NCBI GenBank assembly: GCA_018901125.1
Contig: JAHIFE010000201.1
Span: 1 to 46,795 of the forward strand
From: Pseudomonadota bacterium
Lineage (GTDB): Bacteria; Desulfobacterota; Desulfobacteria; Desulfobacterales; RPRI01
Direction: 5' to 3'
DNA length: 46,795 nt
Below are positions 1-46,795 of the stretch, piece by piece (the first letter of the stretch is position 1; every line of letters starts with the position of its first letter). Made by a program: the position numbers and the translations under genes. The notes beneath the pieces are model-generated. The model saw only the letters and a program-made list of their open reading frames with translations. It ran no database searches and was not told the DNA's origin.

Positions 1-14
1 ATCCGTTCGGCTCA

Positions 15-144
15 GTTCAACAACATTTTATCAACCATCCCGCTCGCTTAAATATTACTTGCAGGTTTTACAAAGATTTACTATAGAATACAGCCATATG
101 GTTTTATTTGGGCGGGACAATTGATAAAACGCTATTCGTTATAA
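15..144 (+). other. attC-like recombination site 1 (integron cassette boundary)
   Basis: R''-like box GTTCAAC at 15-21 and R'-like box GTTATAA at 138-144 enclose two long complementary arms (26-43 and 112-129). The arms form 9 and 6 base pairs around a 3-nt mismatch. The AAC...GTT polarity, the size of about 130 bp and the gene beginning just downstream fit an attC site. The R boxes pair only partly, so this is less certain than sites 3 and 6. Confidence 0.55.
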
Positions 145-172
145 ATTACAAATAGCAAAAGGATAAAATAAC

Positions 173-409
173 ATGCAAAATAAAACAGAATTTACATGTT
201 ACGGCTGTGGACAAATAGAACTTCATAATGGCTCTATCCCTCCGAGTTGGTCGATATTAAATCTTCTTGGTGTTTCTCAAGTTTTTTGCTCTGGTTGCGT
301 GTACCATTTCGACCATCGTACTGGTCCAAATTATTCTGCCGACATCTCTCCTTCAATGAAGGAAGGGCTTCAACGGCGGCATAAACTTGTTTTTGAGAAT
401 GGTCAATAA
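173..409 (+). CDS. small cassette protein with two Cys pairs (unknown function)
   Basis: I do not recognise this 78-residue protein. It has CYGCG near residue 9 and FCSGC near residue 38, two CxxC pairs about 30 residues apart that could hold a zinc or iron in a ribbon-like fold. There is no signal peptide or membrane segment. A weak ribosome site (AAAGGA) lies about 9 nt before the ATG, and the gene starts 29 nt after attC-like site 1 in the direction expected of a cassette gene. Its 3' two thirds overlap a minus-strand ORF (234-575) that has a better ribosome site, so one of the two may not be expressed. Confidence 0.5.
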   Translation: MQNKTEFTCYGCGQIELHNGSIPPSWSILNLLGVSQVFCSGCVYHFDHRTGPNYSADISPSMKEGLQRRHKLVFENGQ

Positions 410-575
410 AGCTGATTAAATCTTCAATACAATATTTTACTCCTCCAGAACGCCCGAAGAGAATACCTGATTCCTCTATAAGTCCTTCGGCGAAAAGCTG
501 TTCTGAATCCGCTGTAAAGGCATTTGCCCTTTCGCACCATGCGATAACAAGAGACTCAATTGTTACGTATTTCAT
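234..575 (-). CDS. hypothetical protein, antisense to the 173-409 ORF
   Basis: This 113-residue ORF is unrecognised. It is preceded by a good ribosome site, GGAGTG, 3-4 nt before the ATG. The first ~75 residues have the alternating hydrophobic and charged composition of a real soluble helical protein, with no Met-poor or stop-prone look. The last ~40 residues are polar and lie opposite the 173-409 ORF. It runs against the usual orientation of cassette genes, though reversed cassettes exist. Either both genes are real and converge with a 176-bp overlap, or only one is made. Confidence 0.45.
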   Translation of the reverse strand: MKYVTIESLVIAWCERANAFTADSEQLFAEGLIEESGILFGRSGGVKYCIEDLISFIDHSQKQVYAAVEALPSLKERCRQNNLDQYDGRNGTRNQSKKLEKHQEDLISTNSEG

Positions 576-588
576 AACACACTCCTTT

Positions 589-638
589 TTATAACCAAGT
601 GCTCCAGCGGATAGAACCGCTGAGCTTTAACGTTAAAC
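589..638 (+). other. attC-like recombination site 2 (compact)
   Basis: R''-like TTATAAC (589-595) and R'-like GTTAAAC (632-638) flank arms 601-610 and 617-625. These form nine base pairs with one unpaired C at 604 on the 5' arm, the extrahelical-base signature of attC sites. At 50 bp it resembles the short attC sites of mobile-integron cassettes. It lies between the cassette gene pair at 173-575 and the next cassette. Confidence 0.6.
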
Positions 639-852
639 TGAAAAAATATATGATACTGAGCGCTTTTGTTGTACTACACGAATTATCAGAGACCACGGCA
701 TATGGCATTTTCAAAAAAGAGGCTTCGTCAATGTTTATTGGAAAGACCGAACGAAAAAAGAAAGATGGTTTTTCCGGGTTGGGTTGGTGCTTTTATCGCT
801 ACCTCTTACAATTGCTTTCTCGGTCGGCATATGGCAAAAAATAAACGTTTAA
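637..852 (+). pseudogene. cassette ORF without a clear start; C-terminal membrane segment
   Basis: An open frame runs from a TAA at 634 to a TAA at 850-852, but contains no ATG, GTG or TTG at a sensible place. Its second half is convincing: a basic stretch (VYWKDRTKKERWFFRV) followed by a ~20-residue hydrophobic helix and the tail WQKINV. Its stop falls inside the R'' box of attC-like site 3, as many cassette genes end. I read it as a small membrane protein whose 5' end is lost or frameshifted. The other two frames here have ATG starts but less protein-like composition. Confidence 0.35.
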
Positions 853-932
853 CAAATCAATTAACCCAACGCCGAGTAAGTACATTTGAAATCCATTAAC
901 GGTGGCGGCGTGGGTTATTTCCGGCGTTAACC
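847..932 (+). other. attC-like recombination site 3
   Basis: R'' box GTTTAAC (847-853) and R'-like GTTAACC (926-932) flank two arms, 862-874 and 906-917. The arms form 12 consecutive base pairs interrupted by one extra A at 868 on the 5' arm. This combination (polar AAC...GTT ends, imperfect long hairpin, single extrahelical base) is what defines attC sites, so this is one of the two clearest in the array. Confidence 0.75.
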
Positions 933-944
933 CGTGGATAGAAA

Positions 945-1097
945 ATGATAAAAGATTACTACCACAATCAATTTCGAGCCGATCTGACGAAATTCATGCC
1001 AGATGCGAGAGTGCCGTATTTCGGGCATAGCTGGGAGAAGTTTTGGGGACGCCCTTTAGTTTTAAAGTTAATATCTAAAAGGAATATAATAACTTAG
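945..1097 (+). CDS. 50-residue cassette ORF, unknown
   Basis: An ATG 13 nt after attC-like site 3 opens a 50-codon frame ending at TAG 1095-1097. The product begins MIKDYYHNQF and is aromatic and basic, with no membrane segment or known motif. There is only a weak GTGGA as a ribosome site. Its position immediately after an attC-like site, on the same strand as the other cassette genes, is the main support. It could be chance. Confidence 0.35.
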   Translation: MIKDYYHNQFRADLTKFMPDARVPYFGHSWEKFWGRPLVLKLISKRNIIT

Positions 1098-1319
1098 GCT
1101 TACAAACAACTGCTCTTCTGCCTGATAATATCAAATGTTGCCGCCAGATGCGCTATCGCTTCAGCCTTAGGATTCGGTGGCGCATCCATCCTTTTCAAGA
1201 TAGGTCTAAATCCGATTTCATAGCATAAACAAACGCTACTTCAGACCGATCTCCCCGGATAAGAACTTGGACTTTCACCTCATAAGTTCGCGCCCATGCA
1301 GGGCGTACATAAATGGTTG
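1098..1319. other. cassette remainder without a complete gene
   Basis: No full ORF on either strand. The minus strand holds two short protein-like fragments in different frames. One reads TYEVKVQVLIRGDRSEVAFV and the other, on its downstream side, reads KRMDAPPNPKAEAIAHLA. They suggest a decayed minus-strand gene split by a frameshift. This is weak evidence. Confidence 0.25.
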
Positions 1320-1360
1320 CACATGGATTGCAATTCCGCTGCGCTACATTGCAACCAGTG
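1320..1360 (+). other. degenerate attC-like hairpin 4
   Basis: Arms 1320-1333 and 1349-1360 form 12 base pairs with two extra As (1323 and 1327) on the 5' arm, the same single-base bulge style as sites 3 and 6. The loop TTCCGCTGCGCTACA resembles loops common in attC sites. However, the flanking AAC and GTT boxes are not in the correct polarity, so it is probably decayed or rearranged. Confidence 0.35.
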
Positions 1361-1389
1361 AACCAAGTCATTCTGCATTAAGATAAACC

Positions 1390-1418
1390 TTGACAATGCG
1401 TACGCTATGACGTACCTT
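1390..1418 (+). promoter_or_regulatory. promoter and operator of the toxin-antitoxin pair
   Basis: A perfect -35 TTGACA (1390-1395) is followed after 17 nt by TACCTT (1413-1418), a weak -10. Between them lies the inverted repeat GTACG-N6-CGTAC (1400-1415), also containing GCGTACGC. Antitoxins of this class repress their own promoter through such palindromes, so this is a likely autoregulatory site. Confidence 0.45.
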
Positions 1419-1440
1419 TTGATAAAAAACGAGGTGTAAT

Positions 1441-1683
1441 ATGCCGACATTATCTGCTTCTGAGGCAAGAACTAAGCTGTATCGACTTATAGATCAAACA
1501 TCGTCATCCCACGAGCCAATCCTGATAACTGGCAAACGAGGAAATGCCGTCTTAATATCCGAGGATGATTGGCGGTCAATTCAAGAAACCATTTTTCTTT
1601 TAAACATTCCTGGTATGCGGGAATCTATCCGTGAAGGTTTAGCAACTCCATCAGAGGAATGTAAAGAGGAACTTGATTGGTGA
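1441..1683 (+). CDS. type II antitoxin, Phd/YefM family
   Basis: The product is 80 residues, the normal length of YefM-like antitoxins. The N-terminal SASEARTKLYRLID and the following TGKRGNAVLISEDDW match the Phd/YefM DNA-binding domain, which folds as a dimer and represses its own operon. The acidic C-terminal third would wrap and neutralise the toxin. GAGGTG stands 5 nt before the ATG. The stop codon overlaps the start region of the next gene, so the two are translationally coupled. The pair fills one cassette between hairpin 4 and attC-like site 5. Such pairs are thought to stabilise cassette arrays. Confidence 0.88.
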   Translation: MPTLSASEARTKLYRLIDQTSSSHEPILITGKRGNAVLISEDDWRSIQETIFLLNIPGMRESIREGLATPSEECKEELDW

Positions 1684-1943
1684 GCTGGAGACTTGTTTTC
1701 ACGAAGCAAGCACAGAAAGATGCTAAAAAAATAGCTGCCTCTGGTCTCAAAGAAAAAGCTAATACATTACTTGAAATATTGTGCGATAATCCTTACCAAG
1801 TTCCGCCTGCGTATGAAAAACTCGTCGGTGATTTAGCAGGCGCTTTTTCTCGGCGAATAAATATTCAACACCGTTTGGTTTATCAAGTCATAGACGACGA
1901 AAAAACTGTCAAAATCATTCGTATGTGGACCCACTATGAATAG
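1680..1943 (+). CDS. type II toxin, YoeB/Txe family mRNA interferase
   Basis: The 87-residue product begins MSWRLVFTKQAQKDAKKIA when read from GTG at 1680, matching the family start; a TTG three bases earlier is open but less likely. YoeB/Txe proteins are RelE-fold ribosome-dependent endonucleases. Visible family features are the NPYQ..P.YEKLVGDL block, SRRINIQHRLVYQV and the C-terminal RMWTHYE, containing the conserved Arg, His and Tyr. The GTG overlaps the antitoxin stop (TGA 1681-1683), and GAGGA lies ~9 nt upstream. Length and termini look intact, so it is probably functional. Confidence 0.9.
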   Translation: MSWRLVFTKQAQKDAKKIAASGLKEKANTLLEILCDNPYQVPPAYEKLVGDLAGAFSRRINIQHRLVYQVIDDEKTVKIIRMWTHYE

Positions 1944-1947
1944 CCGG

Positions 1948-2069
1948 AGAGAACATGTCGTTTCACACTTGATCGGGAACCCGCACCTTTTTCCCCAAAT
2001 AGCCTTGGTTGAATTAAATATTGATAAAACACTGCCGGTTTGGGTTCCCGGCAGGTGAACTTGGCTTTC
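1948..2069 (+). other. attC-like recombination site 5 (mutated R')
   Basis: AGAGAAC (1948-1954) is followed by an outer arm GTTTCACACTTG and a GGGAACCC core (1966-1987). The core pairs with 2037-2057 and the outer arm pairs with CAGGTGAAC. Unpaired T and A bases give the attC bulge pattern. The R' box reads GGCTTT where GGCGTT would be expected, a single change that may have inactivated the site. It closes the toxin-antitoxin cassette. Confidence 0.5.
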
Positions 2070-2089
2070 ATATAGAGACAAAATTAATA

Positions 2090-3010
2090 ATGAGTCGTTT
2101 TCTGTTAGATAATGAAACTGTAATTGATAGTCATACGGGTTTGATGTGGACAAAAAACGCCTCTTTTTTTGATCTTCCTATGAATTGGGACGAGGCTTTA
2201 AATACTATTAAAGAACTCAATAAGTCAGGGCTACAAGGATATCAAAATTGGAAAATTCCCAATCGTAAAGAATTGTTCAGTTTGATGAGTCATAATACGA
2301 TTAATCCAAGTCTGCCTGTTGGCCATCCTTTTACAAACGTATTTTCAAGTTACTACTGGACTTCTTCAACTTGTGCAAGGCTGCCTAACCAAGCGTGGTA
2401 TATTCATTTGGGAGGAGCCAGAGTGTTCAAAGGAATGAAATATGGTTCATATATGGTTTGGCCTGTTAGAACCGTGGAGAACCATAATAAAAGTAATTTG
2501 TTTCAAACCGGACAGAAGATCTGTTTTGATGAATGGGGTAGTATTATAGATTGTCATGATACCGGTCAAGATGGTGAAATACAGGCAGGCTTGAAGTTCT
2601 CCAAGAATCGTTTCACAAAACACGAACAGACTATCTATGATAATGATACAGGTTTGACATGGCTGCGAGATGCAACTGTCCATAAAGACATGATGAATTG
2701 GAATACGGCTTTTGATTTGATTTCAAAGATGAACAGCGAAATTGCATATGGCCATAATGATTGGCGAGTCCCAAACATTATTGAACTGGATAGCTTAACA
2801 GATATGGGCCAACATTCACCTGCGTTATCGAATGATCATTCATTCAATGATGTACAGGAGTTTTATTGGTCTTCAACCACAAGCATGTATGACATGAATT
2901 ATGCGTGGGTATTATATATGGTAGATGGAGCCATTGGCGTTGGACATAAGCCGTTATCTGAATTTTATCTCTGGCCTGTAAGGGGAAAAGAGAGAATGAT
3001 GCTTCGATAA
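2090..3010 (+). CDS. DUF1566 (Lcl C-terminal domain) protein, two tandem copies
   Basis: The 306-residue product consists of two copies of the DUF1566/Lcl domain, roughly residues 8-130 and 185-300. Each has the sequence of family landmarks DxxTGLxW near its start, a GYxxWxxPNxxEL-type core (QNWKIPNRKEL and NDWRVPNIIEL), an F/YYWSSTT-like strand and a terminal WPVRG/WPVRT. The fold is related to C-type lectins, and such proteins usually bind ligands at cell or phage surfaces. There is no signal peptide when read from ATG 2090. An earlier in-frame start at 2021 would lie inside attC-like site 5, so 2090 is preferred. The gene ends two nt before site 6, forming a one-gene cassette. Function is unknown. 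Confidence 0.8.
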   Translation: MSRFLLDNETVIDSHTGLMWTKNASFFDLPMNWDEALNTIKELNKSGLQGYQNWKIPNRKELFSLMSHNTINPSLPVGHPFTNVFSSYYWTSSTCARLPNQAWYIHLGGARVFKGMKYGSYMVWPVRTVENHNKSNLFQTGQKICFDEWGSIIDCHDTGQDGEIQAGLKFSKNRFTKHEQTIYDNDTGLTWLRDATVHKDMMNWNTAFDLISKMNSEIAYGHNDWRVPNIIELDSLTDMGQHSPALSNDHSFNDVQEFYWSSTTSMYDMNYAWVLYMVDGAIGVGHKPLSEFYLWPVRGKERMMLR

Positions 3011-3011
3011 C

Positions 3012-3081
3012 AGCTAACAAATCGCTGCATTGGATTTTACTCCGCTACGGTTCGTAAAACCAATGAGTTCAACCGTTGGCG
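3012..3081 (+). other. attC-like recombination site 6
   Basis: AGCTAAC (3012-3018) and GTTGGCG (3075-3081) flank arms 3028-3040 and 3054-3065. The arms form 12 base pairs with one extra A at 3034 on the 5' arm, the same geometry as site 3. It lies directly after the DUF1566 gene, as an attC should. With site 3 it is the best support for an integron cassette array here. Confidence 0.78.
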
Positions 3082-3193
3082 CTACTGAAAGGATCAGTAA
3101 TGGTATCGCAATTGCGCGATATGGATTGCATCTTCGGAAATCTTATAGATGAATTTGTGACCTCTGTTGTCAATAGTGTAAACCAATTTATTT

Positions 3194-3421
3194 TCATACC
3201 GCTTGTTTCAATGCGTAAAATTGCTTATCAAAGACAACCGGAGACAGATAGCCAAGTCTGGCCTGCCGCCTTTGCCGATTATAAAAAATCTCTATATATT
3301 CTGTTATGTCCCGAAATGCCTCTTCTCTGAATTCCTTATTGTATTTACCATATGGTATTCTTCCTATTGTGCCTACATTTCTATATTTTGCCTTAACATT
3401 GGTGTACACTTTTTTCAACAT
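3194..3421 (-). pseudogene. IS3-family transposase OrfB, C-terminal fragment
   Basis: The 75-codon ORF ends with the IS3/IS150-type integrase-core signature: RDITEYIEIFYNRQRRQARL followed by GYLSPVVFDKQF. In this family that block holds the end of the rve domain after the last catalytic Glu; a full OrfB has about 270-300 residues. The first ~35 codons do not match OrfB and may be a junction with other DNA. One segment, GKYNKEFREEAF, resembles an IS3 OrfA start, suggesting an internal deletion that joined the two ends. Confidence 0.65.
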
Positions 3422-3504
3422 ACCTCAATTACGCAAGATTTCAGTAATGGGTCATCAATAAAAGACTCTGGATTTTTAATTGAAATTACAGTATCGTTTC
3501 TCAT
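3415..3504 (-). pseudogene. IS256-family transposase, N-terminal fragment with frameshift
   Basis: The frame from ATG at 3504 reads MRNDTVISIKNPESFIDDP and then departs. In the next frame the DNA reads ITEILRN followed by TGA. Together they resemble the IS256 (Mutator-type) transposase start, in which a DDP(I/L)TEILR segment follows an acidic, Pro-rich leader. One frameshift and one nonsense change are therefore needed to explain it. Only about 30 of the usual ~400 codons remain. This identification is from memory of the family and moderately secure. Confidence 0.45.
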
Positions 3505-3623
3505 GGGTGTGTATACTTTACTCTTTTGTGGTCGGTTAATTGCCTGGTAACAATCAACCGATGGATGCACCACCTATCTCTCTTAACACAATTTTTGACT
3601 ATATCTCAAGGAGATTGGGTTCA

Positions 3624-3746
3624 ATGGCAAACAATCTAACCAAAGATGAATTGGAACACAGGATTCAGGAATTGGAAAGACAAGTTGACAGCCTAAAGCA
3701 AATAGAGACAGATTTAATAAGGGAGCCAGTTTCATTAATAAAATAG
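3624..3746 (+). pseudogene. truncated sensor histidine kinase, N-terminal stub
   Basis: From ATG 3624 (GGAG 9 nt upstream) the 40 codons give MANNLTKDELEHRIQELERQ and a following coiled-coil stretch to KQIETDLIRE. This is the typical opening helix of Desulfobacterales PAS-type sensor kinases, which normally continues into a 'SEEKYR' PAS domain. Here it breaks off at LIREPVSLIK and stops. The break coincides with GAGCCAGTTTCA (3723-3734), identical to the first 12 bases of one end of the MITE family found elsewhere in the window. Confidence 0.5.
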
Positions 3747-3804
3747 AAAACGAGCATGACCATAGTCCGGTTAATAGTTCAAGCGAAATGGCAAAGAAAA
3801 AGGG

Positions 3805-4488
3805 ATGAGCAAAAACAATTCTACGGACGATGATCCAATAAAGATATTTCTTGATTGGTATTTAGAAGCTCAAACAGGAATGGGCAGCCGATTCACCAAA
3901 AACCGCGTGATTTCAACAGGCACCCATCTGTTAAGAAGGATGCTTTCAGCCGTTTCTCCCTGGGCTAACCTGTTCAGGCCCGATATTGCCACCCTCGCTA
4001 CAATATCTCCTGAAAGCAGACCATCCGCAAGATCCGTTTTATTTAAGGGGCTTGTTGAGGGCGGATTTTCCTTTTATACGGATTATGAGAGCGATAAAGG
4101 CAAGGAACTTGAAATAAACCCATCAGCCGTCATGGTTTTTTATTGGCACTTCCCCCCACGCCAGGTCAGAATCGATGGAAAAGTCTGCAAGCTTTCACGA
4201 AAAGCAGCAGAAAATGACTGGAAATCGCGAACAAGGGAAAACCAGACAGCATCCTTAGCCTTAAGGCAAAGCAGTATAATAAGGGGAAGAGATGAACTTG
4301 TTGAAAAGGCGAACTATGCCAAACTCCTTTACAGGGGAAAACCCATACCCTGTCCCGATTCCTGGGGAGGCTACCGCCTGGTACCCTATAAAATAGAATT
4401 CTGGGAAGGAAGATTTGACTGGCTTCACCATAGAGAAAAGTATTTACTGAATAACGGATGCTGGGAGAAGGTATATCTTGCACCCTAA
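3805..4488 (+). CDS. pdxH: pyridoxamine/pyridoxine 5'-phosphate oxidase-like flavoprotein
   Basis: PdxH oxidises PNP or PMP to pyridoxal 5'-phosphate with FMN. The 227-residue product has the family layout: the FMN-binding SRPSARSVLFKG and FYTDYESDKGKEL blocks, RQVRIDGKV in the middle, then W.GGYRLVP..IEFWEG and the terminal YLAP. The substrate-contacting Arg of E. coli PdxH (Arg197, in 'HRLHDR') is replaced by Trp206 in WLHHR, while His208 and Arg210 are kept. The N-terminal part has an insertion around residues 30-55 (RRMLSAVSPWANLF). The gene stands alone between the IS debris and the fusion gene. PLP would serve BioA and BioF, encoded downstream. The substitution makes full activity uncertain. 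Confidence 0.8.
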   Translation: MSKNNSTDDDPIKIFLDWYLEAQTGMGSRFTKNRVISTGTHLLRRMLSAVSPWANLFRPDIATLATISPESRPSARSVLFKGLVEGGFSFYTDYESDKGKELEINPSAVMVFYWHFPPRQVRIDGKVCKLSRKAAENDWKSRTRENQTASLALRQSSIIRGRDELVEKANYAKLLYRGKPIPCPDSWGGYRLVPYKIEFWEGRFDWLHHREKYLLNNGCWEKVYLAP

Positions 4489-4827
4489 AAGTTATCCGGA
4501 ATATCAGCCTGTCTTTCCAGCTTAAACAGCAAAAAGTCAAGCATGCAAAATTTCTTGGCGTCATGACAACAGCTAATCTTATGTCAAATAAATGGCACTT
4601 ATCCTTTTTAGAATATAACAGGAAATTGGCATTGAGAGTCGTAATAAGCTGTAATTTATATATATAGGCTAAATAATATGCCAGTGCAGAATATTAGCTA
4701 AAAGAAATTAATAAATATTATAATGTGGTCCATTTTTTGCTTATTTATCATGCTTGAGAAGCATTAGCACCCCCTTTGTATAACCCCATTTCAAATATTT
4801 ATAGTTAAATATTAGGAGGAATAATAA
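4489..4827. other. intergenic region, no gene seen
   Basis: A/T-rich, 339 bp. No convincing ORF with a ribosome site. It must contain the promoter of the REC-SBP-CheW gene. TATAAT occurs near 4721, and TTGAGA near 4753 lies 19 nt from TATAAC, neither with good spacing. A strong AGGAGG precedes the ATG at 4828. Confidence 0.4.
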
Positions 4828-6801
4828 ATGGCAGTTGATCCGAAGATAAAGATTTTGCTCGTGGAAGATGCGGCCACTATGCGTAAAATGGAAGTCAAAA
4901 TACTTAAACAATTAAGTTTTGAAAATATACTTGAAGCAGTAGATGGTGATGATGCTATTCATAAAATCGAGTCGGAGAAAAATATTCAACTAATTATCAG
5001 TGACTGGGCAATGCCTAATAAAGATGGTTATGAGCTGCTTAGATGGTTAAGAGAACATGAGAGCTATAATAATATTCCCATGATCATGGCAACCGGACAG
5101 GGTGATAAGGAATATGTTGAAAAAGCAATCCAGGGTGGTGCTAACGGAGTAGTGGCAAAGCCTTTCACGCCTGAAGATCTTAAAGCTCAGATCGATAAAG
5201 CCTTTGGAATTGATCAGAAAAAGCCTAAAAAGGCCGACAGCGGGATAAAGGTAGATAAAGAAGGAAAGGTTCTATTAAAAATCGCTCACATTCAGATAAC
5301 CGACCACCTTACTCTTGGCGTTATGAAACATATGCTGGAAACAGGTAAAAAAAATGCTGATCATTTCAAGCTTGAAACTTTGTGTATGCCCGGCTGGAAC
5401 CCTGTTCAGGCGGCACTTGAAAATGATGATGTTGATGCTGCTTTTATTCTTGCGCCGATAGCAATGGATTTGTTTAACTATGGAATACCAATCAAGCTTG
5501 TCATGTTCGCCCATCGCAATGGCAGTATATTTGTACGCAGCAAATCAAAAAATTACCGCAAACCGTATCAACAGTTTTTTAAGCATAAAACGTTTTTCAT
5601 CCCTCATAAAATGTCTGTTCATAATATGTTATCCCATATATATTTTACACAGATGGGCTTAAAGCCAGGGATTCCGGGCAAAGAAGCGGTTAATGTTTTG
5701 TTTGATGTTGTGCCTCCTGTAAAAATGCCTGAATTTTTAGGAGAAAACCCTGAAAGTTGCGGCTTTATGGTTGCCGAACCAATCGGATCCAGAGCCATTT
5801 CCGCCGGCATAGCTGAAAAGCAATTTGTTTCCAGCGAAATCTGGGAAAACCATCCCTGCTGTGTTGCTGTATTCAGAAATGAGTTCATAGACAAACACCC
5901 TGATGCTGTTCAGGAATTCTGCAATATACTTACCGAAGCGGGCCGATTTATTGGAGAAAACCCTGATGAAGCATCAAAAATAGCTGTTTCCTTTCTAGAC
6001 CCTGAAGGGCAACTGGGTTTACAGCAACACCTTTTAAGGAGTGTATTAACTGATCCGAAAGGGATAAAAACCGATAATCTTTATCCGGTCGTAGAAGATC
6101 TTGAAACCATTCAGACTTATATGACCAATAACATGAATATAGGACGCATGATAGACCTTAACGCTTTTGTCGACAAGAGATTTGCTGATATATCCTATAA
6201 AGATGCTCCCGACAGCATACGTTCGGCATCTCCTGTAAAACAAATAAAAAGCGTAAACGAATCAAGTGATGCCGGCAATGAACCTGGGAAAATAAAAGGC
6301 AAAACACAAACTGCTGTCGATATTAATGTAAGGGCATCCCGTGAAGGCAAATACTTAAGTTTTGGTATATCGGATGAAAAATATGGTTTGGGAATACTTG
6401 ATGTCAGGGAAATTATAGGAATGATACCTATTCGTCCAATGCTACAAATGCCTGAATTTATAAAAGGGGTTGTCAATTTAAGAGGAAAAATTATTCCCGT
6501 CATAGATATGCGATTGAAATTCGGAATGGAACCACTAGATTATAATGACCGAACCTGCATAATAGTGGTGGAAGTCTCAGGGCTTTCAGGCTCTACTCTC
6601 ATGGGCCTGGTTGTAGATACTGTCTGGGAAGTTTCGGATATCAAGGAAGAGGAAACGGAAGACTGTCCCCATTTCGGTTCAAGCATTAACACCAATTACA
6701 TCCTTGGAATCGCAAAAACGAAAGAAGGAATTACTATGCTTCTGGATATTGATAAAATACTTCAGGTTGATGATGTTGTGCAATTAGCCGAGGTTGCATA
6801 A
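4828..6801 (+). CDS. REC - solute-binding - CheW three-domain fusion protein
   Basis: This 657-residue protein joins three domains. Residues 6-125 are a CheY-like receiver with acidic pair Glu13/Asp14, phospho-acceptor Asp59 (LIISDW), Thr89 and Lys111. Residues ~148-455 resemble NrtA/CmpA/SsuA-type ABC solute-binding proteins (NMT1-like): KIAHIQITDHLTLG, DVDAAFILAP, later VFRNEFIDKHPDAVQEF. Residues ~507-650 are CheW (YLSFGISDEKYGLGILDVRE, FIKGVVNLRGKIIPVIDMR). There is no signal peptide or membrane segment, so the binding domain would act in the cytoplasm. I infer a chemoreceptor-array adaptor related in logic to CheV (CheW-REC) that also reads a small internal ligand. AGGAGG lies 7 nt before the ATG. 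No cheA or receptor gene is near. A MITE follows after 13 nt. Confidence 0.85.
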   Translation: MAVDPKIKILLVEDAATMRKMEVKILKQLSFENILEAVDGDDAIHKIESEKNIQLIISDWAMPNKDGYELLRWLREHESYNNIPMIMATGQGDKEYVEKAIQGGANGVVAKPFTPEDLKAQIDKAFGIDQKKPKKADSGIKVDKEGKVLLKIAHIQITDHLTLGVMKHMLETGKKNADHFKLETLCMPGWNPVQAALENDDVDAAFILAPIAMDLFNYGIPIKLVMFAHRNGSIFVRSKSKNYRKPYQQFFKHKTFFIPHKMSVHNMLSHIYFTQMGLKPGIPGKEAVNVLFDVVPPVKMPEFLGENPESCGFMVAEPIGSRAISAGIAEKQFVSSEIWENHPCCVAVFRNEFIDKHPDAVQEFCNILTEAGRFIGENPDEASKIAVSFLDPEGQLGLQQHLLRSVLTDPKGIKTDNLYPVVEDLETIQTYMTNNMNIGRMIDLNAFVDKRFADISYKDAPDSIRSASPVKQIKSVNESSDAGNEPGKIKGKTQTAVDINVRASREGKYLSFGISDEKYGLGILDVREIIGMIPIRPMLQMPEFIKGVVNLRGKIIPVIDMRLKFGMEPLDYNDRTCIIVVEVSGLSGSTLMGLVVDTVWEVSDIKEEETEDCPHFGSSINTNYILGIAKTKEGITMLLDIDKILQVDDVVQLAEVA

Positions 6802-6814
6802 ATATTTAGCGGAT

Positions 6815-6979
6815 GAGCCAGTTTCAAAACGTTTCATTTTGGTCACGCTCAAGGCGGGCGAAAATTTTAACCGCAGGAATACATCAAGTATTTCGAGGAT
6901 AGCGCTAAAGCTTTACTAAAGTGCAAAATCTGAGCCCAACGCAGAGATCGGCCAAAATGGGGCGTTTTGCAATTGGCTC
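6815..6979 (+). mobile_element. palindromic MITE, copy 1 (165-bp form)
   Basis: Ends GAGCCAGTTTCAAAACG and (complement) GAGCCAATTGCAAAACG. The two halves are complementary over almost the whole length, giving one long hairpin, with a 24-nt insert starting AGCGCTAAAGC in the right half. It is flanked by GGAT on both sides (6811-6814, 6980-6983), a 4-bp target duplication. It carries no ORF and lies downstream of the CheW fusion gene, where the transcript could end in its hairpin. Confidence 0.85.
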
Positions 6980-6996
6980 GGATATATTGCATAAAA

Positions 6997-7032
6997 TTCC
7001 AGCGCCCCTCTTTCACAATAGTGGCGCTGGAA
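6997..7032. terminator. stem-loop terminator between convergent genes
   Basis: A perfect 10-bp stem, TTCCAGCGCC (6997-7006) with GGCGCTGGAA (7023-7032), extended by A/T pairs, has A-rich or T-rich runs on both sides. It lies between the plus-strand fusion gene and the minus-strand pit gene and could serve both. Confidence 0.6.
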
Positions 7033-7064
7033 AATTTGTTGGTACAAAGAAAAAGGCATCCTTC

Positions 7065-8009
7065 TTATTGGTGAGGAATATAATGAAGATGAACAATAAA
7101 TTCAATTGCCAATGCAAAAAAGCATGCAACAAAAGGTGTTAAAAACCATCCAATTAAAATATTAAAAAGCATTTTAATTTTTATAGTATTCACACCCCTT
7201 ATAATACCAACGCCAAGCACTCCGCCAATAATAGCCTGAGATGATGAAACCGGCACTCCAATTATAGAATAAATATGGATGGTTATTCCAACAGCAAGAA
7301 GCACTACCAGAGCCGAAAAAGGATCAAGTTTTACAAGTTTTTTACCTATATTTTCCATAAGATGTCTGCCGTTAGTAATTATACCGAAAGCAATGCTTAA
7401 CCCTCCTATCAGGGCAGCGTTAAAAACACTGAGTGTGCCGGAACCTACAAAAACAGCAGTTACATTTGCAACATTATTAGCACCCAGCGCATATGCGCCA
7501 AATGAACCGGCAACAATCATCCCGGCACGTATTATTGAATCGGATTCAAACATATTCGGCTTAAATCTGTTGTAAATAACCGACAACAACTTGTAGAGAA
7601 TAATTGCAATAATTGCACACCCTACAGGAGTTCCAAACCAGCAGGCAACTACCTTGCCCATTCCGTCAAAATTAACCTGTCTGTTTATAATGCTTATACC
7701 TATAATTGATCCTACAACGGATTGAGATGTGGAAATGGGCAGACTAAAAGCAGTCATGATAGTTACCGTAATAGCTGCTGCCACAGAAGATATCACAGCC
7801 TGGTGCAAATCAAAATTTGTAAGATTTTGAATCGTTTCAATTCCGGCACGCCCTGAGAATACAGCACCTAAAATGACAAATATCGCAGCAAGGATTGCCG
7901 CCGTCCGGAATTTAAGCATTTTAGAGGAAACAGCCGTTCCAAACACATTGGCAGCATCATTTGCCCCAAGCGCCCAACCCATAAACACTCCGCCAAGAAG
8001 TGAAAACAT
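7065..8009 (-). CDS. pit: inorganic phosphate permease, PitA family
   Basis: The 314-residue integral membrane protein carries the PiT signature GANDAANVFG near its start and the paired second copy GANNVANVTAVF near residue 178. Both are followed by hydrophobic helices and by S-T-S-Q-S / S-S-S-Q-A motifs (PISTSQSVVG, PVSSSQAIIG). PiT carriers move phosphate, often as a metal-phosphate complex, with protons or sodium. The length is that of the short bacterial/archaeal form lacking the large central loop. It starts immediately after the DUF47 gene stop, the usual partner, so the pair is co-translated. Confidence 0.93.
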   Translation of the reverse strand: MFSLLGGVFMGWALGANDAANVFGTAVSSKMLKFRTAAILAAIFVILGAVFSGRAGIETIQNLTNFDLHQAVISSVAAAITVTIMTAFSLPISTSQSVVGSIIGISIINRQVNFDGMGKVVACWFGTPVGCAIIAIILYKLLSVIYNRFKPNMFESDSIIRAGMIVAGSFGAYALGANNVANVTAVFVGSGTLSVFNAALIGGLSIAFGIITNGRHLMENIGKKLVKLDPFSALVVLLAVGITIHIYSIIGVPVSSSQAIIGGVLGVGIIRGVNTIKIKMLFNILIGWFLTPFVACFFALAIEFIVHLHYIPHQ

Positions 8010-8663
8010 CTATACACGCCTCTTGAGACTGAATATGTTTATACGCTTAGACACGCGTTCGGCTCCATCGGATATATTGCCTATTCTTTCAATAAGCTCC
8101 TTTAATTGAAGTTTTCCGAACCAATCGATATCAGAATCAATGATCATTGAAATTATCCTTCGTTCAAGGTTATCGCAATGACTTTCATAAGTATCGATTA
8201 AACTCAGAAGCTCTCTTATTCCACTGGTATTTGTAAATAAAGCTATGGATTGCTTTGTAAGAAGTTCACAACACTCAACACTTATTCTGACGAGCTCTTT
8301 GGTTTCCTGAATAATAAAACCCGGGACAACGAGCTTTTGGACTTGCATCATATGTAGAATATCCTTAAATAGCCTTGAAATAATATCAAATTCGGAAAGA
8401 AGAGTCATTATATCTCCTCTGGAATCGGGGATAAGGGCCTTGGTATACATTACGCTGTTTATCTCGTCACTGATATCGGTTATTTTATTCTCATACTTAT
8501 GTGTCTGCTTTATATAAAACTCAAAATTTTCACAGCTTATCTCATTTAAAAAACAAAAATTCATCGCATTAGAAAAACTCTCATAAGTTAGTTTGAAAGT
8601 ATCAAGATATTCATAAATTAAAAGTTCTACCTGCCGTTCCTTTTTAAAAAGAAAACTAAACAT
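8010..8663 (-). CDS. DUF47 / PhoU-like partner of the Pit permease
   Basis: The 217-residue, all-helical protein fits the DUF47 family (YkaA-like, PhoU-related), which is typically encoded next to pit genes and is thought to modulate the carrier. Visible features are the N-terminal MFSFLFKKERQVELLIYEYL, a helical bundle with regularly spaced acidic residues such as ISDEINSVMYTKALIPDSRG (metal ligands in PhoU-like proteins), and a C-terminal LIERIGNISDGAERVSKRI. There is no membrane segment. It begins 20 nt after the NYN gene and abuts pit, suggesting one transcript with parAB. Confidence 0.88.
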   Translation of the reverse strand: MFSFLFKKERQVELLIYEYLDTFKLTYESFSNAMNFCFLNEISCENFEFYIKQTHKYENKITDISDEINSVMYTKALIPDSRGDIMTLLSEFDIISRLFKDILHMMQVQKLVVPGFIIQETKELVRISVECCELLTKQSIALFTNTSGIRELLSLIDTYESHCDNLERRIISMIIDSDIDWFGKLQLKELIERIGNISDGAERVSKRINIFSLKRRV

Positions 8664-8683
8664 ACAAATTCACCTTCTGGACA

Positions 8684-9205
8684 TCAAAGCTTACTTGATT
8701 TAATATCATTACGTCTCTTTCTTTTGGAAAGCCTTTTGCCGGGCCCCTTCTTTTTAGTGGTAGGTTGCCATTGCCTGTCTTCGCCTTCATCATTATCCGT
8801 AATGCTATAGACTGAAGCCAGATTTATTTTGTTTTCGAATAAAGGGGAGCTTATAGTTGCCGCCCCTTTTGATTCGGCAAATCTGATAATATCCATATCA
8901 GAGCTTACTATCAGCGCTCTTTCCCTGTAGTCTAATGCCAACTTTTTTATGAGTGTATCTGCTGAATCGGGATAATGTGAATAAATGACATTAATTCCTT
9001 TCACCCTTTCTCTTTCGGATAAGAATTGTGGCGCATTCGCACCATCAAATACCACAGTAATTTTATGAGGTTTTATTCTTTTGTATGCAGCAAGCAGATC
9101 TATAAGTGCATTTCTGCCAAGCCGGATATCCTTGTGTTCAATAGAACTCAACGGAGATGATTGGCGAATCAAATTGTATCCGTCAATAATTATATGAAGA
9201 GACAT
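8684..9205 (-). CDS. NYN-domain (YacP/Rae1-like) putative RNase
   Basis: The 173-residue product opens with LHIIIDGYNLIRQ, the first acidic-residue strand of NYN/PIN-like nucleases. It continues with ITVVFDGANAP, then SADTLIKKLALDYRERALIVSSDMDIIRFAESKGA, giving the remaining conserved acidic residues (SAD, SSDMDI). The C-terminal ~30 residues are very basic (KKKGPGKRLSKRKRRND), as in RNA-binding tails. B. subtilis Rae1/YacP cuts mRNA on the ribosome; whether this one does is inference. It lies 10 nt after parB. Confidence 0.82.
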   Translation of the reverse strand: MSLHIIIDGYNLIRQSSPLSSIEHKDIRLGRNALIDLLAAYKRIKPHKITVVFDGANAPQFLSERERVKGINVIYSHYPDSADTLIKKLALDYRERALIVSSDMDIIRFAESKGAATISSPLFENKINLASVYSITDNDEGEDRQWQPTTKKKGPGKRLSKRKRRNDIKSSKL

Positions 9206-9215
9206 ATCAAGAATA

Positions 9216-10100
9216 TTATTGTTTTTGTCTGAGACGGCTTATCAGGTTATCAAGATCTTCGTTACTGTAAAATTCGATCTCTATTTTTCCTCTTTTACCC
9301 TGACGTTTAATTGCAATTTTTGTTCCAAAATGGCTGGAAAGTTCATCTTCAAGACTCAAATAATAGATATCCTCAGAAGATTTTTCAGTAGTTTTCTTTT
9401 TGCTTTTATCAGTCTTCAAACGCTTTATAAGATTTTCGGTTTCCCTGACAGACAATCCTTTCGATACAACATATCGCCATGCGGCATTCTGCTGGGCAGG
9501 CGTATCGGCTCCAAGCAGAGCTCTTGCATGTCCCATGCTGATTTTTCCGTCCGATAAACTCTCTTTAATCTGATAAGGTAATTGACGAAGCCTCAGGATG
9601 TTTGCTACGGCAGGCCTGCTTTTTCCAACACGCCTTGAAGCCTCTTCCTGGGTTAAATCAAATTCGGTCATCAGGCGGTGGTAGGCCTCGGCTTCTTCTA
9701 TCGGGTTTAGATTTTCGCGTTGAATATTTTCAATTATGGAAATTTCGAGCATCTCAGCATCGGAAACATTTTTAACAATAAGCGGAACCTGAGCTAACCC
9801 GGCCATTCTTGCCGCTCTGAGCCTTCTTTCCCCGGCTATTAACTCAAAACCCCCGGAGCTTTTTCGGGCAAGAAGAGGCTGAATAATTCCTTTTTCTTTA
9901 ATTGATTGGGAAAGCTCTTCAAGCTCGTTTTCAGAAAAATGGATCCTGGGCTGGTATTGGTTGGGTATTATAAGTCCAATATCACAAATTATGTGCTTGC
10001 CTGACTCTTGTTCATCGGTATCAATGCCGGGTATAAGAGCACCAAGGCCCTTTCCAAGAGCAATTTTTTTCTTAAATTTTGATTCAGGATCCTTACTCAT
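9216..10100 (-). CDS. parB: chromosome-partitioning protein ParB
   Basis: The 294-residue product has the ParB order: an N-terminal ParA-interacting stretch (KIALGKGLGALIPG), the CTPase/nuclease-like domain with LIAGERRLRAARMAGL and ENIQRENLNPIEEA, the parS-reading HTH (DLTQEEASRRVGKSRPAVANILRL), and a C-terminal dimerisation domain after a basic linker. It loads on parS as a CTP-dependent clamp. The gene lies 16 nt after parA. No parS-like GTTCCACGTGGAAC palindrome was seen in the window. Confidence 0.95.
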   Translation of the reverse strand: MSKDPESKFKKKIALGKGLGALIPGIDTDEQESGKHIICDIGLIIPNQYQPRIHFSENELEELSQSIKEKGIIQPLLARKSSGGFELIAGERRLRAARMAGLAQVPLIVKNVSDAEMLEISIIENIQRENLNPIEEAEAYHRLMTEFDLTQEEASRRVGKSRPAVANILRLRQLPYQIKESLSDGKISMGHARALLGADTPAQQNAAWRYVVSKGLSVRETENLIKRLKTDKSKKKTTEKSSEDIYYLSLEDELSSHFGTKIAIKRQGKRGKIEIEFYSNEDLDNLISRLRQKQ

Positions 10101-10116
10101 CTTTATCTCCCGATAT

Positions 10117-10905
10117 TCAAATGGTAGAAGCGGGGAAACCTTTTCCTGCCATGCTGATTATCTCCATTGCGAGGCTGATATAGCTTTTTGCGCCAATAGA
10201 AGCGGCATCATAAAGCATTATAGGCTTTCCGAAACTCGGCGCTTCTCCAAGCCGGACATTTCTTGGAACTATAGTTTTAAATAAAAGGTTATTAAAATAT
10301 TTTGCTGCATCTTCAGCAACCTGAACAGACAGATTTGTCCTCTTGTCATACATGGTAAGAAGTATCCCCGCAATTTTAAGTTCAGGGTTTAAACTTCGCC
10401 TTATATGTTTTACTGTCTGCAAAAGCTGGCCCAAACCTTCCAGAGCATAAAATTCACATTGGAGCGGAATAAGAAGATAATTTGAAGCCGTAAGAGCATT
10501 AACCGTTAAAAGACTCAATGATGGAGGGCAATCAAGAATTATATATTCAAACATATCAAATGCTTTAGAAAGAAGATTTTTCAAAGCCAATTCCCGGCCG
10601 TCATGCGACATCATTTCCACCTCGAAACCAATAAGTTCGATATTAGATGGAATGGCTTTTAAATATTCAATTTCCGTATCAGCAAGTATACTTTCTAAAT
10701 CCGATTCTCCAAGCATACCATGATATAGATTGCTTTTATTAGCGGTTTTGTCGATACCTAACCCTGTTGTAGCATTACCCTGAGGGTCACAATCAACAAT
10801 AAGCGTCCTTTTCTCCGAAATAGCAAGCGATGCCGCAAGATTAACTGCAGTTGTAGTTTTGCCGACTCCGCCTTTCTGATTAGCGATGCATATAGTATGT
10901 GCCAT
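10117..10905 (-). CDS. parA: chromosome-partitioning ATPase ParA (Soj)
   Basis: The 262-residue product starts MAHTICIANQKGGVGKTTTA with the deviant Walker A box KGGVGKTT. It also contains the Walker A' DCDPQGNATTGLG and the Walker B-like YIILDCPPSLSLLT. The length and the absence of an N-terminal HTH place it with chromosomal Soj-type proteins. It binds DNA nonspecifically as an ATP dimer and is released by ParB. It is the first gene of an apparent five-gene minus-strand operon (parA, parB, NYN, DUF47, pit). Confidence 0.95.
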   Translation of the reverse strand: MAHTICIANQKGGVGKTTTAVNLAASLAISEKRTLIVDCDPQGNATTGLGIDKTANKSNLYHGMLGESDLESILADTEIEYLKAIPSNIELIGFEVEMMSHDGRELALKNLLSKAFDMFEYIILDCPPSLSLLTVNALTASNYLLIPLQCEFYALEGLGQLLQTVKHIRRSLNPELKIAGILLTMYDKRTNLSVQVAEDAAKYFNNLLFKTIVPRNVRLGEAPSFGKPIMLYDAASIGAKSYISLAMEIISMAGKGFPASTI

Positions 10906-11391
10906 AATAGATTAGCTTTCTACCATAAAACTTCATGCTTGGAAAGAACATATCTTAACAACCATTAATATTTGAAAAATAAATATCTTTATATTTGACA
11001 TACGGGCACGATTTCGTTAGCTTGCCGAATGCTATAGGTTAACGAAAAACGTACATAGAGAGTCAGGATTCGGGGATCAGGGATCGGGAATTTGTCAGAA
11101 CAACGTTTTGAACCGCTTGGATTATTTAAGTGAGCCACTTTCAAAACGTTTCAGTTTGGTCAAGGTCAAGGCGGGTGAAAATTTTAACCGCAGGAATACA
11201 TGGAGTATTTCGAGGATTAAAATTTTCGCCCAACGCAGAGATTGGCCAAACTGGGACGTTTTGAAACTGGCTCAAGTGATTAAAGCGGTTAAAAATATAA
11301 GCGGCTTTGAACCGTAACTACCGTTTAAAACATATATCGATTTAAGTTATTCGCTATTCAAACCAGATATTTTATTATTTGAGTATTTAAA
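10906..11391. other. divergent parA-birA intergenic region
   Basis: 486 bp between divergent operons. It contains MITE copy 2 (11132-11273), an inverted repeat TTCGTTA...TAACGAA (11013-11045), and TTGACA at 10995-11000 without a good -10. A clear BirA operator palindrome was looked for and not found. The remainder is A/T-rich with no gene. Confidence 0.45.
11132..11273 (+). mobile_element. palindromic MITE, copy 2 (142-bp form)
   Basis: The two ~70-nt halves are imperfect complements from GAGCCACTTTCAAAACG at the left to GAGCCAGTTTCAAAACG (complement of the right end), with the short loop ATG near the middle. Both flanks are AAGT (11128-11131, 11274-11277), a 4-bp target duplication. It lacks the 24-nt insert present in copies 1 and 3. 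It sits between parA and birA. Confidence 0.87.
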
Positions 11392-12309
11392 ATGAAAAGC
11401 CAGATATTAAATATTTTACGTTCAGATAATAAAATTGTCTCCGGTGAAGAGTTAAGTGCAGCACTGAAAGTATCAAGGGTTTCTGTCTGGAAACACATTC
11501 AATCACTTCAGGGATCAGGATACAGTATTGTTGCAGGCCCCAAAGGCTACAGGCTTGATAACTCTCCCGATGCTCTTTTTGCCTGGGAGTTTCCGGAAAG
11601 AGAATCCAGCATCCACTATTTTACCGAAACATCTTCAACCATGGATGCAGCAAGAGATCTGGCGCGTAAAGGTTGTCCGCACTATACCATAGTAATTGCC
11701 GGGCGCCAGAAAAAAGGGCGTGGACGCTTAAGCCGCGTATGGCTTTCTTCAGAAGGCGGTCTTTATTTCACATTAGTTCTCAGGCCTGATATCCCGTCGG
11801 CACATGCTTCCCGTATAACCTTTCTTGCATCTGTGGTGCTGGCAGAGACAATACGAAAATTATATAACATTGATGCCAAAGTTAAATGGCCAAATGATAT
11901 ACTTGTTGGAGGGAAAAAAATTTCGGGTATGCTTTCCGAAATGGAAGCAGAAGCAGATATGGTTTCTTTTATAAACATCGGTATAGGCATTAATCTAAAC
12001 AATGATCCTACAGCTAAAGAACCGGGAGCCACTTCGCTGAAAAAATTGAAAGGTAAGGAATTTTTGCGAAAAGAACTGCTTTCTGTATTTCTGGATGAAT
12101 TTGAAAAACGGCTGGATACAAAATCTTTTGATGATGTTATCTCAAAGTGGAAACAATATACAATGACTTTGAATCAGCCTGTTAAAATCGTAACAACCCG
12201 TGATACCTACGAAGGAATTGCCGTGGATGTTGATGAAAACGGAGCTTTGATATTAAAACTTGAAAACGGCACGTTACAAAAGGTGGTGTGCGGAGACTGC
12301 TTTCAATAA
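11392..12309 (+). CDS. birA: BirA: biotin-protein ligase and putative repressor
   Basis: BirA makes biotinyl-AMP and transfers biotin to a carboxylase/decarboxylase lysine. The 305-residue product has the N-terminal winged HTH (residues ~1-60, VSGEELSAALKVSRVSVWKH). The catalytic core follows, with KKGRGRLSRVWLSSEGGLYF and KWPNDILVGGKKISGML, and a C-terminal SH3-like domain. Presence of the HTH makes it a group II enzyme that can repress bio genes. Heading the bio operon, it probably regulates it. The start has no strong ribosome site. It is 14 nt from bioA. Confidence 0.95.
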   Translation: MKSQILNILRSDNKIVSGEELSAALKVSRVSVWKHIQSLQGSGYSIVAGPKGYRLDNSPDALFAWEFPERESSIHYFTETSSTMDAARDLARKGCPHYTIVIAGRQKKGRGRLSRVWLSSEGGLYFTLVLRPDIPSAHASRITFLASVVLAETIRKLYNIDAKVKWPNDILVGGKKISGMLSEMEAEADMVSFINIGIGINLNNDPTAKEPGATSLKKLKGKEFLRKELLSVFLDEFEKRLDTKSFDDVISKWKQYTMTLNQPVKIVTTRDTYEGIAVDVDENGALILKLENGTLQKVVCGDCFQ

Positions 12310-12323
12310 TATGGTGATTTATA

Positions 12324-13688
12324 ATGAATAATATAAATTTATTAAACAAATCAGAACTGCTTGAAAATGATAAGAATCATCTTTGGCATCCCTTTACTCA
12401 GATGAAAGAATGGGCGCAAACCGAACCTCTCATAATAGTTGAAGGTGAAGGAAATTATTTAATCGACATAGACGGAAACCGATATTTAGATGGGGTGTCT
12501 TCTCTCTGGGCTAATATTCATGGGCATAAGCGCAAAGAAATCAATCAGGCTATTTCCGATCAGCTTCAAAAAATTTCTCACACAACACTTCTGGGGCTTA
12601 CACATCCCAATGCAATTACTCTGGCGCAAAATATTTCACAGATCGCACCCGGTAATCTCAAATGGGTGTTTTATTCGGAAAGTGGTTCAACCGCAGTTGA
12701 AATTGCCCTGAAAATGGCTTTTCAATATTGGCAAAATTCAGGAAAAATTAAAAAAAACGGGTTTGTTTGTCTCGGAGAAGGATATCATGGCGATACTATA
12801 GGTGCAGTCAGTGTCGGAGGAATTGATCTTTTTCACAACATTTATTCACCGTTGCTTTTTAAATCCTATAAAGTGCCATCTCCGTATTTATACTGTAAAA
12901 AGCACAATATCCCGCTTGATAACGGCGCAGAGTTTTGTGCGGATGAAGTAAAAAAACTACTTGAAAAATATCATGAAAATATTGCTGCATTTATCATAGA
13001 ACCGCTCATTCAGGGCGCAGGCGGCATGCTCCCTTTCCCTCCCGGTTACCTTAAAAAAGTAAGACAATATTGTAGTCAATATGGTGTACTGCTTATTGCA
13101 GATGAAGTAGCGGTTGGCTTCGGACATACAGGCACAATGTTTGCCTGTGAAAAGGAAAATGTAGAACCTGATATTCTTTGTCTTGGAAAAGGATTAACCG
13201 GAGGATATCTTCCTCTTTCAGCCACACTTGCTTCCGATAAAATATTCAATGCTTTCTGGAGTGATTATGATCAGCTTAACAGCTTTTTCCATGGTCACAC
13301 ATTCACCGGAAATCCTCTGGCCTGTGCCGCAGCACTAGCAAGTCTTGATCTTTTTAAAAAAGATCAAACCCTAAAAAATTTACCGGCTAAAATAAATACA
13401 CTGAAAGAAGGGCTGGATGCGCTTTTTAAACTTGATTTTGTGGGCGATGTGCGCCAGTGCGGTCTTATGGCCGGGGTGGAAATTTTTGAAGATAAAAGCA
13501 GGCAAACCCCATTCCCGTTAAAAAGAAGAACAGGGCATAATATCTGTTTGGATGTAAGAAATCATGGTCTTATCTTAAGAAATCTTGGGGACGTAATCGT
13601 TTTTATGCCGCCATTATCAATAACCTGCGATGAAATCACACATATGATCGAATCGGTTGAAAAATCCATCCGTAAAATCTGCAAATGA
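12324..13688 (+). CDS. bioA: adenosylmethionine-8-amino-7-oxononanoate aminotransferase
   Basis: BioA converts KAPA to DAPA with SAM (or lysine) as amino donor, using PLP. The 454-residue product carries the family opening LWHPFTQMKEW, the GYHGDTIGA segment, IADEVAVGFGHTG for the PLP-binding Asp, and CLGKGLTGGYLPLSA with the Schiff-base lysine. A short inserted region around residues 195-215 (YCKKHNIPLDNGAEFC) contains two Cys residues and is typical of the longer bacterial BioA type. The start lies 14 nt after birA; the last codons overlap bioF by 4 nt. Confidence 0.95.
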   Translation: MNNINLLNKSELLENDKNHLWHPFTQMKEWAQTEPLIIVEGEGNYLIDIDGNRYLDGVSSLWANIHGHKRKEINQAISDQLQKISHTTLLGLTHPNAITLAQNISQIAPGNLKWVFYSESGSTAVEIALKMAFQYWQNSGKIKKNGFVCLGEGYHGDTIGAVSVGGIDLFHNIYSPLLFKSYKVPSPYLYCKKHNIPLDNGAEFCADEVKKLLEKYHENIAAFIIEPLIQGAGGMLPFPPGYLKKVRQYCSQYGVLLIADEVAVGFGHTGTMFACEKENVEPDILCLGKGLTGGYLPLSATLASDKIFNAFWSDYDQLNSFFHGHTFTGNPLACAAALASLDLFKKDQTLKNLPAKINTLKEGLDALFKLDFVGDVRQCGLMAGVEIFEDKSRQTPFPLKRRTGHNICLDVRNHGLILRNLGDVIVFMPPLSITCDEITHMIESVEKSIRKICK

Positions 13689-14884
13689 ACTTTTCAGATA
13701 AAAATATTTACCCTGATTCATGGGCAAGCTTTATGTCGGAGTCACTAAACGATATTAAAGCAAAGGGTCTTTTCAGAAAACTTCGGGTCTTAGATAATTC
13801 TGTTTCCACAAGGGTTAAGATCAACAATCGGACTGTTGTGCTTTTTTCCTCCAATGACTACTTAGGACTTGCAAATGATTTACGCATGAAAGAAGCTTCC
13901 GCCAAGGCTGTTTTGTCTTGGGGAACAGGCTCCGGGGCATCACGGCTTATTTCCGGAAATACAACACTATATACAAAGCTTGAAGAAGCGGTTGCCCGCT
14001 TTAAAAAAAGTGAATCCGCTCTTGTTTTTCCAAGCGGTTATAGCGCCAATGCAGGTGTTATTTCAAGTCTTGCACAAGAAGGTGATTTAATATTAAGCGA
14101 TGCCTTAAACCACGCAAGCATTATTGATGCATGCAAACTTACAAAAGCCAAAGTTGTTACATATCCCCATTGCGATGTCGATTTTGTTAAAGATTATCTG
14201 GATAACTCACAAAAGCCAAAAAAAGTACTAGTTGTTACAGATGGCGTATTCAGCATGACAGGAGAACTTGCCCCGATTCCGCAACTCTGCAAAATCTGCA
14301 AACAATATGGGGCACTTCTTATGGTTGATGATGCGCATGGAACAGGGGTAACAGGGCCCGAAGGCAGGGGAACTCTTGATTATTATAATTTAAATGAGCC
14401 GGGAATAGTTCAAGTCGGCACCTTCAGCAAGGCATTAGGTGGCCTTGGAGGTTTTGTTGCCGGCTCAAACCTGCTTATCGATTTTATTATAAATCACGCA
14501 AGATCAATTATCTACTCAACAGCTCTTCCCCCTTCAGTTCTTGCATCAAATTGTGAAGGAATCAGAATTATATCAGAAGACTCATCTTTAAGGATAAAGC
14601 TTTTTGAACTGATAAATCAACTGAGAGACGGCCTTGTGTCCTTAGGATTTCCGGTTTTTCCCGTCCCTATGCCGATTATACCCATAGTTATAGGTGATGT
14701 TTCGGAAACACTTTCTGTCGCTCAGTATCTCTGGGATAAAGGATTTTTCGTTCCGCCAATAAGACCGCCTACAGTGATGCCGGGAGAAAGTTGTCTTAGA
14801 ATAAGTCTTAGTGCTTTAAATACTACAGAAGATATTGATAGACTGTTATGGGCTATTAAAGCATATTATAAAAAAGGAAGTTAG
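13685..14884 (+). CDS. bioF: 8-amino-7-oxononanoate synthase (KAPA synthase)
   Basis: BioF condenses pimeloyl-ACP or -CoA with L-alanine, a PLP-dependent decarboxylative step. The 399-residue product shows the alpha-oxoamine synthase landmarks: SSNDYLGLA, GTGSGASRLISGN, DALNHASI, MVDDAHGTGVTGPEGRG and GTFSKALGGLGGFVAGS with Lys249 as the PLP lysine. The start codon overlaps bioA (ATGA), so the two are coupled. No bioC or bioH was seen, so the pimeloyl precursor is made by genes elsewhere. Confidence 0.96.
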   Translation: MNFSDKNIYPDSWASFMSESLNDIKAKGLFRKLRVLDNSVSTRVKINNRTVVLFSSNDYLGLANDLRMKEASAKAVLSWGTGSGASRLISGNTTLYTKLEEAVARFKKSESALVFPSGYSANAGVISSLAQEGDLILSDALNHASIIDACKLTKAKVVTYPHCDVDFVKDYLDNSQKPKKVLVVTDGVFSMTGELAPIPQLCKICKQYGALLMVDDAHGTGVTGPEGRGTLDYYNLNEPGIVQVGTFSKALGGLGGFVAGSNLLIDFIINHARSIIYSTALPPSVLASNCEGIRIISEDSSLRIKLFELINQLRDGLVSLGFPVFPVPMPIIPIVIGDVSETLSVAQYLWDKGFFVPPIRPPTVMPGESCLRISLSALNTTEDIDRLLWAIKAYYKKGS

Positions 14885-14893
14885 AAAATACAG

Positions 14894-15643
14894 ATGAAAC
14901 AGTTTGAAAAAGGTGTTTTTATAACGGCAACCGATACAGAAGTAGGCAAAACTTTTGTTTCAGCTCTTTTATTAAAGGCTTTGCTTAAACAAAATATTAA
15001 GGCCGGCTATTTTAAGCCGGTAGCAAGCGGATGCCAAGCTGAAAAGGGTTTTCTGGTCTCTGAAGATCTCTTGTATGTGGAAAAATTCACAGGGATTAAA
15101 ATGGAGCATGATCTTCATTGTCCGGTTCGCTATCAAAAACCTTTAGCTCCTGTTATTGCCGCAGAGCTTGAGAAAAAGCCTGTAAATCTGGTAAAAATCA
15201 AAAAAGCTTTTGAACTTTTAAAACAAGAGTATTTTGCACTGATAGTAGAAGGTATTGGCGGTGTGATGGTCCCTTTAAGCAACAATTATCTTGTACTTGA
15301 TCTTATTGCCGAATTCAAACTTCCTGCCCTTATTGTCAGCAGACCATCACTTGGAACCATCAATCATACAATGCTGACAATCAGTGTTTTAAAAAACAGA
15401 GGTATACCCATAGCAGGGTTTCTGACTAATGGCTATAAAGAAGAAAACGATGAGGCGGCTGCCACAAGTCCTCAAATTATAACCGCTTTGAGCCAGGTTC
15501 CTTATCTGGGCCATATTCCCATGTATAATCCCAAAGAAGAGACCCCGGAAGAGTTTATTGAAAAGAAAGCAGTGGTTATTAATAAGATAGCCGGCAATTT
15601 TTCAAACAGTAAAAGTATAAAGCAAAATGGAGACAATTTATGA
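14894..15643 (+). CDS. bioD: dethiobiotin synthetase
   Basis: BioD closes the ureido ring of dethiobiotin from DAPA, CO2 and ATP. The 249-residue product has the P-loop ATDTEVGKTFVSALL at residues 11-25, FKPVASGCQ, the VEGIGGVMVPL strand and a TNG loop (FLTNGYKEE). A ~20-residue extra C-terminal tail (VINKIAGNFSNSKSIKQNGD) is hydrophilic and not obviously part of the fold. The gene overlaps bioB by 4 nt. Confidence 0.95.
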   Translation: MKQFEKGVFITATDTEVGKTFVSALLLKALLKQNIKAGYFKPVASGCQAEKGFLVSEDLLYVEKFTGIKMEHDLHCPVRYQKPLAPVIAAELEKKPVNLVKIKKAFELLKQEYFALIVEGIGGVMVPLSNNYLVLDLIAEFKLPALIVSRPSLGTINHTMLTISVLKNRGIPIAGFLTNGYKEENDEAAATSPQIITALSQVPYLGHIPMYNPKEETPEEFIEKKAVVINKIAGNFSNSKSIKQNGDNL

Positions 15644-16638
15644 ACACACCCAACACTGACTTTGACGAATTTTCCAAAATTTCTCTTTCAGGAAAAATAC
15701 TTTCCCGGGAGCAATGCCGCCAGGTATTAAACTGTCCTGACACAAAAATACTGGCGCTTCTTGATTCGGCCTATACCGTTCGATTCCATTATTTTAAAAA
15801 TATTGTACATGTTCAGTTACTGACAAACGCAAAAAGCGGATTGTGCAAAGAAGATTGCCATTACTGCTCTCAGTCAAGGGTTTCGGAAGCGGATATTACA
15901 AAATATCCTTTAATGGCAAAAGACAAACTTGTGGATGAAGCATTAAAAGCAACAAAATTAAATGCGAAACGTTATTGCATGGCACTTAGCGGGACAGGAC
16001 CATCCGATAGTGAAATTGATGCTCTGTGTGACATTATCAGCACTGTTAAGAAACAATCCGATATATCACTTTGCTGCTCCACAGGGTTTTTAAACATAGA
16101 AAAGGCGAAAAAGCTGAAAGAGGCGGGGCTTGACCGTGTAAATCATAATCTTAACACCAGCAAGCGCTTCCATCCGCAAATGTGTACAACCCATTCATAT
16201 CAGGACAGGCTGAATACAATAGCAATATGCCGTAAAGCAGGACTGGAAGTGTGCTCAGGAGGTATTGTGGGTCAGGGAGAAACAGATGAAGATATTATAG
16301 ATTTGCTTTTAACCTTACGTGAAATAAATGCCGAATCTATTCCCATTAATTTTCTTGTTCCAATAAAAGGAACACCTTTTGAAGATCACACTCAAAATCT
16401 TACTCCCCAACGCTGCCTTAAAATCTTATGTCTTGCCAGATTTCTTAACCCGGATAAGGAAATACGTGCAGCAGGCGGGCGTGAATACCACCTTCGCACA
16501 TTACAGCCACTTGCTTTATATGCAGCCAATTCAATATTTGTTGCAGGATATCTTACTACTTCAGGACAAACTGCCAGGGAAGCAAAAGTCATGATAGATG
16601 ATCTGGGCTTTGACAGTGAAATAGAGGCATCGGTTTAA
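15640..16638 (+). CDS. bioB: biotin synthase (radical SAM)
   Basis: BioB inserts sulfur into dethiobiotin using two iron-sulfur clusters. The 332-residue product carries the radical-SAM triad Cys69/Cys73/Cys76 (CKEDCHYC), the [2Fe-2S] ligands expected in CMALSGTG and in SLCCSTG, and the Arg in AAGGREYH. It is the last gene of the operon; its stop lies only 3 nt from the convergent NtrC-like gene, and no hairpin separates them, so antisense read-through is likely. Confidence 0.96.
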   Translation: MNTPNTDFDEFSKISLSGKILSREQCRQVLNCPDTKILALLDSAYTVRFHYFKNIVHVQLLTNAKSGLCKEDCHYCSQSRVSEADITKYPLMAKDKLVDEALKATKLNAKRYCMALSGTGPSDSEIDALCDIISTVKKQSDISLCCSTGFLNIEKAKKLKEAGLDRVNHNLNTSKRFHPQMCTTHSYQDRLNTIAICRKAGLEVCSGGIVGQGETDEDIIDLLLTLREINAESIPINFLVPIKGTPFEDHTQNLTPQRCLKILCLARFLNPDKEIRAAGGREYHLRTLQPLALYAANSIFVAGYLTTSGQTAREAKVMIDDLGFDSEIEASV

Positions 16639-16641
16639 GTA

Positions 16642-18075
16642 TTAACCGTCTTCCTTCACCAATGTCTCTAATCTGATATGATATTTTTCAATTTTTGAAT
16701 GAAGTGTCGGGCGTGAAAGTCCAAGAAGTTTGGCAGCCTTTGAACGGTTCCCATCGCATAAATTCAGGGCTTCAGATATTACAGCATTTGCTATATCATC
16801 CATGCAGGAGTCAAAAAGGTTTTCAACGCTCCGTTTTGTTAATTCTTTTCTAATCCATTGTCTCAATACATCATCAATATTTTCTGTCTTTGAATCACCC
16901 GAATGTATTTTTTCATTTATAACCTGTGCTATATCATCAGGCGATAAAGGCGCGCCGCGATTAAATATCAGGGCTTTTTGGATAGTATTTTCAAGTTCTC
17001 TGATATTGCCGGGCCATGAATACCCGGAAAGTAAAGCTTTTGCTTCATCGCTTATTCCCGGATTTTTAATTCCTTTTTCCTGTGAATATTTATTAAGGAA
17101 GTAGTCGGTTAAAATAGGTATATCATTTTCTCTTTCTCTTAAGGGGGGAAGCTCAATAGTTACAACTTTAAGTCGATAATAAAGATCTTCCCGAAATCTC
17201 CCATCTGAAATAGCAGTTTCGAGATCTCTGTTTGTAGCTGCAATGATACGAACATCTGTTGCAATATTCTCTCTCCCTCCGACCCTTTCTATGCTTTTTT
17301 CCTGCAAAAGTCTTAACATTTTTGCCTGAAGATTTAAGGGCATATCGCCTATTTCATCCAGAAGGATTGTTCCGCCATCAGCCTGCTCAATCTTTCCGAC
17401 TCTGCGATGAGCGGCACCTGTAAAAGCACCTTTTTCATAACCAAAAAGTTCACTTTCAAGCAATGTTTCAGGAATTGCCACACAGTTTATTACAAGAAAC
17501 GGTTTATCGGCCCGCAGGCTGTGCTGATATATCGCCCTTACAACCAGTTCCTTTCCTGTTCCGGATTCACCACGTATTAAAACAGTTGCATCAGTAGGAG
17601 ATACCCTTCCTATTGCTTTGTAAACTTCCTGCATTACAGCACTGCGGCCTATGATTGCATCTCTTGATGCTTTATCAGGTATTGTATCCATATCAATAGG
17701 AGAACGCATAAAACGGCTTGCGCTTAGGGCCTGTTTAATAAGCGAGAGCATTCCGGGTATATCAAAGGGTTTAAGTATATAGTCAAATGCTCCAAGCTTT
17801 GTTGCTTCGATAGCAGTATCCGTTGTTCCGAAAGCTGTCATAATTATTACCGGGAGTCTGGGTTCGACTTCATGTATAGCCCGAAATGTCTCAAATCCGT
17901 TCATGCCCGGTAGACGCATATCAAGAATTACAATATCCGGCGCTTTAATTTTAACAATATTAACACCAGCCTCACCTGATGCTGCCTGATCAACATTATA
18001 GCCTTCTTCGACAAGCAGTTTTATAAAGCTGTTTCTAAGCTGATCATCATCGTCTATGATAAGAATGGAGTTCAA
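16642..18075 (-). CDS. NtrC-family sigma54-dependent response regulator
   Basis: The 477-residue protein has a receiver with phospho-acceptor Asp52 (DIVILDMRLPGMNG), Thr and Lys (FGTTD, ILKPFD), then an AAA+ ATPase domain with Walker A GESGTGKE, the sigma54-contacting GYEKGAFTGAA loop, and a Walker B-like GGTILLDEIGDMP. It ends with a Fis-type HTH (NRSKAAKLLGLSRPTLHSKI). It activates a sigma54 promoter when phosphorylated, probably by the kinase encoded next to it (4-nt overlap). The target genes are not evident; no clear sigma54 promoter was recognised nearby. Confidence 0.93.
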   Translation of the reverse strand: MNSILIIDDDDQLRNSFIKLLVEEGYNVDQAASGEAGVNIVKIKAPDIVILDMRLPGMNGFETFRAIHEVEPRLPVIIMTAFGTTDTAIEATKLGAFDYILKPFDIPGMLSLIKQALSASRFMRSPIDMDTIPDKASRDAIIGRSAVMQEVYKAIGRVSPTDATVLIRGESGTGKELVVRAIYQHSLRADKPFLVINCVAIPETLLESELFGYEKGAFTGAAHRRVGKIEQADGGTILLDEIGDMPLNLQAKMLRLLQEKSIERVGGRENIATDVRIIAATNRDLETAISDGRFREDLYYRLKVVTIELPPLRERENDIPILTDYFLNKYSQEKGIKNPGISDEAKALLSGYSWPGNIRELENTIQKALIFNRGAPLSPDDIAQVINEKIHSGDSKTENIDDVLRQWIRKELTKRSVENLFDSCMDDIANAVISEALNLCDGNRSKAAKLLGLSRPTLHSKIEKYHIRLETLVKEDG

Positions 18076-19556
18076 AACCTTTTACCTTTATTTCTATCTT
18101 TAATTGGAAGAGTTATTTTAAATGTCGTGCCTTCCCCTTCTTTTGATTCAATATCAATACGACCTGCATGTTCTTTGATAATCCGGGAAACAATACTTAG
18201 CCCAAGTCCTGTCCCCTCTTCCTTTGTGGTAAAAAAGGGTTCCATTATCTTACCAACAATAGCTTCAGGAATTCCAGGACCATTATCACTTATTTTTAAA
18301 ACTGCAGATTTACCGATAGAAGCATCAAAAATCTCATTTTCATAAATAGTTATCAGACCGCCTCTATCCATCGCCTCACATGCATTTACAATAAGATTAA
18401 CTATTACTTCCTTCAGCTGTTCAGGATCACCGTTTATTTCGGAGAGAGGTTTCCCCCTGGCAACATTTACCGTAACATCATATGATTTAATGCGATGTTC
18501 GAGCAGCTGAATAGCAAGATCTATAATATGCGAAGGGCTGATTTTTTGCATCTTGAGCCTGGGTGGTCTTGAAAATTCAAGAAAATTCTGAACAATGGTA
18601 TCCATATGACGTATCTCATCAGAAATCACATTAATATCATCATGTTGAGTTTCAGTAATGTTTTGAGATCGTTCAAGAGAAAAAAGCCGCATCTTAACAG
18701 AAGTAAAGGGATTTCTGATGCTGTGCGCCATCCCGGCAGCAAGTTGTCCTACAAGCGCCATCTTTTCCGTCTGCAGAAGATGTTCTCTGCTTTTTTCAAG
18801 TTCAATATGGGTATGATCAAAATTATTTATTAATTCTCTTACATTCTTGGCAAGAACTGCAATTTCATCCTGTGAACTACCTAAGTTTGCTTCCCGCCCT
18901 GCCTCCACTGCCAATCGGTAAATCGGGCGAAGTATCCTGTTAATTAAAATAAATCCAATTGATATAATAAGAAAAGTAATAAGAAGAAGAGCGGTTATAG
19001 CAAAAAACCTTAATTGTACAGCTTCATTATGGCTCACATTTTTTGCAAGTATAACTTTGTTTCTGTGAATGTTTTTATATTCATCACAAAGTTCGATAAT
19101 TTTAAAAAAACGATTACGCACTTGCTTATGAAGTTTTTCCCCGGCCTCAAGTTCACCTGCCTGGTAGAAAGCTATAACACGATCTTTTGATTCAACGTAA
19201 AGGTTATACTCCTGATCAATATTGGCTATAATTTTTTTCTGGGGCTCGTTTTCTGTTAAAAGCTTTGCTTCTTCAAGCTTTTCTTTGAACATCTGTCGGT
19301 ATTCACCTAATTGTTTCAGCCAGTTCGGATCTTTGTCAAGAAAATAATAGCTTACAAGACCCTTCTGATTGACAATAGCCATTTCAAGCGATTCAGCAGT
19401 CCCTAAAGCTGCGACATCCTTTTCAATCAAGTTTGTCATAGCGCTTTCAATTCTGAAAGTATACCACAGCATAACAACACCGCCCATAAGTGTTAATATA
19501 ACAAGGGCGGCTAAAATCATATATATTCTGACGCGAAGACTGAATTTATTCTTCAT
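18072..19556 (-). CDS. membrane sensor histidine kinase, four-helix-bundle sensor
   Basis: The 494-residue protein has TM1 at residues ~10-34, a periplasmic, helix-rich sensor at 35-182 with the look of a 4HB_MCP domain, TM2 at 183-206, HAMP at 207-260, HisKA with phospho-acceptor His278 (LAAGMAHSIRNP) and HATPase with DNGPGIP and TTKEEGTGLGLSIV. The overlap with the NtrC-like gene makes them a two-component pair. Ten nt separate it from the diguanylate cyclase upstream, suggesting one transcript. The ligand is unknown. Confidence 0.92.
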   Translation of the reverse strand: MKNKFSLRVRIYMILAALVILTLMGGVVMLWYTFRIESAMTNLIEKDVAALGTAESLEMAIVNQKGLVSYYFLDKDPNWLKQLGEYRQMFKEKLEEAKLLTENEPQKKIIANIDQEYNLYVESKDRVIAFYQAGELEAGEKLHKQVRNRFFKIIELCDEYKNIHRNKVILAKNVSHNEAVQLRFFAITALLLITFLIISIGFILINRILRPIYRLAVEAGREANLGSSQDEIAVLAKNVRELINNFDHTHIELEKSREHLLQTEKMALVGQLAAGMAHSIRNPFTSVKMRLFSLERSQNITETQHDDINVISDEIRHMDTIVQNFLEFSRPPRLKMQKISPSHIIDLAIQLLEHRIKSYDVTVNVARGKPLSEINGDPEQLKEVIVNLIVNACEAMDRGGLITIYENEIFDASIGKSAVLKISDNGPGIPEAIVGKIMEPFFTTKEEGTGLGLSIVSRIIKEHAGRIDIESKEGEGTTFKITLPIKDRNKGKRF

Positions 19557-19566
19557 TGCTTTTTAT

Positions 19567-20616
19567 TCATCCCTGCCATACTAAACAATTACGACCACTT
19601 TGCTTTGCCATATACAGTCTTTTATCAGCCAGTTCAATAAGATTGTGGGCCTCCAGTATTTCCAGCTCTACGGCCGACGCAAGACCGATGGATATTGTTA
19701 CTTTAATATGTTGGCCGTTATATATAAAATCCGTATTTTCAACTTTTTTTCGCAATCGTTCCGCAAGCACCCGGCCGCTATGGATATTTCCATGTGATAT
19801 GGTATAAAACTCTTCACCTCCATATCTGCCGATTTCATCTTCAACGCGTTTCATAGATGTCATGACTTCCGCGATATTAGCAAGAACATAATCACCTGCC
19901 TGATGGCCATAAGTGTCATTGACCAATTTAAAATGGTCTATATCAATCATTGAAAAAATAAAATCATTCAAATGTTTTCTATTAACCTGACCAATATTAA
20001 TTTCAGTAATTCTCTGAAGGATTTTTCTATTTGGAAGTTTTGTCAGCTCATCAATATACCCGATCTTTTCAAGCAAATCCTTTTGCTCCATTTCCTTTGT
20101 CACATCAGTAAGACATCCAAGTGAAATGCAGATATTGTCCTTTGAAAAAGTTTCGATATTAGCCCTATCTTTTAACCATAAAATATTATTATCTTTTATG
20201 GCCACCTTATAAACTGCTTCAACAAAGCCTGTCTGTTTACTTTCTTCCCGCAAACCCTCCTGCCAGCCAAACAATTCCTTCCCTGGTATAATTTCCTCCT
20301 GAATCTCCATATCCAAATCCAAATATTTATATACCCTTCGGTCAATTATACGTTTGCGGAAAACCTCTGCTATTTCGGTGAAATTACATTCGAGCAGTTT
20401 AATAAATTCTGCTCCAGCAAATTCATACCAGATAATTTTTTCATTTTCATTCCATGCAGCAATGTATGGAATTACCGGAGCACCTGAATCTTCAAATGTC
20501 TTGAAAGACATAATGTATCCAGCAATTTTTTCCTTGAGTTTAGGAGAATAATCACCGGCTAATATTCTACCATAATATCGCCCATCATGAATATAAAGTT
20601 GATCGTTTTCGGCCAT
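19567..20616 (-). CDS. diguanylate cyclase (GGDEF) with N-terminal sensor
   Basis: The 349-residue cytosolic protein ends in a GGDEF domain with GGEEF at 266-270, which makes c-di-GMP. The inhibitory I-site RxxD is present at 257-260 (RVED), exactly five residues upstream. The first ~175 residues form a PAS-like sensor ending in SLGCLTDVTKEMEQK, the usual PAS-to-linker text. There is no membrane segment. It is the first gene of the minus-strand run with the kinase and NtrC-like regulator, hinting that c-di-GMP and the phosphorelay respond to a common signal. Confidence 0.9.
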   Translation of the reverse strand: MAENDQLYIHDGRYYGRILAGDYSPKLKEKIAGYIMSFKTFEDSGAPVIPYIAAWNENEKIIWYEFAGAEFIKLLECNFTEIAEVFRKRIIDRRVYKYLDLDMEIQEEIIPGKELFGWQEGLREESKQTGFVEAVYKVAIKDNNILWLKDRANIETFSKDNICISLGCLTDVTKEMEQKDLLEKIGYIDELTKLPNRKILQRITEINIGQVNRKHLNDFIFSMIDIDHFKLVNDTYGHQAGDYVLANIAEVMTSMKRVEDEIGRYGGEEFYTISHGNIHSGRVLAERLRKKVENTDFIYNGQHIKVTISIGLASAVELEILEAHNLIELADKRLYMAKQSGRNCLVWQG

Positions 20617-21170
20617 ATAAATGCCTCCAATTCGAAATGAATGTTCAGAATAAAAATAACAACGTCTTGTTGAGTTTGATTATCCCGGCTTAAAGTAAAT
20701 TGTCAAGACACAAAGGATACTTACCGTATTTATTCTCTAACTGGCTCAAGTACAATTTCTGCCCGGCCTTTATTAAAAACGATCATAGCAAACGAATCGC
20801 GCTTCTTGCAGGAATCTATCAAAATTGATTATACTGCATTATTTATAGCAACCATCCGGTTATGAGCGCCCATAGGCCATGAACCTGAGGACGACTTAAC
20901 GAATAAACAGATTGATATATTTTTTTATAAAAATAGTTTGACATATTTTTTTATCATAGATATGGGATAACTTAATTGAGGTGGTAGAAACCGCCAAATC
21001 CCAAAAAGTTTGAAGTTTATGAGAATGAGTAAACGACACGAAATGAGTATATTCATTTGAGCAAAATCTTTCATATCGATCTGCAGCTCCTGGATAATTG
21101 CAATTAAATTCGAAGCGGGGCTGAAAATACTGACAGGGTTTAGCTGAAAGAGTTATAATTAAAATCTAAA
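20617..21170. other. intergenic region before the TonB locus, first part
   Basis: About 550 bp with no full gene. It holds two near-direct repeats starting TTGATATATTTTTTTAT (20912) and TTGACATATTTTTTTAT (20938). The second offers a -35 TTGACA, but its expected -10 (TATGGG, 20961) is poor. A possible decayed gene end is at 20730-20831 on the minus strand. Confidence 0.4.
20730..20831 (-). pseudogene. possible remnant of a VWA (magnesium-chelatase-like) protein
   Basis: A minus-strand open piece of 33 codons ends KKRDSFAMIVFNKGRAEIVL then EPVRE and a stop. This is reminiscent of the 'RD.v.lI.F.g..A.lvLpPTr' stretch in the VWA domain of BchD/CobT-like magnesium or cobalt chelatase subunits, which often neighbour metal-uptake genes. 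No start codon is present. The resemblance is from memory and short. Confidence 0.25.
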
Positions 21171-21335
21171 GAGCCACTTTCAAAACGTTTCAGTTTGGTC
21201 AAGGTTAAGGCGGGTGAAAATTTTAACCGCAGGAATACATGCAGTATTTCGAGGATAGCGCTAAAGCTTCACTAAAGTGCAAAATTTTCACCCAACGCAA
21301 AGATTAGCCAAAATGGGACGTTTTGGAACTGGCTC
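21171..21335 (+). mobile_element. palindromic MITE, copy 3 (165-bp form)
   Basis: Same ends as the other copies (GAGCCACTTTCAAAACG and its near complement) and the 24-nt insert beginning AGCGCTAAAGCTTC. Both flanks read TAAA (21167-21170, 21336-21339), a 4-bp target duplication. Located upstream of the TonB locus, 20 bp before the orphan terminator. Confidence 0.87.
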
Positions 21336-21355
21336 TAAATAATTAAGTTTAGTAT

Positions 21356-21409
21356 AAAGCCACGAAGGCTGAGGGCATGCATTGCCTCTGAATTCGTGGC
21401 TTTTTTTTT
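21356..21409 (+). terminator. strong intrinsic terminator with a nested hairpin
   Basis: An 11-bp outer stem, AAAGCCACGAA (21356-21366) with TTCGTGGCTTT (21393-21403), runs into nine Ts. Inside lies a second stem, GAGGGCA with TTGCCTC. No gene precedes it on the plus strand for about 700 bp, so it either ends a short RNA or acts in the leader of the TonB operon. Confidence 0.75.
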
Positions 21410-21494
21410 AATAAGACGGAAATGAAATGCTTGTCAATATCTTAAGGCTGGACAGAATTGCTTTATTTAATCAAAACCTCGGAGAAATGCTTCG

Positions 21495-21698
21495 ATGAAG
21501 CAAACGATACTATTGCAGGGTAGAAAAAGCCGATTCGCGGAAAGTAGACCTGACATGGTAATTGCCGGATATGCGGCGTGTAGAATAAAAGGCTTCGATA
21601 CCGGCCGCCAAACATTTAAAAAGACCGTAAATTACAACGGACAGCGAAAGGCTGCGCTGCTTGCCATGGCTGAGATAAAAAGACAAAACAGACAATAA
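21495..21698 (+). CDS. small basic ORF, unknown
   Basis: This 67-residue ORF has GGAG 10 nt before the ATG. The product is very basic (many Arg and Lys), with a middle section DMVIAGYAACRIKGFDTGRQ and the tail LLAMAEIKRQNRQ. There is no membrane segment or known motif. It sits between the orphan terminator and the folded leader. Composition is plausible, but nothing else supports function, so it could be random. Confidence 0.3.
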   Translation: MKQTILLQGRKSRFAESRPDMVIAGYAACRIKGFDTGRQTFKKTVNYNGQRKAALLAMAEIKRQNRQ

Positions 21699-21766
21699 CT
21701 AAATGATCATAATAAGGAGGTGGACAAGATGCTTTAGCTAACTCAATATTAAAATTATAAATATTA

Positions 21767-21886
21767 AAAGGCAGCCGTTTCCCGGCTAAGGAAGTGGCGG
21801 CTGCCTTTGGAGGTGAACCCCAAAAAGGAACATTCGGAGTTCAGGTTTAATATTACCACTGAAAATCCCGAGAGTCAAATGTTCCT
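21767..21886 (+). promoter_or_regulatory. structured leader RNA upstream of the TonB receptor gene
   Basis: Two hairpins occur in a row. The first has an 11-bp perfect stem AAAGGCAGCCG (21767-21777) with CGGCTGCCTTT (21798-21808). The second is nested: AGGAACATT (21826-21834) with AATGTTCCT (21878-21886), a CGG/CCG pair inside it, and an inner TTCAG (21840-21844) with CTGAA (21859-21863). An AAGGAGG at 21714-21720 before a two-codon ATG-CTT-TAG may be a leader peptide. The first could end transcription weakly, and the second resembles an aptamer-like fold. I could not match it to a known riboswitch class. Confidence 0.45.
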
Positions 21887-22049
21887 GATAAGGCAGTTAT
21901 AGAATCAACAAATTGATCCTATAAGGTATTTAATAAGCATTTTTCATTAAAGAGTTTATCGGTGTTCTAAAGACAATTCGAACTATCCTCAATAAGAACT
22001 TCATTTTGAAAAAAGCTGTTTATCAAAAGTTTAAAAATAAGGGATAAAG

Positions 22050-24056
22050 ATGATAATAAAAATCAAACCACACTTTACTGTTGTGTTGTTAGCTATATTG
22101 TTTATGACTTATATTCCATTCGTCCGTGCCGAATCTCTTCAAACGGATACTGACAACGATTATAAAATACAAAACGAGGATGGCAGAAGTGCCACAAAGC
22201 TTAAAGAAATTGTAGTAACCGCAACAAAAACTCCTCATACGCTAAAAGATGTACCGGTAGAAACCGTTGTTATCACAAGCGCAGAAATAGAAAAAAGCAA
22301 TGCCCAGAATGTCATGGATGTCTTAAAAGAAGTACCGGGAATAAATGTTGCCAACCACAGCGATGTTTTCGGTACATATACATGGCATTCCACAATGCGG
22401 GGACTTGATTTTGACAGCGGTTACGGTCTTGTTCTGATTGACGGACAGCGGGCCATGGGCTGTGGTCAAAGCGGCGGTATGGGCGAATATGGTATAGGGC
22501 TGAACCAGATACCGGTTAATATGATTGAGCGTATTGAAGTTGTTAAAGGACCCGGTTCCGCTCTTTACGGAAGTGATGCAATGGCCGGGGTTATCAATAT
22601 CATCACAAAAAAAACCCCGGATAAACCGACCGGCTGGGCAGGCGGTTCTTACGGATGGTATGAGGTCAAACGAAAAGTTTCAGGCGGTTCAGAAGAGAAA
22701 GCAGCAGGTGGAAAGCGAAACATGTCCCAGGCATATATAGGTTTTGGCGACCGTATCACCGATTCCACTTCCTACCTTATTTCGTATAACTATGAAGGGG
22801 CGGATGATATTACCGAAGATCCTCTTGCCTCCGACCGTCATTCTTTTTTGGGAAAACTTGATACAAAGTTTACGGAAAATATTGATCTGTTTACCAAGCT
22901 TGAATTAAGCGACTACGATAAAACCGATAACAGGGATGAAAACAGTCATCGTGTTTCCGTGGGAGGAGAATGGCGGCTAACTAAAGATCATATTCTGACG
23001 GCAAAAGGCTATACTTATAAATGGGATTTTGTTCATGGCTATCCGGGTTACGAACACGGATACAAAGACGGGTATGTCACCTTTGATCAGGGGGAACTCT
23101 TATATACCTGGCATATGGCAAAAAACAATATACTTTCCGCAGGTGGAGAGTACCAAACCCAAAAAATTGATTTTACGATAGAGAATCAGGACGGTTCCAT
23201 GGTTAACGTGGATGAAAACGTCCGCACAAAAAGCTGTTTTATACAGGATGAGTTGACTTTTTGGGATCGTGTTACACTTATCGGCGGCGCCCGCTATGAT
23301 GATCATTCCGTATTCGGAGATGAAATAAATCCGAAGTTCAGTTTCATGATACGCCTTCTGGAGTCTTCCGTCCTTCGCGGCTCCGTTGGGCGATCCTTCA
23401 AGTCACCCACCATACGGCAATTATACTATAGCGCACCATATCGGCACGGAAGCTGGTATGCTCAGTCAAACCCCGATCTCAAGCCGGAAAAGGCCATCGG
23501 CTATACTATCGGTCTGGAACAACGACTATTAGAAGACAACCTTATTTTCAACCTGGGATACTTTCGTAATGACGTAAAGGATATGGTTGTTTCCGTGGAT
23601 ACGGGAACTCTTTATAACGGGCTGCCTTTGGTACAATATGAAAACGTGGATGAAGCCTGGACCCAGGGCATAGAATTAATGGGAAACGCTTATATCGGAC
23701 GGGCATTTGATGTATCCCTTTCCTATACATATACAAAAACGGAAAACAAAGAAACCGGAAAGGAACTGACTTATATCCCTAAACACAGCATTTCATTGCG
23801 CCCCGGCTATGAATGGGACGCTTTGGGTCTTGGTGTCAGAATGGGAGTTACCTATACAGGCCGCCAATATACGAATACGGACAATACTAAGGAAATTGGC
23901 GACTATACTACTGTGGATGCAAAAATATATAAACATCTTTCCAAAACCTGCAAAATATCCTTTGAAGCGGATGACATCTTTGATTCCAGGAAAAGCAGTA
24001 TAAACAGTTATTACGCCGGACGCACCTTTATAGTTAAGATGGGTCTTGAATTTTAA
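22050..24056 (+). CDS. TonB-dependent outer-membrane receptor (CirA/BtuB-like)
   Basis: The 668-residue protein has a signal peptide (hydrophobic residues 9-27, cleavage after FVRA). A TonB-box-like LKEIVVTATKTP follows, then the plug domain (VETVVITSAEIEKS to ~residue 190; plug core ERIEVVKGPGSALYGSDAMAGVINIITKK). The rest is a beta-barrel ending in a C-terminal Phe (FIVKMGLEF). TonB receptors import scarce ligands such as metals or cobamides. The following DUF4198 and NikL-like genes point to nickel or cobalt rather than iron, by inference. A long folded leader precedes it, and the start has a modest GGGATAAAG upstream. Confidence 0.9.
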   Translation: MIIKIKPHFTVVLLAILFMTYIPFVRAESLQTDTDNDYKIQNEDGRSATKLKEIVVTATKTPHTLKDVPVETVVITSAEIEKSNAQNVMDVLKEVPGINVANHSDVFGTYTWHSTMRGLDFDSGYGLVLIDGQRAMGCGQSGGMGEYGIGLNQIPVNMIERIEVVKGPGSALYGSDAMAGVINIITKKTPDKPTGWAGGSYGWYEVKRKVSGGSEEKAAGGKRNMSQAYIGFGDRITDSTSYLISYNYEGADDITEDPLASDRHSFLGKLDTKFTENIDLFTKLELSDYDKTDNRDENSHRVSVGGEWRLTKDHILTAKGYTYKWDFVHGYPGYEHGYKDGYVTFDQGELLYTWHMAKNNILSAGGEYQTQKIDFTIENQDGSMVNVDENVRTKSCFIQDELTFWDRVTLIGGARYDDHSVFGDEINPKFSFMIRLLESSVLRGSVGRSFKSPTIRQLYYSAPYRHGSWYAQSNPDLKPEKAIGYTIGLEQRLLEDNLIFNLGYFRNDVKDMVVSVDTGTLYNGLPLVQYENVDEAWTQGIELMGNAYIGRAFDVSLSYTYTKTENKETGKELTYIPKHSISLRPGYEWDALGLGVRMGVTYTGRQYTNTDNTKEIGDYTTVDAKIYKHLSKTCKISFEADDIFDSRKSSINSYYAGRTFIVKMGLEF

Positions 24057-24082
24057 ACCAATAAAAATAATGAGGTGAATAA

Positions 24083-24865
24083 ATGAAAAAACAAAAAGTT
24101 ATAATGGGATTTACCGTTTTATGTACATTCCTGGCCGCCTTACTGCTGACAGCCTTTTCCGCCCATGCACATTTCCCATGGGTTAGTTTAACGGACTATA
24201 ATCCTGAAAAAAGCTAAAATCTTAAGTTTACTCTAAGTTGGGGACATCATTATCCGATAGACGGATTTCTTAAAAAAGATGATATCGAAAATCTAACTAT
24301 CATAAGTCCGAATCAGAAAAAACAAACAGCGGAATACACAGGTGAAGTAGAACTGCAATCAGGAAGTACTCTTAATCTTGACGGAGCTTATATTGTGGCA
24401 GCCACCCGAAAGGCCGGATATTATACAAAGACCGCACAGGGAGGAGTTGCAGCACCCAAAACCGGATTGAAAAACGTCATTCGCTGTTCTTATTCCCATA
24501 TGTGCATGAAAGCTATAGCCAATGTAGGAAAGGAAGGAAGAGCTGATATAGTTGTGGGCCATCCCATAGAAATTATTGCAATGGAAAATCCTGCCAAACT
24601 TCGTGCCGGTGATTATCTTCCCATTAAGATTTTGGTTAATGGAAAACCTTACAGCGGGAACGTTTTTGCAACCTATACCGGATTCTCAACAGAACCAAAT
24701 ACTTTTGCCTATGCTACTTCTACAGACAAAAAAGGACATGCCCGAATACGTATTCTTCAGCCCGGAATATGGCTGATCAAGGTAACCCATGAAGTTCCTT
24801 ATTCCGATACAGCTCAGTGCGATGTGGAATCCTATGTAGCTACGCTGACATTTGCCGTTGAATAG
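24083..24865 (+). pseudogene. DUF4198 (NikK-like) periplasmic protein interrupted by one in-frame stop
   Basis: Reading through a single TAA at 24215-24217 gives 260 residues. There is a clear signal peptide (residues 8-29, ending AHAHFPWV), a GHHYPIDGF stretch, and the family's C-terminal beta sandwich (IEIIAMENPAKLRAGDYLPI, NGKPYSGNVFATYTG, GHARIRILQPGIWLIKVTHE). DUF4198 proteins accompany Co/Ni uptake systems. The stop replaces codon 45; a one-base change from CAA (Gln) would restore it, and the rest of the frame is intact. The piece after the stop could be made only from an internal ATG at 24395. Either a recent mutation or a sequencing error explains this. Confidence 0.85.
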
Positions 24866-24900
24866 CTTGAGTGTAACATCATATAATAAGGCTTAGAAAA

Positions 24901-25365
24901 ATGAAATCTTATATTTTTGTTGCGGTCTTTATAACCGTTCAGTTCCTGTTTGTAACATCGGGGCTCTCACACGGGACGTTGAGTCATGTCACCCGATGCG
25001 TAGGATATCTTATAACTTCGGAATATGACGATGGAGAACCCATGAGTTATGCAACTGTTGAGATCAAATCGCCCGATTCGAATATTGCGTTTCAAACCGG
25101 TCATACCGATATTAACGGTCATTTTATGTTTTTTCCCGATAAGCAAACCCAATGGCAAATCACAATCACAGATGGAATGGGACACCGCATAGCTGTCAAT
25201 ACTGATGTTAACGCTGACACTATCGATCCAAAGCCCATAGGCACTAAGTCACAGACTTTCTTTTCAGGAATGACACATGCAGAAAAGATAATTATGGGTC
25301 TGTCGATCATTTTCGGTATCTTCGGATTGTGCTACGGTTGGAAAGCTAAGCGTGAAATACTGTAA
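24901..25365 (+). CDS. NikL-like small exported protein with C-terminal membrane anchor
   Basis: The 154-residue protein has a signal peptide (residues 1-22) and a beta-sandwich domain with a carboxypeptidase-regulatory-like pattern (YATVEIKSPDS..., TDINGHFMFFPDKQTQWQIT). It ends in a C-terminal transmembrane helix (IIMGLSIIFGIFGLCYGWKA) and a short basic tail. This layout resembles NikL, an accessory membrane-anchored periplasmic protein of some nickel transporters, usually next to DUF4198 (NikK). It lies 35 nt after the DUF4198 frame. The assignment rests on layout and context, not on a catalytic motif. Confidence 0.6.
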   Translation: MKSYIFVAVFITVQFLFVTSGLSHGTLSHVTRCVGYLITSEYDDGEPMSYATVEIKSPDSNIAFQTGHTDINGHFMFFPDKQTQWQITITDGMGHRIAVNTDVNADTIDPKPIGTKSQTFFSGMTHAEKIIMGLSIIFGIFGLCYGWKAKREIL

Positions 25366-25596
25366 GCACTATCCTATACTTTCTGCTATAACCATATTGT
25401 TGCCGGTCGGTTAGCGCCAGCCTGCAACAATATGCTGTATATCTCTGTCTGCATTCAGAGCAAATCGTTTGAGCGTGAATTTCAACACTTTGTTTTGCAT
25501 AGAGAAAATCAATCGATAGATAAAATATAAAATACTATAGCAATTATCACAAATCCGTTCTGTTTGGGTATCGGGCTTTATCTTTTGGCTATTGAG

Positions 25597-27531
25597 TTAT
25601 GATCCTGCACTTTCAATTTCCATATCACATATTACAGCAAGCATATACGGAAACAAGGCTGGGTGAAAAGTACTTGCCGATAAAGCCGCTTCTATTGCTT
25701 TTTGAGCAATTTCGCCAAAATCAGCCCTTCCGGTTATCTTCGACAAACGCAACAGATTTTTTATTGCTACAGAACCATGCGACGGAATAACGCTGTCTGA
25801 ATCTTCTTTTGCACGTATAATAAGATTTTTATCATGCTCCTGGCTTGTCATATAAAAACCGGCATATTTTTCATCATAAAACAATCTTAGATATTCTTCG
25901 GAAAGCAAGACTGCCGTTTCAAGATACTTTTTATCGGAATCCGATTCATAAAGATCTATAAGTCCACTAATAAAAAATGCATAATCACTTCCCATTCCTA
26001 AAACGGCTCTTTCTCCTTCCCGCCATCTTCTGTATAGTTTTCCTGTTATTTGATCATAAAGATTAGACATTATGAATCCGGCGGCGTCTTTTGCTGCCTT
26101 TAAGTATTTTTCACTGCCAAGAACTTTATATGCTTTTGAAAAAGCCGATATCATAAGGCCATTCCATGAAGTAAGTATCTTGTCATCAAGATGCGGCCTT
26201 TCTCTATTTGCACGTTCCTTAAGAAGTTTATATCTTGCATCATTTAATATTTGCTCCACCTTATCCGGCAACAAATTATATTTTCTTGCAGTCTCATCAA
26301 TTGAATGTTTAACATAAAGAATATTTTTCTTCTTAAAATATCCGTGAGGATCATGCGTTGCATTTCCTTCTTCCATTACTCCGAAATGGTATGAAAATAT
26401 TTGTGCTGTATCTTCTCCCAGAATTTCATTTAACTCTTTTTTATCCCATACATAAAAAGCGCCTTCAACTTTATTATTCTTATCTTTATATTGAGAGATC
26501 TGGCCCGGATAACTGTCCGCATCTTCAGCTGAGTAAAAACCTCCGAGAGGACTTGTCATATCGGAAAGAATATAATCGCACGTTTCTTTTGCAATTTTTG
26601 CGAAAAATTTATCGGTTGTCATCTGATATGCTTCAAGATATGTATCAACAAGCTGAGCATTATCGTAAAGCATTTTTTCAAAATGCGGTATATGCCATCT
26701 TTCATCGGTTGAATATCTGTGAAAGCCTCCTCCCGTTTGATCATAAATACCGCCTCTCGCCATTGCTTTTAGTGTATAATGAACCATATCAAGAGCCCTC
26801 TTGGCGATAGCCGGCTCTTCGATTGTTTTTGCATAGGTATAATAGGCGAGCAGAAATTTTAGTGTAGATGGTGAAGGAAACTTTGGAGCTTTTCCGAATC
26901 CTCCATATTTTTTATCAAAAGAGGATGAATAATATTTGAAAGCATCATCAATATAACTCTCTTTATTTTTCTCATTAGCTGAAAACACCTTGTCATAAGT
27001 AAGATTTTTTATTAAAATATCTGTAATTTTATCTGCTGAAGCAACAAGATCCTCATGTATAACAGGATCGTTCCATACAGATGTAATCCTGTTTAAAAGA
27101 TCGATCCAGGATATAATGCCGAAATTTGATTTAGCAGGAAAATATGTGCCTCCAAAAAAGGGCTTGAGTTTGGGTGTTAAAAAAACATTTAAAGGCCAAC
27201 CAGCGGAACCTGTAAGTGCTGTTACAGCACTAATATAAATACGATCCAGATCCGGCCTTTCTTCTCTGTCAACTTTTATACATATAAAATTATCATTCAT
27301 AATTTTTGCAATGCTATGATCAATGAATGATTCGTTTTCCATTACATGGCACCAATGGCATGTAGAATAACCTATAGATAATATAATTGGTTTATTCTCT
27401 TTTACAGCTCTTTCAATAGCCTCGTCACCCCATGGATACCAATCAACAGGATTATGTGCATGCTGTAAAAGATACGGGCTTTTTTCATTTATCAACCTGT
27501 TGGAGTTATTTGTTAATTTATTATTATCCAC
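25597..27531 (-). CDS. DUF255 thioredoxin-domain protein (YyaL / SPATA20 family)
   Basis: The 644-residue cytosolic protein starts with the diagnostic [20 protein letters not shown], a thioredoxin-like fold (to ~residue 170) with Cys58-His-Trp-Cys61 ([10 protein letters not shown]) and the [10 protein letters not shown]-type [11 protein letters not shown]. It is followed by an alpha/alpha-barrel domain related to N-acylglucosamine 2-epimerases ([33 protein letters not shown]). Its reaction is not established; CxxC suggests redox activity. It stands alone, divergent from cooS. Confidence 0.9.
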
Positions 27532-27570
27532 AACGTATCCTCCATTATTTTTATATGAATTAAAACTTAC

Positions 27571-27598
27571 TTGACAATATTATTAAATATCTTATTCT
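27571..27598 (+). promoter_or_regulatory. putative promoter of cooS
   Basis: TTGACA (27571-27576), 16 nt, then TATTCT (27593-27598), a -35 match with a moderate -10. Two inverted repeats follow: TTAATAATA...TATTATTAA (27598-27623) and the 15-nt palindrome TATTTCA-A-TGAAATA (27636-27650). Either could be an operator for a dimeric regulator. Neither matches the CooA or Rex consensus that I know. Confidence 0.4.
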
Positions 27599-27683
27599 TA
27601 ATAATAATAATTCCTATTATTAATTATGTCCAATTTATTTCAATGAAATATAATAAATAATCTTTCCACGAAGGGAGGAACAA

Positions 27684-29654
27684 ATGGAAAAGGAAGAAAC
27701 CGGTTCAAAAAAATCAGTGAACATTAAAGATCTTACAATTTGTGAAGCAACAGCCCAGATGCTTGAAAAAGCTAAAAGGGATGGCGTTGAAACTGCGTTT
27801 GACAGGGCTTTAAACATGAAGGCATGTCCGATAGGTGCAGATTCTGCTTGTTGCAAACATTGCGCAATGGGACCATGCAGACTTAATTCAAGGGATCCTT
27901 ACGGAAAAGTTGGAGTATGCGGAGCTACTATCGACACAATAATGGCAAGAAATTTTGCACGTATGGTTGCCGCAGGCTCAGCATGTCATAACGATCACGG
28001 AATGGCAATGCTTGAGCTTTTCAGGGAAGTAGTAACCGGAAAGAATCAAGAGTATAAAATTAAAGATCCAAATAAGCTGGAAGATGTCGCCCGTTCAATA
28101 GGAATAGAAGTTGATGGCCGTGATATAAAAGACATTGCATTAGATCTGTATCATGAACTGGAAAAAACCTATACCCAGGTTGAGGGCGAAATTCCTTTTG
28201 CCAAAAGAGTTCCTGAAAAAACATTAGAAACATGGCGGAAACACGGCATAGTGCCCAGAGGCGCAATGCGCGAAATCATGGAACTTATGAACAGAACACA
28301 CATGGGAGTTGACCAGCATTACGAAAACATCACAAAACAGTGCAGCAGAACAGCCCTTGCGGACGGATGGGGCGGATCAATGGTTGCAACAGAAATATGC
28401 GATATACTGTTCGGCACCCCAACACCTGTAAGCGCCGAAGTAAATATGGGTGTATTAAAGGAAAACGAGGTTAATATAATTATTCACGGTCATGAGCCGA
28501 ATCTTTTTGAATCAATGCTGTTATCGGTAAACGAGCCCTCACTTATACAGGCAGCAAAAGATGCAGGAGCTAAAGGAATAAATCTTGTAGGTATGTGTTG
28601 CTCAGGTGCTGAAATGATGTCTCGCCACGGCGTTCCCCATGCCGGCAACTTTATGTCAACCGAAGCTATCCTTGTAACCGGTGCGGTAGATGCTATGGCA
28701 GTTGACATTCAATGCATTAAACAGGGACTGGTCAAGGTTGCCGAGTGTTATAAAACACATCTGTTTACTACAAATCCCCGTTGCCATATTGAAGGTGCTA
28801 AGCATATTGAATTTAATGAACATGATCCAAGATCATGCACAGATGAAATCGTAATTAAAGCTATAACCAGGTTTAAGAACCGTAGTCTCCCAATAGAAAT
28901 TCCAAAAATTAAAAATATCGGCATACACGGTTTTTCGCATGAGTATATCAACTACATGCTGGGCGGAACATTCAGAGGAAGCTATACACCATTAAATGAC
29001 AATATAATTAATGGAAGAATTCGTGGCGTGGCAGGTGTTGTCGGCTGTACAAATCCAAGGGTAAAGCAGGACTGGGTTCATGTTGAGCTTGTAAAAGAAC
29101 TAATTAAAAACGATGTGCTTGTGCTTCAGACCGGATGCGCACAGATTGCTCTTGCTAAAGCCGGACTCTATACGCCTGAAGCCGCTTGCCTTGCAGGCCC
29201 GGGATTAAGAGAAGTTTGCGAAGCGGTTGGTATGCCACCTGTTCTTGGAATGGGATCATGCGTTGATAACAGCCGCATTCTGATTGCCGCATCACAGATG
29301 GTTAAAGAAGGCGGATTAGGAACCAGCATAGCCGATCTTCCTGTAGCAGGCGCTGCTCCGGAATGGATGAGTGAAAAGGCCATCTGCATCGGACAGTATT
29401 TTGTGGCATCAGGTGTATATACGGTCTTTGGTGTTACTTTCCCGATAATAGAAGATACAAAGTTTTACAAGCTTCTTTTTGAAGGACTTGAACAGCAGGG
29501 ATTCGGAAAATGGGGATATACGGCAGATCCTTATGAAATGGCAAAAATGATGATAGCCCATATCGACAAGAAAAGAAAAGCCCTTGGCCTTGATAAAGGA
29601 AAAGAGCGAGTACTAGTCGATATGGCAACAAGAAGAGAAATGTCGGCAGCTTGA
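27684..29654 (+). CDS. cooS: nickel CO dehydrogenase, catalytic subunit
   Basis: CooS interconverts CO and CO2 at a Ni-Fe-S C-cluster. The 656-residue length is typical. Cys48, 56, 57, 60, 65 and 79 (ACPIGADSACCKHCAMGPC, VGVCG) give the B- and D-cluster ligands. Later cysteines and histidines that build the C-cluster are visible in IIHGHEPN, GMCCSGAEM, GVVGCTNPR, QTGCAQ and GMGSCVDNSR. GGGAGGA precedes the ATG by 6 nt. The gene has no cooC, cooF, hydrogenase or acs neighbours, so it is a solitary form; its nickel could be supplied through the TonB/NikL-like locus upstream. A terminator follows. Confidence 0.95.
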   Translation: MEKEETGSKKSVNIKDLTICEATAQMLEKAKRDGVETAFDRALNMKACPIGADSACCKHCAMGPCRLNSRDPYGKVGVCGATIDTIMARNFARMVAAGSACHNDHGMAMLELFREVVTGKNQEYKIKDPNKLEDVARSIGIEVDGRDIKDIALDLYHELEKTYTQVEGEIPFAKRVPEKTLETWRKHGIVPRGAMREIMELMNRTHMGVDQHYENITKQCSRTALADGWGGSMVATEICDILFGTPTPVSAEVNMGVLKENEVNIIIHGHEPNLFESMLLSVNEPSLIQAAKDAGAKGINLVGMCCSGAEMMSRHGVPHAGNFMSTEAILVTGAVDAMAVDIQCIKQGLVKVAECYKTHLFTTNPRCHIEGAKHIEFNEHDPRSCTDEIVIKAITRFKNRSLPIEIPKIKNIGIHGFSHEYINYMLGGTFRGSYTPLNDNIINGRIRGVAGVVGCTNPRVKQDWVHVELVKELIKNDVLVLQTGCAQIALAKAGLYTPEAACLAGPGLREVCEAVGMPPVLGMGSCVDNSRILIAASQMVKEGGLGTSIADLPVAGAAPEWMSEKAICIGQYFVASGVYTVFGVTFPIIEDTKFYKLLFEGLEQQGFGKWGYTADPYEMAKMMIAHIDKKRKALGLDKGKERVLVDMATRREMSAA

Positions 29655-29663
29655 TTTTTAGCA

Positions 29664-29706
29664 AAATAAATCCGGAGAGGTTTTAGCCTTTCCGGATTTA
29701 TTTTTT
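29664..29706 (+). terminator. intrinsic terminator of cooS
   Basis: The stem AAATAAATCCGGA (29664-29676) pairs with TCCGGATTTATTT (29691-29703), with an extra GG/CC pair inside, and the right arm runs into TTTTTT. It lies 10 nt after the cooS stop. Confidence 0.75.
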
Positions 29707-29833
29707 AAAACAGCTTCGCAAGAGCATATCCAAGCAAAGCATACCTTCCTTAAATCTGACCAAAATTGAATGTTCTTCAAAGATCTCGCTAAAACGACCG
29801 TTTATAATATTAACGATTAAGGTAACAATCACC

Positions 29834-30220
29834 TTATAAACGAGCACCTATAACCTGGATGATTTTATAGATTATCGAACCTATGAAAGAGGACAAACAA
29901 AATAAACCAACAAATACAATTGCTATATCCCTTGGCTGGGTCTTAACTCGCTGATTCATTATTTCTTTAGCAACTTTTTTATTTCCACGAATATCTGTTC
30001 CTGAAGAAAAAACAAAATATAAACGCTTAAATAAAAGTGGGAGAGTGAAATGTACATCGATGGAATGTTTTTTCTTATTCGGTAAATTATCTTCTATCGC
30101 CTTTTTAATCTCTGCCAGTTGTTCAAAAGATAGAGAATAAAGCACCTCACGATTTATACCATTCAAAATATCGTCAACAATCTGATCTTTTCCACCAAAT
30201 TTCATTTTACTCGTTTTCAT
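29834..30220 (-). CDS. conserved hypothetical protein with one C-terminal membrane helix
   Basis: This 128-residue protein has a helical, charged N-terminal half (VDDILNGINREVLYSLSFEQ). A middle stretch follows with an aromatic/basic block, IDVHFTLPLLFKRLYFVFSS and RGNKKVAKEI, and a C-terminal transmembrane helix (IAIVFVGLFCLSSFIGSIIY). Proteobacterial genomes contain small membrane proteins with a similar 'PL.FKR.YFV...G.D.R' core, of unknown function. The start has a GGAAGGG-like site upstream. The gene is solitary. Confidence 0.55.
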   Translation of the reverse strand: MKTSKMKFGGKDQIVDDILNGINREVLYSLSFEQLAEIKKAIEDNLPNKKKHSIDVHFTLPLLFKRLYFVFSSGTDIRGNKKVAKEIMNQRVKTQPRDIAIVFVGLFCLSSFIGSIIYKIIQVIGARL

Positions 30221-31134
30221 GACTTCCCCTTCCTTGAAATTATCCGAATAAACAGAAATCCAATCATAGTATTGACCGTTATAATTTATTAACTATATAT
30301 AATCACAGCAAATAATTATTATAAAATTTGATAATTTCCCTGCCAATACAATAAGAACCCTCTGCCATATAAAGAGGAAACGGCCACCTCAAAGAAACAA
30401 TACCTTTTACGTTTGAATACAAGTTGGATTCATGGAAGTCGAACAAACTCAATTTGTAGCGACATAAAACACTTGTGTATATTATCCCGGGAACAGTGAT
30501 AATAAATAGTAAAAAGCCACTATCACTTTTGAAAATAATATCGACAAAATATCAGAAAATTATTTTTGAGGAGTAATAGTAGATAATGAGCATTAATTTA
30601 CCAACTCATTTCACCGCAATAATATTTTTCCCATTATCCTTTTGTATATATTTTAAATATTTAATTTCCTATTTAATTGATACTCAAAAACAAGTCATAT
30701 ATCAACAAATAAATACTCTTATTGAAAAGAATGTTTCATGATTATTTTTCATAATGTTGTTAATCTCAACTTTTATATTTATGTTTTTATAAAAAATAAA
30801 TAAACGACATTTTACAATTTCGATAGATTCAGCCCCCTTGTGCTTTTCGGCTCCTGACATCTATCTCCTGATTTCTTGGCATTAAACGCCAAAAGTCACC
30901 GTTAAGCGTCAATCAGTTGACGTTTATTTCGCCATAATTCATACCCATAATACCTGTAAATTATATTTTATTGCAAATTCCAATAAATTTTGAGATATAT
31001 TCCGACAACCTATAATGATGGTATATTATTTGCTAATCTTTTCTTTTTAATATAATCATAATAAATTACAAATAATAAACAGATATTATCTATCTCAATT
31101 TCACTTATTATTTTGGAATCAAAAAGGACGGGAT
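30221..31134. other. long A/T-rich intergenic region before the second TonB gene
   Basis: 914 bp. It contains one possible small ORF (30586-30741), a short hairpin TTGGC...GCCAA (30876-30892), and a second hairpin CGTCAA-TCAG-TTGACG (30907-30922). A TATAAT at 31011-31016 with TTTTGA 17 nt upstream is a modest promoter for the TonB/YfiR/kinase genes. No other gene was seen. Confidence 0.45.
30586..30741 (+). CDS. possible 51-residue membrane microprotein
   Basis: ATG 30586 opens a 51-codon frame, with GAGGAG about 12 nt upstream, slightly far for a ribosome site. The product has one strongly hydrophobic segment (FTAIIFFPLSFCIYF) followed by a polar, helical tail (QKQVIYQQINTLIEKN). The A/T bias of this region could produce such an ORF by chance. 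Confidence 0.3.
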   Translation: MSINLPTHFTAIIFFPLSFCIYFKYLISYLIDTQKQVIYQQINTLIEKNVS

Positions 31135-33225
31135 ATGCGAGAAGATAGCCTTCTATTAAGTAAAATGGCGGATCATATAAAAATTTCCCTGATTGCCGAA
31201 ATCATATTGGTTCTGCTATTTGTTTTTTCAGTTTCATTGCCCGGCACAACATTGGTCCAAACATGCTATGCTGAAAAAACATCTTCCACCGACCTTACCG
31301 AGCTAAGCATCCGGGACCTGATGGAAATTGAAATTACCACAGTCTCAAAAAAAAGCCAGAAATTGGCAAATACTGCCGCTGCTGCTTTTGTTATCACGCA
31401 GGAAGATATCAGGCGCTCCGGGGTAACCAGTATTGCCGAAGCTTTGCGTATGGTTCCCGGATTACAGGTGGCCCGGATAGATGCAAACAAATGGGCTATA
31501 TCGTCGCGCGGCTTTAACGGCCGTTATGCTAATAAACTGCTTGTATTGATGGACGGACGTTCAGTTTACTCGCCTCTTTTTTCCGGTGTTTTCTGGGATA
31601 TTCAGGACACACTTCTTGAAGACATTGACAGAATAGAAGTAATCCGCGGGCCAGGTGCCGCTTTGTGGGGGGCAAATGCAGTAAACGGAGTTATAAACAT
31701 CATAACTAAAAATTCCCATGATACTAAAGGAGGTCTTATAAGCGGGGGAGTCGGAACGGAAGAAAAATATTCCGGGAATTTTCGTTTCGGCGATTCGCTT
31801 GGCGAAAATGCATCATACAGGTTCTTTGGCAAATATTATGACAGAGATGAAGCCAAACTTGCATCAGGACATGATGCTGCAGATGGCTGGGATATTTATA
31901 CATTCGGATTTCGAACTGACTGGAATCCAACAACAACAGATTCTGTGATGTTTCAGGGGAATCACTATCGTTCGGATGATGGCCAGACAATGACTGTTCC
32001 AACTTTGTCGGCACCGTATTCAACCACTTTTAATGAAGACGCCAAAGCCGATGGAATAAACTTTCTTTTCCGATGGGACAGAACATTATCGGACAAATCG
32101 GATATGACTCTGCAGTTATATTACGACAGGGCAAAACAACAGCAGACGGTGCTCAGTGAAACAAGAGATACATATGATTTTGATTTTCAGCACCGCTTTT
32201 TCCCATGGGAAATACACGAAGTCGTATGGGGATTGGGTTTCCGGCTTACAAGCAACGATACAAAATCTTCCTTCGCAATTTCTGTTGATCCCAAAAGCAG
32301 CACAGATAACCTTTTAAGCGCATTTGTCCAGGACGATATCACAATAGTTGAAGATTATCTCAGGGTAACACTTGGTGCCAAAATTGAATATAATGACTAT
32401 ACCGGATTTGAATTTCAGCCAAATATTCGAACGCTCTGGACTCCGGATAAAAACAACTCAATATGGGCTTCATTTGCAAGAGCCGTAAGAACACCTTCAA
32501 TTGCGGAACGTGATATACGCGCAAATCTTGCTGCTATACCTGCGAACACACCACCTAACCCCTACCCTTTGCCTATGCTTGTATCATATGCTCCAAACTC
32601 CGATTTCGACTCCGAGGTACTTTTTGCCTATGAAATAGGATACCGTAATCAGACAACCGAATCACTTTCTATAGATATCGCTGCTTTTTACAATAAATAT
32701 GACAAATTAAGATCGAATGCTTACCAATCATCTTATATCGAATCTTCACCCCTTCCGCTTCACATTGTATCATCTTTTATCACTAATAATGGTATGGACG
32801 GACATACTTATGGAATAGAAGTATCCGGGGAATGGAAACCGCTTGTATGGTGGAAAATCAAACCGGCTTACACTTATTTACATATGAATCTGACAGCAGA
32901 TTCTTCAGGAAGTGATTCTAATGGGTCTTCCGATACCGATATTCCAAGTCATCAATTTTCTCTTAGATCTTCCATGGATCTTCCCAAGGATTTTGAGCTG
33001 GACCTGTGGCTTCGTTATGTAGACGAACTTTCGGCTACAAAACTGGATAGGTATTGTATGCTGGATGCTCGTCTGGGATGGAAGTCAACTAAAAACCTTG
33101 AGATATCTCTTGTAGGACAGAATCTTTCTGACAAACAGCACCCGGAATTCAGTAATGATTTTGTACAATTTGCAAAAACCGAGGTGGAACGCTCATTTTA
33201 CCTTAAGGCAACCTGGCGTTTTTAG
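31135..33225 (+). CDS. TonB-dependent receptor linked to a YfiR-like protein
   Basis: The 696-residue protein has a long, hydrophobic signal segment (residues 17-38), an N-terminal extension TDLTELSIRDLMEIEITTVS, and the plug with SKKSQKLANTAAAAFVITQE, GLQVARIDANKWAISSRGF and IDRIEVIRGPGAALWGANAV. The barrel ends in Phe (YLKATWRF). This subfamily, with the 'L.ELSi.dLm.iEiT.VSKK' leader, is commonly found with YfiR/DUF4154 proteins and membrane sensors, and may act in signalling as well as transport. A YfiR-like gene follows after 72 nt. The substrate is unknown. Confidence 0.9.
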   Translation: MREDSLLLSKMADHIKISLIAEIILVLLFVFSVSLPGTTLVQTCYAEKTSSTDLTELSIRDLMEIEITTVSKKSQKLANTAAAAFVITQEDIRRSGVTSIAEALRMVPGLQVARIDANKWAISSRGFNGRYANKLLVLMDGRSVYSPLFSGVFWDIQDTLLEDIDRIEVIRGPGAALWGANAVNGVINIITKNSHDTKGGLISGGVGTEEKYSGNFRFGDSLGENASYRFFGKYYDRDEAKLASGHDAADGWDIYTFGFRTDWNPTTTDSVMFQGNHYRSDDGQTMTVPTLSAPYSTTFNEDAKADGINFLFRWDRTLSDKSDMTLQLYYDRAKQQQTVLSETRDTYDFDFQHRFFPWEIHEVVWGLGFRLTSNDTKSSFAISVDPKSSTDNLLSAFVQDDITIVEDYLRVTLGAKIEYNDYTGFEFQPNIRTLWTPDKNNSIWASFARAVRTPSIAERDIRANLAAIPANTPPNPYPLPMLVSYAPNSDFDSEVLFAYEIGYRNQTTESLSIDIAAFYNKYDKLRSNAYQSSYIESSPLPLHIVSSFITNNGMDGHTYGIEVSGEWKPLVWWKIKPAYTYLHMNLTADSSGSDSNGSSDTDIPSHQFSLRSSMDLPKDFELDLWLRYVDELSATKLDRYCMLDARLGWKSTKNLEISLVGQNLSDKQHPEFSNDFVQFAKTEVERSFYLKATWRF

Positions 33226-33297
33226 CAGCATAAGTAATGTATTCTAAGGATGTAAACATCAAATGTTTTATATTATAAGGCAAAAACAGCTCTTAAT

Positions 33298-33858
33298 ATG
33301 GCACATCGGATAACAAAATATATTTCTTGCATTATCTTTGTTGCGATGGTTTCTGTATCGACTTCGGTACCATGTAGTTATGGATCTGAATCTTCAGATA
33401 TGGAACCTAAGCTGAAAGCCGCATTCATTTATAACTTTGCCAAATTTGTCGAATGGACACCCATAGACAGTAATAATAATTCATCCCAACCGTTTGTAAT
33501 AGGTATACTGGGGACAGATCCCATAGTTAAAGAACTTATGGCTATTGAAGGAAAACCCATAAAGGGCAGAAATCTGATTCTAAAGCCACTGTCAAACATT
33601 AAAGAAATCAATGACTGTAAGGTTGTTTTTATAAGCGCCTCAGAGAAAAACAATCTTATTCATATTTTGAATGCTGTAAAAAATAAAGAAATTCTTACAA
33701 TCAGCGATATGAATGATTTTGTAGAAAATGGTGGTATAATTGGGTTTGTAAGAGTCGAAAACAAAATACGATTTGATATAAATTTAAAAACAGCCGAAGA
33801 TTCACATCTGAAAATCAGGTCGGACCTTTTAACATTGGCAAGAAAAATAAAAAATTGA
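33298..33858 (+). CDS. YfiR-like (DUF4154) periplasmic protein
   Basis: The 186-residue protein has a signal peptide (residues 1-29) and the DUF4154 core: LKAAFIYNFAKFVEWTP, FVIGILGTDPIVKELMAIEG, GRNLILKPLSNIKEINDCKVVFISASE, ILTISDMNDFVENGGIIGFV and KIRFDINLKTAEDS. In Pseudomonas aeruginosa YfiR sits in the periplasm and restrains the cyclase YfiN. No GGDEF is here; instead the next gene is a hybrid kinase whose sensor resembles that of YfiN. A short hairpin (33855-33880) overlaps the stop. Confidence 0.85.
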   Translation: MAHRITKYISCIIFVAMVSVSTSVPCSYGSESSDMEPKLKAAFIYNFAKFVEWTPIDSNNNSSQPFVIGILGTDPIVKELMAIEGKPIKGRNLILKPLSNIKEINDCKVVFISASEKNNLIHILNAVKNKEILTISDMNDFVENGGIIGFVRVENKIRFDINLKTAEDSHLKIRSDLLTLARKIKN

Positions 33859-33880
33859 CGGACTTTAAACAAGCCGTCAA
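33855..33880 (+). terminator. short hairpin after the YfiR-like gene
   Basis: TTGACGG (33855-33861) pairs with CCGTCAA (33874-33880); the stop codon lies in its 5' arm. There is no T-run, so it may attenuate or stabilise mRNA rather than end it. Confidence 0.35.
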
Positions 33881-33991
33881 TCCGTGAATAACGGAATAAA
33901 TCTGAATTCCGGCCTCCGACTGAATAGAATAATGGCACTTTCCGACCTTTTGCTAATGTATCAAAAATTGATTTAAAGGCAATAAACATAT

Positions 33992-36259
33992 ATGCAATTA
34001 CTGAACAACCTGTCGATAAAGCAAAAACTCATCGGCATTATTATGCTTACAAGTATAATTTCACTTTCAGTAGCTTCTGTTGGGTTTATATCCATAAATA
34101 TCATCTCATCCAAACGCTCCATTATCCGTAAGATTTCAACTCTGGCAAGCACAATCGGCATAAACAGCAAAGCGGCAATCATTTTTAAAGACCAGAAGTC
34201 TGCCGCAGAGACCTTATCTGCGCTTAGCTCAGAGCCTGACATAATCTATGCCTGTATCAGTGATATAAACGGAAATCTGTTTGCAGAATATGTTTCTAAT
34301 AATCAGGGAAAGGGGAAAACCGACTCCGAGCAATATTTAAAATTCAATAAGTTTTTAAAGCTTGATTCAAAATGGTCTAACTACATGGGTGCTTCATATA
34401 TGTTTCACAAAAAGCATCTGTATATGTTTGTCTCTATTATATTTGAAGAAGAGTATCAGGGCGGAATCTATCTGTGCACAAATCTGGAAACCCTTTATTC
34501 AAGCATACTGTGGAATATTATTTTTTGCACTGGGATTCTATCTGCTTGTGCTGTATTGGCCTATTTTATCTCTATTAAACTCCAAAAAACCATATCAGAT
34601 CCTGTTCTGGAACTTTCTCAGATAATGGGAAGGGTTTCTTCAGATAAAGACTACTCCGTCCGTGTAGAGCCCCGCTATCCCGATGAACTGGGCATACTCT
34701 TTGAGGGGTTCAATAATATGCTTGCGCAAATTCAGGAAAGAGACAACGCGCTGCTCTTCACACATTATGCGGTTGACCATATGGGAGATATGGCTTTCTG
34801 GATAGATTCCGAAGAACTAATTATTTATGTTAATAATGCGGCATGTATATCTTTGGGATATACGAGTGAAGAACTTGTATCAAAAAGTGCGAGCATAGTT
34901 AATCCAAATTCAAATCCGGATGCATGGCGCGCCCACTGGAATGATCTTACAGATAAACAAGCCGTAACCATGGAAACCATACTCATCACTAAAACAGGAG
35001 ATACCTTCCCTGTTGAAACAAATTTTAATTACGTCCGGTTTAAAGGCAAGGAATACTGTTGCGCTTTTTTAAGAGATGTCACCAACAGGAAACGTATAGA
35101 GGCACAGCTCCAGCAGGCTCAAAAAATGGAGGCAATCGGCACTCTTGTCGGCGGAGTGGCGCATGATCTGAATAATATTCTTGGAGGGCTTGTTGGGTAC
35201 CCTGAACTACTTCTCATTGATATGCCCCCGGAAAGTCCCATGGTAGAACCTCTTGTGCAGATATTGAAGTCAGGGGAAAAGGCCGCAGCAATCGTACAGG
35301 ATCTTCTAACGCTTGCGAGGAGGGGGGTTGCAGTGGAAGAAGTGGTTAATCTCAATGACATAATAAATGAATATCTAAAAGCTCCTGAATATGAAAAAAT
35401 GATCCAATATCATTCGGATGTTCAATTTAAGCTGACCATCGAACCGGATCTTCTTAATATCCGAGGTTCATTTTTTCATATAACAAAGGTCATTATGAAT
35501 CTTATGTCAAACGGTTGTGAATCAATTAAAGGGAAAGGGGAAGTGCTTATAGGCACTCAAAACCTTCATATAGACAGGCTTTATGAAGGTTTTCAAAATA
35601 TCCCGGAAGGCGATTATGCGGTTCTAAGTATTTCTGATACAGGGATTGGAATTTCCATTGAAGACAGGTCAAAGATCTTTGAACCTTTTTATACAAAAAA
35701 GAAGATGGGAAGAAGCGGAACAGGCCTTGGTATGACAGTGGTCAGGGGTACCGTTGAAGACCACAAGGCTTTCATAGACATTATAAGCAGAAAAGATGGT
35801 GGAACCCGATTCGATATTTATTTTCCTGTAACAAGAGAGTCCACAAAAGTCGAAAACAAGGAGAGTTCATACGCATCTTATTATGGCTCAGAAAATATAC
35901 TAGTAGTTGATGATGTCAAAGAACAGCGCGATGTTGCCTCTAATCTTCTTGGATATCTTGGCTACACGATAAATACTGTTCCAAGCGGAGAAATGGCTAT
36001 AGAGTATCTTCAAAACAAAACAGCCGATATAATATTGCTGGATATGATCATGGAGCCGGGAATTGACGGTATGGAGACCTGTGATAGAATTCTTGGAAAC
36101 AACCCAAAGCAAAAGATCATAATCTGCAGCGGATATTCTGAAACAGCGATGGTAAAGCAAGCCTTAAAACTTGGAGCTTGCGGATATGTGAAAAAGCCGT
36201 ATCGCATAAAAGAAATTGCAAAGGCAGTAAGAGAGACCCTTGATCGGCAGGCAGAATAA
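33992..36259 (+). CDS. CHASE8-like hybrid sensor histidine kinase
   Basis: The 755-residue protein has TM1 (residues ~12-36), a CHASE8-like periplasmic domain (38-165; SSKRSIIRKISTLASTIGIN, AAIIFKDQKSAAETL), TM2 (172-195), HAMP (~196-250), PAS (~255-365), HisKA with His391 (GGVAHDLNNIL), HATPase (DTGIGI and a GTGLGM stretch) and a C-terminal receiver with phospho-acceptor Asp in IILLDMIMEPGIDG. The N-terminal part recalls YfiN, whose sensor is read by YfiR, but the output is a phosphorelay. No histidine-phosphotransfer gene was seen nearby. It lies 133 nt after the YfiR-like gene. Confidence 0.9.
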   Translation: MQLLNNLSIKQKLIGIIMLTSIISLSVASVGFISINIISSKRSIIRKISTLASTIGINSKAAIIFKDQKSAAETLSALSSEPDIIYACISDINGNLFAEYVSNNQGKGKTDSEQYLKFNKFLKLDSKWSNYMGASYMFHKKHLYMFVSIIFEEEYQGGIYLCTNLETLYSSILWNIIFCTGILSACAVLAYFISIKLQKTISDPVLELSQIMGRVSSDKDYSVRVEPRYPDELGILFEGFNNMLAQIQERDNALLFTHYAVDHMGDMAFWIDSEELIIYVNNAACISLGYTSEELVSKSASIVNPNSNPDAWRAHWNDLTDKQAVTMETILITKTGDTFPVETNFNYVRFKGKEYCCAFLRDVTNRKRIEAQLQQAQKMEAIGTLVGGVAHDLNNILGGLVGYPELLLIDMPPESPMVEPLVQILKSGEKAAAIVQDLLTLARRGVAVEEVVNLNDIINEYLKAPEYEKMIQYHSDVQFKLTIEPDLLNIRGSFFHITKVIMNLMSNGCESIKGKGEVLIGTQNLHIDRLYEGFQNIPEGDYAVLSISDTGIGISIEDRSKIFEPFYTKKKMGRSGTGLGMTVVRGTVEDHKAFIDIISRKDGGTRFDIYFPVTRESTKVENKESSYASYYGSENILVVDDVKEQRDVASNLLGYLGYTINTVPSGEMAIEYLQNKTADIILLDMIMEPGIDGMETCDRILGNNPKQKIIICSGYSETAMVKQALKLGACGYVKKPYRIKEIAKAVRETLDRQAE

Positions 36260-36284
36260 ATAAACTTAAAAAAATATACGGCTT

Positions 36285-36488
36285 TTACTTAAAAGCGATT
36301 CCGGTCTTTACGCCAAAAAGTTTTAATATTTTGGCCATGGGGCAAAAACCGGTAAAAGCCGATTGCAGAAGATTAGCGCCAACAAATGCGGTAAACCAGA
36401 GCCAATAAGGGCTGAAAAGATAGTATAAAAGCAAACTGATCAAAATAAAACTTCCGGCAAATGCTAAAACCATGCGATCTATTGTCAT
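36285..36488 (-). CDS. small DUF2892-like membrane protein (YgaP-type)
   Basis: When read from ATG 36488, 7 nt after AGGAGG, the product is 67 residues: [20 protein letters not shown], a second helix ([16 protein letters not shown]) and the tail [18 protein letters not shown]. It matches the DUF2892 pattern, two helices followed by a 'fTGfCP...ll..lG' tail, as in the membrane part of rhodanese YgaP. An earlier Met 24 codons upstream is open but lies within the neighbouring gene and has no ribosome site. Confidence 0.8.
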
Positions 36489-36504
36489 ATCAGCCTCCTT
36501 TTTC

Positions 36505-37314
36505 TTAAAGTTTATACATTCGAGATAAATTGTCAATATCCATATCAGCCCTGATACCAAAGCGTGTTAACGTAAAATCGTATTTTACGGGATCATCCGG
36601 TATAAGATTTCTGAAACCGGAAGTAATTTCAAGAGCCGTTACAATATCCGCCTGCTTTCTGTTTGTAAATCCAAGTAAACGTCCGATTTTATGCATATGG
36701 ACATCAAGCGGGACAATAAGCATGCAAGATGGGATTTTGTCCCATCCTCCCGGATCAACATCATCTTTTCGAACCATCCAGCGCAAAAAAAGATGAAGTC
36801 TCTTACAGGCACTTCCCTTTTCCACTACCGGAACAAGATGTCCGGGGCTGCCATTGCAAACAGAAGCAATTGTTTTCGTAAAAAATTTCATACAGCCAAG
36901 TACAGTTTCATCTTTTCCGTCTAAACCTTTTAAAAAGCATTCGTACAACGATCCGTACTCCGTAAGAATACATCTTAGGCCGGTCAATACTGCATAAAGA
37001 TTTTTTTCATCAGCAAACCTGTGTTTAAAACCTTTAAAAGTATTTTTAATTACTGATGGTTTCGAATTCATCAAAAACATGTAAGGTGAAGAACCCATTT
37101 TATCAAGAACAGACGAAACGCTTTTCAAGATCTGTGCAACCCTGCCATATGCAAGCGATGAAGCAAGAAATCCAGCAATTTCCCTATCTCTTATTTCCTT
37201 GTAATTATAAAGAAATTCAAGAGGATCAGGATGGACATATTCTCTTTTGTTATAACTGCAATAAAGGTTATCAAGAATGTCTTTTATATTGCTCAATTTC
37301 TTTGTCTCTTTCAT
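36505..37314 (-). CDS. TIGR02757 (DUF2400) family protein
   Basis: The 269-residue product matches TIGR02757: a start-proximal [38 protein letters not shown], the central [25 protein letters not shown], and [19 protein letters not shown] with its conserved His and Arg. It resembles HhH-type DNA glycosylases, but its activity is not established. Its start overlaps the comEC stop by 4 nt, indicating a shared transcript with comEC and, 16 nt downstream, the DUF2892-like gene. Confidence 0.85.
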
Positions 37315-39818
37315 GACCTTGAATTAATAACCGTGGGCGTTACCACCAGCTCTTTCCCATCAGTTGACATTTCTATAGCTCCATTTTCATCTGTGCGGTA
37401 TATATTGCACATCCTTTTTTTATATCTGTCAAGCACAAGCGGGCTTGGGAATTTATATCTGTTCTTCCACCCGGCGGAAATAATAGCTATTTCAGGGTTA
37501 ACTTTATCGATAAACTCTTCCGTACTGGAAGTTTTACTTCCGTGGTGGGGCACAATGATAACAGTGCTTTTCAATAAACGTCCGGCAATTTTTGTGATAT
37601 CAGCTTCTCCCCTTGCCTTTATATCTCCTGTAAAAAGAAACGATTTTGTTCCAAACACTGTTTTTAAAACAAGCGAACTATTATCGCCTTTTCTCCATTT
37701 CTCTTTTTTTTCCATAAAATCTGCTTCGGGATAAAGGATTTTAAACATAACTCCGTTTATGGTTTTACCTCTTTTTATATATTCAAAACTTTGCATCTTT
37801 ATATTTTTCTTTTTTATGATCTCAAGAAAGTTTTTGTATCCGAGACTATCAGCAGCCTCACCGTTTGACCATATTTCTTTTACATTAAAATTATCTGCTA
37901 TGTATAATAGCCCGTTTAAATGGTCGCTGTTTGTATGTGAAAGGACAAGAACATCTACAGTATTGATTTTCTTATTCCACAAAAAAGGGGCTATTATATT
38001 TCGCCCGACATCGAACACATCATTATCTGAAAATCCTCCTCCATCGACAAGAACATTATAGCCGCCCGGAAGCTCGAGAAGAGAGGAAGTACCCTGCCCC
38101 ACATCAACAACCGTAACCCTTAAGTCTTCATGTAAAATTCTCTTATCAAGCCAATGCCATAAATCAGCATAGCCCGCAATTATCAAAATAATTAATGCAA
38201 AAAAAGGAGCTCTTAACATTATCGATTCAAAAACGCTGCCGTTTTTTTTCGTTTCTTTTTTTATTATGATTCTTTTCAAAATCTCAAAAACAGTAAACAA
38301 AAATAAATAGTACAATACTATTTCAAAAACAGACGGAGTTATGGTTTTAACAGCTGCAAAAGGCATATTTGCAAAATACTTTATTAATTCAAGTGCAATT
38401 CCTAATACTACTGAGGTTGACTTCATGAGCCATATAGAAAGAACACTGCTTAAAGGATAAATAAAAAAAGAGAGCAGGCCTCCTGATACAACCACAAATC
38501 CGATCAAAGGCACGGCAATGCAATTTGCAGCAAGCCCGACTAATGAAATCTGATTGAAATAATACATTACAAGCGGATATGTTCCTATCGTTGCAAAAAA
38601 TGAAACAAGAAAAAAAGCAGCGCCCTTTCTTCGCAGCCCGGAAAGCAATCCCTTATCTTGTTCAATTTTTATATTTTTTCTGTAAAGTGTATAATTCATT
38701 CCAAGGATAATGAAAAAAACCGATATAAAAGAAAGCTGAAAAGATATCATAAAAAGAGAGGGGGGATGAATTGATAGAATCAGTAAAGCTGCAACGGCAA
38801 GAGTATTTATTGCATCCTGATCCTTTTCAATAAAAAAGCTTATAAGAAAAACCGAAACCATAACAACGGCTCTTTGCGTTGAAGGTGACATTCCTGCAAG
38901 CAGCCCGTAAATTATTACCGGAAAAAGAGATAATATTGCCGCTGCTTTCTTAGTCCATGCATTCCACAAAAAGAAGCTAAAACAGGAAAAGATTAATTTG
39001 AAAAACAGGAAGGATACGGCCGCAACAATACCTATATGAAGCCCTGAAATAGCCAGAACATGGCTTGTTCCTGTGCGGTTAAAATTCTCACGTATTTGTT
39101 GGGAAATAGAATTCCGATCTCCTACAATAAGGGCCTTCAGAACACTGGACTCAGTGGCAGGTAGGGATTCGTTGATTAAAGATGAAAATTTATTGCGTGC
39201 ACTTTCAATCAGCCATTTCCCTTTTATGTTATTATCCTTTTTTTCGATTCCGAGCTCATCTCCGGCAACATAAGCCGTCCCGCATATGCCTTTAAAGCGC
39301 AAGTATCTTTTATAATCAAATCCTCCGGGATTGTTGAAGTTTCTTACAGATCTTATTTTGCTTTTAAACCGAACTTTATCACCTATAGATATATCAGGAA
39401 TATTTTTCAGCACCTTAACGTTTATCTTTCCTGAAACGGAGACAAATTTTTCTTTATCTTCAACTTGTTGGACAAGAAGCACAAACGACAGCCTGTTATT
39501 TTTGATTTCAGGACTCTCAATTATCTGGCCTGATATATATAAAGGAACACCGTCGGCATAGTAAGATATATGAGAAGCAGAAACTTTCTCATAAAGCCAT
39601 GGCTGGATTGAAAGGTATCCAAGAGAAACAAAAAGGACTATCGGAAGAAGAACAGCTGATTTTTTTTTAATAATCTTTATGAAGAGAGCCAAAAAGCAAA
39701 ATGATGCAAAGACATATGCCCAAAGGCAGTAACCTGGAAAGTAAAGACCGAATAATACGCCCGTTATCATAGACAGCAATAGCGGGATAATAGGGCGATA
39801 ATATATATTACCGGTCAT
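37311..39818 (-). CDS. comEC: ComEC/Rec2 DNA-uptake channel protein
   Basis: The 835-residue protein has an N-terminal membrane stretch, a DUF4131/OB-like region (residues ~90-200), a multi-helix competence domain with GTSHVLAISGLHIGIVA and a polytopic core, and a C-terminal metallo-beta-lactamase-like domain starting VTVVDVGQGTSSLLELPGG. The metal site reads HTNSDH where HxDxDH is usual, so one ligand is Asn. ComEC passes single-stranded DNA across the inner membrane, and the MBL part may degrade the non-transported strand. It ends 4 nt into TIGR02757. No comEA or pil gene is near. Confidence 0.9.
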   Translation of the reverse strand: MTGNIYYRPIIPLLLSMITGVLFGLYFPGYCLWAYVFASFCFLALFIKIIKKKSAVLLPIVLFVSLGYLSIQPWLYEKVSASHISYYADGVPLYISGQIIESPEIKNNRLSFVLLVQQVEDKEKFVSVSGKINVKVLKNIPDISIGDKVRFKSKIRSVRNFNNPGGFDYKRYLRFKGICGTAYVAGDELGIEKKDNNIKGKWLIESARNKFSSLINESLPATESSVLKALIVGDRNSISQQIRENFNRTGTSHVLAISGLHIGIVAAVSFLFFKLIFSCFSFFLWNAWTKKAAAILSLFPVIIYGLLAGMSPSTQRAVVMVSVFLISFFIEKDQDAINTLAVAALLILSIHPPSLFMISFQLSFISVFFIILGMNYTLYRKNIKIEQDKGLLSGLRRKGAAFFLVSFFATIGTYPLVMYYFNQISLVGLAANCIAVPLIGFVVVSGGLLSFFIYPLSSVLSIWLMKSTSVVLGIALELIKYFANMPFAAVKTITPSVFEIVLYYLFLFTVFEILKRIIIKKETKKNGSVFESIMLRAPFFALIILIIAGYADLWHWLDKRILHEDLRVTVVDVGQGTSSLLELPGGYNVLVDGGGFSDNDVFDVGRNIIAPFLWNKKINTVDVLVLSHTNSDHLNGLLYIADNFNVKEIWSNGEAADSLGYKNFLEIIKKKNIKMQSFEYIKRGKTINGVMFKILYPEADFMEKKEKWRKGDNSSLVLKTVFGTKSFLFTGDIKARGEADITKIAGRLLKSTVIIVPHHGSKTSSTEEFIDKVNPEIAIISAGWKNRYKFPSPLVLDRYKKRMCNIYRTDENGAIEMSTDGKELVVTPTVINSRS

Positions 39819-39840
39819 ATGTTGAGACCTTTGAAGAACG

Positions 39841-41094
39841 TCAGGCTTTTACTCTTTTTATCTTGGCTCCGAGATTAGAAAATTTCTTCTCAATTGCTTC
39901 GTATCCACGGTCAAGATGATATACCCGGTTAACTTCCGTTTTACCTGAGGCTACAAGACCGGCCAGAATCAGGGATGCGCTTGCCCTGAGATCTGTCGCC
40001 ATCACGGGAGCACCCATTAGCTTCGCAACCCCTGTTATCATAGCCGTATCTCCGGAAATCTTGATATCGGCACCCATTCTTTTTAATTCGCTCACATGGA
40101 TAAACCTGTTCTCAAATATTGTTTCCGAAATTACGGAAAAACCTTTTGCAACTGACATCAGCACCATAAACTGCGCCTGCATATCGGTGGGAAACCCGGG
40201 ATAGGGCATCGTCTTTATATCAATACTTGAGATTTTTTCCCCACCCTTAACTCTTACAGTATTACCCTCAATTGTGATATCCGAACCGGTCAATCTAAGC
40301 TTGTGAATAACAGATTCCAGATGAGTGGGTTCACAATTTATAATCTTAATATCACTACCGGTAAGTGCTGCAGAAACCATAAAAGTACCTGCTTCTATCC
40401 TGTCGGGTATAATCGACACTGAAACAGGCTTTAAAGACTCAACTCCTGTTATTTTTAATACTGATGTACCAATACCTTCTATCTTTGCTCCCATTTTATT
40501 AAGAACATCCGCAAGAGCAACAACCTCAGGCTCTCTTGCCGCATTACGTAAAAGACTGGTCCCTTGGGCAAGAACAGCTGCCATCATGAGGTTTTCGGTG
40601 CCGGTTACAGTAACTGTGTCAAAATATATTTCCGCTCCCTTTAATGTGTCTGCACTTGCTTCAACATATCCGTGAATCAGATCAACTTTTGCCCCGAGAG
40701 CGGCAAGACCTTTCAGATGCAGGTTTATCGGACGTGCCCCAATGGAGCAACCCCCCGGAAGCGAAACCCTTGCTTTTTTAAGCCTTGCAACAAGAGGCCC
40801 AAGCACCAGTATTGATGCTCTCATCTTTCTGACAAGCTCATACGGTGCTTCATAATTATTAAGTCCGCCGGCATCTATTTTTACTGTATTCCCCTCCTTT
40901 GCCACTCTGACTCCAAGATTTATCAGAAGATTTATTGTGCTTTCAATATCCATTAAATCAGGAACATTCGAATAGGCACAAGACCCGTCAACAAGCAATG
41001 AAGAAATAAGGATAGGAAGAGCTGCATTTTTTGCGCCGCTTATCTTTACCTCACCACTTAAAGGACACCCGCCTTCCACTATTATCTTATCCAT
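39841..41094 (-). CDS. murA: UDP-N-acetylglucosamine 1-carboxyvinyltransferase
   Basis: MurA transfers enolpyruvate from PEP to UDP-GlcNAc, the first committed step of peptidoglycan synthesis. The 417-residue product has the Lys22-Asn23 pair ([11 protein letters not shown]), catalytic Cys116 in [15 protein letters not shown], the PDRIEAGTF segment, and [15 protein letters not shown]. Cys rather than Asp at 116 predicts sensitivity to PEP-mimicking inhibitors such as fosfomycin. Its start lies 78 nt beyond the qrc terminator, and comEC follows 22 nt later. Confidence 0.96.
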
Positions 41095-41172
41095 TTTCCT
41101 CTTCTCACAATTTCTATTCTATTCGATGTTAGATGTATTATGTGCATATTTAACGCACGATTCTATACAAAT

Positions 41173-41215
41173 AAAAAAATCGCTTGCCCATTTAAAACTG
41201 ACAGGCAAGCGATTT
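41173..41215 (-). terminator. intrinsic terminator of the qrc operon
   Basis: On the minus strand a 12-bp perfect stem, AAATCGCTTGCC and its complement (41178-41189 with 41204-41215), runs into a T-tract. It lies about 125 bp after the small ORF downstream of qrcD and separates the qrc genes from murA. Confidence 0.82.
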
Positions 41216-41340
41216 ACATTTTATCATTCGGGGAATGAAAGAAAAAATCTCGCCTTCAGGCGAAGACTTTAGCTCAGTATCGTTTTTAGCCAAAAGGAGT
41301 CAAGATTTAGATTTAAAACTTGGCCCCTTGAATCCTTATA

Positions 41341-41502
41341 TTAATTATGGCCGTCTTTGCCCTTAAAAATATATGTATCATAAAAAGTGCGGCCAATACA
41401 ATAAGTCATTCCCAAACCAATAATTATAAGAGCAAACCATAACCCGCCCATAAAGACTATATGGGACATATCCCATATCCATTCGAAACAGAACGGAAAC
41501 AT
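41341..41502 (-). CDS. 53-residue membrane protein coupled to qrcD
   Basis: This small gene was found by reading past qrcD. The qrcD stop shares one base with an ATG (TAATG), and GGAGG lies 8 nt before it, inside the last codons of qrcD. The product starts MFPFCFEWIWDMSHIVFMGG, has one long hydrophobic segment (LWFALIIIGLGMTYCIG) and ends IFKGKDGHN. It has an aromatic N-terminus and a Cys in the helix. Only the terminator follows. Translational coupling and position make it a candidate extra subunit or assembly factor of the Qrc complex. I do not recognise its family. Confidence 0.75.
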   Translation of the reverse strand: MFPFCFEWIWDMSHIVFMGGLWFALIIIGLGMTYCIGRTFYDTYIFKGKDGHN

Positions 41503-42755
41503 TATTTACCTCCATTTATCGTCCAAGGGTTAAGTTCCTTTTCCTGAGGGAAAACCGGCAGATACCGGTATGAAAAAGATATAATAATTATGCCATAGGC
41601 AAGCGGCAAAATTGTAGTTGCAATTTCCTGCCAGCTTGGGAAATACATTTGCCAGGTTTCAAATGTTAATACCGGAGCAGCCATTACCTGAAGAACCAGC
41701 ACCCAACGGTTAATGCAAACCCCCAACACAGCAAGAATTGCTGCAATTATAAGTCCATACCTGTTTTTTCGTCCCTTTTCAGATATCAGTATAAGCGCAG
41801 GAAGAATTCCGCAAATTACTATTTCAAGCACAAGTATCCAGATACCATAGAATGGATTGTTTGAATAAAAATCCATAAGGCCAAATCCTGTGGCTGGAAG
41901 GGTAACCTTTATCCAATACACGGTATCTATTATTTTCGCTATTATATAAGTTCCTATCATCCAGCCCGAAATCTTAGCAAGAAGTTCTATCACATTATCC
42001 TTTACAAGTCTTTTCCCTGTTATTTTTTCTGTAATCTTCGTGATAAGAATTGTAAAACAAGGCCCGCAGGCTGCGGCCGACCATGTAAAAAGGAAGAATG
42101 TCCAGGGCCAGATAAGCACTCCTTCTCTATATGCAAACGGACGCCCGAATAAAACGCCGGATACGCCGCCCAAAGATCCCTGATGAAAAAATGACAGAAA
42201 AACTCCGGTTGCGGCAAATACGGCCATTATTGAATGCATGTTATGGCCAAGATTGTGAAAAAAGGGTATATTATCTATACGACGGTTTTCAAGTATAATA
42301 GGGATATATTCTATAATCAAAACAAAAAGATAGCAGGTAAGACAAAATGCCACTTCGGTAAGCATTGAATGTACATTGGCGTGCCAGAAAATAAACCAGC
42401 CTCTTATTGGCTGCCCGACATCAATACCCAGTATAATAAGTGCTGAACTGTAGCAGATAAAACCGATAATAACCGCATAGTTTACAATATTTTTAAGTTC
42501 ATCTTTGCCGATTATATATCTTAAAAAACCGGTAAAAAAGGCTCCGCCGCCAAGCGCTATAATAGCAAGATCTGCCCAGATCCATAATGCAAATCCATAT
42601 GAGTCATTCATATTAGTCTGGTTAAGCCCCTTAAACCAGCAAAGCAGCATGGCATAAACACCCCATAACAGTACAGCGCCTGCCGCACTTATCCACAGAG
42701 CAAACTGCCATGTTGAACAGCGCTTAAGTTCCCCGGATATAATCTTTGAATCCAT
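41502..42755 (-). CDS. qrcD: QrcD, NrfD/PsrC-type quinone-interacting membrane subunit
   Basis: The 417-residue polytopic protein belongs to the NrfD/PsrC family and shows about ten transmembrane helices. Typical stretches are WLILGIDVGQPIRGW-like LGIDVGQPIRGWFIFWHANV, FSFFHQGSLGGVSGVLFGRP-like text near residue 190, and FLFTWSAAACGPCFT. In the D. vulgaris Qrc complex this subunit reduces the menaquinone pool with electrons brought by QrcA-C. It lies 56 nt after qrcC and overlaps the 53-residue ORF. This assignment depends on the operon order (cytochrome, molybdopterin-like, Fe-S, NrfD). Confidence 0.88.
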   Translation of the reverse strand: MDSKIISGELKRCSTWQFALWISAAGAVLLWGVYAMLLCWFKGLNQTNMNDSYGFALWIWADLAIIALGGGAFFTGFLRYIIGKDELKNIVNYAVIIGFICYSSALIILGIDVGQPIRGWFIFWHANVHSMLTEVAFCLTCYLFVLIIEYIPIILENRRIDNIPFFHNLGHNMHSIMAVFAATGVFLSFFHQGSLGGVSGVLFGRPFAYREGVLIWPWTFFLFTWSAAACGPCFTILITKITEKITGKRLVKDNVIELLAKISGWMIGTYIIAKIIDTVYWIKVTLPATGFGLMDFYSNNPFYGIWILVLEIVICGILPALILISEKGRKNRYGLIIAAILAVLGVCINRWVLVLQVMAAPVLTFETWQMYFPSWQEIATTILPLAYGIIIISFSYRYLPVFPQEKELNPWTINGGK

Positions 42756-42811
42756 AAACTCAATATCCTTAATATCTGGAATGTTACCAATTATAACTTA
42801 TTTCAAATCCA

Positions 42812-43588
42812 TCACTTTTCATTTTTAAGATAATTATCGCCTGCGCGTCTAATCCATTGTCTGCTTGAAAGATAATAAATCTTTGGATTTGTCTGGAGTC
42901 TTTCAAGAAGCCGGAAGGCGTTTTTATTTTTTTTAAGTTCGTAAACAGCATGACCGGAATCATTAAGATCCCCGAAAGTAATTGCGCCGGCAGGGCAGGC
43001 CTGCGCGCAAGCAGTCTGGTATTCATTTTCTCCTATATCACTCCGGCCTTCGTAATAAGCCTTGTCTTTAGCAAGCTGATACCTGTGAAAACAGAAGCTG
43101 CATTTTTCAACAACTCCTCTCATGCGAACGGAAACATTCGGGCTTAAGTATTCTTCCATCCCTTTGGGCCAGACCGGGTCCCACCAGTTAAAATACCTTG
43201 CATGATAAGGACATGCAGCCATGCAGTAGCGGCAGCCGAAGCATCTTGTATAAATCTGGCTTACAATTCCGGTTTCCTTGTTGTAATCGGTCGCTGTTGC
43301 AGGGCAAACTGAAACACAGGGCGAATGGCCGTGCTCTCCTTTTCCTCCGCAGTGCTGGCAGGGTTTTGGAAGATAACAGATTTCGGTATCCGGGAATGAT
43401 TTGCCATTTGTAAGCCTGTAAACCCTCATCCAGGTAATGCTGACTAACTTTTTAGATTCATCTTCCTTGAAGGGCACATTATTTTCAGCCATACAGGCAA
43501 CCATGCAGGACCCGCAACCGGTACATTTGTCCAGATCAATTACCATTCCAAATTTTTTAGCACTCTTATCGCTCTTCTCTTCTTTCAT
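42812..43588 (-). CDS. qrcC: QrcC, iron-sulfur subunit
   Basis: The 258-residue protein contains four Fe-S cluster motifs: CTGCGSCMVAC near residue 22, CQHCGGKGEHGHSPCVSVCP near 77, CFGCRYCMAACPYHA near 116, and the CSFCFHR ... ACAQACPAGAITFGD pair. It resembles the NrfC/DmsB family of four-cluster proteins that carry electrons between a molybdopterin-type subunit and a membrane subunit. There is no signal peptide, so export would be with the Tat-bearing partner. It is 17 nt after qrcB. Confidence 0.9.
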   Translation of the reverse strand: MKEEKSDKSAKKFGMVIDLDKCTGCGSCMVACMAENNVPFKEDESKKLVSITWMRVYRLTNGKSFPDTEICYLPKPCQHCGGKGEHGHSPCVSVCPATATDYNKETGIVSQIYTRCFGCRYCMAACPYHARYFNWWDPVWPKGMEEYLSPNVSVRMRGVVEKCSFCFHRYQLAKDKAYYEGRSDIGENEYQTACAQACPAGAITFGDLNDSGHAVYELKKNKNAFRLLERLQTNPKIYYLSSRQWIRRAGDNYLKNEK

Positions 43589-43605
43589 CCAAACCTCATG
43601 CTCAA

Positions 43606-45747
43606 TCAGGCTTTGATCAGAGCGGCCCTTATTCCCCAGGCCGCATCAAGGCCGGAAGCCGGATCTTCCAGACTTCCGATAAGTTCATTTATGTTAACAC
43701 CCTTGCCGGCAAGATAATTATCATATGCGCTGTGGCCAAGCCCCCTCGGCATAGCTACAAGACCTGGCATTATTCCTTCAAACAGATGAATTTTAACTTT
43801 TGCCTTTCCTCTGGCAGTTTCGACTATTGCACTGTTTCCCTCCAAAAGCCCTAAAGCTTTTGCGGTTACCGGATTTACCTCCACAAGGATATCATTACCT
43901 TTTAGCACCGTATCTTCCACTGTTTTTACGGCAAAAGGCGGATCACCTATATAGCCGCTTGCAATTCTCATAGAATCATAGGGTATAAGAAAAAGCGGAT
44001 ATTTATCAGGATCACCCTCAGTAACAAGAGGAGTATATAAACTTTTGATATCGGTAAATCCTGCTGTAAAATCGAATTTTTTTGATGCTGTTATAAGCGC
44101 CGCAAGCGCAACTGTTCTGTCTTCCAAAAACCCTTGTTCCGAAAGTACTTTCCAATTATCACCAAAAGCTTCTTCCAAATATGAATCATAACTGTTCCAG
44201 GCAAAACTGTCTGCAACAGGTGAACCCATTTTCTTTGCGATCTTTAGGATAACATCTCCTGCATGTTTTGTATCAAACTGTGGACTTACAACCGGGCTTG
44301 AAAGACTGATAACAGGTATTGGAAGTGATGCGGCATAAACATCCTCATAACGCTCAAGGTAAACATGGTTTGGTAAAATAAGATCCGAATTTGTTGCAGT
44401 CTCATCCATAAAAGATGAAAAACTTACAATAAAAGGAATTTTAGCAAAAGCTTCCCTGACAGACTTTGAATCGGACAGCGAATAAAGCGGGTTTGATTCA
44501 TAAACAAAAAGAACAGCAGCAGTGTATTTTCCCGATTTAACCTCATCTGTAAAATGATTGGCAAGCTTTGTTGCATCAGGCACAGAACCAGGCAATGTAA
44601 AATATCTATGATCGGAAACTGTGAAAACGCCTCCTTTTTTATTTATATTTCCAACAAGTGCATTTAACGCCTGCACCGCCATTACCTCACCCAGCGAACC
44701 CTGCACCTTACCCTGCCCTCTTCCGCAGACTGCAACCGGTTTTGCTGCACCTGCAAATTCAAGCGCAAGGGCTTCTATAGTTTCTTTCTTAATGCCCGTT
44801 ATCTTTTCAACATTATCTATCGAATAGACAGACTTAACAAATGCAGCAAATTTGTTAAACTCTGAGGTATTGCTATCTACAAAATTTTTGTTAAAAAGTG
44901 ATTTTAAAATAATAACATTGGCAATACCAAGTGCAAGGGCGTATTCGGTTCCCGGATTAATCGGAATCCATTTATCGGATTTTGCAGCAGTATTTGATAG
45001 ACGCGGTTCAATCTGTATAATCTTGCCACCGGCTTTACGGACAATGCTGTTTGCCCGAATCATGTGAACCGGTGATCCCCAGCCTTCAATTATGCCGCTT
45101 CCAAAACTTAAAATAAAATCAGAGTTTTCGATATCAAAGGCAAGCTGAGCTTTTTGCCCTGAAGAACGTAAAACGGCAAGTTCATAAGAATCGGAAACAG
45201 ACGGTATCCGCATAAAATTGGAAGAACCATACGCCGAAAAAAATCTTTTAAAAAGCGCTGGCACAGTGCCCTTATCGTTACCGGAAAGACAAGCAACCGA
45301 CTCAGATTGTCCGTTTTTTCTCAAATCCCCAAGCTTTTGCGCAACTTCGGAAATCGCCTCTTCCCAGGATATCTCACTCCATTTTCCGGCACCTCTTTCC
45401 CCAACTCTTTTAAACGGAAATCTTATACGGGTAGGACCATAGAGAAGCTGCAAGCCCGAAAGTCCCAAAACACAAATTCCGCCGTCATTTACAGGATGGC
45501 CTTCTATTCCTTCTATTTTGACAGCCCGGCCATTAATTTTTCTGACAGAAATACCGCAGCCACCCGGACAAAGGGTACATGCCGAATTTACATAAGTTGC
45601 TTCACCTTTGGGCGGCACAGGCGTCCATGGCCATGCCTGCGTCCATATTGCGCTGTCATCCATCAGTTTCCATGGCAATGGTGAAAGCATAATACCTGCG
45701 ATACCGCCGATTCCAAGCGACAAGAAAGATCTTCTGCCTATTTTCAT
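43606..45747 (-). CDS. qrcB: QrcB, molybdopterin-oxidoreductase-like subunit
   Basis: The 713-residue protein starts with a Tat signal (GRRSFLSLGIGGIAGIML). An N-terminal [4Fe-4S] site follows, CTLCPGGCG with a fourth Cys in GGICVLG. The remainder has the molybdopterin-oxidoreductase fold (SGNDKGTVPALFKRFFSAYG, SDFILSFGSGIIEGWG) and a terminal molydopterin-dinucleotide-binding domain (VEVNPVTAKALGLLEGNSAIVE, GLVAMPRGLGHSAYDN). In D. vulgaris QrcB carries no Mo or W and acts structurally; by analogy the same may hold here. A repeat-rich 175-bp gap separates it from qrcA. AGAGG precedes the ATG. Confidence 0.9.
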   Translation of the reverse strand: MKIGRRSFLSLGIGGIAGIMLSPLPWKLMDDSAIWTQAWPWTPVPPKGEATYVNSACTLCPGGCGISVRKINGRAVKIEGIEGHPVNDGGICVLGLSGLQLLYGPTRIRFPFKRVGERGAGKWSEISWEEAISEVAQKLGDLRKNGQSESVACLSGNDKGTVPALFKRFFSAYGSSNFMRIPSVSDSYELAVLRSSGQKAQLAFDIENSDFILSFGSGIIEGWGSPVHMIRANSIVRKAGGKIIQIEPRLSNTAAKSDKWIPINPGTEYALALGIANVIILKSLFNKNFVDSNTSEFNKFAAFVKSVYSIDNVEKITGIKKETIEALALEFAGAAKPVAVCGRGQGKVQGSLGEVMAVQALNALVGNINKKGGVFTVSDHRYFTLPGSVPDATKLANHFTDEVKSGKYTAAVLFVYESNPLYSLSDSKSVREAFAKIPFIVSFSSFMDETATNSDLILPNHVYLERYEDVYAASLPIPVISLSSPVVSPQFDTKHAGDVILKIAKKMGSPVADSFAWNSYDSYLEEAFGDNWKVLSEQGFLEDRTVALAALITASKKFDFTAGFTDIKSLYTPLVTEGDPDKYPLFLIPYDSMRIASGYIGDPPFAVKTVEDTVLKGNDILVEVNPVTAKALGLLEGNSAIVETARGKAKVKIHLFEGIMPGLVAMPRGLGHSAYDNYLAGKGVNINELIGSLEDPASGLDAAWGIRAALIKA

Positions 45748-45759
45748 AAGTTTTTCCTC

Positions 45760-45815
45760 TTACAAATCGAATAGCGAATAGTGAACATCGAATAACGATG
45801 TCTCACGCACTATTA
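45760..45815 (+). repeat. short degenerate repeats between qrcA and qrcB
   Basis: The gap repeats the unit (A)TCGAATAGCGAATAGTGAAC in degenerate form, followed by the hairpin CATCGAATAACGATG. Similar text occurs near 11347 (TTATTCGCTATTC). Such low-complexity intergenic repeats are common in these genomes. Function is not evident. Confidence 0.4.
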
Positions 45816-45922
45816 TGCATTGATCGATTTTCAAAGCTCTCGCTCTTATGAGACTTTTTATACACTCCAAGCCAGGGCTTATATGCCCTCTGCCTGATGA
45901 TAGACTTGTAAAAAGGCCATCG

Positions 45923-46636
45923 TTATTTATGGCACATAAAACATGCATCCTTACCGGTTTGAACACTCGATTTTCTGCCGGTTTCCTTTTCATGACATTT
46001 TGCGCAATCATCCATCTTCATCCTGTCCCAGGAATTCTCCTTGTTTCCGGCAATGCTCTTTCCCCATATATCACGGCTATAACCCGTTATCCTGTTTTGT
46101 TCATATGTCTTTAAACTTTTTGATTGTCCCATAGGCCCATGACAGACAGCACACTCCATTTTAGCTTTTTTAACATGTGCTGTATGAGAAAAGAAAACAC
46201 AGTCCGGCTGTTTTGAATAAATAAGCCACGGAACTTCCTTTCCCTTCAAAACATATTCTTCAACAAATACTTTCTCGTTCGGGCTGTCACCCTGCACTTC
46301 CTGGTGACAATCAGAGCACTGTGCAAGCTTAGGAACTCCTGCAAAACTGCCATCTTCACGAAAGATATGGCAACTCTCACACCCGTTATCAACCTGTTGT
46401 GCATGAATAGAATGGTTAAAATCAACAGGTTGTTCTTTTTTTGAATAAAGAAGTTCAGGGAAAATCACCCACCCTATTATAAGACTTACTGCAAGACTGA
46501 TTATGAAAAACAGGATAATAGATCCTATTGTAGATTCTTTCTGCTTCTTTTTACCCGCTTTCATAGACGATGTTTTAGCACCTCCGCTGTCTGCTTTGGT
46601 ATAAACTTTTTTAGTTTTATCGTCCGTTTCGCTCAT
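45923..46636 (-). CDS. qrcA: QrcA, membrane-anchored multiheme cytochrome c
   Basis: Read from ATG 46636 (GGAG 5 nt before it; a GTG 6 nt further upstream has no spacing for a ribosome site), the product is 237 residues. It has a basic cytoplasmic leader (residues 1-36) and one transmembrane anchor (~37-62, IILFFIISLAVSLIIGWVIF). Five CxxCH heme sites follow: CESCH, CSDCH, CAVCH, CAKCH and CFMCH. The known hexaheme QrcA would have one more; a lone Cys in PDCVFFSHTAH is not a heme site by itself. It accepts electrons from periplasmic type I cytochrome c3. A MITE starts 20 nt upstream. Confidence 0.88.
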   Translation of the reverse strand: MSETDDKTKKVYTKADSGGAKTSSMKAGKKKQKESTIGSIILFFIISLAVSLIIGWVIFPELLYSKKEQPVDFNHSIHAQQVDNGCESCHIFREDGSFAGVPKLAQCSDCHQEVQGDSPNEKVFVEEYVLKGKEVPWLIYSKQPDCVFFSHTAHVKKAKMECAVCHGPMGQSKSLKTYEQNRITGYSRDIWGKSIAGNKENSWDRMKMDDCAKCHEKETGRKSSVQTGKDACFMCHK

Positions 46637-46656
46637 TGTCACTCCGTCATACTAAT

Positions 46657-46795
46657 GAGCCAGTTTCAAAACGTCCCATTTTGGCCGATCTCTGCGTTGG
46701 GCGAAAATTTTAATCCTCGAAATACTCCATGTATTCCTGCGGTTAAAATTTTCACCCGCCTTGACCTTGACCAAACTGAAACGTTTTGAAAGTGG
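46657..46795 (-). mobile_element. palindromic MITE, copy 4 (142-bp form, cut by window end)
   Basis: Begins GAGCCAGTTTCAAAACG and ends with the complement of AGTGG... at the edge; the final three bases (CTC) fall outside. It lacks the 24-nt insert, like copy 2, but is inverted relative to it. It lies 20 bp upstream of the qrcA start codon, so it forms part of the qrc leader or promoter region. The left flank is TAAT; the right flank is not visible. Confidence 0.85.

Follow-up and report, generated by a model that had tools for sequence, protein, structure and literature searches.

A receiver, an NrtA-type solute-binding domain and CheW in one chain: a candidate cytoplasmic solute-reading chemotaxis adaptor

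In a 46,795-nucleotide stretch of bacterial DNA (the window), we find a gene whose 657-residue product joins a CheY-like receiver, a solute-binding domain (SBP) and a CheW domain in a single chain. From sequence and structural models we hold, with moderate confidence, that the protein is a CheV-like phosphorylatable adaptor that would read a cytoplasmic solute into CheA, and that the cell probably steers by the internal level of a small molecule through it. The fusion itself is confirmed as real. Its open reading frame begins with ATG and contains no internal stop, and the three domains score far above their Pfam cut-offs (Response_reg, 88.9 bits against 30.2; NMT1_2, PF13379, 94.8 against 24.7; CheW, 113.8 against 23.5), with no further domain in the protein up to E 1. 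Because the receiver lies directly at the N terminus, a signal peptide is absent. The earlier note had proposed three such domains in one protein without a signal peptide, in an order the reverse of that in CheV, and both statements hold. The features are collected in Table 1.

Table 1. Features of the gene and its product. Coordinates refer to the 46,795-nt window and residue numbers to the 657-residue product of 4828–6801.
Feature	Coordinates	Strand	Basis
AGGAGG ribosome-binding site	4814..4819	+	8 bases 5' of ATG; sequence
Whole gene, receiver-SBP-CheW, 657 aa	4828..6801	+	ORF, Pfam, relatives in same frame
Receiver domain, CheY-like, residues 9-122	4852..5193	+	Pfam, conservation, CheY fold match
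D59, predicted phosphorylation site	5002..5004	+	Conservation
Solute-binding domain (SBP), residues 145-460	5260..6207	+	Pfam NMT1_2 144-386, AlphaFold2, fold search
W190, invariant, aligned with conserved Trp of NrtC/CmpC	5395..5397	+	Alignment, conservation
H265, invariant, aligned with NrtA His196	5620..5622	+	Alignment, conservation
HPCC motif, residues 342-345	5851..5862	+	C345 aligned with NrtA Lys269
Flexible linker, residues 461-503	6208..6336	+	pLDDT <50 at 475-503; fast-evolving
CheW domain, residues 508-646	6349..6765	+	Pfam, conservation

The architecture is conserved across many sediment bacteria. A pattern scan of named genomes returned 226 relatives, and 73 of the best 80 of these carry receiver, SBP and CheW in a single frame, which rules out a chimera as well as the frame error that the earlier note had listed among the findings that would refute it. 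Among the same best 80, CheW is missing in L145, L152, L170, L173 and L174, L143 lacks an in-frame receiver and L163 is split over two frames; the CheW-fusion locus L112 is cut by a contig end. The full architecture occurs in at least 17 of 96 whole genomes of relatives (16 as full-length rows, and the copy in G043, included in the count, as two pieces of one 731-residue frame), and 8 further genomes hold receiver-SBP proteins only, among the matches listed. In an even draw of the phylum, the SBP module was found at E 1e-60 or better in 20 of 395 genomes, including the window's own. Thermodesulfobacteriota, Ignavibacteriota and other phyla are represented. The named hosts include Desulfonema magnum (L140), two Desulfacinum species and a Desulfurivibrio isolate, and metagenome-assembled genomes, whose labels may be wrong, add Ignavibacteria, Melioribacter, Chlorobiota, KSB1, Latescibacterota, Candidatus Magnetocorallium (Nitrospirota), Anaerolineae and Thiotrichales. 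A viral or mobile origin was rejected on one scan of viral_contigs with a single SBP sequence, reaching close relatives only, in which no relative was found.

Purifying selection on all three domains is strong. In comparison with two congeners, dN/dS was 0.05–0.09 in each of the receiver, SBP and CheW domains, whereas the linker gave 0.47–0.91; in comparison with L004, which is more distant, synonymous sites proved saturated. Conservation was assessed in an alignment of 61 rows, 56 of them with CheW. Over those 56, the mean share of the commonest residue was highest in the SBP (71%), followed by the receiver (65%) and CheW (61%); the three domains have 50 of 316, 19 of 122 and 9 of 142 invariant positions, respectively. 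The statement that the SBP is the most conserved domain thus holds for the family mean only, since its invariant share equals that of the receiver (16% each); in one of the two congener pairs, moreover, dN of the SBP exceeded that of both CheW and the receiver.

Both signalling domains retain the signature residues of their families. CheY-like receivers are marked by an acidic pair, an aspartate, a threonine or serine and a lysine, and here the acidic pair E13/D14 is accompanied by D59, T89 and K111; D14, D59, T89 and K111 are present in all 61 rows, and residue 13 is acidic throughout (Glu in 57, Asp in 4). In the whole-protein model the receiver matches CheY with Z 23–24. In the CheW domain, E528 and R552, which we take to be the equivalents of the E. 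coli CheW salt-bridge pair E38–R62, do not vary over the 56 rows with CheW. By its profile score and this pair, the domain is a predicted coupling module that would bind CheA and receptors.

AlphaFold2 models the whole protein with a pLDDT of 87.5 (61 aligned sequences), with low confidence at residues 475–503, and the SBP alone with 93.6 (31 sequences). The best fold match of the isolated SBP is 3un6 (Z 37.5, 2.0 Å over 289 residues), followed by NrtA 2g29 (Z 35.3, 2.0 Å, 299 residues), CmpA 2i48 (Z 35.0, 1.9 Å, 298 residues) and CmpC/NrtC chains and domains (Z 32.6–34.1); with the whole-protein model, 3un6 tied with NrtA and CmpA. These matches (Z 32.6–37.5) and the profile score place the domain among NMT1_2 solute-binding proteins. 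The structure prediction that the earlier note had called for gives an SBP fold with high confidence, and the pocket was judged by alignment.

W190, H265, H342, C344 and C345 are invariant in the SBP (61 rows). In a phmmer alignment, H265 falls in the column of NrtA His196 and C345 in that of NrtA Lys269; these two NrtA residues we take to be nitrate-binding, and a sequence offset of 29 fits the alignment. The tryptophan of CmpC and NrtC aligns with W190, and both have a lysine in the C345 column. Nitrate, among the ligands suggested in the earlier note, is improbable, as Lys269 is replaced by an invariant cysteine (61 of 61 rows), although the His196 column is kept, and we disfavour a nitrate sensor on this ground. 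Bicarbonate, another of its suggestions, appears only weakly disfavoured, by the lysine of CmpC in the same column. The SBP scores 54 bits against the curated SsuA-family cut-off of 163.5 (TIGR01728) and 23.1 bits against the SaoX cut-off of 300 (NF040735). Membership tests, including those on known systems considered below, led us to reject filing the protein under SsuA, SaoX, NasS, CheV or CheWS.

In the mechanism that we propose, the CheW domain would dock into the receptor/CheA array, the cytoplasmic NrtA-type domain would close on a small solute, and the resulting change would reach CheA activity through the flexible linker. CheA may phosphorylate the receiver at D59 and CheX may return it to its resting state, a CheV-like feedback suggested by the intact receiver residues and by CheX genes beside the gene in L127, L091 and L172.

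The gene neighbourhoods bear on this proposal in both directions. With the window excluded, a che gene or receptor lies nearby in 11 of 83 CheW-fusion loci. The orders are CheA-CheR-gene-CheX in L127, receiver-CheA-DUF169-gene in L082, CheD-gene-DUF169 in L084 and gene-CheX-solo SBP in L091 and L172 (all by Pfam); CheA-CheR-gene in L133 (CheR by Pfam, CheA by similarity only); and gene-receiver-CheA in L074 (CheA by Pfam, receiver by eye). By similarity only, two MCPs precede the gene in L141, a CheD-like gene in L083 and a CheW in L146 lie farther off or on the opposite strand, and L055 has a weak CheX match nearby. This linkage recurs in several parts of the SBP tree. Against the adaptor reading, however, 72 of the 83 loci have no che gene in the stretch covered, some of these stretches ending at contig ends, and in the window the gene is solitary, with a PNPOx-like gene upstream; downstream, on the opposite strand, lie a PHO4 phosphate transporter and a PhoU_div gene.

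The window's genome contains eight CheW-domain and six MCP matches. The closest relative there of the fused CheW is a CheW on contig C14 (57% identical), which adjoins an MCP and CheR. The end of C14 carries part of a CheA, and the start of C45 a CheA C terminus; at 43% and 46% identity, respectively, they are the closest match in this genome to the CheA of L127, and since they match successive parts of it, they are apparently one gene at a contig break. The che cluster of C14/C45 is thus a candidate for the likely partner in this genome, but the CheA proteins of L082 and L074 score higher with the CheA of C209 than with the contig-cut C14 fragment. The two parts of this apparently split CheA lie at L061 10427–12137 and L063 3–524.

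The CheW fusion is one output variant of a promiscuous sensory module. Receiver-SBP also occurs free-standing (mostly 457–494 residues) and fused to HATPase_c_2-STAS (RsbW-like), SpoIIE, a CheA core with CheW, or a hybrid histidine kinase. In L055 (4263–7880; 1205 residues) two receiver-SBP units stand in tandem ahead of one CheW, and in the hybrid kinase of L045 (521–3703) the SBP is C-terminal in the order receiver-DUF3369-HisKA-HATPase-receiver-SBP, the first receiver being placed by elimination. Related solo SBPs of 306–341 residues, with one further copy cut by a contig end, adjoin free receiver-SBP genes in several genomes; by eye, no signal peptide is apparent at their N terminus. They keep W190, H229, H342, C344 and C345 in 13 of 13 rows, and H260 is tyrosine in all 13. 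A quick tree of 133 SBP segments (identical segments and those under 270 residues removed; SH-aLRT support only) groups 14 solo SBPs in one clade with support 100. Output labels change 11 times on this tree against a shuffled mean of 45.4, CheW being the commonest label (85 of 133, both halves of L055 counted). The label of L039 (SpoIIE) comes from a Pfam match below the cut-off, L047, though cut by a contig end, was counted as free, and L057 and L145 carry extensions. We read this pattern as a CheW-type ancestor rewired several times, on a tree with 44 of 130 inner branches open and the root not settled. The receiver-SBP half would then be a general intracellular solute-sensing module, attached by evolution to other outputs.

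A small family of genes lies near free receiver-SBP and solo SBP genes (L071 7471–8256, L054 6380–7228, L094 2414–3142, and also in L067, L072, L073 and L093). Its L071 member has no NCBIfam match up to E 0.001 and its L072 member no Pfam match up to E 1e-5.

Other neighbours give hints of what the module might sense. A set of ATPase, exported NMT1_2 protein and permease, an importer of the superfamily to which the SBP belongs, lies 3' of the gene in L140, L081, L085 and L164, and in L086 an ATPase is followed by the contig end. These importer-linked loci (L140, L086, L081, which equals L149, L085 and L164) form one clade with support 99, and in L081, L085 and L140 the exported SBP has a TAT signal by profile. 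In L054, a similar importer set is flanked by a free receiver-SBP on one side and a more distant SBP gene on the other. The importer as a universal partner was rejected: nearby ABC ATPases at 16 loci were mostly unrelated, leaving the one clade and L054. A search of the window's genome for a close homologue of this exported SBP found none, a point against the adaptor reading; the sole other NMT1_2 match there, on contig C210, is weaker and stop-interrupted. This match (L178 5806–6846, genome G000) is interrupted by TGA, for which decay, error or selenocysteine are possible, and by eye the frame beside it looks like an ABC permease.

In L082, L084, L131, L132 and L167, the CheW fusion has as its immediate same-strand neighbour a DUF169 gene of about 290–300 residues, and in L151 and L165 a single gene separates the two. 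These seven genomes fall in three parts of the tree; L138 and L155 are duplicates. A TusE-like/cysteine desulfurase fusion accompanies DUF169 in L131, L132, L151 and L165. At 13 loci of one clade, a two-domain rhodanese-like gene adjoins the CheW fusion or is no more than about 1.4 kb away from it; such a gene is also near the fusion in L159 and, in pieces, in L163. The single DUF169 gene of the window's genome is located elsewhere and is 48% identical to that of L151. Across 96 relatives, at a chosen E cut-off of 1e-40 and with genomes that are not independent, receiver-SBP is present in 10 of 11 DUF169 genomes against 25 of 96 overall, and the CheW fusion in 7 of 11 against 17 of 96, among the matches listed. 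Counted per family, receiver-SBP occurs in 7 of 8 against 20 of 72 (p 0.0003), likewise among the matches listed. In G072, the lone DUF169 genome without receiver-SBP among these matches, the DUF169 gene is interrupted by a stop.

Searches with DUF169 gave neither a sequence relative in the PDB up to E 0.1 nor an NCBIfam match up to E 0.001, and the passages of the literature consulted assign it no function. According to passages of PMC4001038, a 'nitrate cluster' of Desulfovibrio holds a DUF169 gene, possibly of another subtype than that beside the CheW fusion; its authors think that its native role lies outside nitrate and hypothesise a leaky thiosulfate transporter. Taken together with the DUF169, TusE-like/cysteine desulfurase and rhodanese neighbours, this hypothesis makes a sulfur compound our best guess for the ligand, and a guess it is. 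A broader reading, possible but doubtful, is that receiver-SBP is a widespread intracellular module that in bacteria of several phyla serves chemotaxis arrays, CheA, RsbW/SpoIIE partner-switching and hybrid kinases, and that it reads the cytoplasmic level of a sulfur compound on which those same partners act, such as thiosulfate or another sulfur oxyanion.

The SBP might instead bind no ligand and act as a protein–protein scaffold, which would make the protein a reordered CheV with phosphorylation as its sole input. SBP folds can take other roles, and the importer SBP has no close relative in the window's genome; this reading is nevertheless unlikely in view of the 71% mean share of the commonest residue, the 50 of 316 invariant positions, among them W190, H265 and the HPCC motif, and the retention of most of these residues in the separate solo-SBP clade, the exchange of H260 notwithstanding. 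Alternatively, the domain may sense redox or a metal through Cys344–Cys345 and histidines rather than a transported solute. All 61 rows share H154, H160, H229, H260, H265, H342, C344 and C345; among solved structures, the closest in sequence, 3un6, is zinc-bound by its title and has the same CC pair; and many hosts of the fusion belong to anaerobic groups. The zinc of 3un6 is, however, known from the title, and the linked ABC importer, which brings an exported SBP of its own, speaks for a solute that is transported, so that we consider a redox or metal sensor improbable.

It is also conceivable, though very unlikely in our judgement, that the protein controls another CheA pathway or the importer instead of motility, CheW merely localising it. 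Sister modules do feed RsbW-STAS and SpoIIE partner-switch outputs, and the many loci without a che gene fit such a role; against it stand the kinship of the fused CheW with the C14 CheW beside an MCP and CheR, and the recurrence of che linkage in several parts of the tree. We retain the solute-reading adaptor as the preferred reading. As advanced in the earlier note, it draws support from the cytoplasmic location, the receiver and CheW residues, the conserved SBP and the che genes at 11 of 83 loci, and needs amending in that the fusion is one variant of a wider module.

Several known systems resemble the fusion in part. CheV has an N-terminal CheW domain followed by a C-terminal receiver. It likewise joins CheW to a phosphorylatable receiver, but in the CheW-receiver order and with no ligand-binding domain, whereas here the order is receiver-SBP-CheW, which places the protein outside CheV. 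CheV figures in PMC12691637, and CheA architectures in PMC10782961/PMC10542144. Passages of PMC10653840 present CheWS of Treponema denticola as the first CheW-fused chemotaxis sensor to be characterised, one that likewise couples CheW to a cytoplasmic ligand-binding domain and reads internal SAM into the array. Its sensor, however, is a CheR-like SAM domain, and CheWS as described in those passages has neither receiver nor SBP; our protein shows no CheR-like domain in Pfam up to E 1 and is thus not a CheWS. In the NasS-NasT system, as presented in passages of PMC3795266, a cytoplasmic NrtA-like sensor likewise works with a receiver-containing protein, but these are two separate proteins and the output of NasT is RNA binding. 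NasS keeps all nitrate residues according to the same passages, whereas here lysine is replaced by cysteine, so that by this criterion the SBP is not a NasS-type nitrate sensor.

The C-terminal regulatory domain of NrtC/CmpC (PDB 8wm7, 9u9z, 9uak and 9uai, by their titles) is also SBP-type, ATPase-side and fused, but to the ABC ATPase of a transporter and not to a component of a signalling array; Pfam finds no ATPase domain in our protein, which sets it apart from these regulated ATPases. The best sequence match, 3un6, an ABC solute-binding protein of Staphylococcus aureus, shares the CC pair, but is by its title an import-system component and lacks receiver and CheW. The fusion unites CheWS-like and NasS/NrtC/CmpC-like ideas with a receiver and is a member of neither CheWS nor NasS. 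The earlier note had named an already well-described architecture as a ground for refutation; no description of receiver-SBP-CheW was found in the literature searched, though Fig. S10 of PMC10653840, which according to passages of that paper presents 30 undescribed CheW architectures, may list it.

In the usual account of chemotaxis, cells sense their surroundings by means of receptors in the membrane. If the adaptor reading is correct, the fusion would be another case, after CheWS, of steering by the level of an internal metabolite, in more phyla, and the receiver in the same chain could supply feedback. If the sulfur reading also holds, cells would steer by their internal sulfur state. The swaps of output among chemotaxis, partner-switching and kinase proteins offer a natural series for studying how an SBP drives unrelated outputs, and DUF169 gains a testable partner.

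Inspection by eye elsewhere in the window shows, at 11392–16638, a BirA-like gene with an operon for biotin synthesis after it and, just ahead of these, a ParA/ParB-like pair at 9216–10905.
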